A stretch of DNA of 64,000 nucleotides from Chrysoperla carnea. Taxonomy: Eukaryota; Arthropoda; Insecta; Neuroptera; Chrysopidae. A model generated the notes under the pieces. It had not been told where the DNA came from. It saw only the letters and a list, made by a program, of their open reading frames with translations, and did not search any database. This document shows positions 1 through 64,000 of the stretch, piece after piece. The stretch's first letter is position 1, and each line of letters begins with the position of its first letter. The translations under genes and the position numbers were made by a program. The stretch spans positions 73,188,520-73,252,519 of the forward strand of contig NC_058339.1 of NCBI RefSeq assembly GCF_905475395.1, written 5' to 3'.

Positions 1-143
1 CTTAATTTGAATAATTACAATAAAATTACAACCCTCCCCCCCCCTTTAAAATTTTGGATAAAATCTTACAAATCAAATAAAATTTGACCAGCAATCCAAA
101 AAATTTATTTCTTTATCGAGTCCAAAAATTTGTTTAATTTTAG

Positions 144-3100
144 GATCGTTGGATTGAGCAAAGTAGAGAATTTAAGCTAAAACTAACGGTATTGGTGGGT
201 GACGTTTTATTAGCGAGCGGATTTTTATCATATTGTGGTCCATACAATCAACAATATCGCTTGAGTTTAGTGGATACCTGGATCAAACTAATGAATAAAC
301 ATTCCATACCATATACACCAAATTTAAATATTATTGGTATGTTAGTCGAAGATGCCGAGCTAGCCGAATGGGAATTACAAGGTTTAGCATTGGATGAATC
401 ATCTCTGCAGAATGCTTTAGTTGTTACCAAATCGAACTCCTATCCATTATTAATTGATCCACAAAGTCAGGGTAAAACTTGGATTAAGAAAAAAGAAATG
501 AATAATCGACTACAGGTTTCTACTCTTGAGCATAGAATGTTTAGGTAAGTACAACGGTGGATCCAGAGTCAGGGGGAAATTCTTATAAGGCGTCTGATTT
601 CCAGGGGTAAAAATTGACGTTCAAGAAATGTGATTTTAGTAAAAGAAACCTCTATAGTAATATAATAATTATTAGTAGTAGCAGAACTAAATTAAAAAAG
701 GTTTCATTCAAGCTTTACATAAAAAAGATTTGATTTTGCTAATGGGTCCGAGAGTGTTGCCATTTGTCAACCGGTTTCTGGCACACAGCCCACATGAAAA
801 ATTTGGGTGCAAAGCCTATCTGTTTCGGGAGAGATATGCTCTGGCGTCGACAAAATCCTGTAGTTTCATTTCTAATAAAACTTATTACAGGTAGCTCGTA
901 AGAAGAACATAAAGGGCCTACAAGTTTAAGCTGGAGAGCCTCAAATACGATATTCCTTTTATTTCATTATTGTAAAATCGATTTTTTCTAAAAATCTATC
1001 CGCCTAGAAAAAGTACTAGCATACTTTTTTTGTAATTTGTTAAAAGCTGATTAAAACCCCCAACTAACCCCCCCCCAACCCCCATAAAAGAGGGTTAGGT
1101 ACGCCCCTGAGAGGTCGACTTTTTTTTACAAAGTGTTACAACCTAATAAACAACTGTGGAAAATTTCAAAGATGCATTAATTTTTTCTTTATTATTATGA
1201 TATTCTATTTAATTTTATTAGACTTGTTACCTACTTTTAAATTATTATAATTTTTCTAGAACGTATTTAGAAGATTGCCTGGGAAACGGTCGACCATTAT
1301 TAATCGAAGATATCGATATTGAAATCGATCCAGTACTTGATAATGTACTAGAAAAAAATTTTATTAAATCTGGAACAATTGAAAAAGTTATGATAGGCGA
1401 TAAAGAATGTGACGTAATGCCTGGTTTTATGTTATACATAACTACAAAATTACCAAATCCTGTTTATTCACCAGAAATCAGTGCAAAAACATCTATCATC
1501 GATTTTGCGGTAACAATGTGTGGTCTCGAGGATCAATTGTTAGGACGAATCATTTCAATGGAAAAATGTGATTTAGAAGAGGAACGATTCTCTTTGTTTG
1601 AATGCGTTATCGCTCTTCAATTAAAAATGAAAGAACTGCAAACAAGTTTACTGGACCGATTAAATTCGATTGAAGGACCATTAGTGGAAGATGAAACTTT
1701 AAAAAATATCCTACAAACTACAAAAGATACGTCACGGGAATTAGATTACAAATTAGAAATTTCTGCTATAACAGACAGAAAAATTCGTACGGCTCAAGCA
1801 GAATTTCGAGCAGTGGCAGCACGGGGCTCAATGTTGTACTTTTTAATTGTTGAAATGTCAAACGTAAATGTTATGTATCAAAATTCGTTAAAACAATTTT
1901 TACAACTCTTCGATAGTTCGATAACGAAAAGTGAGAAATCTCCCGATACTGAAGAACGAATTAATATTATATTAAAGTATTTAACGCGAGAAGTATGGCG
2001 TTATGTTTCACGAGGACAATACGAGCGTCATAAATCATTATTTACGTTGATGTTAGCAATGAAAATTGACATTCAACGAGGGAAAATAACGCATAACGAG
2101 TTTTTGGTATTTATAAAAGGTATTAAGATATTATTGTTAGAGAATTTTGTTATCTTTGCACAATTGGCAGTTTTCTCAAGCCTAGGATAACAGAATAGAG
2201 TATTTTACTCTATATGAGAAAAAATCTAAAAATATATTATAAAGATAGCTTAAGCAAAAAGCAGTCGGAAAATGTAAATTTTAAAATTCAATTCAAAGTT
2301 TTCAGTTATTTAAATCTGTTTTAACATCATGAAAGAGTAGTCGCCATGTTATTACGTCATACGGCTGTGTAAACTGAAAACTTTTTGTCCTCGGTTTTAG
2401 TTCGTATTTGTTCTCTAGCCGTTACACTAAATATATCGCTGTGGCTATTTTATAGTTAACAGTTGTATACATTCATGTATATAGAAATACCTAGACTCCC
2501 AGATATTTTAATATTGTGGGGTCTTTGATTTTCTTTCTTTAAGTTACAACAGGAATAAGACATATGGCTTTAGATGAATGGCCCTCCCACTTTAGTCCAC
2601 TTGCTTTTGAGGTTTTCTTTAATCGTAACTATCTTATAAGTTACGAGTTGAATTGAGCCTCTTTTTATTTACTGTTTGTGGAAATGCTGCTTGAACATAA
2701 AAATTACCCAAGTATTTACAATTTTGCAAAATGGCTGCATAACAAAAAAAGCTACATATTAACTAAATTTCGATTAGGTGGCGCCTCATTGGATTTAAAT
2801 GCAGTGCAGCCCAAACCATTCAAATGGATATTAGATATCACATGGCTAAACTTAGTAGAAATCAGTAAGCTAACTATATTTAAAGATATTTTACGTAAAA
2901 TTGAAAACTATGAAAAAGATTGGCGTGCATGGTATGAACAAGAGAAACCTGAAGAATGTACTATTCCATGCGGATATAATTCCAAATTGGATTTGTTTCG
3001 ACGATTATTATTAGTGCGGTCATGGAGTCAAGATCGTACACTATCACAAGCACGACATTATATAATGGATTCATTAGGTAGGTATATTATGAGAAATATA

Positions 3101-6100
3101 GACGTTGATTCAATTTTACGATCAAAATATCATAGTTTTCTTAGTTAAGGATGTACGAGCACCAAGGTAGGTAATTTTAAATAAAAAGCTTGATGTTTTT
3201 TAATATGAAGTTGGCCTAAGTTCAAATCAATTCTGAAAATTTTAGGGGAGCGTTGTCCGATTATTTAAATAAATAAATGACTTCAAAAGTAGGCATATAT
3301 ATTTAACATTGATTTTATGGTAAAACTAATCTAGTCGGTGGAAATTAAAAAATAACTATTTAAAGTTAAAACCTTGATAAATTATTGAAAACAAAAAATC
3401 CCGTTCTGCCCGACTAATTAAGGATGTATGAGCTCGGTAGTGGATCCATAAATTTAAAAAAAATTATTTTTTCAATTTTGATGGTGAATTATGTTACAAC
3501 TAGACAATATAAGACGAATTACTACCAGAGAAAAAAAATTAGATTTTTTCAAGTTAGCACGGTTCTGCGGGTTTTATGGCTTTTAAGTTAAACCGTGTGA
3601 TTGCGTTCATTCACTAATTCACGGGTTGGCCATGCCTTTAATAATGTCGAGTTAGCATGGGCATACGGGTTTTTTGACTTGTTAGTTAACCCGGTAATTG
3701 TTTTTGTTCATTCACTGATCCACGGGTTGAGAGCTCGCATAAGTATGCGATCCGGTTTTTTTCTTAAACTAAATTTTTCTTATAAACTTTGATCGAAGCG
3801 TAAACCCCTTTTATATAAGATGCACCTCATAAAGAGTTTTCTCACACGTGAAATACAATTTAGAATTAAGTAATTTGAAATTTTATTTAATTTCCGAAAT
3901 TTTCACATCGATCTGTAGTAAAATATTTTAATGTAGGACCTGAATACGGTGATTCAAATATATTGGATTTGGAAGCAACATGGCTAGAATCTGATTCACA
4001 AACACCCTTAATATGTATCTTATCAATTGGTTCCGATCCATCTCCACAAATAACATCGTTAGCCAAAACAAAAGGTATGCCATTAAGTGCTATATCAATG
4101 GGTCAAGGACAAGAAGTGTATGCCAGACAATTTATTGATAATGGTTTCGCTAATGGTGGTTGGGTACTATTGCAAAATGTACATTTATCGGTACCATTTT
4201 GTACGGAAGTATTGGCTATTTTAGGAGAAGCTGATTTTACCAAAGTCCATGAGACTTTTCGATTATGGATTACCACAGAGGTATGTATGCAGAAAATACA
4301 TGGGCAGGAACGCACATACAGGAAGGAGAGGGGTTTAGGGTCATACCCTAAAATATCAATCAGAACAAGAAATGCATTGCCGTTTCCAAATGTCTACCAT
4401 ATGCTTCGCGTTCTAGCAGTTTTGCCTATGACAACAGCGATGAATTAACGCTTGTTTCAAATTTTCGTCGTCTCAAAACATATCTTAGATCGACAATGTC
4501 TGAAGATCGGCTAAACGATTTAGCCTCGGTCAATATACATCGCGGTGTAGAGGTCGTTGCGAGAGTTTTGGAAAAATTTTGTTCTGTTTCTCGCAGAATT
4601 AACTTTTTGAAAAATAGTGAGAACGTTCTTTCGAGTAAAAGAGTTTGTCTTTTTTCGAGTAAAAGAGTTTCTTGTTTTTATTGACCTTATGACTTAACAT
4701 GATAAGCAAAAATTTGAATCCTCCCTTGGATGATTCCTGCGCACGGACTTGCCTGTGAGTATATGAGACTTGTGAAACTCTCACAGGGAAAAAAGAAGGT
4801 AAGAAGTGCGTAAACGCTTCTCTAAAGTTTTATGGAAAACGATTTTTGCAGTTCTAAAACTTATATTAATTGCAGGTTCATGATCAATTCCCAATAAATT
4901 TACTACAAATGTCAATAAAATTCACAAACGAACCTCCACAAGGTATTCGGGCATCACTTCGCCGTACATATCAAAATTTCGATCAAGAAACTTTAGATGC
5001 TTCCGTACAACCACAATGGCCTGCCATGTTATATTCTTGTGCATTTTTACATACAATACTTCAAGAACGTCGTAAATTTGGACCGTTAGGCTGGAATATT
5101 CCATATGAATTTAATCAATCTGATTTTGCGGCCAGCATGCTTTTTGTACTTCATCATTTAAATGAAATGGATGTTAAAAAGGGAATCAATTGGCCAACTG
5201 TCAGTTATATGTTGGGTGAAATACAATATGGTGGTCGGGTCACTGATGATTTTGATAAAAGATTATTGGTCACTTTTACACAAGTTTGGTTTTGTAATGT
5301 ATTATTACGGCAAGGTTTTGAATTCTATAAGGGTTATAAAGTACCCAATTTAAAAAGTTTAGAGCTTTATATGGAGTATATAAATTCGTTACCATCTTCC
5401 GATTCACCAGAAATATTTGGTCTACACGCAAATGCTGATATTACTTATCAAATAAATACTGCGAAAGGTGAGTTTTCGGTTATTTAATCCTGCGATTTAA
5501 AACGTAGTCATTTCAACTTACTAATTTTGATCCTCGTTAAATTGATCCCCGAGAATTTCATCCTTTGCCATATCGCACCCGTCAATTTTGTTATCCTTTC
5601 TTAACTGTTAAATATGCAAAAAATGCACAAATATTATTGAAATAAAGTGATTAAATTACCCAGTCGTTCTAATGGATTCGAGCTATCACGGATCTGCGGA
5701 TTTTTTCCTCTTGTGTTAACCCTGTGGTTGTGACCAGGGTGGTGCTAAGTCGAGTAAGCATAACCATGCGGGTTTTTATATTTCTCTAATAGGATCGATT
5801 TAGTACAAGCGTGCAAGTTTTTGGCCCCTGAGTTAGCCCTGTGATGGAAATACACAGGCGTTCTACTAGTTATCTAATATCCAAACATTCTAGTTTGCTA
5901 TTGGTGTTCGACCGAAGGTAAATTTTTCTGAGGGTAGGTTATACAGAAACAAAATGATTGAAGGGTGGGATTCCAAAAGTGAAATAGCAGGGTGATTAAT
6001 TTCCGAGGACAAAATGACCGGGATGAAATTTACGAGGATGAATCGACATGGAACCAATTCATCTTCTTATATAATATCTTTCTATATTAGGTATTTTAGA

Positions 6101-9071
6101 TACAATTCTAAGTGTACAACCAAAAGAAGGAGGTGGAGGAGGGGGTTCAGCTAAATCCAAAGATGGTGAAGATGCCGAAGAAGAAGAAGAAGAAGAAGAG
6201 GAAGTACCTGTAGTAATTGAAACGCGTGAAGAAGTTGTATATAAATTAGCCGAAGATATGTTACAGAAATTACCGAAACAATATAATAGCTATGAAGTAA
6301 AGAATGCGTTACAACGTATGGGAGCGTTTTTGCCAATGAATATATTCTTACGACAAGAAATTGATCGTTTCATGCGTGTGATTACCGAAGTGAGTACAAC
6401 GCTGTCACAGCTGAAATTGGCAATTGATGGTACAATTGTTATGTCGCAAACGTTACGTGAATCATTGGATGCTATGTTTGATGCTCGGGTGCCTCTAAGA
6501 TGGCAAAAGGTATTTTTGACCCACTATTAATTTTATCAAAATCAACTTAAATCGATCCTCTTTTCACAAATCCATAGACTAAGCGTGCTACCTGAAAAAG
6601 TAGTTGATTTACAAAATAATTCGTTACAGGGCAAACTCAGCAGGAAAGAGTCGATAAAGGGGCTACAAATATTGGGTAAAAAATCCAACAGCTGCATGTT
6701 TGCCGGTGAAGAGAGGTGGGAAACGGTTTTTTGCGATTTGGGGTATAAATACTCGTCGTATCAAAAAAAGTTAAATGTTATAGTTCTAGACAGTAAAAAA
6801 TCTAAAACTTTTATTTTTATCATTTTTCAAAATTTCGAGTAAAAAGCAAAAAAATATTTTTTTGGTTTTTAACTTTGTATTCCGCGAAAAAAAATGCAAT
6901 CGTTATGTAATTTGGTACAATTGAATCTATTTGAATTCCTAATAGCATAATATTTTTTTTCTTTCTAAGTTCTGAGAAATTTGTAAAAAAACCCTCCTTT
7001 TCAAGAGGCTCAATCCCTTTTGTAATCCTTTTATCGATTCTTTCCCGCTGAGTTTGCCCTGTAATGAATTTTTTTTGTTAAAAAAAGTAGTACGCTTAGA
7101 CTATATCAATATATTTGAGCATGACATAAGCAAATAATTCATTTCGAGTCTTCGAATTTTCGAAAAATTCCAACGGTTTCCGATTTTTCTTCTTAATTTG
7201 ATTTTGCACAAATATAGTTTTTCAAGTAATTTCTAATTAATTGATTATATACCATTTTCATTAGGTATCATGGGAATCAGCAACACTTGGTTTCTGGTAT
7301 ACAGAATTATTGGAAAGAGATGCACAATTTCGTACATGGTGTCAAAATGGTCAACCAACAGCATTTTGGATGACTGGATTTTTTAATCCACAAGGGTTTT
7401 TAACAGCAATGAGACAAGTATATATTTTAGAACAAATTTTGATCTATGTTTTCCATAATCAACCTCAATCAGTAATCGCTTACTCGTTAAAAAAAATGTT
7501 TGTTCGGCCTTATTGAATATTAATTTTTTAGAGAAAATTCTATAGTCGCCCGAGAATGTAGTGCTTTTCCTACTAAATAGGGAACGACCCCCTTAAGAAA
7601 AATTGTAATTTATAGCCAAACTATTCGAGACATGTATATATGTATAACGTCGAAATATTTTTGGTCTTTATTCAAGTGTTGCAACATTGGCATGCCGATT
7701 AGTATGAAAACAAAAATTAAAAAAACGATTAGTATGAAAACAAAAATCACTGGTAAAATCATCTAAATCGACACACTTAATATATTGTGAATTTTCAAAG
7801 TTTTACCTATTCTAATTTTACACACAAAATAGGGATCATTTTAACGCATATAAAGGGGATCATTTTACTCGTAAATACATATTTGAATATCTTCATAAAA
7901 ACTGACCTTGAAATTTTGTTATACGACTATCAAAGTGTCTTATAATATATTATTAAAAGTCAATAGAAGACAAGAGTCAAAAAACATCGGGGGGAAACTA
8001 ACATAAAAAAGAAATTTTACGTTGAAATTTCTCCTAACATAGATCATAAGCAGTAAAATTAATATTTTTGCTAGAAACACAAAATAGCTTATACACCGCC
8101 ATAAGTCTTTGTAGAACGATTAATTTGATCACGTGGAAGTCATCTATCGATAAATATACTAAATTATTATAAATATACTAGTTATGTCTTGTATAATTAC
8201 TTTTTGATTTACGTAATTTTGTACAGGAAGTAACAAGATCTCATAAAGGATGGGCAATAGATACAGTAATAATGCAAAATGAAATAACACGACAAACCAA
8301 AGAGAATATTACGGAACCACCAAAGGAAGGTGTTTATGTTTATGGTTTATTTTTAGAAGGTGCTGGCTTTGACAGACGTTCAAGAAAATTAATTGAAAGT
8401 AAACCAAAGGTAATCAAGAAATATAATAGAGTTTATTGTTTTAATACAGTGACGTAGCGAGCTTAACTCACCCCCGAGGCACAATACCTTTTATTGTTGT
8501 ATCAATATCTAATTTTACACAAAAAGACTTCGCTTTTTCTATTGCCTTTTCACAGAGCTTGCCTCGAATTTCGGCTAGTTCAGTCGCTAATGATTCAAAA
8601 TCATATTTAACATATTATTTTACCAGACAAATCAAGCAAGAAGATAATTTATGTAACCACGCAGCGTAGATACCATAAGGAAATGCTGACAAACACAGGT
8701 CGAGTCAGCACTGCCAGCAATTTTTTGTTTTCGTACCATTTGGTGCCCTTTGTAAGTAGCGCCCGGGCATGATGCACCCCCATTTCCCCTCTCGCTACGC
8801 CACTGTTTTAATATATCCTATCTGTTTCAATTAAATTTGCTTGAATTGGTTTTATCGAATTTAGGTCTTGTATGAACCAATGCCAGTTGTATATATTTAT
8901 GCAATCAATTCAACATCAGCTGCAAAGGATCCAAATTTATATGAATGTCCAGTATATCGTAAACCACAACGGACCGATCTGAAATATGTTGGATCTATTG
9001 ATATTGAAACTGACCATCATCCAAAGCATTGGACTTTACGAGGTGTTGCTGTATTGTGTGATATTAAATAA
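144..9071 (+). CDS. DNAH8: Outer-arm axonemal dynein heavy chain (DNAH5/DNAH8 type), last nine exons
   Basis: Motor subunit of the ciliary/sperm-tail outer dynein arm; it uses ATP to slide axonemal microtubules. Exons read from GT-AG junctions that all keep frame: 144-544, 1260-2119, 2778-3077, 3937-4280, 4876-5467, 6091-6509, 7265-7417, 8227-8409, 8865-9071 (TAA). Together they give 1152 codons, about the last quarter of a roughly 4,500-residue protein; the rest lies left of the window. The part seen starts just after the stalk, runs through AAA5 and AAA6 and ends in the C-terminal domain. Diagnostic strings include [66 protein letters not shown] and the terminal GVAVLCDIK. These resemble vertebrate DNAH5/DNAH8 and the Drosophila Y-linked kl-3 group; choosing between 5 and 8 is not possible from this part. 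Exon 6 adds a Gly run followed by nine Glu. Introns are 0.4-1.5 kb and carry repeats. Confidence 0.95.
3145..3520 (+). repeat. R1 dispersed repeat in dynein intron 3
   Basis: Begins with TTAAGGATGTACGAGC and carries, about 280 bases later, a second near copy of the same motif (AATTAAGGATGTATGAGC). Related copies lie near 28293, 46050 (reverse), 57018 and 60472. No reading frame; probably a non-autonomous mobile element of unknown class. Confidence 0.6.
3555..5850. repeat. Degenerate ~100-bp minisatellite-like units in dynein introns 3 and 5
   Basis: Units around 3558-3640 and 3657-3735 share the pattern of a CGGGTTTT core, AGTTAACCCGGT-like sequence, TTCATTCACT and CACGGGTTG. Weaker relatives lie at about 5690-5850 in a later intron. 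The 63-codon open frame at 3601 is an accident of this repetition. Confidence 0.4.
6615..7075. mobile_element. Inverted-repeat element in dynein intron 6
   Basis: The ends near 6622 and 7066 are inverted copies of about 45 bp, both starting TTACAGGGCAAACTCAGC and continuing through GGAAAGA and TCGATAAA. The interior has no coding capacity. The CAGGG start is compatible with a hAT-type miniature element, but I could not find a clean 8-bp target duplication. Confidence 0.5.
7550..7930. repeat. R7 dispersed repeat in dynein intron 7
   Basis: Contains GGGAACGACCCCCTTAAG followed by sequence also found, reversed, at about 27745-28165 and 48585-48735, including the shared TCGAATAGTTT-like and TTTCGACGTTATA-like segments. 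Non-coding. Confidence 0.5.
8447..8805. mobile_element. hAT-type miniature element (359 bp) with perfect target duplication
   Basis: Terminal inverted repeats CAGTGACGTAGCGAG (left) and CAGTGGCGTAGCGAG (right, read on the minus strand) are flanked by a perfect 8-bp direct repeat, TTTTAATA, at 8439-8446 and 8806-8813. An 8-bp duplication with CAGTGGCG-type ends is the hAT signature. The interior does not encode a transposase. It sits in intron 8 of the dynein gene. Confidence 0.85.
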
Positions 9072-10232
9072 AATCCTCGTGGAAGGAATCTATTTTTGAA
9101 TATTATTTATATAGAAAAACAACTTATATGATGATTATATGATATATGGTATATACTGTACGTAAACCATATCGTTAGCTATTTATATTATATGTAGTAA
9201 GAAAAGTTCTTATGGACCTTCTTTATAATGGACATTATGGACCTTATGTTTAAACAAAAATGGATTGTATATGTGTATACATGAACACAACCGGTCAGAC
9301 TCATCACTTGAACTTTTACACACACAATACCAATCACACACCATAGCACACAGTACACATTCCATCTTTGTTTTATACATAAGGACGTCCATAAAAACTC
9401 TTCTTACTTCACATATTTTATATGGCTAACAAAATAGCTTACAATCGGTACAATTAAACAAATATTTATTATTTCTGTTTATCAATCAATACCTACCCAC
9501 AGATTTGATTATAGAAACTCCCAATTAATATATGATGTAATACACCTTTAAAATAAAATAATATCAATTAATAAATTATTTAATTTTTCTATACCTAACA
9601 TTTCAATTTTTTATGCAAATTGTCCACGAAATAATAGAGACTTGCCTATGCATTATATGGAACTTCAACGGGGAGCCGTGGAGGGATTGCTATAAATAAA
9701 TATTAGTTTCATGACCCCTAGAACACAATTTTTGAGGCTTTTGAGATGTCTGATATACAAGGTGTTTTATAATTGACTGCAGAACTCACTTCCTAAATAA
9801 GCTTATAAAGACGAACGAAAAAGCTCTTTACCAAATTTCGGTCTGAGACCTAATTTTTGAGATAATTAACCAAATCAATTAATAAATTTATCCAATGAGA
9901 GAGCACTTAGAAATAGAAGGATGTATTTATACTCCAATAAACGAGGAAAAAAAAGACGAAATCTCTAAATTTTGACCTATAGCAGCGATTCCGATGAAAA
10001 TTTAGAATTAAGCTTTGCACCTGGTGATTTTTTTGTACCAAAAAATAACTCCAGTATTAATTACAATAAAACAAAAATATAAATTTTAAAAATAATATTT
10101 TGATATTTATTTTATTTGATAAATTAATAAAAATAAATTATAAATAACAATGGAACTGTTTAATAAATCAAATTCGTTCGACCAATGACGGTAACAATGG
10201 CGTTATTAACAATCTTCGAATTCCTATTAAGG
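9072..10232. other. Convergent intergenic region: dynein 3' end, BRCC36 3' end, repeats
   Basis: Both flanking genes end here. An AATAAA overlaps the dynein stop codon and others lie near 9553-9560; TTTATT (AATAAA on the minus strand) near 10107 could serve BRCC36. Apart from the inverted-repeat element at 9174-9430 and a dispersed repeat at about 9745-9885 (also near 62845-62975), I see nothing coding. Confidence 0.5.
9174..9430. mobile_element. 257-bp inverted-repeat miniature element just after the dynein stop
   Basis: The outer 44 bases of each end are imperfect inverted copies starting GTTAGC and containing GTAAGAA and TTATGGAC. It starts about 100 bases after the stop codon, so it could lie in the 3' UTR. 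No coding capacity. Confidence 0.6.
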
Positions 10233-12265
10233 TCAATCTCGTTCTTGTTTCAATAATTTAATTTGCTGTGTTAATGTACGAATTTCATTTTCTAAGTGAT
10301 CAACTAATGGCCGTGACACCTAAAATAAATAAAAATATTTTAGGATTTCCAAGGTTTTCTATAAGTAGTGTGCCATCTAAAGTTAATTTTATTATTGGCT
10401 CACCTTTACAGATTATAATTTTTAATTTAAAACAGATGGGCAACTCAATGAGAAACTTTTACTATTTTTAGTTCTAAGGTGTCTTACTACAGATGGCTCT
10501 CTACACGATTAAATGATTGGGCTATCTATTAATTTGTTTGGATAATAATTTACTTATTTCGATGGTTGCAGGGGAAACAATATTTTTATATATCTATAAA
10601 ACCGCTGGGTGTAGGAACGCACAGCTCAAACCGCTGGGTCTTGAAGCCTGAAATTTTGTACACACGTTGCTTGAATGACGTAAGCGAGCACTAAGAAGGG
10701 ATTTTTGGAAATTCCTCCCCTAAGGGATTTGAATGTTAAAATTGGCATTTCTTTCTGTCCATAAAAATAAATTTTTCACTAATCAAGAAAGAAAGAAATC
10801 AAACACTTCAGTTTATCTGCTTGGCACGTCCAGTGTAGCGGGTGTGAAAATTATTAAGTGAGTGTATTCTCAATTGATTGCGTTTATTAACATTTTTTGG
10901 ACCATTTGTGTAGCAAATTTATTTAAGTGTATAGGGCGTTTTCATAGTGTTCATTAACTAATTAGTGCAATTTAGTTTAGGTCGTTTTGGGTGTGTTTAT
11001 AAATATATTTTCTGATTTTTTTATGGAATGTACTGAGTATTTTAGTGTTTAGGTCTGAGTATTTTAGTGTTAATGAGTATTTTAGTGTTTAGGTCTTGTA
11101 AATCGTGTTGATTACCTTTAGTTTATTTGTGATTCTTATTAACTATTAACGAACTAAAATAGTTAGACATCGCATTTAACGTACACCAAATTAGCAAATA
11201 ATAATTTTAAATATGTTAATAATAAAATGAATGCTATTTTGTTTCATATATTGCAATGAATTATATATTATTTTATTTTAACTAGTTATTTTACTTAAAA
11301 AACCCCACTTTATTCTATTAGAAGACAAATAAGTACAAAAAAATTTAAAAAAGATAAACTGAATATAAATAATTCAAATAACACCTAATTCCCGCTTTTT
11401 TTTTAAGTAGGTCACTCTAAGTGCCTTACTCCAGAGGCCTTTTTACACAACATTTTATGTTTAGTAGAGTTGCCTATCTATTTATGTAATCAACTATAAT
11501 TTATGCTTACCTTATCAGTAATATTAACAAACTGTAACGTTTGTAACGCATTATTATGCAACTTCGTTAACTCATCAAATTGTGTACTTTCATTCGAACG
11601 AATTTCTTGCTCCTCCTTACTTAAAATTTCTGGTAATGTAGCTAACGACTGTAATGCTACCGAGCATGCATCAATCGATGACGTTGGTATAATTTCCAAA
11701 CATATTTCCAATCGTGAAAATTGATTATTTAAGCGTGTATTTGTTTGAAAACATGTCACCTGTATATCATTACATTTCGAACGATTCGATGTGGACGATG
11801 AAAATACAGAAAATATAATTCCAACAAAATGTTTATCCATATTTTGATACATCGCTTGTGTTTTTAAATCGACATGAGAAGGTGACACGGTTATATGCGG
11901 ATGTGAATGATACCATCCTAAAACACGTAAATTATCGTTCAATTGCTTTGATACTTCTTCGGCGTAGGTTACAGCTTCCATCAATTGTTCGGGAGATATT
12001 TCAACGCGATCTGGTTGTTTATCACTGCGTGCTAATATACGGCATGCTGTTATATATGATGTGTGTGTTTCTTCGTCTACCTAAAACATGATATCATTGT
12101 AAAAAGTAAAACATTTTCGTCTCAATTCACTCAATGTTGATATTTTTAACTAACCTTTCCTATTAATAAACCCATAACTTCTTCTTTTTCGGTGCTTAAA
12201 GCATGACTAAGACACACAGCATATATTTCAGCTGAAAGGCAAACTTTTTTTAAATATGCCATCAT
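10233..12265 (-). CDS. BRCC3: BRCC36 (BRCC3) K63-specific JAMM deubiquitinase
   Basis: Zinc metalloprotease that removes K63-linked ubiquitin in the BRISC and BRCA1-A complexes, working with an MPN-minus partner (KIAA0157/Abraxas). Three exons on the minus strand: 12265-12155, 12080-11511 and 10319-10233 (TGA), 255 residues, against about 316 in human. JAMM residues are all present: Glu29 in EVMGLLIG, then HSHPHITVSPSHVD with His95, His97, Ser105 and Asp108 (by count). RVEISPEQL and KTQAMYQNMDKHFVGIIFS also match the family. The C-terminal helix encoded by exon 3 is short, which explains the smaller size. The start has two adjacent ATGs (12265 and 12262). Intron 2 (1.2 kb) holds repeats. I recall an ant BRCC36 having been used for structural work, and no Drosophila orthologue. 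Confidence 0.93.
10570..10745. repeat. LINE-tail-like dispersed repeat in BRCC36 intron 2
   Basis: Contains AAACCGCTGGGT twice, followed by GCACTAAGAAGGGATTTT and a CCCCTAAGGG block, a phrase I associate with the 3' ends of insect non-LTR elements. Assignment is from memory of the pattern only. Confidence 0.35.
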
Positions 12266-12382
12266 CGTTAGATTTTGCTAAGTTTGACAGAACACTGAAT
12301 TAATAATTAAATAAATAAAAAAGTTTTTAAATGCTGTATTGTTTATGTTTTTGAAGATAATCCCGAAGTAAATAATCCTGAA

Positions 12383-13206
12383 GGGTGCGTTCACTCGTAC
12401 AGTTTTTATATTTTAAAATCATAATTTCATGAGTTTAAAAGTGTGTACTTTTTAAACTCTTTTAACAGTAAAAAAAACTTTCTTTTTTTTTTTTGGTCTC
12501 TTAAGTACTCTTTTAACAGTATTTTTAAATGTTACCGAACATCTGAGACAATTAAACGAAATTTTCATAGTTCTGCTTTAATTTTCTGTAATAAACGATT
12601 TTTAACAGAATATAATTTTTATAGTACACGATTTATTGAATACAAATTCAACACTTCCATTCTTTTACCTTCATGGGTGTTGAAATGGACTGATCATTGT
12701 TGTAAGCTTAATTTTTACGTGGCTTGTTTTTTCTATAAAACAATGTCAACACATTGAATTAAAAAAAAAAAGGACTTCGCGTTTGGAGTTAAGTTAGAAA
12801 AGCAACTTTGAACTAAAGTAAATTTAGCTAAATCGACTTATTTTGAGCTGTACACTTTATCTTAGATATTGTTGCATCAGACCTTTAAAGAGCCTTCTTT
12901 GTCAAAAAGCTCGATGTCATACCTCATACACTATTTAAGCATCCTGTAAATCAGATTCTGTCCTCAGATTTTAGAATGGTTCCAAAAAAACCACTCCAAC
13001 TAGCGCTAACTCAACGTCTATTAATGGTTATGAACTCATTACCTTTTGTTTAGTTGATCTGGGTCAAGTTTGCACGGGCTGTGGTGGTTTTTGGCTTCTT
13101 TTTGGGAAATCAAATTTACAATTTTATTAGTTATTTTACAATCTGACGGAAAGTCAACATTACGGTGACATATATATAATAATTTTTGTTATAAGTGAAC
13201 GCACCC
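12383..13206. mobile_element. 824-bp element with GGGTGCGTTCACT inverted ends between BRCC36 and RBM42
   Basis: The ends are GGGTGCGTTCACT (12383) and its inverted copy (13194-13206). The interior is AT-rich; a 104-codon open frame at 12443 shows no recognisable motif. No target duplication is clear, so class is open. It occupies most of the 1.2-kb gap between the divergent starts of BRCC36 (12265) and RBM42 (13486). Confidence 0.5.
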
Positions 13207-13485
13207 ACGATATTTTTATGACGACTTTTGACAAGTCTAAAATCAAAAATCGTTTTTCAATATCGACAATTTCTTAAAATAGTAAAAACTATTCTCATTG
13301 CATTAAAATATTCAATTTTAATTCTAAAAGTGAGCTATAAGAATGAAATCTAGAATTATCTTCTAGAATGTTCATTGAAATATAAAAGTTAGGTTATGTG
13401 CTTGGACGTTTTATTGTGTTAATATTTTCTCAAAATCTAAATATTCGTTTTTTGATTTAGTGCTCAATAATAATTACAACTAAAA

Positions 13486-16400
13486 ATGGATGATAAATTA
13501 AGACAAATGGAAGATGAAATGAACAGGTATGATTTCTTAATTTTCTATTTGGCAAGATCCTGGCAAATTAAGATATCCTCCCCCCTTCCTTTAATAACAT
13601 GTTTTTCGTTTAAGGTAGTCCGGCTGTTTGAGCAAGTTCGGTGAATATTCATTTATTTTTTTTTGCGGTAAATGACAATTCAGAGGGCTGCCCGTTCAAA
13701 GTCCCTTGATCACAATAAACACAGTTTTGGAGCTTCTTGCGGGGCCAAATTTTGAAATATTTCATTATAAAATTGTGATTTTTAACACAGTATGTTATGA
13801 AAGAACTCACAATAATGTTAATTGTACAAAAATTAATCGATGATTGAGGATCAAAAAAGTTTTCATCATGTAGAAAATTTGTCACAGATTTTGTTGAAAA
13901 AAAAACATTACCTTACGCCGCCTTCCATAAAAGAAAACATAAAAAAACTTTGGTGTTTGACGCGGTTACGATATTTGTTGAGCATTTTATTACATTTACG
14001 TCATACAAATTCCTAGTTTACGATATTTTTAGAGCATTTTATTACATTTACACCATACAAATTGCTTTGTTGACCAGTCACTGATGGCCGAACTGCTTTA
14101 AATCTAGCAAATTCATACTTCGCAATACTCTAGCCTAATAACATAACATTTTTTAAATTTAGGTTTGAGGCCGAAATATCGGGTGAATCAAGGCAAGTAA
14201 TTGGCGTTAACACATTTAATCAAGTCCAACAAAAATTACAATCCGATTTCACAGGTTTCGGCAGTTTTCCTCCTCCACCACCCCCACCTCCAATACTAAT
14301 CCCACAACAAGTTCGGAGTAGTGCAGCCACATATTCAGCTCCCGCTAGTGTTGTTGTATCCCAACCAGCTGTCGTAACAGCTACACCAAAAATTTACGCA
14401 GCCAAAGCAACAGTTTTATCCAATCCCGTTATTAATATCCCAGCCGTATTAAATATCCCAGCAATTCAAGCCGAAGTGGAAAAGAAATTGAAGAAATTAA
14501 AACCAGATAAACCAAGTATTGCTGCAGAAGTTGCCATCAGTCAAGGTAAAGCGAGCAGTGCTCTACAATCATTTGGTACCGATGAACATAAACGTAATAA
14601 AAAAGGGAAGAAAATTATACGAACAGCTGGTGGACAAATATGGGAAGATCAAACGTTATTAGATTGGGACGATGATGATTTTCGATTGTTTTGCGGTGAT
14701 TTGGGAAACGATGTAACGGATGAACTGTTAATTCGTACATTTAATAAATATCCATCGTTTCAAAAAGCTCGCGTTGTACGAGATAAGCGAACAAATAAAA
14801 GTAAAGGTTTTGGATTCATTAGTTTTAAGGATCCAGGAGATTTTATCAAGGCTATGAAAGAAATGAATGGTAAGTTTTTTTTTTTGGTAATTTTATTTTT
14901 ATTAATATAATCTTGTTTTTACAATACAAGCACGTAGTCAGGAAAAGGTTAAGGGGATTACATTTATTAAATATGTTACACAAGTATTTTATCTTTTTAG
15001 AAAACATTTCTGACTTCGAACTTGAATTAAAAATGAACATGGCAGCAAAAAAATCGCTCCTTATAACAAATTTTTATCGAAATTTCAAACAGATATATCT
15101 CGGCGAAAAATGATATGACCTGAATGAAAAATATAGGGTGGCCATTTTAATCTATTATCCCTAAGAGCTCGTTTTGTAGTTAACCAATCAAAAAATAACT
15201 TAAACAAAAGTTGCAGCGTTTGATAGAGGACATCATATTCTGACATCAGATTGAATCTAGTTTTTCGGGTTTCTTTAAAAGCCAATTTTGATTCTAAACG
15301 GTAAGAGATAGAATAATACTTTAAATTAGAAACTTGATCCTCATAAAAAACTAACAATTTTTGTTCCCAACATTTTTTCAAAAAAACGTTAGCTTTCGAT
15401 AAGCGCATGTCCTCTATTGCCCTTGACAAATTTTGGCTACAGTATTTTTTTCGTACTTAGCGTGTTTTCTTTCGATTAAATGCAATAATGACATATTTTT
15501 AAGTCGCATTACTTCCGAAAGCTGACGGTTTTCGAAAAAATGGTTTGGATGAAAAATATTAGCTTTTTATGTGGATCAACGTTTTAATTTAAAGTGTTAT
15601 TCTGTCTCGAAGAACTAGGTCCCATCTGATGTCAGAACATGATGCCCCCTGCAACTTTTGTTTGAGTTATTTTAAAAATTGGTAAACTACAAAACGAGAT
15701 ATTAAGGTGTATAGATTAAAATGGCCCACTCTGTGTATGATCCGATAGCTTGTACTTTCTAGTTTTTGAGTCAATATCTCAAACATTTTTATTATCTTTT
15801 AATATTTTATGCGCAGAGCTGAAACGCTGAGATTTTGATATGAATTGTAAAACCGTGAACGGGGTTCTTAAGTACTATACAAGACATTGAGTATGACCTT
15901 CTCAGATCGAGTTATTCGCCGAAAAAGCAAAATAGACACTTTTTACTTTGGACTGCCGTATCTCTTCAAATAATAACCACAAAGCGATTGAAAGTAATAA
16001 AAAAATTTCTTCTTCGTATTCAAAAACTATAAATTTCAAGCATCAAATTAGTTGTAGATGATCCCGATTAGACTATTTTTCACAAAGATACAGCTGTTTA
16101 AAATATCGAAAATATTTCAATTTTTTAAAAGGGGCATTTTGATTCCAAATGTATTTAAATTAAAACACTTAATTTTTATTTAAAATTAAAAAAAAAAAAA
16201 AAAAAAAAAATTGTTTAAAAGAAGTATATTTCTTACATTTAATTTATGAATATTTTCCAAATTAATTCAAATTTTTTATTTAAAAGAATATTTAAATGCA
16301 GTTCCCACAACTAGAGTTGGAATAAAATATCACCACTTTCTTGATATTTTCTGAGCACCGTAGGAACTCTAAACGTATGCCATTTAACTTAATAAAAGAA

Positions 16401-19293
16401 TTTGCATTTTTCACAAAAGATAGGGCTCCGTGCCTTTTTAGGGTTTGGTTGCTGAATGTAAAAATACGAATTCCCTAAAATTTCATGTACGTCCCAAATG
16501 TAAGAACTCTTTTAATTTTCCAATTGTTAAGTTCTTTCGAAAATTAATCGTCCCCTGTCCTTTTAATTTTTAAACTATGTTTTATTTATATTAGGGTGCG
16601 CCATATTTTATGTTGGTGTATAAAATTTGAGCAACTTTGGAAAAAAACATCCGATTTCTGTACATGAAGTATTTTTGTTCAATTCGGTTCTTTAAAATTT
16701 ATTTGGATTAGTTTTTGAATACATGAATCAAGTGGCCAACTCTATTGGCCAAAACAAAATTTACCCTTTTTGCTGTGTTTTGGCCCAAATAGTTTTTGGG
16801 CATGCAATGGCGTTACAAGAATCTCATTGTGAATTTTTAGTTAACCAAATACGACAATTTTGAGTTTTTTTCAGAGAGTATGAAAGTCTCCGTCGGGCAT
16901 CAAAAACTGTTTTCGGTGACGATACGAAACTTTGCTCTGGAATGCCTTGGTCGTTGATGAACGGAATATTGACGATATCCCAATGTCCTGTGCTCAACAA
17001 AATATAACACTAAACGTTAAATAATGTTGTCGGGCGGTACTTGTTGGCTGCGATATTTTCGAAAATATGAACTTTGTGTTAACACAATTGTATGACTATT
17101 TTCGATGTATAGCGTCACTATTATGTCAGAGTATTGTTTCGGTGTAAACTGATTCATGAATAAAATTGTACTTAATTGACGTTTCAAAAACATATCTAAT
17201 CAACTCAATCGGTTTACAAATGTCAAAGTTACTCAATGTTAACAAACCGACTTAAAATATGGCGAATCACGTAAATCTGCAAAATCTCAAGATGGTAATA
17301 CTTGATAAGTAATTTTAATCAAGATAAAAAGACATTCTTAAAAATTTTTGAAAATTATGTGTCGTAAAACATTATTATAATAGAATGTCAAATTCGTCCC
17401 AATTTCTAGATCAATTTTTCTATTATAAATCCGTATTTCAATTAGCCTTTTTCTTGGGAAGATTAAAAATAAATCCTCTAGATGGCAGGGCATATTTTAC
17501 CCCCCCCCCCTAGTGTTTCCATCTAGCGGATCTTTTTTTAATCTTCAGAGAAAAAAGGCCTGGAATTATTAATTATTGTATGTCCGGACTTAATGATAAT
17601 ATGATAATGTTTATAATTATGTAGTTAAAATTTTTTATCAGTATTATTTAAAAAATATAATGCTTTAATTAGCCTTTTTCTTGGGAGGATTAAAAAAAGA
17701 TCCGCTAGATGGCAACATTAGAGGGGGGTACAAATATATCCTGCCATCTAGAGGATCTTTTTTAATCTTCCCGGCTAATACAATGTAGTTATCATCAAAA
17801 TTAATTAGCTAATCGTAATTATTCTCTTGAAAGATGATGCTACTCGTCGCTAATTTGAGCGACAAATTTTATTTTTAGTATATACAACAAAACCCTAAAT
17901 ATGCGTGTACAACACGATTACACATTTGGCCCATTTTAAATTCGCATTCAATTTCAAAAACTTAAAAAACCACAAACTTGATCGTATCGTGAACAAAAAA
18001 CAATTGTTACAACATTTTTATCAAAAAAAAAACAAGACTTTGTTTCTGGAAAAACATTTGTAAAAAAATCATCAATAATCAATCAATCACAAATAATAAT
18101 TAAAATTTCCCATCGTCATTGAGATTTTTCACCCGGAATAACACAAAAAACATCAATAGAATTGTTACTTGTTGTTCCATATATGTTTCATTTTCCTATT
18201 TACGTCCTAAGGGACCCCATCCATAGGAGACAAATAATTGTGGTATCACCGAATACGATTTACGAAATGTATTCTTTCGGGTACCAGCAGGAGCTGGAGG
18301 ATGTCGTGGCGTTTGATTTACGATTTCATTTGATTTTGAATTATGTTTTTGATTTGTTGACGAAGTCATTTTATGTTGTTTAAATGATGATAGCGTTGAA
18401 GCCGGTGATAGATTATTCATTCGTGTCGGTGGAGGTTGACTCAAGTATAGGACATTGAATGGCATACCACCTGCAGCCCATCCTCGAGATATAAACGCAG
18501 ATCCATCTTTTTTCTTATCAATATTATTTATTAATAAATTTTGAGATCTATCCATATTTTTCCAACTTGGATAACCATTTACAACGGTGATGATGTTATG
18601 TAATATGCATGTAAAAGTTATTATCGTGTAGAAAGTCATAGCGTGCTTGTAAATATGTTTTGTGACCATTTTTCCTTTTTTGAAATTCTGAAATAAAAAA
18701 AAAATGTAAATTATTATTTAATCTTTTAATATTAATGGACTTCATTTTCTTAATTCTTGGAAAATATTCGATCAATCGTCAAATGTTTACATAGTTTTAT
18801 CAAACTCTCAAAAAAAAAAACTTTCAAGGGTGACAAACATGAGATCTATGAAATTCTTTGTTTGCTTCCGTGGTGTTTACGGATTGTACGAATAGATAAC
18901 TGTCTGTATAAGTGTAAAAAATTCCAGTTTCGGTCGGACACTATTAATTATACTAGAAGTTGTGAAAATTGATTCTGAAAAAACATTCAGTTTTTGGTGG
19001 ACGACCGTGAAATACATGTTTTCCACGAAAATTAATATGAAAAGATTCCCAGGTTTTTTCGACTTTCAATTTTCAAGGCACAGTAAAATATTAGGATTAC
19101 CCAAAATATTTGAATTATTAATTTAAAAATCATTTTAAAATTTGCATTTGTTTTAGGACGTTATGTTGGTAGCCGACCAATAAAATTACGTAAAAGTTGT
19201 TGGAAAAATCGTAATTTGGATATTGTACGAAAAAAAGAAAAGGAAAAAGTAGCATTAATTAATTTACTCACATCTGGTAACAATGGACGATAA
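13486..19293 (+). CDS. RBM42: RNA-binding protein RBM42
   Basis: RNA-binding protein with one RRM; in mammals reported to bind hnRNP K and act in mRNA handling and translation. Three exons: 13486-13526, 14163-14869 and 19157-19293 (TAA), 294 residues. The N-terminal MDDKLRQMEDEMNRFEAEI matches the family's conserved start. It is followed by an eight-proline run, an Ala/Val-rich stretch and a basic KKLKKLKPDKPS segment. The RRM (about residues 172-250) has LFCGDLG (RNP2) and KGFGFISF (RNP1), with YVGSRPIKLRKS across the last splice. The tail NLDIVRKKEKEK is also typical. Shorter than human (about 480) because the low-complexity middle is reduced. The 4.3-kb last intron contains a separate minus-strand gene at 18196-18669 and several inverted-repeat elements. 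AATAAA signals follow the stop near 19318. Confidence 0.93.
13960..14068. repeat. Two ~50-bp tandem units in RBM42 intron 1
   Basis: Two adjacent copies share TACGATATTT, AGCATTTTATTACATTTAC and CATACAAATT, starting near 13967 and 14018. Non-coding. Confidence 0.6.
15134..15731. mobile_element. R3 fold-back element in the last RBM42 intron
   Basis: A ~600-bp element whose two halves are inverted copies: it opens with GGGTGGCCATTTTAATCTAT and closes with ATAGATTAAAATGGCCCACT. Both halves contain TGACATCAGATT/AATCTGATGTCAG-like and TTTCGATTAAATGCAAT-like segments. Relatives lie at about 34248-34630 and 46824-47425. Minus-strand open frames across it are by-products of the repeat. Confidence 0.65.
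16610..17275. mobile_element. Diverged inverted-repeat element in the last RBM42 intron
   Basis: The segment beginning GCGCCATATTTTATGTTGG (about 16609) is matched by a diverged inverted copy ending near 17270 (CTTAAAATATGGCG). The interior has no recognised coding sequence. Confidence 0.4.
17442..17561 (+). mobile_element. R2 hairpin miniature element, copy 1
   Basis: About 120 bp, itself nearly palindromic: TTAGCCTTTTTCTTGGGA at the left, CTCTAGATGGCAGGG and CCATCTAGCGGATC inside, and AAAAAAGGCCTGG at the right. A run of C sits at the centre. Confidence 0.65.
17668..17779 (-). mobile_element. R2 hairpin miniature element, copy 2 (inverted)
   Basis: Same element as at 17442-17561 but in opposite orientation: here CCGCTAGATGGCAAC comes first and GCCATCTAGAGGATC last, with GGCTAA at the end. 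The pair is separated by about 110 bases. Confidence 0.65.
18196..18687 (-). CDS. Secreted neuropeptide-like precursor nested antisense in RBM42 intron
   Basis: Not matched to a named family from memory. The 157-residue frame runs from ATG at 18669 to TAG at 18198-18196. A consensus acceptor (T-rich tract, TTTCAG at 18693-18688) lies 18 bases before the ATG, so an upstream non-coding exon is likely. Residues 11-31 form a hydrophobic signal-peptide core (MTFYTIITFTCILHNIITVV). Candidate prohormone cleavage sites are KKK at 52-54, RK at 131-132 and RK at 136-137. The protein ends in GRK (155-157), the classic amidation-plus-cleavage signal. Cleavage after FRK would release a 17-residue amidated peptide ending SYGWGPL-NH2. 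A second conserved-looking block is SRGWAAGGMPFNVLYLSQ (61-78). It is read from the strand opposite RBM42. Inference: a neuropeptide or peptide hormone precursor; a secreted structural peptide is the main alternative. Confidence 0.6.
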   Translation of the reverse strand, partial: NFKKGKMVTKHIYKHAMTFYTIITFTCILHNIITVVNGYPSWKNMDRSQNLLINNIDKKKDGSAFISRGWAAGGMPFNVLYLSQPPPTRMNNLSPASTLSSFKQHKMTSSTNQKHNSKSNEIVNQTPRHPPAPAGTRKNTFRKSYSVIPQLFVSYGWGPLGRK

Positions 19294-20884
19294 ATTCGAA
19301 ATAATTTTTTTATTAAAACAATAAACTTTGTAATTCAAATAAATTATAATTTAAATAACAAAAAAAAAAACAGTTGTAAATATATTTCAATAATTATTTG
19401 ATAATTCAATTGTGTTTTTATTTTATATTCTCAAAAATTAATAATGTTTAAAATGCACTCATTAAATTAGTAATTATATTAAATTAATTAAATGTTTTAA
19501 CGTTGTTTTAAAGAATAATTCAAGTATGTAATGTATTTAATGAAATTGAATAAAATCCACGCGTTATAAATATGATACTACATATTTATGTCTTGTCACA
19601 TGGTAGCGTAATCAATTTTCGCACAAAGCAATAACCTCCCGTTATAGCGACTCCCTTGCTATAGTTCAAAGGATCTAAATCGATGAGATAGGGTTAGCAG
19701 AAGCAAAAAAAAAAGTTTTTTTTCTTCTTTCAAATTGAGATAGAAAGTTGAAAATTTGTTTGTGAGTTAGGTTTTTGGAAGGGAGTGCTTTTTGAGGACT
19801 GTCCCACAATCTTAGAGTAAAGTATAATGTTTGTTCCCGTATTTTTTAAGACTATACATGTTGGAAATTTGTATGAAAGTTGAATTAGTGTCAATATGTT
19901 AAAATATCATAGTTTTCACATGTTTAAGCCTTTTTTCCACCTAAAAATCTACGAATTGAAATAAAATGTTGAAAATTTGTAAAAATGTTGAGTTATTACC
20001 AATTTCCGTTTTCTGTTTTTTATATCAAAATAACATATTTCTTTAATAAAAGAGTTAAAGGCCCAGGTCTTTCCCCGCTCTTTTACCGTAGACATTTCAT
20101 GATTTTAAAAATTTTCTGGTTCAATTAAAACCTCCCTCCCCTTAAATTAGAAAGTATTTCTTTATAAAAACGCAAACATTTTTAAACCGGATAGTTCTTT
20201 ATAGAAAAATAACTTTATAGGAAAATTTTATTCGAAGAGTGGCTAGATTCCATGGAAAACATACAAAAAAAAATAATTTTTGGGTAAAACTTTTCAGTTT
20301 GTTCTTGCTTAACCTGTACGATTTGCGGAAAAAAATTTCGAACAAAAAATGTTACCCTTTGAATCAATAACAACTTTCTAATTTAAAGTATTCATCTATC
20401 TATTACCAGTTATGGAATAGAGAGAGCTTTTCATTGAACCTGAAAACCTGGATCAATTTTAATGTCTGCTGCTCACAATCTTTTTTATTTTTACCAATCA
20501 GATTATCAGAAATATGAGATAATTTTTATTTTAAATCGAATGACCTTTTAATTTTCAAGGTACTTAAGAAAGACAGAAAAACTTAGAACTTTGAAGCGTG
20601 CTACAAATATTTCTATTCTATCCAATATGCTAGCGTGTGAATAGAGAGGGCACGTCGTAATAAACAAGTTTTTTCCACTTTAAAATCAAATTTTTTTTTA
20701 TCAATCAATTAATAATGTCTACTGTTTCATGTTTTTATCAGAATCATGAGTAAAACATCGTCTTTCAATTTTTTTTTCTTTATTGATCTTTTTGTTCTTG
20801 GATGTTTGTCTCAATTTTGATTTGTTTTGCGTGTCTCATATCTAAATGTAAATACGGAACAACTTTAAAAGGCAAAGTCTATTT

Positions 20885-21230
20885 TAGTATTTTTTAACCC
20901 CCGAACCAGAAAAAGGGGTGTTATAAGTTTGACCGCTATGTGTGTGTGTGTGTCTGTCTGTCTGTCTGTAGCATCATAGCGTCTAAAAGAATGAACGGAT
21001 TTTTTTTTTGGTTTCGTTTGAAAGGTAATTTAATGGAGAGTGTTCTTAACTATGTTTCAAGTGCGAGTTTAGGGTTCCGTACCTGGAACAACTAAAAAAT
21101 AGACGATGATCTTCAAAATCGGTTCAGTTTGAAGAAGGCTCTAAGAAAAAGGTAATTTAATAGAGAGCGTTCTTAGGTATATTTCAAGTGCTAGCATAGG
21201 GTTCCGTACTCGGAAATTCCGTAAATTGAT
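20885..21230 (+). repeat. LINE-tail-like repeat with (TG)n(TCTG)n microsatellite
   Basis: Begins TTTAACCCCCGAACCAGAAA, GGGGTGTTATAAGTTTGA, then a TG/TCTG microsatellite (20939-20969) and AATGAACGGATTTT. An internal duplication repeats the GGTAATTTAATGGAGAG/TTCTTA segment and AGGGTTCCGTAC. This phrase is common in insect genomes (I know it best from Lepidoptera); exact class not determined. Confidence 0.45.
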
Positions 21231-21408
21231 TGCTAGGTCAATAACATGGAGTCTGCAGCTCTTTGAATTCGAGTATAAACATGTAATATCAATACCTCGC
21301 AGGGAAATAACATATTTCATTCGAGTTACAAAGTAACATAATTCGGGATATCGCGTATTTAGAAGTTCAGCGAACGAGGTTCGAGTTATTGAGTTTTCAC
21401 TGTATAAA
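21210..21408 (-). mobile_element. End fragment of a pogo/Tigger-like DNA transposon
   Basis: Read on the minus strand the piece starts CAGTGAAAACTCAATAACTC next to TA, the usual terminus and TA target of pogo-group elements. Only this end is present; the inner boundary is uncertain. Confidence 0.4.
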
Positions 21409-22135
21409 ACAATTTTTGAAGATTCTTTACAATGTTATATAAAAAAAACGTAAGCAGTAAGTAAGGAGTAGTTATTTTGCGCAAATTCACAAACTCTTGT
21501 AAAATTAAACAATAAAGAATCGATACAAAATATCCATTTTTTAGACCTCATGAATCGATCTTGGCAAAATCGAATCGAAGGTTAAATGTAAGTCTTCGCA
21601 CTTAAGTGGGTTGGGAACCTGCAAAAAATATTCCAACTGCAGTTCTAAAAGAAAGCATTGTTTTTAAGTAACTAATAAGGGTAATTAATTGTGATAAACG
21701 TGCGAAAACAGGCGAATGGTTGATAACGAAATCTTTACGTAGAAATAAAATTTCCACGGAAGTTCCTGCATGACAAATAGTTAATAGGAAACTTAAAACG
21801 ATAATATTAAGGAAAATAAATTATATCCTTATATAAATTTGATTGACGTATCTGGCGAATAAAAAAAATATATAAACAAAAATTTAGGCGCCACACTAGT
21901 ATCATAAATTATGGAATAAATACATTTATTAATTATTACAGAGTAGGGTTTAAACAATTTTTATCTTGATGATGCAAGAGAGTGTTCGACATAAGATCGG
22001 ATACACTTAGCCATATTTATTGTGCTAGTCAAACACAGCTACCAATTTTTGGTATTTTTGATTGCATTAATCATAGACATTAACGTAGATTCGCCATCTA
22101 ATTGCTATAGTTGTTAAGAGCATCATGGCTTACTC

Positions 22136-22440
22136 GTGAGGGCGCAAATTAGGACGAAACTTAAGGTATCCATTTTCTTTAAAATAGGAAGTTGAAAATT
22201 TGCAGGTTGCTTCAACTATAAGTGGTATTGTGAAATATTCTGGCAATATAAGAAAAGTTGTAGAAAATACTTTCGAAATTCTCGAAAGCCAAAACAAATG
22301 GCGGCCGAAAGGTCGCCATTATTGTGTTGATTTTTCAAACTCTTATAATTTAATAAAAATGATGCAAGCACTGACATTCAACATTTTCAATACAGGATAT
22401 TTCAATGATTAACTCAAAATCAATTATTTGTTTTCACTTG
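22136..22440 (+). repeat. R4/5 dispersed repeat, 3' part
   Basis: Contains GGGCGCAAATTAGGACGAAA, GTTGAAAATTTGCAGGTTGC and the end sequence TTTGTTTTCACTTGTTTT. Shares this order with 25197-25505 and 47515-47800 and, reversed, with 53791-54372 and 59075-59602. The 70-codon frame at 22200 is part of the repeat. Confidence 0.6.
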
Positions 22441-24824
22441 TTTTATTATTGAGAACAAATGGACGCGCCATTGTATGGATGGATATATAAATCTATGGAT
22501 TGTCTGTATGTTTTTACTATTTTCTAACAAATTTAAATAAGTAATTATGTTAATTTACTTTAAAAAATATTATTTATTCAATTCCGTCTCTTATTTTTAC
22601 AATTTCTGTAAACAATTGAAAATTAATCATAACAGCCCGCTTTATAGCCAAAATTATACACTGGGACATTAGCATTGGTTTGATTGACCCTATCATGCCT
22701 ATGCACCCAACGAATACATTTGTTAATCATTTTTTACAATGGATTATACATGAGTGTTTAACAAATTGCCTATTTAACTGAAAATATTATTTATTGTATT
22801 GTTCTAAAGCTGAATATGTTTGTAAAAAAGACTTTTTGTGTAGACAGAGGGCTCGAAGATGCGAACCTCGCGTTTGTAAAAAAAATATAAAATTTGCATG
22901 AACTTATCCACTTTTTAAAAGAATCTTTTATTTTTCAAAATCAGAGCAAAAATATTCTTCAAGTCACGCATAAATTGTGTGCATAAAGATTTACAAAAAT
23001 AAATTATTCCTGGAATATCGTGTGATTTATATAAAACAAATAAAATTGACGCAATCAAAAAAATATTTTTAATACAATTTTTCAATATTGTTTTGAATCC
23101 GGCTCATTAAAAATCTTTATCTAATATAATTTTATTTTAATTAAAAAAAAAAAATTGGATAAATAAATATTAAATGCTAATTGAATTTATTATGCGACAT
23201 TTTAATGATCTGTTGATTTTGAGTTCATCATTTCAAAGATCAAAACGCTAGGTTATTTGCATATATTGGTAACTAATCGGAATTTAGTTGAATCTATAAA
23301 TAAATCATTTAAATACTATTTTTAGTATAGAATTTTATCTTTATTTTATTTTTATTTCTATAAATAAATATTTTTTATTTGTCTGTTGATTATTTCGCTT
23401 ATATTTTTGGTTTTTTTTTTCGTAATACATCTTTTTTGCAATTTTCAGACAGTTACTTATTTCATCATTTTTTTAATCAAATGCTTATGCTTCTAAAAAG
23501 TTGTCTCCTAAGTGCCTGTTTTTGCCTACTTCACGTTTCCAAGAGAAAGAACGGTAATAATTATTCCCACGTAAAAGGCTTATTCAAAAACAATGCAATC
23601 TGCTCTTGGTCGCTTTAGCCCAGAATTTAAAAGCCATTGATTCGATTCCACTTAGGTATCATTATAAAACTGTTGCCAAAAAAGTAAAAAGAGGGAAGTT
23701 AGTCTCCTAATTAAACAAAGAGAAAACTATCTACTAGTGACGTCATTTCACGGAGTTGCCATAGAGATAACAAATAAAACTTTGTTTTTAAAAAAAGAGA
23801 CAGACAAAAATCTTTGAATGTTTATAACTTCTTCATTTTTTAATCAATTTGATAACTTCTTCATTTTTTAACTTTTCTCTTCATCTTTTAACGAAATTTT
23901 GCTATGTAATGAAGTCTACTTTTACAATTTTAAGGGTAATGTAGCAAATTCGACATCAAGAAACTATCCTATTGTTTAGCCATAGTATCAAAGCTGAGAA
24001 AAATGGCATCTCCGTTATTAAAGCATGAAAAATTTGTAGTTAAATTTTTGTTTCAAAAATTCTCTGTTTTTGGCTTATTTCTCAAAATTGTGCGTCTTAC
24101 AAAAAAGTTGTAAGAAACTTTGTTTAACTGAAATCACTAAAAAAGTTTAATTTATTTAAAAGAAAATTTAATTTTGCGACTTAAAAAAAAATATTACTGA
24201 ATTTTAAGCGATTTTAAACTCAAAAAGTGTCTTGCAAATTCGTTTTTTTGTGAAACCCAGTTAGTTTTATTTTAATTATCAAGCAAAAATTCATAAAAAA
24301 AAAGAATTTTTGAAACTTTGCCAGTTTTTTTTTCTTCATAACTATCATTTTTACGAAAAAATTGCTGAATTATGAAAAATTGAAAATGGTTCAAAAAATC
24401 TTTACAAATTTTTTTTTTCTACCGAAAAAATTTCTTAACATAAAAAAAAACCTGGGTGCAGTTATGGACATTCATCGGCTATGAATAGGTTAGTTTCAGT
24501 TTGGCTCCTAGAATATTTACCACAACTTGTCTATAAAGTTTTTTTGTCTATATAATGGTTTTTCTGAAATTTTTCTGTTTCAAAGTTCCAATGTTTACAA
24601 AACTTTGCAAATACATAATTTATGAATACAAAATAAAATGGCAGAGAATAAAATTTGTTATTTTCTTGACCCAAATAAAATAATTATTAATTAATCACAA
24701 GGTTCATAAGGACGCGCGACCTGGCGCTTGGAATTTGAAAATACTTTATCTAAAATATTGAACTTTGAGTATAGTTTTTGTTTATTTGTTGACTATTCTA
24801 CGATCAATTCAGAAGCTGTTTTTT

Positions 24825-25515
24825 GATACCCTGTATATATGAAATATTTGTGAAGGTATACTAAGTTTAGTCCAAAGTTAGTAACGCTTAAAAATGTGTT
24901 CATTAAATAACCTAGAGTCCATTTCCGGTTGTCTGTCCGACCGTCTGTCACCACGATAACTCAAAAACGAAAAGAGATACTAAGCTGAAATTTTTAAATC
25001 GTGCGCGCGTGCTCAGGAATTAAAAAGTGAATTTGAGTTGGTATAATTAAGGAACATGATCAATTGGGTCTTGTGTCCGTAGGACCTATCTTGTAAACCA
25101 ATAGAGATAGAACAAAAGTTTAAATGTCAAAAAGGTTCCTTATAAAAAGTAAACAACTTTTATTAGAAACATTTTTTCTTAAACTTCATTGTTTACCCGT
25201 TAGGGCGCAAATTAGGGCAAAACTTTGGTGTCCATTTTCTTCAAAACTATAAAAGATAGGTAGTTGAAAATTTGCAGATAGCTTCAACTATTGGCCTTGT
25301 GAAAGAATCTCTACAAACGAAAACAAGTTCTAGAAAATACTTTCGACAATTTTCGAAAAATAAAAGAAATGGCGGAAAAAAAGCCACCATAATTGTGTTG
25401 GTTTTTAAACTTTTCTAATTTATTAAAAATAATGCGACCACTGACATTCAACTCTTTGTATACAGGGTATTTTAACAATTGATTCAGCCAATTGTTTGTT
25501 TTCATATGTTTTTTT
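24825..25515 (+). mobile_element. R4/5 repeat, near full-length copy
   Basis: Runs from GATACCCTGTATATATGAAA through CATTTCCGGTTGTCTGTCCG and ATAACTCAAAAACGAAAAG to GGGCGCAAATTAGGGCAAAA and the 3' end CCAATTGTTTGTTTTCA. About 680 bp. The nested copy at 53791-54372 confirms the same ends. No protein-coding capacity; a non-autonomous mobile element of unresolved class. Confidence 0.6.
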
Positions 25516-26984
25516 TTTTTTAAATTGTTTGTGTTATTATGTCTGACTTTACATAGATGAAAAACTAAGCGGGGTGGAATAAGGCTGGAAATACACTAGC
25601 TAATAAGTATAAAATGCAAGCAAACGGCTTAAATATTCAGATAAAAAAAGAAATCTTTTGAGTTAAAAGAATTTTTTTGTATTTGAACTTTTTCTGTTCT
25701 TTACGATAAACTTTTATGGCAAATTCATGGGTTAATTTTTTCCAATCACAAACTATACTAGTTAAATTACATTCTTGGTGGATTGAAATCGATTCAAATT
25801 TATGTGTGGTAGAGCAAAGCCAGTTATTTTGCGCAATCAAATATTAAAAATCGCCTTTTTTTGTAACGCAGCCAAATTTGAATCGATATGTAATAGTTTA
25901 ATTAAAAATTTGTAAACTATGGTGCAATTATCTTTTTATAGTCTTAGTTTTTTTTAAATTAATTTTTAATAGAGAAAGTTAACTGTTTCTCATTGGAAAT
26001 GAAAATACTAAATAGCGTATGTATTTCCAACCTTATAATAAGTGAAATATAGGTATGTATGTATTTATGTAGGTATATTGTAGAAAATCACTGGTATTAC
26101 ATTACAAGTAAGTAAATATTTTAAGAATTTCTATTGAGAATTTTCTGAGATATGTGTTATAAGTGTAATATGATTACTAGAAAATATTTTTTAATATATT
26201 TTTATAAAACTAGTTTCTAGCTGTTACTATACTAGCTCTTTCCCGTCGGCATCATTGGATGAATTCCATAATAAAGTTATTTATAAAATAGAATAAATAA
26301 TCTTGGCTTACTGATTCTTTAACTGTCCTGGAAATCCCAAATATAATGGTAGGAGGTATAGCTTTTTTCGGTACGTGAGAAAATTGTTCTAATTGTAGGG
26401 GGGGGCATTTTAAAAAGAGATGTTTAAATTAGAAACAAAATCATTATAAAATATCAAACAACTATTGTTTTTTTGTAAACTTAATAAACTCTTTGGAAAT
26501 TGAATGTGCAAATTTGAGGTAAATTTTTGTTAAATTCGAGGGTTTTCCAAAATATTCTCGTACAAGTAAAAGACAATTTTCACTGAACAAATTAAAATCG
26601 AACACCCTATTCAAAGTATATATGAGATATAATTCCTAACACTTTTATACTGAGGTATGCAAACACCACTATTTTAATGCATAAATATTGCCCAGCTGTT
26701 TATAAAAATGGTACTGTTGTTGCACTTCTTTTTGATATTTGAATTTTATGCCTTTATAGAAAAATTTTCTTCACATCAATCTTTATGATTTCTGAAAAAT
26801 AAACACTCGAATTGAGAAAATCTTTTTTTAGAAAGATATATTTTTTTCTTTTTACATCATAAAAAAATATTGAACAGTTGTGTTTGTATATTTAAATGTC
26901 TTTTGATTGATAAGATTGTAAATATTTGATTTTAATACAATTTTTTTTTACATATTTACTTGTTAGTCGATAGTTAAAACATAT

Positions 26985-27425
26985 TATATATTATTACTCT
27001 AGCAAGTTTTTTTCTGTTATATCCTTATCTTCTTTATTCCTTTATCAAATTCCATGATTCACCCCTCATTTTCAAGCTTTTTATGTCTAGGTTTGACGAA
27101 AAATATACTCACGGTCTAAATTTAAATAATTAGTTTATTGAGCAAACATGTTAGTTTTTACAAATGCTTTCTTAATACTGTAGACATATAATACCCAAAA
27201 CATTATTAGGCAAACATGTTAGTTTTGACAGATGCTCTAGTAATTCTCTAGACATATATTACTATTTTTAATATATGCTCTCCTAATATTAATTTAAGAA
27301 CTTTTGATTTTTTTTCACCACTTTTCTACGAAATTTGTTATTTTTAGCCACGGGTATCCACGAGTTACGGTAGCTACGGAAGAGAAATTCCACACGGGTC
27401 TAGCTGGTTTATATTTATTTCGTTA
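26985..27425 (-). repeat. R6 dispersed repeat, reverse copy
   Basis: Contains TAGCAAGTTTTTTTCTGT, ACGAAAAATATACTCACGG, a tandemly duplicated AAACATGTTAGTTTT / ACAGATGCTCT unit, and GCCACGGGTATCCACGAGTT. Other copies: 42725-43200, 58395-58815 and the interrupted one at 53730-54605. Confidence 0.6.
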
Positions 27426-27744
27426 AAAAAGTCCTGCTTTTATTGCACAACAAACTTTTATTAAATGAGGACTAAAAGATAGATAATAATAAATATTCGA
27501 CGCTTGTTATTATATTTCATATAATAATTAATTTGTATGAGCTTTCATTTCATTAAAATGTGTTTTCTTAATTTTTTTTAAATTCTAATTTTTAAGTCTA
27601 AAATCCTTTTCCCTAAATAAATAACACTATTACCAACATACCTGTATTTCTTTCTGAGATTTCATTTATGCGTAAAATTTATAAATCAAATCGTGTTATT
27701 CAGGGGCTGTTGAGTTTTTATGATCAATTGAAGTTTTTCAGGAT

Positions 27745-28165
27745 AATTTGTTATGACCATTTTCAAATATGTCGTTACGAGTAAAATGGTCTCATTTAAA
27801 TTGGCCTAAATGATCCCTATATTGTGTGTAAAATGTGTACAAGTTAGTAAGTAAATGGATTTATTAAGATGATTTTTGTGTTTATACTAATTGTAAGTGT
27901 TGATGCCATGTAAAAAAAAAAAACAATTAAAATTTTATGTGAACTCTTTGGTAAAAAACGTAATGAGATCATTTCACCCACTTATTTATAAAAGGTCGGT
28001 AAAACTATTCCTTTTGAAAAATATTGAATAGTTTTAAAAAGAACAAATCACAAGAAATTAGCACTAAATTGCACTAAATTGACGTAAGACAATTTCTCGA
28101 ATAGTTTGGATATAAAATACATTTTTTCTTGGGGAGGTCATTTTGGCACAACGTTCCCTATCACG
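27745..28165 (-). repeat. R7 dispersed repeat, reverse copy
   Basis: Shares TAAAATGATCCC-type segments and the CGAATAGTTTGGATATAAAA and ACGTTCCCTAT blocks with 7550-7930 (opposite orientation). Non-coding. Confidence 0.45.
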
Positions 28166-28292
28166 CAGTATTTGCAGTATTTTTAATTTTTTACTATTTT
28201 TATTATTATTCTTTTTTAAAGAAAAATAATTACAAAAAAATAAATAAAATTTATCGTAAAGCTACTTAATTACAAAAATTGATATTTATTAC

Positions 28293-28865
28293 TTTTAAGG
28301 ATGTACGAGCGCCAGGACCATTTTGGATAAAATGTTTGATTTTTTTTATATGAAGTTGTCTAAATCAATTCTGAAAATTTTAGGGGGATTACCTTCAAAA
28401 GTAAGCATATTTAACATTGGTCTTATGGTAAAACGGTAGATGGATAATATATTTTCATAGATTTCTCCAAAACTAGTCGGTGGAAAATAAAAAAAAACTA
28501 TTTAAATTAAAGTTAAAACCTTAATAAATTACTGAAAAAAAAAAAAAACTGTGTGCCCAACTAATTAAGGATGTATGAGCACCGTAATGGGGACACAATA
28601 ATTAAAAAAATATATATTTTTAATTTTGATGGTGAATTATGTTATAACTTGACAATATAAGACGAAAAGTAAGAAAAAAATTTTTCGATATCTGGAGTAA
28701 TTTTCATAATATCGAAAATTGAAAATTTTTTTAAATTATTTAGCTTTCGATATTTCGAAAACCAAAGCAGATATCGAAAAATTTTATTCTTATTTTTCGT
28801 TATAACAAAATTCATTATCAAAGTTAAAAATAAGGTACAAATAATTTCAACCACAAGTCGAAACT
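28293..28865 (+). repeat. R1 dispersed repeat, long copy
   Basis: Opens TTTTAAGGATGTACGAGCG, repeats AATTAAGGATGTATGAGCAC near 28562, and ends with an inverted pair around TTTCGATATCTGG and CAGATATCGAAAAA (28677-28785). This copy is among the longest of the family (about 570 bp). Confidence 0.6.
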
Positions 28866-29340
28866 TTCCTTGGCCCTCGTACTAACTTAAGATTATCATG
28901 AAAATAATTTTTTCAGGCGCCATAAAAGTAAACGTACTTTCGAAATTTTCCCCAAATAAAATGTTTCATACTCGCCACACTACACATGCGAATGTGATTA
29001 TTGCTAGTCGGTTACAGCTAAATATTTGAATTTTTTAATTAGAAATCAAAATAAAATTACTCTTAAGAAATATTCTATAATTTAAAATTATTAATAAAAT
29101 ATTATAACTAAAAAATCAGAAAATAAATATAATTACCTTAATAATCGTTCAAATTACTGCTGCACTAAATATAAAATGCACTTTACACGTTTCAACATAA
29201 AAGTATAGTTTCGAATTCAGAACAAATCAGGAAGAAATATTTTATTGAACAATCGTTCGACTCAACAAAGAGTCTAGAAATATTCTGATGATTTGTGTTA
29301 AATATAATCTAATATATATTATATTTTACAATTTTTAGTG

Positions 29341-29395
29341 CGATTATTGTAAACATATAACAGGAGTTCGATTATTGTAAACATATAACAGGGTA
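29341..29395. repeat. 28-bp direct duplication
   Basis: CGATTATTGTAAACATATAA followed by CAGG appears twice in succession. Likely local slippage. Confidence 0.7.
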
Positions 29396-29934
29396 ATTCT
29401 ATAGACTTAACACTGATACAAAATAGAGTCAAACGTCCTACACACAATTAAATCATTTGTCTAAATCAAAGATCGTCAACCTTTTGAGTCAGAAGAGTCA
29501 AAAATTGCAATTAACAAAGTTTATAAAGAGACAAAAATTTTTCTTGCCAGCAATAAATAGTAATTACTAATTTATTTATTTTCATTCTCATTTATTCAGC
29601 TGTCTTGGCGAAAAAATTATCGAATTTGCAACCTCAAAAGCTCAATTGAAAATTTTAACATCCTAGTTTTGGAGCAATAGATATTGCTCAAAAATTTGTA
29701 TCACTTTAAAATCCATTTTTATTGTTATTAAGTTAAAATACATTTTTTTGTGGAAAAAATTACGCAAGAGTGATTTATTTATATAAGTTGCACATATATT
29801 GTTTAAACAATATAAATAACTAGCAGATATATCCACGTTATAATCTTCAATTCCCTTAACTTCCCTTTTGTCCACTATTTAATGGATTTTAATTTTTATA
29901 GTGCGAATCCCTAATTATTTTAAAAAGAAAATAC

Positions 29935-30060
29935 GCCCATGCCACTTGCTGATAATGTACCATTCTAGAGATGAAATAATTTTTGAAATCGGCTACGTAT
30001 AGTGAATTCAAAAATGTCGATTTCCCTATTTAATGTAACTATCTGTACGATCGATGTTTT
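29935..30060 (+). repeat. R8 dispersed repeat (copy also at 32075-32172)
   Basis: CACTTGCTGATAATGTACCA, GAAATAATTTTTGAAATCGG and TCAAAAATG occur in the same order at 32075-32172 (ACTTGCTGATAATGTAGCAT there). The second copy is cut by the Tigger/pogo insertion at 32173. The wording resembles arthropod LINE 3' tails. Confidence 0.45.
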
Positions 30061-30894
30061 GTACAAACTTGAGGCTAAACTTAATATACCTTCTCTCCAT
30101 ACGTTCAGGGTATAAAAACCATACGTACTCCTGTTATATGCCAATAAGAAGCTCACTATTTTATTATATAAGATCAATTTCACATGTTTGATGCGTGTAA
30201 ACACTGTAAACCAAAAACTTGCCTTCATTTTATAATATTATACTGAGACAAAAATTCTATTTGTATTTGGGTATTTTATTTTTAATTTTTTAAAAAGTGT
30301 TACCTCCGATTAATCGACGCGACGACATAAGTGTTCGACATGTGAAATTTTCATGATTTAATCAAGAATGCTAAAATTTTTTATTACAATATTATCAATT
30401 CTTTGTTGGAATATTTGCAATTATAGTTATTTCTATAAATAAGTTTAATAACCGTTAACAGAATCAAATCTGTATGAAAACATATTATGCAGGTCAATTT
30501 GAAAACTTCCCCTATTTCACAAATAGGAGAATTGAGAAAAATAAAAATATTGAATGATTTTTGGAACTATATTTGCTCCAATCATTTTGCTTTGAAAATC
30601 ACAACAAAAAACTCAAAATCTGGGTGACTGGGATAGTTCATGAGATTCTGAATAAAGATGATATCTGAATTTAATTTTTGTAAATTTTAATCTTTCATAG
30701 TTTTTGAACAAAAGCTACCCTGGTGGATATATTTGAACATCTCTGACTACCCTGGTGGAAAAAATATTTGAAGAAAGTCTCAAAAACTCAAAGTCGTAGA
30801 AAATCTGAAAGTCTTGTCATGTTTATTTTTTAGATAAATTTATACGCCACGAAACAAATATTAATAAAAAATTAAAATTGCATATAAAAAAAAA

Positions 30895-31050
30895 AAACCT
30901 CTTAAAGAGCCAATATTTTTGACGTCTTACGAAGTCAGGAAAAACACCTCTTAAACAGCTCATATTGTTAACGTCTTGCGAAGTCAGAAAAAAGAGCTCT
31001 TAAACTCTTCTTGATTAAAAATGAGGTTGTTAAGACGTCATATTTTTGGA
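30895..31050. repeat. ~60-bp tandem repeat, two to three diverged units
   Basis: Units share CTCTTAAA, GCTCATATT/GCCAATATT, GACGTCTTACGAAGTCAG or ACGTCTTGCGAAGTCAG. The third unit (near 31000) is only partial. Confidence 0.55.
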
Positions 31051-31130
31051 ACTCTAAACTGACATCTTGGGAATAATCCCTTCAAAAAGTCTTTCTGACT
31101 TGAATGCTAGCTGGGTAGGAACTCTGAATA

Positions 31131-31215
31131 ACTCTGAATTTCTAAACGTTTTTGGACTGTCTAAGTCTGAATAACTCTGAATTAGACAGTCCAAAAACAT
31201 TGAGAAATTCAGAGT
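31131..31215. repeat. Hairpin with 34-bp arms
   Basis: Left arm 31131-31164 and right arm 31182-31215 are inverted copies with a few mismatches (ACTCTGAATTTCT ... GGACTGTCTAA against TTAGACAGTCC ... AGAAATTCAGAGT) around a 17-base loop. Confidence 0.65.
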
Positions 31216-32172
31216 TCCCAAGACATTTTCAGAGTTTTTAAGACTTATTCTTTCTCCAAATATTTTTTCCACCAGTGTAATTCGAATGGTTTTGAATTCC
31301 GCCTTTCCCTCGTGGTAAAGAGTTTTAAACTGCAATTTTAATAATTTAATAGGTATAATAATATTAAAATCGAAATGTTTCTCTTAAGGTATAAAAATAA
31401 TTTCTACTATAATTTATGAATGCGGTATAATTCGCTTAATAAAAAGTAGATGATCCGACTTTTAATGGTCAGCTCCATCACGGCATGATTGTTTATATTT
31501 ACAAACCCAATCAAGTATATTGTAGTTATGATTTTATATAAACATTGACTTTGGAAAAGTTTTCTTAATTGTTTATTTTTAGGGAGGTGTATAAGACGAT
31601 GCATCGTGATGGTAGAACCATATTGATCCAAGTATCATTTTTCTTAAATTAAATAAACTTGTTCAGAAAAATCGATTTTTTAATGCTGAGTGTATTTTGG
31701 GATGTGGCGACGCGACACTATAAAAACAATAATTATTCATCAGAGCTCCATTACTCAAGGATTATTTCCCTCATACAATATTTCGTACTGTTACACTTTT
31801 TATTGAAATGGGGAAGAAGGGCTTAGAAGCCACTACCTCCAAAAGACATTTCATTGACACCATGCAGTGTTATCTTCCATAGACACAGTTAGGATCGGCT
31901 TTTAGTACCCGAACAGTTTGTCCGTGGCGCTAGCAATCAAGTCGACAAAATTAGACACCGTTAAAAACTACTACATTTTATCTGATTTCCTACTATATTT
32001 TATCTATGAACAGTAATTCAGCATATTTAGAAATTTTTAATTCTCTAACTCAGTTTTTTTTTTGAAAATAATATACAGCTCATGTTACTTGCTGATAATG
32101 TAGCATTCTATTGGAGAAATAATTTTTAAAATCGGTTTAAGAATTGAACTCAAAAATGACGGTTTGAACATA

Positions 32173-33073
32173 CAGTGGAACCTGGCTAAGTGAGACTTCA
32201 AGGGAACTGCAAAGTTTCACTTATAGAAGTATTACACTTACCCAGTGTCTCAGATATCCAGGTAGAAATAAATATCTGTCTCATTTACAGAGGGTTCCAT
32301 TCTTAGAGGCCAGAATACAGGTTATTTCAGTTATAGAGATGCGATTATTAAATAAAATAACATATTATCAATATCATTGCTACTACAAAAATTATAAATA
32401 CCGAGCCTCCGCGCGAAATCTTTTGCCTTTTCTTTAATCGTCGGTTCACCTACCGGAACGTTTTTGTTACGAAGTTGCTTGACCCATGTTAACAAACACT
32501 GTTTAAGTTCAGGATATTCTGATAAACGCGTACACGTTTTAGTTTTCCTTGTCTTTCAGAACATTGTGAATGAATTTTATCTTTATTCTGAATTATTCTA
32601 CAAAGCGTAGATTTTTGCACATTAAATTTGACACAAACTTCATCGCGTGCCTTCCCACTTTCATAAACGGATATTAACTTCAGTTTTTCACGTACTGATA
32701 ACGATCTGAGCTTTCGTTTCGGCATTTTTCAAATAAACATTCGTATGATAGTAAAGCAAAACTAAACCTGAAGATCATTGTGGCTCCAAATTAGTTAAGT
32801 GAAGAATTTGCGGATAGAATAAGAATAAGTAAGTAAAAAAAACAAAACGATGTTATCTCAGTTCTAAGTTACAGAGGTTAATGCATGTAAAATTCTCTTT
32901 CTGTATCACTTATAAAGGTAACTATGACGATAAAATCGAAAGAACGAATCTCAGACATAGAGGTTCGTCCCACTAAAAGGGGTAATTCAGTGCCAAAGAG
33001 TTGGGACTTAAGATTGAGTTTTAGTTACGGGGGTTTCTCTCTTATCCAGGTCCCACTTAATCAAGTTCCACTG
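32173..33073 (-). mobile_element. Cut-down Tigger/pogo DNA transposon (901 bp) with TA target duplication
   Basis: Terminal inverted repeats CAGTGGAACCTGGCTAAGTG (left) and CAGTGGAACTTGATTAAGTG (right, minus strand) are flanked by TA on both sides (32171-32172 and 33074-33075). The interior encodes only the N-terminal DNA-binding part of a transposase on the minus strand; the DDE catalytic region is gone, so it is an internally deleted, non-autonomous copy. It interrupts an R8 repeat. Confidence 0.85.
32400..32725 (-). pseudogene. N-terminal fragment of Tigger/pogo (CENP-B-like) transposase
   Basis: The frame from ATG at 32725 reads MPKRKLRSLSVREKLKLISV and continues through a helix-turn-helix of the pogo/CENP-B N-terminal type (VCVKFNVQKSTLCRII). 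After about 60 codons a one- or two-base indel near 32530 shifts the frame. The next part, down to about 32400, reads EYPELKQCLLTWVKQL and VPVGEPTIKEKAKDFARRLG, the second CENP-B-type DNA-binding domain. The catalytic domain is absent. Confidence 0.8.
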
Positions 33074-33801
33074 TATTTAGATACAAATTTCATCTCCTAC
33101 TTCATCCTTTTAGAAAATTTATTTCGAAAAATCCTTTGCTAAATGAGACTATACAGTATAAAATCCATATCCTCTCGAAATTTTAAGCTTCTATCATCAG
33201 TGATTTAGACTGAGTGTGGATATATCAGTTGGGACATTACTTTTTACTCTCTCATAATATTTCCTCCATCTGAAAGTTTCTGATTTTAAATAATTTAAAA
33301 AAAGACACTTTTTAAAAAAAAATTTATCAAAATCTGAGCTGTTCTTGGATACTTCCGAGTAAAAATATTCACTGATGCAACTATAAAAATTAATTCGATT
33401 TTTAAAAGGTAACAAAACAATTTTTCACCTTTTTCGTGTAACATTAGAAAATTTTGTAGGAAAAAAACACAAAAGCAGTCAAAATGTAAATCATTTATTT
33501 GAACAACAAATTTAAAAAATAAATCTAAAAAACTAAAATTTACATTTAGAGCCAGTTTAATAAATGGGAGGAGTGAACGAATATAAAATGAGCAAATTTA
33601 TCCTCGCAATGTTATAAATTTATTCTTATAATTTTTTTAATAATTTCATGATCCTTAAGGAGTGAATACTTCACATTCAAATTCTTAAGATTAGAAACCT
33701 TAATCGAAAAAAAGTCGTTATTACGTTTTGCTCTAGGAGGAAAAGGAATCCCATATTAAAATGGCCCTAATTTAACAAAGAACACAATATGATGATTTTT
33801 C

Positions 33802-36289
33802 TTATTGAAATCCGGCAACTGGAAATTTTTTTAAATGCTCGCCGAGTATACTAGGAAATAGTGAAATGAATTTAAAACGTTCACCCATTTGATCGGCATC
33901 AGTCATCACTTTGTACGCTTGCTTCAATGAATCGATTTGTTGTTGATTTTTGGCATTTTTAATTAGCATATCTAAACGTATCTTAATACCTAATGAATTT
34001 AAGAATGCACTTTGTGTCACTGGTCCAAATGCTAAGAGTTTTTGATCTTTGGTAGCGTATTTTATCAGTTGTTTAAAATCCACATCGGCCGTTAAATCCG
34101 CTGTTCCAGGATTTAGTAACGGATTATATTGTTTATGTTTTTTGTATGCCTAAAAAAAGAATTATTTTCAAAAGTATCGGAATATTGATAGCACCGGTGC
34201 TGTGTCAGGTTGAATTGTTATCTGTGTTTTTCGAAAGTCTTTAAATATACAGGATGGGTTATTTTAATCTATAATGGCTAATAGATCGTTTTGTAGTTTG
34301 ATGGAGGACATCATGTTCTGGCACCAGATTGGACCTAATTCTTCGACTTTCTTTAACAACCAAATAAGATCCAAAACGGTAAGATATAGTATAAAGCTTT
34401 AAATTATAAAATTGATCACATAAAAGAACTAACAAGTTTTGTTAAAATTTTTTCGAAAAACTTAGCTGTTAGCTTTCGGAGGAAATGGGAGTTAAAAATA
34501 AATCATTTATTTCATTTAATCGAAAGAAAGTACCCTTAAAGATTATTGATAATTGTAGGTCCAAATCATGGACACAGACGAATATCCTCTATTGCCCTTG
34601 ACAACTTTTGGCTAAGCATTTTTCATAAAACTTACTCTAAATGTATCACGTTTGTCACCCATATGCCCATAATCTACAATTAATCCAATACCACCATCAT
34701 TTTCGAATCTGGATGCAATATGCTCAATAATCGTTAATGCTTTTGGTGATATTTCAAATTCATTACGATCTTCATGTAATTCGTCGATTAATTTTGATGA
34801 GCTTATTGCTGTAGCCGTTGGTGATAAAACATATTTAAATTGTTTATCTTTTTCACTATAATCAATTAATATTTCACGCCAACCATTTGCGGTTTTCTAA
34901 AACAACATAAAAATTAATTTTTACGATTTTACTTCCAACCAATTTTTTTATAATTTATTAATCGGTAGTAATGAATCTAAGAAAAAATTTTTTGGCCAAA
35001 GAGGAACAAATGAGAAATTTTTTGTAGCAAGATATCACCCTGTAATAAGTGTCTTATAATAAAAATGGAAGATTCAGTTTTGGGGGAAAAAGTAAGATTC
35101 AATTTTTTCCTTATTTGCTGCTACTTTAATGTATCAAAATTACAAGACATAGAAAATACAACATACCTTAATTTTATGTATTGGTAAAACATCAAAAAAT
35201 TCATGTGCAACCAAAATAGAAAAATTTTTAGGCACATCTTCAATTGAATCGTACCAATACACATATAATCCATCCGGGGTCACACCGGTTTTCGAATGAT
35301 TTACTTCGATATTTGAACTATTTGTTTTTGTATTGTGTTGTATTGAGTATTCTTCATTCAGGCTCACTCGTAATGTTTTCGCTTGAATTTCTCGCATATA
35401 CGGGCTAACTTCAACTAAATGCAAACTTATAAAAGGATATCGATCTTTTTGGATGTGACGAAATACCTATTTTTAAATTTATGATATAAATTTAAAATAA
35501 TATTAAAAATATTTTATATTTTAAGAAGTTTTTTTCTCGTTGGAATATGTTTCAATTTAGCAGTACGAGAGGACACGGTTTTCTTGGAAACAACGTTTTA
35601 TTAAATATCTCGTGAATCGTGCAACCGCGCAACATTTTCTATAACTTTTATTTGTAACTTTTTTCTGTATAATGCATAGGTTCTTATTTAGACCGCTCCA
35701 AACTTATGATACTTTTATGTATCTGCAGTCTTTAGTGAATTGCGTAAACTAACGTTTAACACCGCAATAATTTAAAAAAATTATAATAGTCGCATAACAA
35801 TTATTTTTAAATGGAACGATTCGAAAACTTCCTTATTTTTTTACCCTTAAGACGTCTGCAGCTAATGTACCTCTTCCTGGACCTAGTTCAATTATTTGCA
35901 AAGGAGTTGGGTCACCTATTTTTTCTAATTCACTTATAAACCATACAGCAATCAACTGTAAGTCAAGTAAAATACATTTTCATAGAAAATTTTAATGAAG
36001 AATGAATTTTTGTGTGTGTTAATACCTCCCCAAACATTTGTCCCATTTCTGGTGATGTAACAAAATCACCACGCTCACCAAAAACATCCCGATTCATATA
36101 ATAACCCAATGATGGATTCGTTAAAACTTCTTTCATATAATCAGCAACTGTTATGGGGCCAGTTAATTTCATTCGTGCCGCCAGTTCTCGAGTTAATTTA
36201 TTTGTTTCATTCAATGCATTTTTATGAGTATTCTTTGCTATTGTACAATAAAATTGCTTGGGTGTATGCGATAAAATTTTCCGTAACAT
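33802..36289 (-). CDS. NDUFAF7: NDUFAF7 (MidA-type) mitochondrial arginine methyltransferase
   Basis: Complex I assembly factor that in human symmetrically dimethylates an arginine of NDUFS2 in the mitochondrial matrix. Five exons, all in phase 0: 36289-36026, 35955-35845, 35466-35167, 34896-34636 and 34149-33802 (TAA); 427 residues, human about 441. The N terminus ([20 protein letters not shown]) is basic and suits a mitochondrial targeting peptide. MidA landmarks are [39 protein letters not shown], the SAM-binding ELGPGRGT (residues 111-118), AHEFFDVLP (212-220) and [17 protein letters not shown]. It is head-to-head with SURF1; the ATGs are 1.09 kb apart because a 940-bp element sits between them. 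Intron 4 carries an R3 fold-back copy. Confidence 0.95.
34248..34630. mobile_element. R3 fold-back element, shorter copy, in NDUFAF7 intron 4
   Basis: Opens ACAGGATGGGTTATTTTAAT and carries GAGGACATCATGTTCTG, AAACGGTAAGATATAGTATA and TTGCCCTTGACAACTTTTGG, in the order found at 15134-15731 and 46824-47425. Confidence 0.55.
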
Positions 36290-36390
36290 TTTTACAGAAA
36301 TTTATTTTTATACCATTTAGAAATTTTGAATTATTTTTATTTGCAAAACCGATCCCAATGTGTTGTCTGTCAAATTAGAATTGTATTGTT

Positions 36391-37330
36391 TAAGATAATA
36401 TAAAGAGAAGGTATTCCAATCATTCAACATACTAACTAACTGTCAACTAAAATACTTCCATGCTAACTCCCACAATAATAAAAAATATTTTTTAATAAAG
36501 CGATTAAAAAAATTAACATTTCAATTGATAAAAGTATATTCTAATATTCGAATATATATAATAATAATATATTCGAATTTCTGCGTCAAAAAATTAAGAG
36601 CATGATCATTGTTTAGCTGTTGAAACACAATATATCATCAAAATACCTGATAATTGAGAATTAACAGTAATTCAAAAATATGGACTGTATTACCTTTGTG
36701 ATTGGGCAGTACCTATTTGTTTCATCCTCTGATTGCAAAGTATGTGAAAGAACAACTTAGTCTCCAGTAACTTTATCAACTGCAAGCTATGGCTGAGCAG
36801 CTGCAATAAATCGTGGTGACTTAAAACATCCTAGTGAGACAGTATATAAACTTCTGAAAAGCCAAAGAAGTTTTCACTAACGGAAAATCATTATTGCATC
36901 AGCAGAATGTTCATGAGTTTTTAGCAAGAATTATTCAGGAAGCTGTTAAACACTTACTTATTTTTCCTGAATGCCACAAATTACGCGATAATGTTTTGGG
37001 GAAATTCATTTCCTTACATTCTTGCTTTTACATCCCTGGTGCAATGATGGAACCAAAATCTTGTGGTTTTTTGTTCTCGAAATATATGCGTACTTCTACA
37101 AAGACTGTTCGCAAATAAATTATTTAGATTATTGCAATAATATTGTAACATCTTGATTTTTAAATGATATTACTAATTTACTTGTTCTCAGTATTAAGAA
37201 TATGTTAGATATCTATAAAGTATAATAAAATTTTTTTGTTATTTTGGGAGTTAGCATGAAAGTACTTTAGTTGACAGTTAATATGTCAACCGAGGACAGG
37301 ATTGGAATACCTTCCTTTTATATTATCTTA
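36391..37330. mobile_element. 940-bp inverted-repeat DNA transposon in the NDUFAF7/SURF1 promoter region
   Basis: About 100 bp of imperfect terminal inverted repeat, both ends starting TAAGATAATATAAA and continuing GGTATTCCAATC and, further in, CTAACTGTCAACTAAA and CATGCTAACTCCCA. Flanked by GTATTGTT (36383-36390) and GTATTGTG (37331-37338), a 7-of-8 target duplication. An 8-bp duplication points to the hAT or P superfamily. A 74-codon plus-strand frame at 36894 (ending SKYMRTSTKTVRK) may be a remnant of a transposase C terminus; that reading is weak. The element fills most of the 1.09-kb gap between two divergent start codons. Confidence 0.8.
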
Positions 37331-37379
37331 GTATTGTGAGGTTATGTCCATATTGTTTTACAACCTTTGATTAAAAATA

Positions 37380-40038
37380 ATGTTTAAATTACATAAACAA
37401 TTTTTGAATAAGTTTAGTAAATATGGATTATTTATTATTAAGCAGGATAATAATATTAAGCCGAATCTCATAGTGAATCGTTTTGTAACAACAAAACAAG
37501 CTAAACCTAATTTACGTAATCCAACACAATCAGAAAGTCAAGAAATTGGACCTTTGGGATGGTTCTTATTGGTTAGATATAAAATTCAAATTACAATCCA
37601 TAAAACAAAATTAAAGTCCTAAATTTTCTTACGTTGTAGTTAATTCCAACGACAACATTCGGTTTAGGAGTTTGGCAAATACAGCGTAAACAATGGAAGG
37701 AAAATTTGTTAGCTGATTTAAAGGCACGACATGAAACTACACCAATTCCATTGCCTGAAGAGTAAGCTAATAAATATTTTTAATCCAATAAAAGATAAGC
37801 AGGAAGCTCGGACACGGGCTTACACGGTTTTCGAAATTTCGCATATGAATCAATACTTTTTAACTATAGGTACAATATAGACTAGGTGTGTCAAGGTTTA
37901 TCCTGACAGAAATATTTTTATAAATTTTTATATTTTTATTAATTACAAGTATTTTGCACTATCATGGAAATTAATTTGTTAGAGACTTTTATTTTATAAA
38001 TCCAATAAAATTTTACCCTTATCGCGGAATTACATGTTTTTTAAATTTGTTCTTTGTTCTGTGTCGCAGCTCAAAACTTGACCAACATATCTGTCGCATT
38101 AGTAAAAAATAAAAAAATTCTGGAAATAAATATTTCTGCCAGGATAAACCCTGGCACACCTAGTCTATATTATACCCATCGTTAAACAGTATCGATTCAT
38201 ATGCGAAATTTCGAAATCCGTGTAAGTGCAGTTTTACTGTCACGGGCTCTAGGGCTAAGATTTTATAGAGTAAAAATAAGCTTTTATAACATAAATTCTA
38301 AACAAGGTAAAATAGATAATTTACAGAGTTAATTGTTGAAATATCCTGTATTTATTTTAGATTGAAAATAAATACAGGATAGATTATTTTAGAAAAGCAC
38401 TCTGTATATTTTTTTAAATACAGGATATAAAAAGCTTGTTCTCACGAATCATTTTTGAAACTACTTACCGTTTATTAATGCCGAATTAAAATTTCAGTTT
38501 AAACGAATTAAAGGATTTGGAATATTATCCGGTAACAGTCAAAGGGCATTTTGATTATTCAAAAGAAATTTATTTAGGACCACGATCATTAATTATTAAT
38601 GGGGATGCCGCTACACAGAGTAGTTTGATCTCACAAAGTAAATTTGGAACTTCAGGGTATTTAGTTATTACGCCGTTTAAATTGTCTGATAGAGAGTAAG
38701 TTTTTTTTTAACGTCTTACGATATCCAGGTCGACAAATGTTTAATAGTCGATAAATCGTCATTTCGATATTTCGTAATGAATTTAGGGTTTCCATCCCTA
38801 CAGATATAGTATAAAGGCTTCAGAAATCGTATGGTTTACCCGGGCTATCAATATCAAACATCATGGGATATTTTTTACTTTTTTAGTTTATCTCCCGATT
38901 TCTCAGAACTTTGAGATAGCAATCCTAGGGAAAACATACCGACTCACACAAATTTTTATCAACTTGGAAATCGTAATCAATATTTTGTAAATTATTCAAT
39001 AATTTTTTAATTCAACAAAATTATTAAAAACAGTTTGACAATACTTGTAAATCGTGGATGGGTTCCATCAAATAAAAAAGATCCACGAACTCGACCTGAA
39101 GGGCAAGTCGATAAGGAATTGGTCGTAACTGGTATTGTACGGTTAAATGAACCACGTCCAACGTTCACACCAAAAAATATACCAGAATCAAGATCATGGC
39201 TATATCGGTGAGTATTTTAACATATACTTGGGGTAAAGAAGTGTGTTTAAAGATGCGCTACTCCAATTTACTTCTAAGACTAGAACTGTTGTCATGGCAA
39301 TCATCAAATTCAAAATCATTTGTAAAAGGAGAAAAAGTTCAATCTCTTGGTTCTGACGAATTGTTTTCTTTGTCAGTGTCGCGTTTTTATTTTTTTGGAG
39401 TATACTGTGCTTGGCGGTGCCCAGATCAGAACAAGAAAGATTACAGTGGGGTATATATCAGCATCTTTTCAGATAGTGAGGTCGCACTTCGGACCTTTTA
39501 AGGCGTCAAGATTTCAATCAAGGATAGTCTATGAATGCTTCCAGGTATTGAATCGCCTGACACTTAAAACACAGGCAGACTGATCTGGATGCCGAGAAAC
39601 TCTGGCGTTAATTCCACCTGCAAACACAACACTGGAAAGTGTGTATAACCACAGCTAGGCCATTCGATTGTACTAAGGAGGGCACAGAGGACCCCTTGGG
39701 TCTAGGCGCTAGGGACCCATTTGCGGTATCCTTCTTATATATATTATTATAATTGTGTCTGGCCCTAGATTTATTTAAGTCTTTTAGATCTGATAATTTT
39801 TATTAAATTTATTATTTTTTGCAGAGATTTAGAATCAATGTGTCGATATACAGCTGCAGAACCAATTTATATTGAAGCAATTACAGATTGTACAATTGAC
39901 GGAGGTCCAATTGGTGGACAAACAAGGATTACGTTGCGAAATGAACATTTATCGTATATTTTCACATGGTTTTCGTTGTCAGCGTTTACTGGACTGATGT
40001 GGCATCGAATGTTTATTAGAAAATTACCTCTATTATAA
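37380..40038 (+). CDS. SURF1: SURF1, cytochrome c oxidase assembly factor
   Basis: Inner mitochondrial membrane protein needed for early assembly of complex IV (heme a insertion into COX1). Five exons: 37380-37571, 37640-37761, 38498-38695, 39034-39207, 39825-40038 (TAA), 299 residues; human is 300. The N terminus is a basic, Asn/Lys-rich presequence. The first membrane segment is at about residues 57-74 (GPLGWFLL then [20 protein letters not shown]). The domain between the membranes has [18 protein letters not shown] and ILVNRGWVP. The C-terminal signature is [20 protein letters not shown], followed by the second membrane segment ([18 protein letters not shown]). It is head-to-head with NDUFAF7. 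An AATAAA lies shortly after the stop (about 40070). Confidence 0.96.
37815..38235. mobile_element. ~420-bp inverted-repeat miniature element in SURF1 intron 2
   Basis: The two ~100-bp ends are inverted copies containing TTACACGG, CGAAATTTCGCATATGAATC, ATAGACTAGGTGTG and GTTTATCCTG. The interior is AT-rich with no coding sequence. Confidence 0.65.
38343..38380. repeat. Perfect 16-bp-arm palindrome
   Basis: ATCCTGTATTTATTTT, a 6-base loop, then AAAATAAATACAGGAT, in SURF1 intron 2. ATACAGGAT recurs about 40 bases later. Confidence 0.75.
39230..39740 (+). pseudogene. Degenerate LINE fragment with RNase H-like remnant in SURF1 intron 4
   Basis: Frames around 39440-39720 read [13 protein letters not shown], then (shifted) [14 protein letters not shown] and WMPRNSG. 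These resemble the SDS-x-AAL, S-x-V-x-EC-x-x-x-LN and W-x-PGHSG motifs of the RNase H domain of I/Jockey-group LINEs. At least two frame changes and a stop interrupt it. Assignment is from motif spacing only. Confidence 0.45.
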
Positions 40039-40687
40039 ATTTTATGGGCATTTAGAAATGAATAAGTTGAAATAAAGATTATTTATTTTATCAAAAACAT
40101 AAGTTTTTTATTTTTACCTTTTTTTGATCGACAAGTTTTAAGTTTTTTATATTAGTGATGTTCCGACTAGTCGGCAAAGCCGAATTTCTGGTCACTTTCG
40201 TAGTCGGTCATTATTCGGCAAAGAGACGTCCTACTAAAGAAACATTCATTAAAATAATCTGTCTGTTATCTAACGCAGACTAAGAAATGAGTTATTAACA
40301 ATTTAGTTATTAAAACTAATATTGAAATTATTAAATTACAATTTGAACTGAAAGCAGTCGCTTGGCATCGAGTCTATCCCATTTGATTACTTTTTTGTTC
40401 ACAAATATTTTCAATTTTTAAAATTGAAAATTTTATAAATAAACAAGGCCGTCGCTAGACGATAATGTACCAAATACACTTACGAAGAACGTCCATTCAG
40501 TAATTCAACGATTACACATTGGCGGAAAAAAAATGTACTAAATTTTACAAAAAGCTGTTGGAGAGTCTACACGAATATTTTTGTCAAAAACGATGAATGT
40601 ATCTCATCGTCACGAAATTTTCACGGTTTTTACCATTCTAGTTGATATTACTATAACAGTACATATAGCTATATCACTAAGAATGGT
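40039..40687. other. Intergenic stretch after SURF1
   Basis: AT-rich, no gene seen. 40627-40691 holds an imperfect inverted repeat (TTTTTACCATTCT ... AGAATGGTAAAA) that directly abuts the large palindrome at 40688. Confidence 0.5.
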
Positions 40688-40885
40688 AAAACAGTACACA
40701 TTTTGTGACGCAGAGCACATATAGAGGATAGTAATGAAATAATGTTTGGAGAGCACGGAAGATTATGAAAGTTAAAAATTATTTATTTAAATAATTTTTA
40801 ACTTTCATAATCTTCCGTGCTCTCCAAACATTCTTTCATTACTATCCTTTATATGTGCTCTGCGTCACAAAATGTGTACTGTTTT
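40688..40885. repeat. 198-bp near-perfect palindrome
   Basis: Two 97-base arms (40688-40784 and 40789-40885) are inverted copies with two mismatches, around a 4-base centre. The arms contain GTGACGCAGAGCACATATA and GGAGAGCACGGAAGATTATG. No coding sequence. The near identity implies recent origin or ongoing gene conversion; a hairpin-type miniature transposon is the likely source. It lies about 70 bases from a tRNA gene. Confidence 0.85.
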
Positions 40886-40952
40886 TCGATATTTTTAATT
40901 AATACTCAATATAAAATTTCTAATAATTTACGTTCAAAATAAAAAAAATTTA

Positions 40953-41025
40953 TGGTTCCATCCAGGATCGAACTGGAGACCTTCTGCGTGTAAAGCAGAC
41001 GTGATAACCGCTACACTATGGAACC
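40953..41025 (-). tRNA. tRNA-Val (anticodon TAC)
   Basis: A 73-base minus-strand gene from GGTTCCATAGTGTAGCGGTT to the discriminator A. The acceptor stem GGTTCCA pairs with TGGAACC. The anticodon loop TTTACAC between TCTGC and GCAGA gives anticodon TAC, decoding GTA. The T arm has the B box GTTCGATCC; the A-box region is TAGTGTAGCGG. No intron. A T-tract follows as Pol III terminator (ATAAA then eight T). Confidence 0.95.
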
Positions 41026-41540
41026 TATGGTAACACAGCTATTTTTATAAGTTATATTCTAGATAAAACTTACGAAATTAAATAATATTACTTCAAAACT
41101 AACTCATTGAAATATGAATCCTTTTTATTTGCGAATAAAAATAACATAAACTACTTATTAAACAGAGTGTTTCGTGATTCGAGAGGCACATCATAGATCA
41201 AATATATAGTTAGTGGAGCAAATAATAAAAAAGTCAACAAGCTGTGTACAACAATACGACCCAGATACTGTTCAATTTCACGCGTTTAACAATTGAGTTT
41301 CGCGCAACAATTTAGACTTAAAATTGTACAAGAAATACGCTCGTAATGTTTTGTTAACTTTCACATATCACCTCTAAAGTACCTATAATTTTCATAGTCA
41401 TAATAGGGGATAATAATATAAGGGTTTCGAAATAATAAATTAAATCAAAATATTAAAATTACAAATAATTTATTGGCTATAATCTTTTTATACAATTTAT
41501 TTACTTAAATCTAATTTATATATAAACTTCATTTCTAAAA

Positions 41541-41625
41541 CGTAATTAAAAAAGTTTTAAAATCGATTTAATTCCACCCTGTAATGGTTTATGAATTAAA
41601 CGTCACACTAAAAACATTAATTACG
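41541..41625 (-). promoter_or_regulatory. SECIS element of selenoprotein K (3' UTR)
   Basis: Read on the minus strand: lower helix CGTAATTAA / TTAATTACG (9 bp, perfect), then GTTTT / AAAAC, an internal loop, the quartet strand GTGA (41606-41603) opposite CGAT (41565-41562), an upper helix GTTTAATTC / GAATTAAAT (9 bp including one G-U), and an 18-base apical part starting ATAAACC. The unpaired AAA falls 12 bases after GTGA, where SECIS elements carry their conserved adenines; CC and GG can close a small apical stem, as in type II SECIS. The quartet starts with G instead of the usual A. It begins about 175 bases after the UGA codon and lies upstream of AATAAA signals near 41470-41500. Confidence 0.85.
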
Positions 41626-41780
41626 TCATAGTGTTACACAAAAATGTACATCGAAATTGAATTTAAATTATTATTATAATTATTTATCGTAAAGAATCAA
41701 AAATTTTGAATTTGTATAACGTAAATGAAGCAGTTTGTTTTACGCCCTTTAATAATAGTGTTAACCATTATATAAAGGGT

Positions 41781-42287
41781 TTAACGAGCTCACCCACCAC
41801 CAGCCATAGGAGTTTGGCAATCTGAAATGGTTGCAATTCGTCCAATTCTTCTCTGAGGCCTATAAAAAGAAATTATGTGTAAAAAAAAAATAATGTGTAA
41901 AAAATGATATTTAATATTATTTACCCTCCACGACCTCCACCACCTGGTCCCCCTCGACCTCCACCCCATCCACCTCCTCCTCCTCCAGGTCCACCTCCGG
42001 GACCATTACGACGATTGTTAAAATCAGCGAAACCACTTAAAACTGGATCAGTTAAAGTTTTGAAGCTGAAAATTTTTTAAAATTTAAATTTAAAGTTTAC
42101 AGACTCGTAGTAATTGTAACTTACAATAATTGAATAAAAGCAATAAATGCCCAAAATATTTCCACGAATCTTTCTAAATTCCATGGGCGACTATTGTGAA
42201 CTGTCCCATCTGTAAAGATTGTAAAATTTCTTTTAGAAAATATGAATAAAATAATATTAAACAAGTACCTTTTGCGACGTAAGGCAT
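41781..42287 (-). CDS. SELENOK: Selenoprotein K with in-frame UGA (Sec) codon
   Basis: Small ER-membrane selenoprotein, known in mammals for binding p97/VCP and DHHC6 in ER-associated degradation and palmitoylation. Four minus-strand exons: 42287-42269, 42209-42125, 42065-41925, 41859-41781. Reading TGA at 41792-41790 as Sec gives 107 residues with the tail MAGGG-Sec-AR and then TAA; vertebrate SelK ends MAGG-Sec-GR. Other family marks: short luminal start (MPYVAKDGTVHNSRPWN), one membrane helix at about residues 21-35, FKTL just after it, a Gly-rich cytosolic region, and RRIGRI before the end. A UGA three codons from a TAA, plus the SECIS hairpin downstream, makes a plain stop unlikely. It lies between two tRNA-Val genes. 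Confidence 0.93.
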
Positions 42288-42724
42288 TTTGTATTATTTA
42301 GATTATTAAAATTATATTATTCTATAATTAAAAATAACATAATGTGTTTTATTGTAAAACACATTCAATAATTTTGTCAGCATGACACCATTATTATGAC
42401 ACGCAATTTCATAGCAATAACCTCCAATAGGCTCTCATTAATCATTCTCGATAGATGTCATTACAAATTTAATGTAATTGCTCGACCTACAAACAATTGA
42501 AGTCTGTAGTATATTATATACAATGACTAATAGATGTCATTTAATGCATTTAAGATTTAAAGCACAAAAAAGTATAAAATAAAATTTTCCCCTAAGTATA
42601 AAGGCTTGTGGTGCCTAGCCTAAAATAAATACCTCGAGACCGTGTATACGCCAATTTACGAGTAAAATTCAAATAAATAGGTACCAAAATTTTATTTATG
42701 TATGATACATCTCTTGTAAAAATT

Positions 42725-43200
42725 AACCGCGGCTAGCCCTTTACCCGTATCTACTTCCGTAGCCCTGTACCCGTGGATAAAACCAACAAAATGCAAATTT
42801 CGTAGAAAAGTGGTGAAAAAAAGTCAAAAGTCCTTAAATTAGAAGAATATGTATTAAAATAGTAATAATATGTCTAGAGTATTATGAGAGCATCTGTAAA
42901 AACAACATGCTTACCTAATAATGTTTTGAGTATTATATATGTCTAGAGTATTAGGAAAGCATCTGTAAAAACTAACATGTTTGCCGAATAAACATATTAT
43001 TTAAATTCATGATACTTTTTCGTTTAAATTATTTGTCTAACGTGTTTTTTCCTAAGCGGCACGTTTTTAGACCGTGAGTATATTTTTCGTCAAATCTAGA
43101 CATAACAGGCTTATGAAAATGAGGAGTGAAGCATGGAATTTCATAAAGGAATAAGGAAGGATAAGATAGGACAGAAAAAACTTGCTAGAGATAATACATA
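42725..43200 (+). repeat. R6 dispersed repeat, forward copy
   Basis: Contains GGCTAGCCCTTTACCCGT, GTACCCGTGGATAAAACC, two near copies of GTCTAGAGTATTA / GAGCATCTGTAAAAAC, and GTGAGTATATTTTTCGTCAA. It ends next to the second tRNA-Val gene. Confidence 0.6.
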
Positions 43201-43257
43201 AAATAAAATTATTTTTATATATACAATATTTTATAACAAATTTTGAAAAAAAATTTA

Positions 43258-43330
43258 TGGTTCCATCCAGGATCGAACTGGAGACCTTCTGCGTGTAAAG
43301 CAGACGTGATAACCGCTACACTATGGAACC
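43258..43330 (-). tRNA. tRNA-Val (anticodon TAC), second identical copy
   Basis: All 73 bases are identical to the gene at 40953-41025, with the same strand and the same trailer (ATAAA followed by a T-tract). Similarity stops just outside the gene on the 5' side. A local duplication followed by conservation or conversion is the simplest explanation. Confidence 0.95.
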
Positions 43331-45724
43331 TGTATGAGAAGGGTGTCTAGAAATAAGAAACTAGCCAGACATGTATAATTAATTATTAAAGTATTAAATT
43401 ATTAGTTTAGAAATTTTTATTATAATTAATAACATTATCAAGTTTCTAATAAATTATGGTAATTGCAAAACAAATAAAACCTTATTTTCAATTTTGTAGA
43501 TTGATCGATGTTCTATGCTCAATTCTCTTTTATAACTCTATCCAAATGTTAAAGAATTTTAAATTTTCATTGCTGCCATAGTGGTTGCTGCATTGCAATA
43601 ATTCTTCTTTCCTCAGAATATTTTTAGATATATCCCCTACATAGATATTTTTGACTTAATTTCAAAAAAATATTAGTTTTGGAAAATAGTGTATTATGGG
43701 CACAGAATTACAGAATATGCTGTGAAAAATAATTTACTAAAAATAAACTATCCTGCTCCCATGATCTAGAAAATCCGCTAAGACCTTTTTTTTTTGGTCT
43801 AACCGATCTCAACCTTAGTATTATATATCAAATATTAAAAAGTAATTGTTTATTATTGTCACTGAACTGAAGAAAACATATAAATGAAATCGAAGGTTAA
43901 TTAGATTTATTTTAACATATTATTTTAATAAATTAGATACCTTTTACCTGTCTTATCATATTATATAAATTATTGTGAAAAAAATTGAAACCTTATAGAA
44001 CCTCATAAATAGGAATATATCTCATTGCATGAATGACTTTTTGCTTATTTTTGTTTCAAATTATACGTTGAGTCAGGATTTTAATGTATAAAATATGTTT
44101 GAAAAATCTTTCTATTTCGTTTATGCAATATATATTACTCCCATGTTATATACAGCATATAAACTTACTAAAATGTCATAGAATCTTATGTTTCTCATTC
44201 GCTAGGCAATTCGTTTTTATTTGTTTTGACTCCTTTTCGTAACGCCTTAATGTAAAATTAAACGCGTAAATTGGGGTAGCGTAAATGGAGGTATAACTGT
44301 AGCATCCAAAAATTAGATACTTTTACATTTTTATATTTTTTTGTTATTTTTTAAACCATTTTGCAAAAACATACAAATCTTATTTTCATTTCATTTTTTG
44401 AACAAATAGAAAAAAATGAAATAATTACACAGAAGCCGGGACTCGAACCCGAATTTTTGTCTTATAAAATACACAAAAATTTGAAATAAATGTAAAAAGT
44501 TTAGTTTTATAATAAAAATATACAAATCTTAGCTCTAACTACGAGTAGGTATATGTTATTGATTTTAAATGTTATATAATTATTATTTCAATAAATGAAA
44601 TATTAAACTGTGATTTTAAAATGTAGGATTTTGAAAAAGTAAGACATGCCTTTTATATCCGCATATTAACATTCAAAGTATATCTGTAATCAAGGTCATT
44701 TTGGTAACACTAAAAAAAGTAAAAAACGCGAAAAAAAATTCGAAGTAAGTATTGTTATGACTTTTACACACTTCAAAACAATTTTTAAAAGGTTCGAGTC
44801 TTTAGGAGTGCAGTTGCTATCTCCCCTTTGGCAACGTCTTTGTTAAAATTAAATTTTTGTAACCCAAAAAAAATCTTACATTATTATTTCTATCTTAAAT
44901 AGATGCTAAAATTACATATTAAACAAATTTCAAGTTGCCTAAAACATATTTTTTGGATGCTTTTTTTTCGCAAATGTCATAAGCTTATGAAAATGGGGAA
45001 AATTAATCGAATTTTCGAAAAAATAAAAGTAACCAGGTCAGTTAGAATATGACTACCTAAAATATATGCAAATTTCAAATCGATAGAGTAAAGTGTATAA
45101 TCGCAGTACTTGAAATTCAAATGTAACTTTAACCATTCTTATCCGGAAAACCGCATTTCTTTATAAATATTTTTTTCCACGCCATTGAAAAATGTGTATA
45201 GAACTGTTTTATATAAAGCATAAACCACAACAACTCACTTACGAGATGATTTTATTCATTTTCAGGCCGTAGTTTTGAGTTTTCGCTAATATTATGATTT
45301 TAAAACCATTCCGGTATTATTACGAACATATCAAAAAAGCCATTTTCCAAGCCATTTTTGAGCTTTACCCAGAAAACGAACAGCTGTTGTGGGTATATTT
45401 TTATATATTATATAGATAACAATAATTATCACTTAGAAATGTAAAAAAAAATTATTATTTGACAGGCCAATTAACATTTTTTTTTTCAATAACATTGACA
45501 TATATTGCATTTATTACGTTACCGCGTTCTATACATTGTAATTATTATTTTACGGAATTCTTTAAATACATTTCTACATATTTCGGGAGTATTTTCTTAC
45601 CTTATTAGAAATCTTTAATTTATGGTTCCCAGAAATCTTTAATTTATGGTTCAAAATGGTGACCATGGATGGAGCACTATAATGCCAGATTAAATTTAAT
45701 TCTTTAATTTTTTTTAAAGAAATA
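43331..45724. other. AT-rich intergenic stretch, no gene seen
   Basis: No coding signal recognised. The minus strand at 44435-44452 carries a T-arm-like piece (TCGGGTTCGAGTCCCGGC, a perfect Pol III B box) without the rest of a tRNA. A 24-bp direct duplication (AAATCTTTAATTTATGGTTC) lies at 45606-45653. Confidence 0.45.
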
Positions 45725-45880
45725 TTTCTTTATTAATTATAGCTCATGTGTTATTCTGATGTGTGAGCTACATTATTGTTCAGTTTCATTCAAATCCATT
45801 CATTAGTTTATGCGTGAAAGCGTAACAAACAAACAAACAAACATCCTGACTTTCACATTTATAATATATAGGGATAAAAA
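45725..45880 (+). repeat. 3' tail of a non-LTR (LINE/SINE-type) element
   Basis: Carries TTCAGTTTCATTCAAATCCA, TTAGTTTATGCGTGAAAGCG, then (CAAA)n and CATTTATAATATATAGGGAT, a tail seen at the ends of many arthropod LINEs and derived SINEs. No reverse transcriptase sequence is attached. Confidence 0.5.
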
Positions 45881-46049
45881 AATGTTAGATAGGAGAATGG
45901 CTTTCTGTGAAACTTTTTCAATCTGCCCTCAAAATGTTCTTCAGAACGTTCTGTTCAAAAACTCTCCTCACCACAAAAATTTCTAACGAGTAGTTTTCAA
46001 GCTACAGGCCATCAAAGCTACAAATATTATTAACTATTAGACTAAGAAA

Positions 46050-46326
46050 ATGGCTTTAACTTTAAAGGTTTTAACTTTAATTTAAATAGTTTTTTTTAAT
46101 TTCCACCGAAGTTTAGGAGAAATCTATGAAAACATATCATTCATCTACCGTTTTCTCATAAGATCAATGTTAAATATGCCTACTTTTAAAGTCATTAATT
46201 TATGTAAATAATTAAGCAACCCCCCTAAAATTTTGAGAATTGATTTAGACTTACTTAGTATAACTTCATATAAAAAAATCAAATCCTTTATCCAAAATTG
46301 CCCTGGTGCTCGCACATCCTTAACTT
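46050..46326 (-). repeat. R1 dispersed repeat, reverse partial copy
   Basis: Reverse complement of the R1 start: ends with GTGCTCGCACATCCTTAA and contains TTTCCACCGAAGTTTAGGAG and CCCCCTAAAATTTTGAGAAT. Confidence 0.55.
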
Positions 46327-46599
46327 GAACAGCACATCCTTTTACTCAAATTTTCGTTTTAAATAATTTCAATGCGTGGTCTTTTTACACAAAAAGCGAT
46401 GAATATCCATGATCATTAGTCTCAGGATCAAAAATCAATAAATGTTAATAATTGTCGAAATCACTTGAATGGCTTAATACCCCACCGCGTGCACGGGCTA
46501 CTTAAAATATAAATTTACAATAGTTTATTATTATATATTAATTATAATAAATATAATAAACAAATTAAAATAATTTGTACAATTTATATACATTATGTA

Positions 46600-47990
46600 C
46601 AAGGGCGTCCTCAAGGATGGCGGGGCAAGGCAGGTGGGGGGAAGCTGGCTCCGTGCTTTCTGAAAGACTCGAAAAATTGAATGTCTATCTGTGAATTATC
46701 GAAGCTAAAAACGCATAAATACGTAATTTAGGACGTAGCAACTTTGAGTTTAGCCTGGTCTTACCCTCTTTGGGCTCGTTAATTAATAATTCAAGTATTA
46801 ACTTCTTTATACCCTGTCATTTACAGGGTGGGTTATTTTAATCTATTAATCTATCAATCAAAAAATAGCTTAAACAAAAGTTGCAGAGTTTGATGGAGGA
46901 CATCATGTTCTGACATCAGATTGGACCTAGTTCTTCGGATTTCTATCCTAAACGGTAAGGCATAGAATAACACTTTAAATTAGAGACTTGATTCTAATAT
47001 TTTAAAAACTAATATTTTTTCGAAAATCGTCAGCTTTCGAAGGAAATGCGACTTAAAAATATGCCATTGTTGCATTTAATCGAATTAAACATACTAACTA
47101 TGCTTAAGCCAAAAATTGTCAAGGGGAATAGGGGACATTCGTCCTTATCCTTGACCTTCAATTATCGATAAACTATAAGCGTATTTTCTTTCGATTAAAT
47201 GCAATAATGACATATTTTTAAGTCGCATTTTCTCTGAAAGCTAATGTTTTTCGAAAAAATATTTAAAATAAAAATTGTTAGTTCATTTATTATGCATCAA
47301 CTTTCTAATTCAAAGTATTCTTCTATATCCTACCACCGTTTAGAATCTCAATTGGCTATTACAGCAACCCGAAGAACTAGGCACAATTTGATGTCAGAAC
47401 ATGATGTCCCCCAACAAACTCCGTTAGAAATAGGAAAAAAGTTTAAATATAAAAATTTTCCTTATATTAAATAAACAACTTTTGTTTGAGACATTTTTTC
47501 GTAAACATCAATGTTCATCCGTGAGGTCGCAAATTAGGACAAAACTTTGGCGTCCATTTTCTCAAAAACTATAAAAGATAGGGAGTTGAAAATTTGCAGT
47601 TAACTTCAACTAAGTGATCCTGTAAAACATTCTTGAAAACTCTAGACAAAAGTTTTAGAAAATATTTTACCAAATAAATGACAGCCTTTTTCAAACTCTT
47701 TTAATTTATAAAAAAAATTATACAAGCACTGGCATTCAATACTTTCTATAGAGAGTATTTTAACATTTAACTCAGTCAATAGATTGCATTCCTTTGTTCT
47801 TTCTTGTAGGAAAAAAAACTCGGATACGCGGCAAACAGTGCGGCAAAGATTTCATATGATTAAATCAAAAATTTCTCACTCTTTGTTATTTTCTTACTAA
47901 TTATGGACCCTTAAGATTTTTTTCTTATAATACATAATTTGTATTTTTCATCTAGAACCCCCTCCGGTCCATTAGCTGATGACGCCCTTG
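46600..47990. mobile_element. ~1.39-kb element with CAAGGGCGTC inverted ends, containing nested repeats
   Basis: Ends are CAAGGGCGTCCTCA (46600) and, reversed, CAAGGGCGTCATCA (to 47990). Inside lie an R3 fold-back copy (46824-47425) and an R4/5 piece (47421-47800). GC-rich patches next to both ends suit a hAT-like element. Flanks resemble each other (TTATGTA and TTATATGTA), but I cannot fix a clean target duplication. Confidence 0.5.
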
Positions 47991-48444
47991 CTTATATGTA
48001 TATAATAAACAAAGCACCTATCATATCAGTATTATACACCTGAAGTAATATTGATAAATACCTTTTTCAAAAGTGATAGGACTTCAGTGAATAAACAAAC
48101 CTGTTCTCTTATCTATTGCCACAAAAAAAAAATATTCTATAATTAATAGAAAATAAATTCTATTCAGTTTAATTGTCATAACAATAGTTTTAAAAAAATT
48201 ATAAAGTGTTGTTTATTTTTTTATTAAATTTTCCTTTTTTACAAAAATTGTAAGTAAACATCATTTTTTTTTAAAGTTCTTTTAGTAGTTCGTAAGTTCT
48301 TAGATTAACGTTGTTGAAGCGCTACAGAAAAAAAAAAACACCAATAACTTAAAATTTTGGGAAATTGCTTTCTTTAACGTGCTAAGAAGTCACATTTAAA
48401 TTTTTTTTTTTTATTAATTTGTTTATAAAAACAAATCAAATCAA

Positions 48445-48735
48445 TCAATTAACTGAGTTAATTGTTGAAATACCGTGCATAGAAAGTGTTCGATTTCAGC
48501 GCTTGCATTATTTTTTATAAAATAGAAGAGTTTAAAAAATCGTCATTTATTTGGTTTTCGAAAATTTTCAAAATTTTCTCTTGAGAAATATTGAATAGTT
48601 TTAAAACAAATCAAAACAAAAGAAATTGGCATGCAAATAATGCAACACTTGAATAAAGGAACCAAAAATATTTCGACGTTATATATATCTCGAATAGTTT
48701 CACTATAAATTACATTTTTTCTTATTCTAGATGCT
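48445..48735 (-). repeat. R4/5 and R7 fragments before tan exon 1
   Basis: AACTGAGTTAATTGTTGAAA marks a reversed R4/5 end at about 48450-48580. It is followed by an R7 piece with GCAACACTTGAATAAAGG and TCGAATAGTTT. Confidence 0.45.
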
Positions 48736-49209
48736 TACTGAGCAAAGTCAAAACATTACTTGAAGTTACTGAGGTCCTAAATTATTCGAATTATTTGATT
48801 AAATTATAGAGGCTTTATAGTTTAAGATTTAAGTAAAACATGTTTTAAACTTTGAGGGGAAGGTAACAAAAAAATTTAATAATTTATAGAGGTTTTTACC
48901 TTATCGAAATTCTTTACTTACACTTTATTCATAATAATATTTTATCATTTACGCAATAATGTTGCCTATATTTTGTCATAAATGTTTTACACTCAATATA
49001 GATAACATTTTAATATGACATGAATTAGCTAAAAATAATATGTGATAATTTATAATAATCATAAAAAGTATTTACAACAAGCAGTGTTATATAGTTATTA
49101 AGTTTAATTAAAGTCTAATTTATAATTTTATAATTATTATTATTTCTTTTGTTTTCAATGGCACAGCTACATCAAGAATAAATTTTAATAAATAAAAAAA
49201 AAATTCAAA

Positions 49210-52200
49210 ATGGATAATATTGGACGTCGTCAATGCATTCCAATAATATATACACGTGGAACACATTATGAAGTTGGATTCGATGTGGTAAGTTTATTTA
49301 TTTTTGATTGATGATTGATAATTTATTTATTTTAAGTCACTTTTAAACGTCGAGGTCATTATGGTACAGTTAAAGTCGTTACAAATAAAGGAAAATGAAA
49401 GAAACCGCTCGCATTTTGATAAAACCTCATGGAATGTGTTTCTTTAGGTGACAAATATCATTAGTAAGGCATGAGTTAGTGGTGCAAATGTTTCTATTTG
49501 TTAATAAACAATAAATTGTTGATTCAATGATACGATCAATGTTAAAGTTCACTTAAAAAATTAATAAATAGGAAACTTGTATGACGTAAATGTTAAGTGT
49601 TTGTCAAATAATCGAAAACAATTATACATGTATAACGTATAAGTTATCCAAATTGCCTATTTAATAATTTTGTAAGTCAACTTTAAGCATTGATCTTTTC
49701 ATTGAATTAACAATTTATTGTTTATTAACAAATAGAAACATTTGCGCCACTAACTAATGCATTACTAATGATTGTTACCTAAAAAACACATTCCATAAGT
49801 TTTTAGAAAAATGCGAGCGGTTTCTTTCATTTTCCTTTATTAGCCGATTTTAAGTTTTATTTAATAAATTTACATTTTTAAGTTAATAGATTATTATTTA
49901 TTTTTATTAAATCATGTTTTTGTGCGTGGGGATAAATGTACTGTCAACAAATAGTAACAAACATTGTAGTTTTTTTGACAGCATTTATTTTTATGCGATG
50001 CTCCACAATTTTGTTTCCCTATTGAACTTAGATAGAGATGAAGTAAGTCTCGCATCTGAGAGTGGTTGTGATAACTAACGCTAGATGTAACGCAACCGAA
50101 TTTCTGCCTGGCAAATTAAAATTACATATCACCTTAAAATGATTTGAAAACGTTTTTTTCTTTAATTTGTGGAAATAATATCTGCAGGCACCTTAGTAAC
50201 AACGACGAAATTGTCTTACAAGGGGAGCAAAAATTTAAAATAAATTCGAAGCTCAGAAGCTTCGTTTTCTTAAAATCGATTATTGCAATTTTAATTTTTC
50301 AAGAATTTTTATTTCGAAAACTAAGCGTCTAAAAAAAATCACAAGAGAACTTTTTTGCTAAATACTAATAAAAATAAACAAAAATATTTTTTATTTTGAC
50401 AAAATTCAAAATTTGGTACTTTGCGCATCCCCCACCTCTTGTTTACTAGTTGATTTATTTCATTAACGAACTTGATCTTTAAATATATATGTAAAATTTA
50501 ACAATGGTCATTTTTGACGGTAAGTAGGCAGGATCGATGATGTTTAAAGAAATTTTTCAAAATTTTATCAGCCCTCTAAAAGCAATAGCTCCATTTCCTT
50601 AAGAAATTCGCTAAAAATTGTCCCAAAATTATTTTAAAATCAACAATTTTTGCAGCTATTTATCCGCTCTCAGGTGTCAAACGTTGGGTACTTTATTCTT
50701 ACCTAATCTCAAGAATGGATATATCCAAAATTCAGCATAATTGTCATCAAAACAGTTTCGGGGTGAATAAAATAACTTTTACTCTCTTTTATAAAATTAA
50801 GTATCATGAATTTAAAGTAATTAACACCTATTTATAATGGTGATTTAATCTTTGTAGAATTCGACATTCTTATTTAGACCAGAAAAATAAGAAAAAAAAA
50901 AAAAAAAAAAAACAACCGATTTGTTTAAAAAATCCAAGGGAAATTTTTTCACCGGGATTATCTTTATTTGGATGTAAAAAACTGACGTGGGAAAAGTCCA
51001 TTACAAAATCATGAGCGTCAAAAAAAAAATTTCAAGGTAAAAAATCGCGTATATAGATTTTAGCAATTATAAAATTTGTTCGTGAGGTAATTTTACATAA
51101 AACAGGTTGTGCACAAAATATCCGTAGAAGCAATAGTTCTGATCTGATGACATTTGACTGAAAAAACTTAAAGTTTCATTACAAATGAATTACGAATTAT
51201 TTGCGATTGCAATATGTTAATTATTTCCTTCAAAAAATTTTCTTGGGCGTTAAAGCTTCTTATTATAAATGTACATAGTTCGTTTAGTTTATAAAATACT
51301 CAATTCATTCGTCTTATAAAATTCAAAATATGCAATACTAGCTATATGTAAAATTAGCTCACGAACAAATTTTGTAATAGCTTAAACTACCATAAACTTA
51401 ATAGTTTACGAGATATTAGAAAAAAAACCTATTTTCGTGACCTTTGACCAATAATAATATTATTTTTTTGCTTACATGATTTTGCAATGGACTTTTCATT
51501 GGTAATTTCTTGCATCCACAAATAACGATAATCTCGATGAAAAAACTTCACTTGAATTTTTTTTAAGCAGAAAAACCATTATTTTCCTGGATTATATTCT
51601 TTGGTAGATAATGTTAACAGAACAAATATTAATTATAGTAATTAAAGCTATAAATTATAATTAAATATATTTTTAATTCATAAATAATTAAAACAATTTA
51701 TTATCTATTTAAATAAATAGATAAATAAATTATTAATCTAGTTTTTATTTTAATAAATTATTTCCTTTTTTCCACTTATTAAGTTACTGTATTTGTGCGG
51801 TAGCGACCCAGTGCGGCTTCGCACGCTTTTAATTAGAATGTACTATAGATATAAACCTTTCGAAAAAATTATCTACTTGATGGTGAAAACCGTTTTAAAA
51901 TCCGTTGCGTGATTTAGAAGAAGTTAGTGGAAAAGACAGACAGACAGATGCGAATAGCTCACTCACCATGATAATTGAATTGTTTTAAGAAGAAAAATTT
52001 AAACAAATTTTTTTTAAAGTTGTTCTAAATGCCCTTAAAAAAATCGTAACAAATAAATGAAAAACCATTTCTTTAATTATTGAGTCTGTTAAAAAGGATC
52101 ACATTTGCTAAAATCCGTATGGTGTTCTTATTATCATATTTATAGACCTCAAACTTAAAAAATTATAATTTTTTGAAACTGCAAATTTTCAATAGTGTGT

Positions 52201-55200
52201 GTAGTATGTGGGAAATTTCTTAAATCTATACCAAAAATTTTTTCGAAGCATCATAATCGAGGAAATAAAACCAAAGAAACCCTCTAACTGAGGAGGAATT
52301 GTCTCCTTCTCAGTATATTTTTATGGGAGCCGGTGAAAAATGTTTTTCTGAGTGTATTCAAAAATAGCATACACAAGAGTGCTTGTGCTTTTTCGATTTA
52401 CGCCCATGCGGCGGGGCAGAATTTCCCTACTCCCAGACACCATATTCTCTTTATTAAAAATTAAAAAAAAAAAAACTATTGGGAGTAGGGAACTTAGGGC
52501 CCCGCCGCATGGGCGTACATCGAAAAAGCACAAGCACTTTAAATTAAAGTAAGGTTTAAAAATAGACGAAGAAACAAAGCACTAAAAATAATTAAAGTTC
52601 GAAAAATTTGAGCAGTAAGTCGGATTTGAATGCAGTTTTCGGCATTCGATTCGTTAGGGCGTCAGGAAATTTTGTCACCTAGTCTGATTTATAACAAATT
52701 AAAAATATACAATTAGCATAAGTATTATGAATTTTATAATTGCAATTTAAATTAACCGTAAATATTGAATTCACAATTCAGGTAATAGTGACGAAAATGA
52801 TTTCAAACTTGATATACGCGACATAATTGGTGTCAGAGGTATCTAATGCCCAGGATGAACGATATCCCCGTTGCCTCCTGGAGTTTTGGAGAAATTCGTC
52901 ATATAATCAGAAGGAGACGATGTGGAATTCTGTACTCTAGACACCAGGTACCGCTTAAACCAATTCTGGCGACCTCAAAAATCCCTGTGTAACAAATTTG
53001 AAATTATTTGCATCACTATTAACCGATTTGTGAATTTAAAATTTACGGTTAGTTTAAAATGCAATTATAAAATGCATATTAATTATGCTAATTGCATATT
53101 TTTATTTTCTTATAAATCAAATTAGTTCATAAAATTTCCTGACGCTCTAACGATTCGAATGTCGAAAACCGCATTCAAATCCGACTTACTGTTAAAAATT
53201 TTCGAACTTTATTCCTTCGTTTCTTCGTCTAAAAGTTTTACTATAGAGTGATACTTTACAATCTTTATAGGCATCGTTTTATAAGGTAATAAATCTGTAA
53301 TACATTTTATAATTGTATACTTCAATTTTAACATAATCACTGTAATTTGTAAAAAAAAAAAAAAATGTCCTTGAATATTGAATCCAAAAATAAAATTAAA
53401 ATTAAGTTAATATAATATATTATTCTTAATCTGTGCGATGCAAAACACCATTGTAATGGAATTTTACTTAAAATTACATAATGCTTCATAATTATCATAG
53501 TATTAAGCACTGTGCGTGCTATTATAGTATATGGAGAACTGGCAACATCGCGAAAAACTTGATATTATGGCGATTGCTAAATGAGATAGAGATTAAGTAC
53601 GCTTGCTACCTGAGAGCGGTTGCTTGACACAAGCGCGCATTTTTAGAAAAATATTGCGAGTTAAAATCATACTGAGATAAATTTTTGTTTAAACCTTCAG
53701 TACTCGCGTTTTGAGCATATTATTCACGCTCGATTTAAAACATAATGTACTGCTTAGGAAAAAACACGCTAGACAAATAATTTGAACGAAACAAGTGAAA
53801 ACAAACAATTGACTGAGTTAATTGTTGAAATACCATGTATAGACAGTGTTGATGCGCAATCGTTTGTTTTTTTGACGTCACGTAAATAACAAAAGATTTT
53901 CACTTTTAAATAAACACACACACAACTGATATTCCTATATTAATACATACTATAAAATTTGCACCTAATTAACGCCCTCGTGGGTAAACAGTGATGTTTA
54001 CAAAAAAATGTTTCAAACAAAAGTTTTTTATTTTTTTATAAGGAACATTTTTTACATTTAAACTTTTGTTCTATCTCTAACGGTTTACAAGATGGGTCCT
54101 ACGGACCCAAGACCCAATTGACCTATGATGCTCATTTACGAACTTGACCTCACTTTTTACGACCTGAGTACGCTGTAAAAATTTCAGTTCGATATATTTT
54201 TTCGTTTTTGAGTTATCGTGTCCACAGACGGACGGACAACCGGAAATGGATTAATTAGGTGATTCTATGAACACCTATACCAAAATTTTTTTCGTAGCAT
54301 CAATATTTTTAAGCGTTACAAACTTGGGACGAAACTTAATATACCATGTATATTTCATATATACATGGTATAAAAATATCATAAATTCAAATAATAAGTT
54401 TATTAGACAACATGTTAGTTTTTACAGATGCTCTCCTAATACTCTTGATATAATTACTATCTTTAGTATATGTTCTCTTAATATTTACGAATTTTTGATT
54501 TTTTTCACCACTGTTTTACGAAATTTGTTCTTTGTTATTTTTAGCCAAGGGTAGCCACGGATTACGGTAACTACGAGAGCGGAATTCCCGACGGGTCGAG
54601 CAAGTAATTTTCATTTTTGTGATTGAAATACTTTCTATCTTCATAGAATATTACCTATTTTCGAATTATGAAATTTTCAGATTTTTTCAATCTATCTACA
54701 GTTTTTAAAAATATTTTCTGTTCAAGTCTTTCAGAAATTGTGAGAATTTCTCTCATCACGGCAGTAAAGCTGTAAACAAACAAAAATTAACTCAGTTAAT
54801 TAAAAAAACTTGATGATTGAAATATGGTGAAATTAGTTAAAATGAATTTAATGATTAAGATTATTTATTTCTCTGTTCTAATATTTTCACTCTCAAACAT
54901 CATTCAATAATCACGTTATCGAACTATTTTTAATTAGCTAGTGCATTAAAAAATAAATTTATTCTCTCATCACGTGACTAAAGATTACCGAACGGTTGAT
55001 ACGAGTGTTGATGGGTTAAAATAATTTTTCATGTCCTTGCCAGATAGTTTTACCGTTGTTATTACCACATCAGATATTATTCTAATAATTTTAAAAAAAA
55101 AAACCTGTTCAAATCACTGAATTAACAATTACCACACTGAGTGCGGTACTTACATTAATGAACTATTTTTCAAAATGAGTGAGCAAAGTAGTTCTTATCT

Positions 55201-58200
55201 GACGAGCGTACATGTCCACACGTCCAGTGTTTTTTTTAAACAAATTTTAGACTAATAATAGACAAATAATAATATCTTATAATTGGAAATTCGGTCAAAT
55301 TTTCTCGATTTCCCGCTTTTCATTACATTATTTTGGGAAAATGGCTCAGGATTCGTGTTCTGCGACCCAAAAAATCAATGGTAACCCATTTTCAGGTCAA
55401 AAAAATGATTTTTTCAGAAACTACAAATTTTAAAAAAGACCGCATATAAAGAAATAGTTTTTTAAGGGTAGCAAATTACGGAAGTGCCTCCCCCTTATTT
55501 TTATTTTAGAAAAATGATTCTAAGGGTTTAACAAATACGTTTCAAAAAAAAAAAAAAAAAAAAAAATTTTGAAAAAGAAACTATTATGTTAAGATTGAAA
55601 AAAATAATTTTGTAATTTATGATAGCAATTAGATATCATAATATTTTATATATTTTATTATTTCTTCTCAATGACAAGGAACTTATGTACTCATTTATTA
55701 AAATTTTTATTGATTAATGCAGTAATTTGAATAATTATATTATACTAATGAGAGATAGATAATTACTTCATGTAAATGATTTTTTAATTAAATCATTTTA
55801 AATAAACAAATCGATCGATTTGTAATTAGACGATTCTAAATATTACCTTTCATAATAATCTGCTCTACTTTTTTTTTTTTAAATGAAATTAAAATATTAT
55901 TATTTAAAATGCGTGTGAATAAAATTAAATTAATCATTGAATAATAATTAAAATAGGAACTAGGCAAAACACGTAAAGATTTTAAAACAATAAAACTTAT
56001 GCATTTATAAAAATTAAACTGTGAATTCCTGGTTTTATTATCTTTTATACCTTTTTTTTTATAACTAATTCAAAAAAATAAAATTAAAACGAATTATTCA
56101 TTAATTAAAATATAATGCAGTAGTAATGCACATGGGACACACTGAAGGCTATATATAAGGCAGATTGTGATACCTAAAGAGCGAAGATTGTTTTGGAAAA
56201 AAAACGAGAGGTGTCGTGGGACACCCGATTGGAACTATGTTGTTGCATATCTGTGCATTAGTAATTCTGAAAGATTAAAGTATTAATTTAAGAAGTCAAA
56301 TACTTGTTTTATTGTTTAAATTTAAAGAATTAAATATTATAGTTACTTTAACTTTATACTTTATGAATTAATTGAAATACTAGTTAAAAAAGACAAAAAA
56401 ATTTCGAAAAGAAAAAAAGAAAATTCATATTGAAGGATTATTAAAAAAAAAATTCCCATATTCTCAAAATTCATGGCAAGCTGAATCAAATTAAAAAGTT
56501 TTACTTTCGAAGGTAACACATCGTCGGATTTTGGGGTCGTTTTAAATTGTTGCACATTTTTTGGTTTTACCTCCCAACCAGCACACAAATTAATATGTGC
56601 GATAAAAAACATTGTTCCAAAAACAATCAAAAATGATTGCCGATTTGACTAAACCGTTTCCCGTCTTGATACTGCTATATACTACCTTATGTGTTTAATG
56701 CATTTTATCAAATCGTAACATGCATTGATTAAGTGAAAAAAAGTGATGCAACATAAATGAATCTTTACTAATTGACAACTCAAGGCCGGAACTAGGATAC
56801 GATATTCTTTTGGGAATAATACAAACACACATCGCATAAATCCTTGTATCTATTAAGAGTTGATCGTAGTAAATTAGTAGATCTCATTATCTAAAATTCA
56901 AAATATTTATTTAAACTCATGGGAGATTAAGATGCTTAGTGGATAATTTATACTCTTTAGAGGATAAGATACTTAAACGTAAAGCAAATATCAAACTATT
57001 GTCTTAAACATTATTTTTTTTATGAAGTTGGGCTAAGTCTATATCAATTCTGAAAATTTTAGGAGGGGTTGCCCGATTATTTAAATAAATAAATGACCTC
57101 AAAAGTAGGCATATTTAACATTAGTTCTATGGTAAAATGGTATGTTTAAATTAAAGTTAAATCATTAATAAATTATGAAAACGAAAAAAAACCCGTTATG
57201 CCCGATTAATTAAGGATTTAGGTATGAGCACGGTAGTGGGGACACAAAAAATTTAAAAATTTATTCGTATTTTTCGTCTACATTCATGAAGTTGTACCAA
57301 AATTTATTATCACAGTTCAAAATAAGGTACAAATAATTTCAATCTAAAATGGCCTTTTTGCTCAATTTTGATCGGAACGGTTCGAAGAACATTTGGAACA
57401 TGTTACTACCTTAATTGCCTACTCATACGTATCAAATATTTTGTGAAAATCTGACAGGGAGTTTTCATGTAATTAATAATTAAAAATTAGAATTTTAACA
57501 TGTATTATAGCATTATGTATGTAATAGGTATATGTATAGTCATTACTTTGAAGTACAGATAGCTCAGTCGATAGAGGCGTGGGTATATAATTTCTTATTT
57601 TAGTGATTACTTAAAATTTATTATCATATTGTTGTAATTACGAGTTGGTTGGGTTAAGCTTGTCGACTATAGTGGAGTTGGTTTGGTTTCGAAATTTTTA
57701 GCCCTTGCATTTAAAAATGGGACACTATTTCAGAAAATGGAGATATTATTGTAAACGCAATTCCTCGCGGGTAGAGCTAATTAAATAATATTAAATTTGA
57801 ATCTAGTAACATTTGATTATGTCACGTTTATTACCCTTCTGGTGCGGAATCCTAAATAAATGATGCAAGGTTTGTTTACTACATCAAAACCTGAATGAAC
57901 TTAGTTGATTGACATTTTTTTATATTGTACAATAATTATAACATTTAATAATTTAACAAGGTCGGAACTAAAAAACGATATTTTCTATTCTTTTGGGAAC
58001 GCAAATACGAAATTTTCTAATCTTTTGGGAACGATAAAAAACACGTATTACATACATCCTTGATTTTGGCAATGATTTTAGATGACATTAAAAAGATACA
58101 GTATATCAGTAGAATATCAATAACTCATATGTTACTATTAATGTGTGCTTCCGATTTCTTACATACCGAATTTTAACTTATTTAAACAAAAGGGGACCGT

Positions 58201-61200
58201 TGGAGAAGCCCAAACACTTAGTGATTTAGGCAGCACCGCGTTTACAACTGGGGTAGTGCCACTTAAGCGGGCATTTTTTTTAGTCTTCGTAAATCTATCT
58301 GAGGCACCCAAGCAGAGCATTTTAATTAAAAATTGACTTCTTCGTTCCGCTCGAACGAATGGAAAAATAAAAATAATAATTTAATGTTAGGGTTCGACTC
58401 ATTCGGAATTCCGCTCCCGTAGTTACCGTAAGATACGGCTACCATATGTACCCGTGGCTAAAACAACAAACATACAAATTTAATAGAAAAGTAGTGAAAA
58501 TAATCAAAAGTTATTAAATTAATATTAGGAGAACATGTTTTAAAAATAGTAATTATATGTCTACAGTATTAAGAGAGCATCTGTAAAAACTAACGTGTTT
58601 TCCTTATAAACTTATTATTTAAATTTTATGATATTTTTTCGTTGAAATTATTTGTCTAGCGTGTTTTCTCCTAAGCGGTACATTTTTAGATCGTGAGTAT
58701 ATTTTTCGTCAAACCTTGACATAATTAGCTTAAAAATGAGAGGTGAATCATGGAATTTGATAAAGGCATTAGGAAGATAAAGGTAGGACAAACAAAACTT
58801 GCTAGAGTTATAAACTTATAATATATAAGATGACAAAAAATGAAGATTTTATGATTTATTTTTCATTTAAAAATTTCTTATTGTTTTTCATTTTTGTCAT
58901 TAACATCGATTCATGATATTTTTTTGTTTTTTATGAATCATATTTTTATTATCATATTTATGTATCCATGGTCATACGTTGAAATAAATAAGAAAATTTA
59001 AATTAAATAAATTACCTACTGTTCTGAACATAATAAATCTAACTTTACGATTAATAATGCAAAATATATTTAAAAACAAGTGAAAACCAACAATTGACTG
59101 AGTTAATTGTTGAAATACCATGTATAGACAGTGTTCATTACTCTGTCACATTACACATACATACATGTCACACATACATAACTGATAATCCCATATTAAT
59201 ACATACTATAAAATTTGCATCTAAAGTGTGTCCTCGCGAGTAAACAGTGAGGTTTACAAAAAAATGTTTCAAACAAAAGTTGTTTATTGTTTGATAAGAA
59301 ACATTTTTTACATTTAAACTTTTGTTCTATCTCCTACGGTTTACAAGATGGGTCCTACGGGCCCAAGACCCAATTGACCTATGATGCTCATTTACGAACT
59401 TGACCTCACTTTTTACGTCCTGAGTACGCTGTAAAAATTTCAGAGCAGACGGGCGGACGGACAGACGATTAACCAAAAATGGACTTTGATGATTCTATGA
59501 ACACCTCTTCCAAAATTTTTTTCGTAGCATCAATATTTTTAAGCGTTACAAACTTTGGACTAAACTTAATATACCATGTATATTTCATATATATGGTATA
59601 AAAATATGATATATGAGTGCTGCACAAAAACTGGGCCGGCTTTGACTTTGTTATACTCTTTATGGCTATTAGCAGTAAAGGTAAAAATAATTTAAATAGG
59701 CATTGGCAAACGGGGCTGACAGAAGTCCCTCGGACTTAAGTAACTAAAATTCGAGTAAGACAGTGACACCTAACCCGTCTCGTTTCCTCCTCTATGAGCA
59801 ATGCAGACTTGGATAAAGAGAAACACAATAAAGTTTATGGCACACAGTAAAGTTATAGCAATGATGACTTCGACTTAAAATAACTCGTCTTTTAAATACA
59901 GAGTGCTACCTATTTAGAATCTAAAGTACCTATTAGAAGAGGAATTTTAATTTATCTTACACATCCCAATGATAAGGTTTGGGGTGGGGATACTTTTGTT
60001 TGGTTATTCATTCATCTCTGTATTTCTTCAAGAGTTACTTTGAATTAAAAAAGTAAAAATTAATTTTTTTTTGTAAGTAATTTTAATAATGGAAAACATC
60101 ATTGCTTTTCAATATATAAAAAAAATTAAATTTATATTACATTATTATATTTTTTCCAGATGTTTTAATTTTAATAAAATAATTGGTAGGATACTCTGTA
60201 TTTATAGAACCCACGTAGGTCTGGTCTGGTAGGTAGTCATACCTACTTCCATTGAAAGTGAATGTCAATAAAATAAAATAACTTTAAAAAAAAAAATGTT
60301 ACATTGAACTTGATCATAGATACAATAAATACAAGTCATTATAATTTAATTTAATTCGTTCTCTCATCTAATTATTTATTTTATTACATAATTTAAATTT
60401 AATTTATTATACCAAAATTAAGTAAGTCAATCAATCTAAGTATTAATTGACTAGATTCTTGATTAAGGATGTACGAGCGCCTGGGTAATTTTGGATAAAA
60501 AGCTTGCTTTTTTTATATATGAAGTTCGACTAAGTCTAAGTCAATTCTGAAAATTTTAGGGGATGGGGGGGGTGGCTTAACCGATTATTTAAATAAATAA
60601 ATGACTTTAAAAAGTAGGCATATTTAACATTGACTTTATGGTAAAACAATAGATGGATGATGATATGTTTTCATAGATTTCTCCAAAACTAGTCGGTGGA
60701 AATTAAAAAACTAACTACTTAAATTGAAGTTAAAACCTTAATAAATTATTTTAAAAAAAAAAAAAACGCAATGCCCGACTAATTAAGGATGTATGAGCAC
60801 CGTAGTGGGGACACACAAATTTAAAAAATATATATTTCAATTTTGATAGCGAATTATATTATAACTTGACAATATAAGACGAAAAGTACGAATAAAATTT
60901 TTCGATATCTGGAATATGTTTCAAAATATCGAAAATTGAAAAGTTTGTTTAATTATTTAGCTTTCGATATTTCGAAAACCAAGGCAGATATCGAAAAATT
61001 GTATTCTTAGTTTTCGTCTACATTCATAAAGTTATAACAAAATTCATCAAAGTTGAAAATAAGGTATGAATAATTTCAACAATTAGTCTAAACTTGCCTT
61101 GTTTACTTCGAAATCGTTATGGAATATGCAATTTTTCGAACTTTTCCGTTAATTTGACTTTATTTCGAGTCAATTGGTAGAAATCCCATGTTTCTGTCAA

Positions 61201-63852
61201 TGAGATTCTAGTAATGGCAAATTTTTTATGCCAGAGGCGTTAAGATTTGGGTTCCGATCCGTTTTTCGGGCTAAATACAATTATAAAAAAAAAAGATAAA
61301 TCGAACATATTAACAAATAACTCGTTGATTGACTAGCTTGAATAAATAATTTAACAATACTATACATTACATAATAAATATAATTTTTTATTTTTTAATA
61401 TAAAAATTAATTTAACCACAAATAATATAAAAATGACTGCTGAATGGATTGATAAATGATTTCCTGTTAGGTATATACGTGTTTAATATGAAAACTTAAT
61501 TATCGTTTATTTATTAACCATCGACATATAACCATGACTTTTTAAATCATATTTTCAAATGCAAATTTACTTGTATAAAACAAGGCTAAGTTTTTATAAC
61601 CATGTAACTACTTATAGTCCTATACCATTTCAAACCATCATAAAATTCTTCATTTGTAAAATGCGTTAACAAAATTAATTTCATTAAAAAATTTGCATTA
61701 TATAATGTAATAATGTAATGGGAAAGATATAAAGGTTGGCCAAATTTTTCACCAGATTCGTGCGTAGAAATCATCCAAACTTGGGTGATTCAAACTTTTG
61801 TTCAACATGTTAGGTCATAAAGTCCATAAAACAGTAAAAAGTAAAGATGTAATTTGATGATGACGCTTAACGCTGGCTTTGAGTGACCAATTTAGATTTC
61901 ACCTAGCTGAAAAAAAAGGAATATGTGCAGCGTCAAATTTAAAAAATGTAACTTCATGGTGACGCTTAACGCTGGTTTTGTGCGTTAAATTAGGAATCCA
62001 CCTAGCTGAAATAATAGAAGTATGTCCAGCGTCAAATTATAAAAAGGAGCGCCAGATAAAAAAATACTTTTACAAAAAGAAAACCGACTTTAAAAGAAAA
62101 ACTTTTCCAAAACAAATTAATATGCACTAAAAAGTAAAAAAAAATAACGTAGTTAAAATTAATTAAAGATAATATAATGTAGTTAAAATTATTGTTATTT
62201 TTGGAGTCGGTGTCAGCCAAGGAAACAACTTCCACTTTCCCTTCTAAGACTTTCCAAGTTTTTTGCGATAAGACAACCTAGACAATTCTCCCTTAAAATA
62301 AGATATTTTCAATTCTATATATTTAAAATATAAAATAATTATATTAAATTGATACTTATAATTTATACAATATATTCCTACTTTTGAAATTAAAATTATA
62401 TTAAAAAAAATGCCCTTCAATTATTAAATTAATAAGTTTTTAATCAATTCCCAAATGTAAAATTAATATTATAAATAACAAAAAAATGATGAAGACTTAT
62501 ATAATATTAATATTTTCAAAAAGAAACGTTGGGCAGGAGCTGCGTTAGCTAAGCGAATTTCCTCAGAGATTTAAAAACTAACACTTTTTTCTTAAAATCG
62601 AATATTGTATTTTTAATTTTTCAAGAATATTTATTTCGAAAACTATGCGTCTAGATAAAGAAAATCACAAGAGTACTTTTTACATTAAAACTGGCGAAAA
62701 AATACAAAACAATATTTAATTTTGAAACATGATTTAGGTAATTTTATTTTTTCTAAATTTTGTACATTTCAGACCTTATCTGTTGATGACCTTCTATATA
62801 CCAAAACCCTTCTTGACACCATATTTTATTCAAATCGGACTTAAATTGCTGATATATATATACTGGGCGTTCTGTTATTGACTGAAGATCGTTGGCCTGC
62901 AGAATATGCTCATAAAGACGAAGGAAAAAGTTATTTTCCACTTTTGGATCTGAGGCCTAATTTGCGAGATAATTAACAAAATAAATTAATATAATATTAA
63001 TAAAAACTTAAAATCTTTATCGAATCACAATTCAATAAAATTTTAAATGAATGAAATTTTTACAAATTCCATCATCAGTACAAAAGCAATAGCTCCTTTT
63101 TCTTCAAAAATTCGCTAGTTACAATTTTTAGATGCATGTGTATATAATTAATTTCCAGAAATAGACACATTTTTTGTTTGTCTATTTTTACAGTCTAATG
63201 AAATTACGACTTATATAAAATAAATTTTAATTTTCTTCTTGATTTAATTTTTTTTTTATTGTTACAATAATTTAAATATTAACAAAAAATTAATTAATTA
63301 AAATGGAAAACACCCATAATATTTTGTAATAAAATTCAAAATTTTTTTGTTTCACAGGGACGGAATTTTGCTGCTATAATTAAAGAATTTTTGGAAACGT
63401 CACGACCATTAAATGACGAATATATCCCATTATATGAAACAAAAGAAGGTCGTAAAGTTTACGATGAAACTTTAGAATGTGTGAAGAAAAATTTCCCACA
63501 ATATATACGAGAATTAGAAGGAACAGCAGAAGGAGCTCAAGTTCCTTTTTATAAAGTAATTTTAAATAATTGATAAATTTTTTAGCAGTTTGAAAAAATG
63601 AACAATACGATTGAAACATGTCGCATTATTATTTAATTTCATAAATCAAATTTAGCAAAAAATTAAAAAAATTATCATTAAAAATTATCATTATTTAAAA
63701 AAAAAATTATGATTTATTTAAACTATTGAAGTGATTTCTTACAGCTATTCTTATTGCACATGGATGATATAACAACACGCACGGTACAAAATCGATCTGG
63801 AAATATTCATCCAAGTGGCTGTTCCACAATATGTGTTAACCAACCTGGAGAG
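49210..63852 (+). CDS. t: tan: N-beta-alanyl-dopamine/carcinine hydrolase, 5' part
   Basis: Drosophila Tan splits N-beta-alanyl-dopamine to dopamine in cuticle tanning and carcinine to histamine in photoreceptor transmitter recycling; it is an N-terminal-nucleophile cysteine hydrolase related to isopenicillin-N acyltransferase. Three exons are in the window: 49210-49287, 63358-63555 and 63745-63852, all phase 0, 128 residues; the rest lies to the right (Drosophila Tan is about 387 residues). Matches: PIIYTRGTHYEVGFDVGRNF, PLYETKEGRKVYDETL, FPQYIRELEGTAEGAQVPFYK, LFLLHMDDI and GCSTICVNQPGE. Gly117-Cys118 (by count) corresponds to the self-cleavage Gly-Cys site that makes Cys the new N-terminal nucleophile. 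Intron 1 is 14.1 kb and full of repeats. Confidence 0.93.
49385..49840. mobile_element. 456-bp fold-back element just inside tan intron 1
   Basis: Ends are ATAAAGGAAAATGAAAGAAA and its inverted copy, followed inward by CCGCTCGCAT, AACACATTCCAT-like and AACAAATAGAAACATTTGC-like segments. The arms are about 170 bp each with modest divergence. It begins about 100 bases after the exon 1 splice donor. Confidence 0.7.
50200..50460. repeat. Dispersed repeat, second copy at about 62580-62740
   Basis: Shared blocks: TCTTAAAATCGA, TTTTAATTTTTCAAGAAT, TTTATTTCGAAAACTA, GCGTCTA and AATCACAAGAG. Both lie in tan intron 1 and have no coding content. Confidence 0.5.
51800..51990. repeat. LINE-tail-like repeat in tan intron 1
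   Basis: GCGGCTTCGCACGC, GGTGAAAACCGTTTTAAAAT, CCGTTGCGTG and (ACAG)n are typical wording of insect non-LTR 3' ends. No open frame. Confidence 0.35.
52379..52537. mobile_element. Hairpin element with ~58-bp arms in tan intron 1
   Basis: Left arm 52379-52436 and right arm 52480-52537 are inverted copies with about five mismatches. Both contain GTGCTTGTGCTTTTTCGAT, ACGCCCATGCGGCGGGGC and CCCTACTCCCA. The GC-rich arms stand out against the AT-rich surroundings. Confidence 0.75.
52551..53245. mobile_element. ~695-bp fold-back element in tan intron 1
   Basis: Outer arms (about 52560-52680 and 53128-53240) are inverted copies with GACGAAGAAAC, CAGTAAGTCGGATTTGAATG and GCGTCAGGAAATTTT. A second, inner pair (about 52740-52800 and 53000-53090) is also inverted. 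No gene is seen in the loop. Confidence 0.65.
53730..54605 (-). repeat. R6 repeat interrupted by an R4/5 copy
   Basis: R6 sequence at 53730-53790 (GCTTAGGAAAAAACACGCTA, GACAAATAATTTGAACGAA) resumes at about 54373 (AAAATATCATAAATTC) and runs to GCCAAGGGTAGCCACGGATT near 54560. Compared with the intact copy at 58395-58815, the break is exactly filled by the R4/5 element. Confidence 0.7.
53791..54372 (-). mobile_element. R4/5 element nested in R6 (582 bp)
   Basis: Begins ACAAGTGAAAACAAACAATT and ends with the small palindrome CATGTATATTTCATATATAC plus ATGGTATA. Includes GACGGACGGACAACCGGAAA and AGCATCAATATTTTTAAGCG. Its ends agree with the free copies at 59075-59602 and 24825-25515, which supports it being a discrete mobile unit. 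Confidence 0.65.
56361..56658 (-). other. Possible small secreted-protein exon in tan intron 1 (weak)
   Basis: A minus-strand frame open to 56361, preceded by an acceptor-like GGTTTAG. It reads SNRQSFLIVFGTMFFIAHIN then LCAGWEVKPKNVQQF, which looks like a signal peptide followed by a mature N terminus. Donor-like GTAAAA sites follow WE and PSK. No partner exon was found and the far end is low-complexity. It may be chance. Confidence 0.2.
57018..57400 (+). repeat. R1 dispersed repeat
   Basis: GAAGTTGGGCTAAGTCTA, AAATGACCTCAAAAGTAGGC, CCCGATTAATTAAGGAT and GAGCACGGTAGTGGGGACAC follow the R1 order. The first copy of the motif is missing. Confidence 0.55.
58395..58815 (+). repeat. R6 dispersed repeat, intact forward copy
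   Basis: GGAATTCCGCTCCCGTAGTT at one end, GTACCCGTGGCTAAAAC, GTCTACAGTATTAAGAGAGC, GTGAGTATATTTTTCGTCAA, then AAAACTTGCTAGAGTT at the other. Serves as the uninterrupted reference for 53730-54605. Confidence 0.6.
59075..59602 (-). mobile_element. R4/5 element, near full-length reverse copy
   Basis: ACAAGTGAAAACCAACAATT at one end and TTTCATATATATGGTATA at the other; the interior includes GATGGGTCCTACGGGCCCAA and GGCGGACGGACAGACGAT. Very similar in order and sequence to 53791-54372. Confidence 0.6.
60472..61110 (+). repeat. R1 dispersed repeat, longest copy
   Basis: Opens ATTAAGGATGTACGAGCGCC, repeats AATTAAGGATGTATGAGCAC at about 60781, and carries the inverted TTTCGATATCTGG / GCAGATATCGAAAAA pair near its right end, as at 28293-28865. 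Confidence 0.6.
61845..62045. repeat. Two ~100-bp tandem units in tan intron 1
   Basis: Both units have TGACGCTTAACGCTGG, CCACCTAGCTGAAA-like sequence and CAGCGTCAAATT. Within each unit GACGC...CGCTG and CAGCGTC can pair as a hairpin. Confidence 0.7.
62845..62975. repeat. Dispersed repeat shared with 9745-9885
   Basis: GGGCGTTCTGTTATTGACTG, CATAAAGACGAAGGAAAAAG, and TCTGAGGCCTAATTTGCGAG correspond in order to the copy after the dynein gene. Non-coding. Confidence 0.5.
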
Positions 63853-64000
63853 GTATTCATTATTTTTAGTAATATTTTTTCCGAAAATACAGACTTATGC
63901 ACTATATCGAATATCAATATATTTTCATCCCTCTAGACCAACTTGAAGAGGCTGTGTATGCACGCAAAAACTAAAGGGTGTTTTCCGAAATATACATCAG

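Follow-up and report, generated by a model that had tools for sequence, protein, structure and literature searches.

The locus examined here, in the genome of the green lacewing Chrysoperla carnea (Neuroptera), raises the question of whether the in-frame UGA of a small gene encodes selenocysteine (Sec) or ends the protein. We analysed the window, that is, the whole stretch of 64,000 nucleotides around this gene from 73188520 to 73252519 of contig C3, together with the genome assembly (559,487,470 bases in 337 contigs). Judged from the sequence, the gene is a functional selenoprotein K (SelK) gene whose UGA is decoded as Sec, a reading to which we give a probability of about 0.95.

A four-exon SelK gene with an in-frame UGA

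The SelK coding region lies on the minus strand at 42287-41781 of the window and comprises four exons separated by introns of 59, 59 and 65 nt, all three with GT-AG boundaries. Exon 1 (42269..42287) contains the ATG start and encodes MPYVAK, exon 2 (42125..42209) encodes a hydrophobic segment and was the part matched by PF10961 in the genome profile search, exon 3 (41925..42065) encodes a Gly-rich region, and exon 4 (41781..41859) contains both the UGA and the terminal UAA. The joined exons specify 107 residues, reading MPYVAK...TPMAGGG-U-AR, and hold a single in-frame UGA (41790..41792), the putative Sec codon at residue 105 of 107; the terminal UAA, read from the joined exons, is at 41783-41781. 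The C-terminal tail is thus MAGGG-UGA-AR-UAA, with the UGA in a GG-U-x-R context. SelK in other animals is a small ER-membrane protein, and other SelK proteins carry a GG-U-G-R motif. With U entered as Cys, the protein matched the Pfam family SelK_SelG (PF10961) at 72.3 bits (E 5.3e-20) over profile positions 1-86 of 86 and residues 2-103, which is the full-length domain. Across the genome, PF10961 identified one SelK locus only (six of six candidates scored). The complete four-exon gene ending in MAGGG-UGA-Ala-Arg-UAA, which a preliminary description had proposed, was therefore confirmed by the joined exons and the Pfam match.

Architecture of the SelK SECIS element

A SECIS element, delimited by an Rfam SECIS_1 match and by folding, occupies 41540..41626 of the minus strand, with its quartet about 180 nt downstream of the UGA. 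The outer helix, ACGUAAUUAA/UUAAUUACGU, has 10 bp (41626-41617/41549-41540) and is followed by an inner helix, the quartet UGAC/CGAU and an upper helix of 9 bp, one G-U pair included. An AAA, in the apical part AUAAACC, lies 12 nt after the UGA of the core and precedes a 3′ GA, and the apical mini-stem has 2 bp only. Two helices around the quartet together with an apical mini-stem constitute a type II architecture. The fold has an energy of -16.5 kcal/mol with the quartet held open versus -17.0 kcal/mol when free. A published search rule asks for NTGA, AA 10-13 nt on and GA 15-39 nt further (PMC2375036); the SelK element, with distances of 12 nt and 24 nt, conforms to it, as do two further candidates described below, those of SPS2 and of a SelH-type gene. 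The quartet, 9-bp upper helix and AAA spacing had been recognized in the preliminary description; its base helix of 9 bp is extended here to 10 bp, so that the last base, 41540, falls one outside the range 41541-42287 that it had assigned to the locus. It had likewise noted a G in place of the usual A, which holds, and had taken it for a quartet base, which does not: the G of GUGA (41606-41603) is the unpaired base preceding the quartet. Two AATAAA poly(A)-signal-like motifs (41501-41496 and 41474-41469, minus strand) lie downstream of the hairpin.

The Rfam SECIS_1 model (RF00031) aligned end to end with the hairpin at 41554-41615 and gave 30.5 bits (E 1e-4 in the 121 nt searched), which falls short of the gathering score of 35; the SECIS_1 consensus has A where the SelK hairpin has G. 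Genome-wide, RF00031 returned no match, not at SelK either; 150 of 11532 candidates were scored, so this result says little, and elements of this kind evidently do not pass the search pre-filter.

Could the hairpin be a chance fold in AT-rich sequence? Over 101 nt its folding energy hardly stands out from that of shuffled sequence (z -0.81, equalled or bettered by 36 of 200 shuffles), as this explanation would have it; it is more distinct over 86 nt (z -2.05, 7 of 200). Chance is also favoured by the better-scoring sites elsewhere in the window: on both strands of the 64 kb, four other sites outscore the hairpin in a SECIS scan whose rule was written after the hairpin had been seen, and three do so with a covariance model built from the SPS2 candidate, of which two fall within a single long inverted repeat. 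This SPS2-only model, one sequence entered twice, ranked SelK first within 1 kb and the SelH-type element second of 16 at its locus, and was rejected for the window as too unspecific, with SelK level fourth among 31 matches. Against a chance fold, when the 341-nt 3′ UTR was shuffled with its dinucleotide content kept, only 2 of 3000 sequences equalled the scan score of the SelK hairpin, its Rfam E value is 1e-4 in 121 nt, and matching elements occur just after the SPS2 and SelH-type genes, where 1 and 0 of 3000 shuffles, respectively, reach the observed score. We therefore consider a chance origin extremely improbable.

Two further selenoprotein genes

At least two selenoprotein genes besides SelK are present, SPS2 and the SelH-type gene, in a census that is incomplete, as it covered named families only and the genome-wide SECIS search was unsuccessful. 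The SPS2 gene, on contig C1 at about 16.24 Mb (locus-relative 5758-8202, UGA at 5806-5808), reads MSEKLIYLTKYTKLRG-UGA-GCKVPQEVL, that is, LRG-UGA-GCK, from a start chosen by eye; its exons taken singly score below the TIGR00476 cut-off. Its SECIS candidate carries GUGA 36 nt past the stop and combines a 7-bp outer helix, a 9-bp upper helix and a 4-bp mini-stem. Its minimum-energy fold coincides with the SECIS structure (z -2.80, 3 of 200 shuffles as good), and the element is the only scan match at or below -8 on both strands of 9.9 kb.

The second gene, on contig C5 at about 14.202 Mb (locus-relative 1357-1858), was revealed by a genome search with TIGR02174 (40.1 bits) and belongs to the CXXU family, scoring 43.9 bits against a cut-off of 34.2 with the UGA entered as Cys. 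Read without its first exon, the frame gives EHCSS-UGA-SVFKRR followed by a UAA stop, and we call it SelH-type by its CSS-UGA motif. GUGA stands 33 nt past the stop in its SECIS candidate, which has a scan score of -19.8. From CGAC to GUCG the sequence takes on a SECIS fold, and the best fold of a slightly longer stretch pairs part of the quartet and is unremarkable in energy (z -1.47, 16 of 200 shuffles as good). An Rfam scan of the SPS2 and SelH-type candidates listed no SECIS family; with the settings used here, Rfam SECIS models thus missed two of the three candidates. A genome search with PF10262 found SelT only, in which Cys replaces Sec (frames read by eye).

The lacewing retains the machinery for Sec insertion

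All six core Sec factors (tRNA-Sec, SecS, PSTK, SPS2, eEFSec and SBP2) were found in the C. carnea genome, as the preliminary description had predicted; absence of tRNA-Sec or eEFSec from the assembly, which it had named as evidence to the contrary, was not observed. Two genes for tRNA-Sec, separated by about 6 kb and identical except for one base, score 76.7 and 72.9 bits; they are the only two above the cut-off of 47 among the 37 matches listed. The same loose search also gave matches in 14 of 14 control genomes, above the cut-off in 5. Genome profile searches placed five SecS matches at a single place and gave eEFSec 117.4 bits against a cut-off of 27, and for PSTK two PSTK models were the best NCBIfam matches, with scores below their cut-offs. 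PF01248, tried for SBP2, yielded seven matches, by eye pieces of SNU13, NHP2, S12, L30 and L7A, and missed SBP2. Searching the genome with an SBP2-like query sequence located the SECIS-binding domain in two exons (E 1.5e-7 and 0.061), and the joined pieces matched SBP2 of PDB 7zjw (E 1e-8; next match 0.062). There are two SPS genes, SPS2 with UGA and SPS1 with Arg at the Sec site (GRGCK) in one open frame. SPS1-Arg with SPS2-Sec is the insect pattern in Sec-using species, and the lacewing pair fits it (PMC4561486).

These components suggest how the SelK UGA may be read. SBP2 would bind to the type II SECIS of the 3′ UTR and then recruit eEFSec, which would bring tRNA-Sec to the UGA for decoding as Sec; the product would be SelK with Sec two residues from the C-terminus and a probable function at the ER. 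The alternative is that the UGA is an ordinary stop, the protein ending at MAGGG and the hairpin being a relic. Such relics exist, as degenerate SelK SECIS elements are described in Drosophila persimilis and Drosophila willistoni (PMC2500217); the missing tail would amount to three residues only, and the SelK element scores under the Rfam cut-off. Set against this, the Sec machinery is present and two other Sec genes are kept, the quartet, spacing and both helices of the SelK element are intact, and the same octamer is preserved in three unrelated 3′ UTRs. We judge an ordinary stop very improbable and retain Sec decoding as the reading of the SelK UGA.

A shared GUGA core and octamer

The SelK gene is itself ordinary; the interesting part is the G-type set across the genome. 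An A directly before the quartet is usual, though not obligatory; it is absent from all three SECIS candidates, each of which has G instead, preceded by UAGU. The SelK (UUUAGUGUGAC), SPS2 (CAUAGUGUGAU) and SelH-type (CAUAGUGUGAC) elements share the octamer UAGUGUGA, which in SelK lies at 41603..41610 on the minus strand. In 225,994 control bases (113 kb, both strands) the octamer occurred once, as the SelK element itself, against 2.3 occurrences expected from dinucleotide content; the corresponding expectation for the three 341-nt 3′ UTRs of these genes combined is 0.010. This control consisted of the window and 11 of 48 host loci, hand-picked, with one locus (L024) lying inside another (L026) and counted twice; neither the host loci that contain the three elements nor the rest of the 48 entered the count. 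The 3′ UTRs with the octamer come from genes of different families, so the common octamer probably reflects a recognition constraint that all three share. More tentatively, and with the odds in our view somewhat against it, the lacewing lineage may have replaced AUGA by an extended UAGUGUGA core throughout its SECIS set, accompanied by co-adaptation of SBP2, a reduced three-gene selenoproteome having let the signal drift as one unit. Three Sec genes with the same uncommon SECIS core offer a compact natural test of SECIS-SBP2 co-evolution.

The GUGA type of SECIS is already known outside the lacewing. It is described for all elements except one of the green alga Ostreococcus tauri and for several zebrafish and nematode genes (PMC2375036), as well as for 12 of 21 elements in a sponge, in a study according to which nearly all remaining invertebrate elements are of the AUGA type (PMC3473315). 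Like the lacewing candidates, these elements have G before the quartet and an apical AA (PMC2375036, PMC3473315); the lacewing differs in that all three candidates combine GUGA with UAGU upstream. A comparable extension is described in Dictyostelium, where a fixed sequence, UGUA, precedes the core in all identified elements (PMC2375036), although both the tetranucleotide and the lineage differ. In the portions of the SECIS and Sec literature examined, no uniform set of this kind (three of three GUGA with a fixed 5′ extension) was found for an insect.

Sec use in Neuroptera and other insects

As in the lacewing, SelK in Drosophila and in the beetle Onthophagus taurus has Sec near the C-terminus and a SECIS in the 3′ UTR, and is kept together with SPS2 (PMC2500217, PMC5330540). 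Lacewing SelK differs from these in its MAGGG-U-AR tail, the G before its SECIS quartet and its host order. The lacewing trio of SelK, SPS2 and the SelH-type gene is the trio reported for Drosophila (PMC2500217). Sec had been lost in the beetles, moths and wasps sequenced at the time of that study (PMC2500217), and two beetles were later described as keeping it: O. taurus has both SPS2 and SelK, and N. vespilloides has SPS2 (PMC5330540). The taxonomic value that the preliminary description saw in the locus holds, within the limit that Sec retention in endopterygotes is patchy, the two beetles included (PMC5330540). The string 'neuropter' is absent from the main text of three papers on Sec in insects (PMC2500217, PMC5330540, PMC4561486), and a search of open-licence PMC literature found no selenoprotein reports for Neuroptera, Neuropterida or Chrysoperla. 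By gene content, Neuroptera joins the endopterygote orders that retain Sec decoding, a result relevant to the number of times this trait disappeared in beetles, moths and wasps.

If Neuropterida are the sister group of Coleoptera, the lacewing trio supports losses within beetles and not before the split.

Sequence surrounding SelK and a bacterial segment on C1

Two tRNA-Val(TAC) genes on the same strand, identical over 86 nt, flank SelK at 40953-41025 and 43258-43330 of the window. Beside the 3′ end of SelK lies a long, near-perfect, MITE-like inverted repeat (40683-40890) with 103-nt arms that are 96% complementary and a 2-nt gap. Six of nine neighbouring frames tested had a Pfam match; they include dynein heavy chain exons (1222-5484), a BRCC36-like JAB protease (11493-12080, minus strand), an RRM protein (14134-14907) and a Methyltransf_28 protein (33805-34149, minus strand). 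A 157-aa open reading frame at 18196-18669 (minus strand), which starts with hydrophobic residues and carries SYGWGPLGRK at its C-terminus, resembles by eye an amidated neuropeptide precursor; the 173-residue open frame around it had no Pfam match.

Elsewhere in the assembly, a bacterial 16S rRNA gene (1191 bits) is located at C1:139380997-139385321, inside the chromosome 1 scaffold near its end, flanked on both sides by frames for IS200-like transposases (Y1_Tnp) that are nearly identical to each other. A 30-base pattern from this 16S rRNA gene had no match in a contig database search. The closest relatives of one of the two transposases, among the best 80 of 278 matches, are from Alphaproteobacteria, Holosporales included, and the segment is either a symbiont-derived insert or a misassembly.
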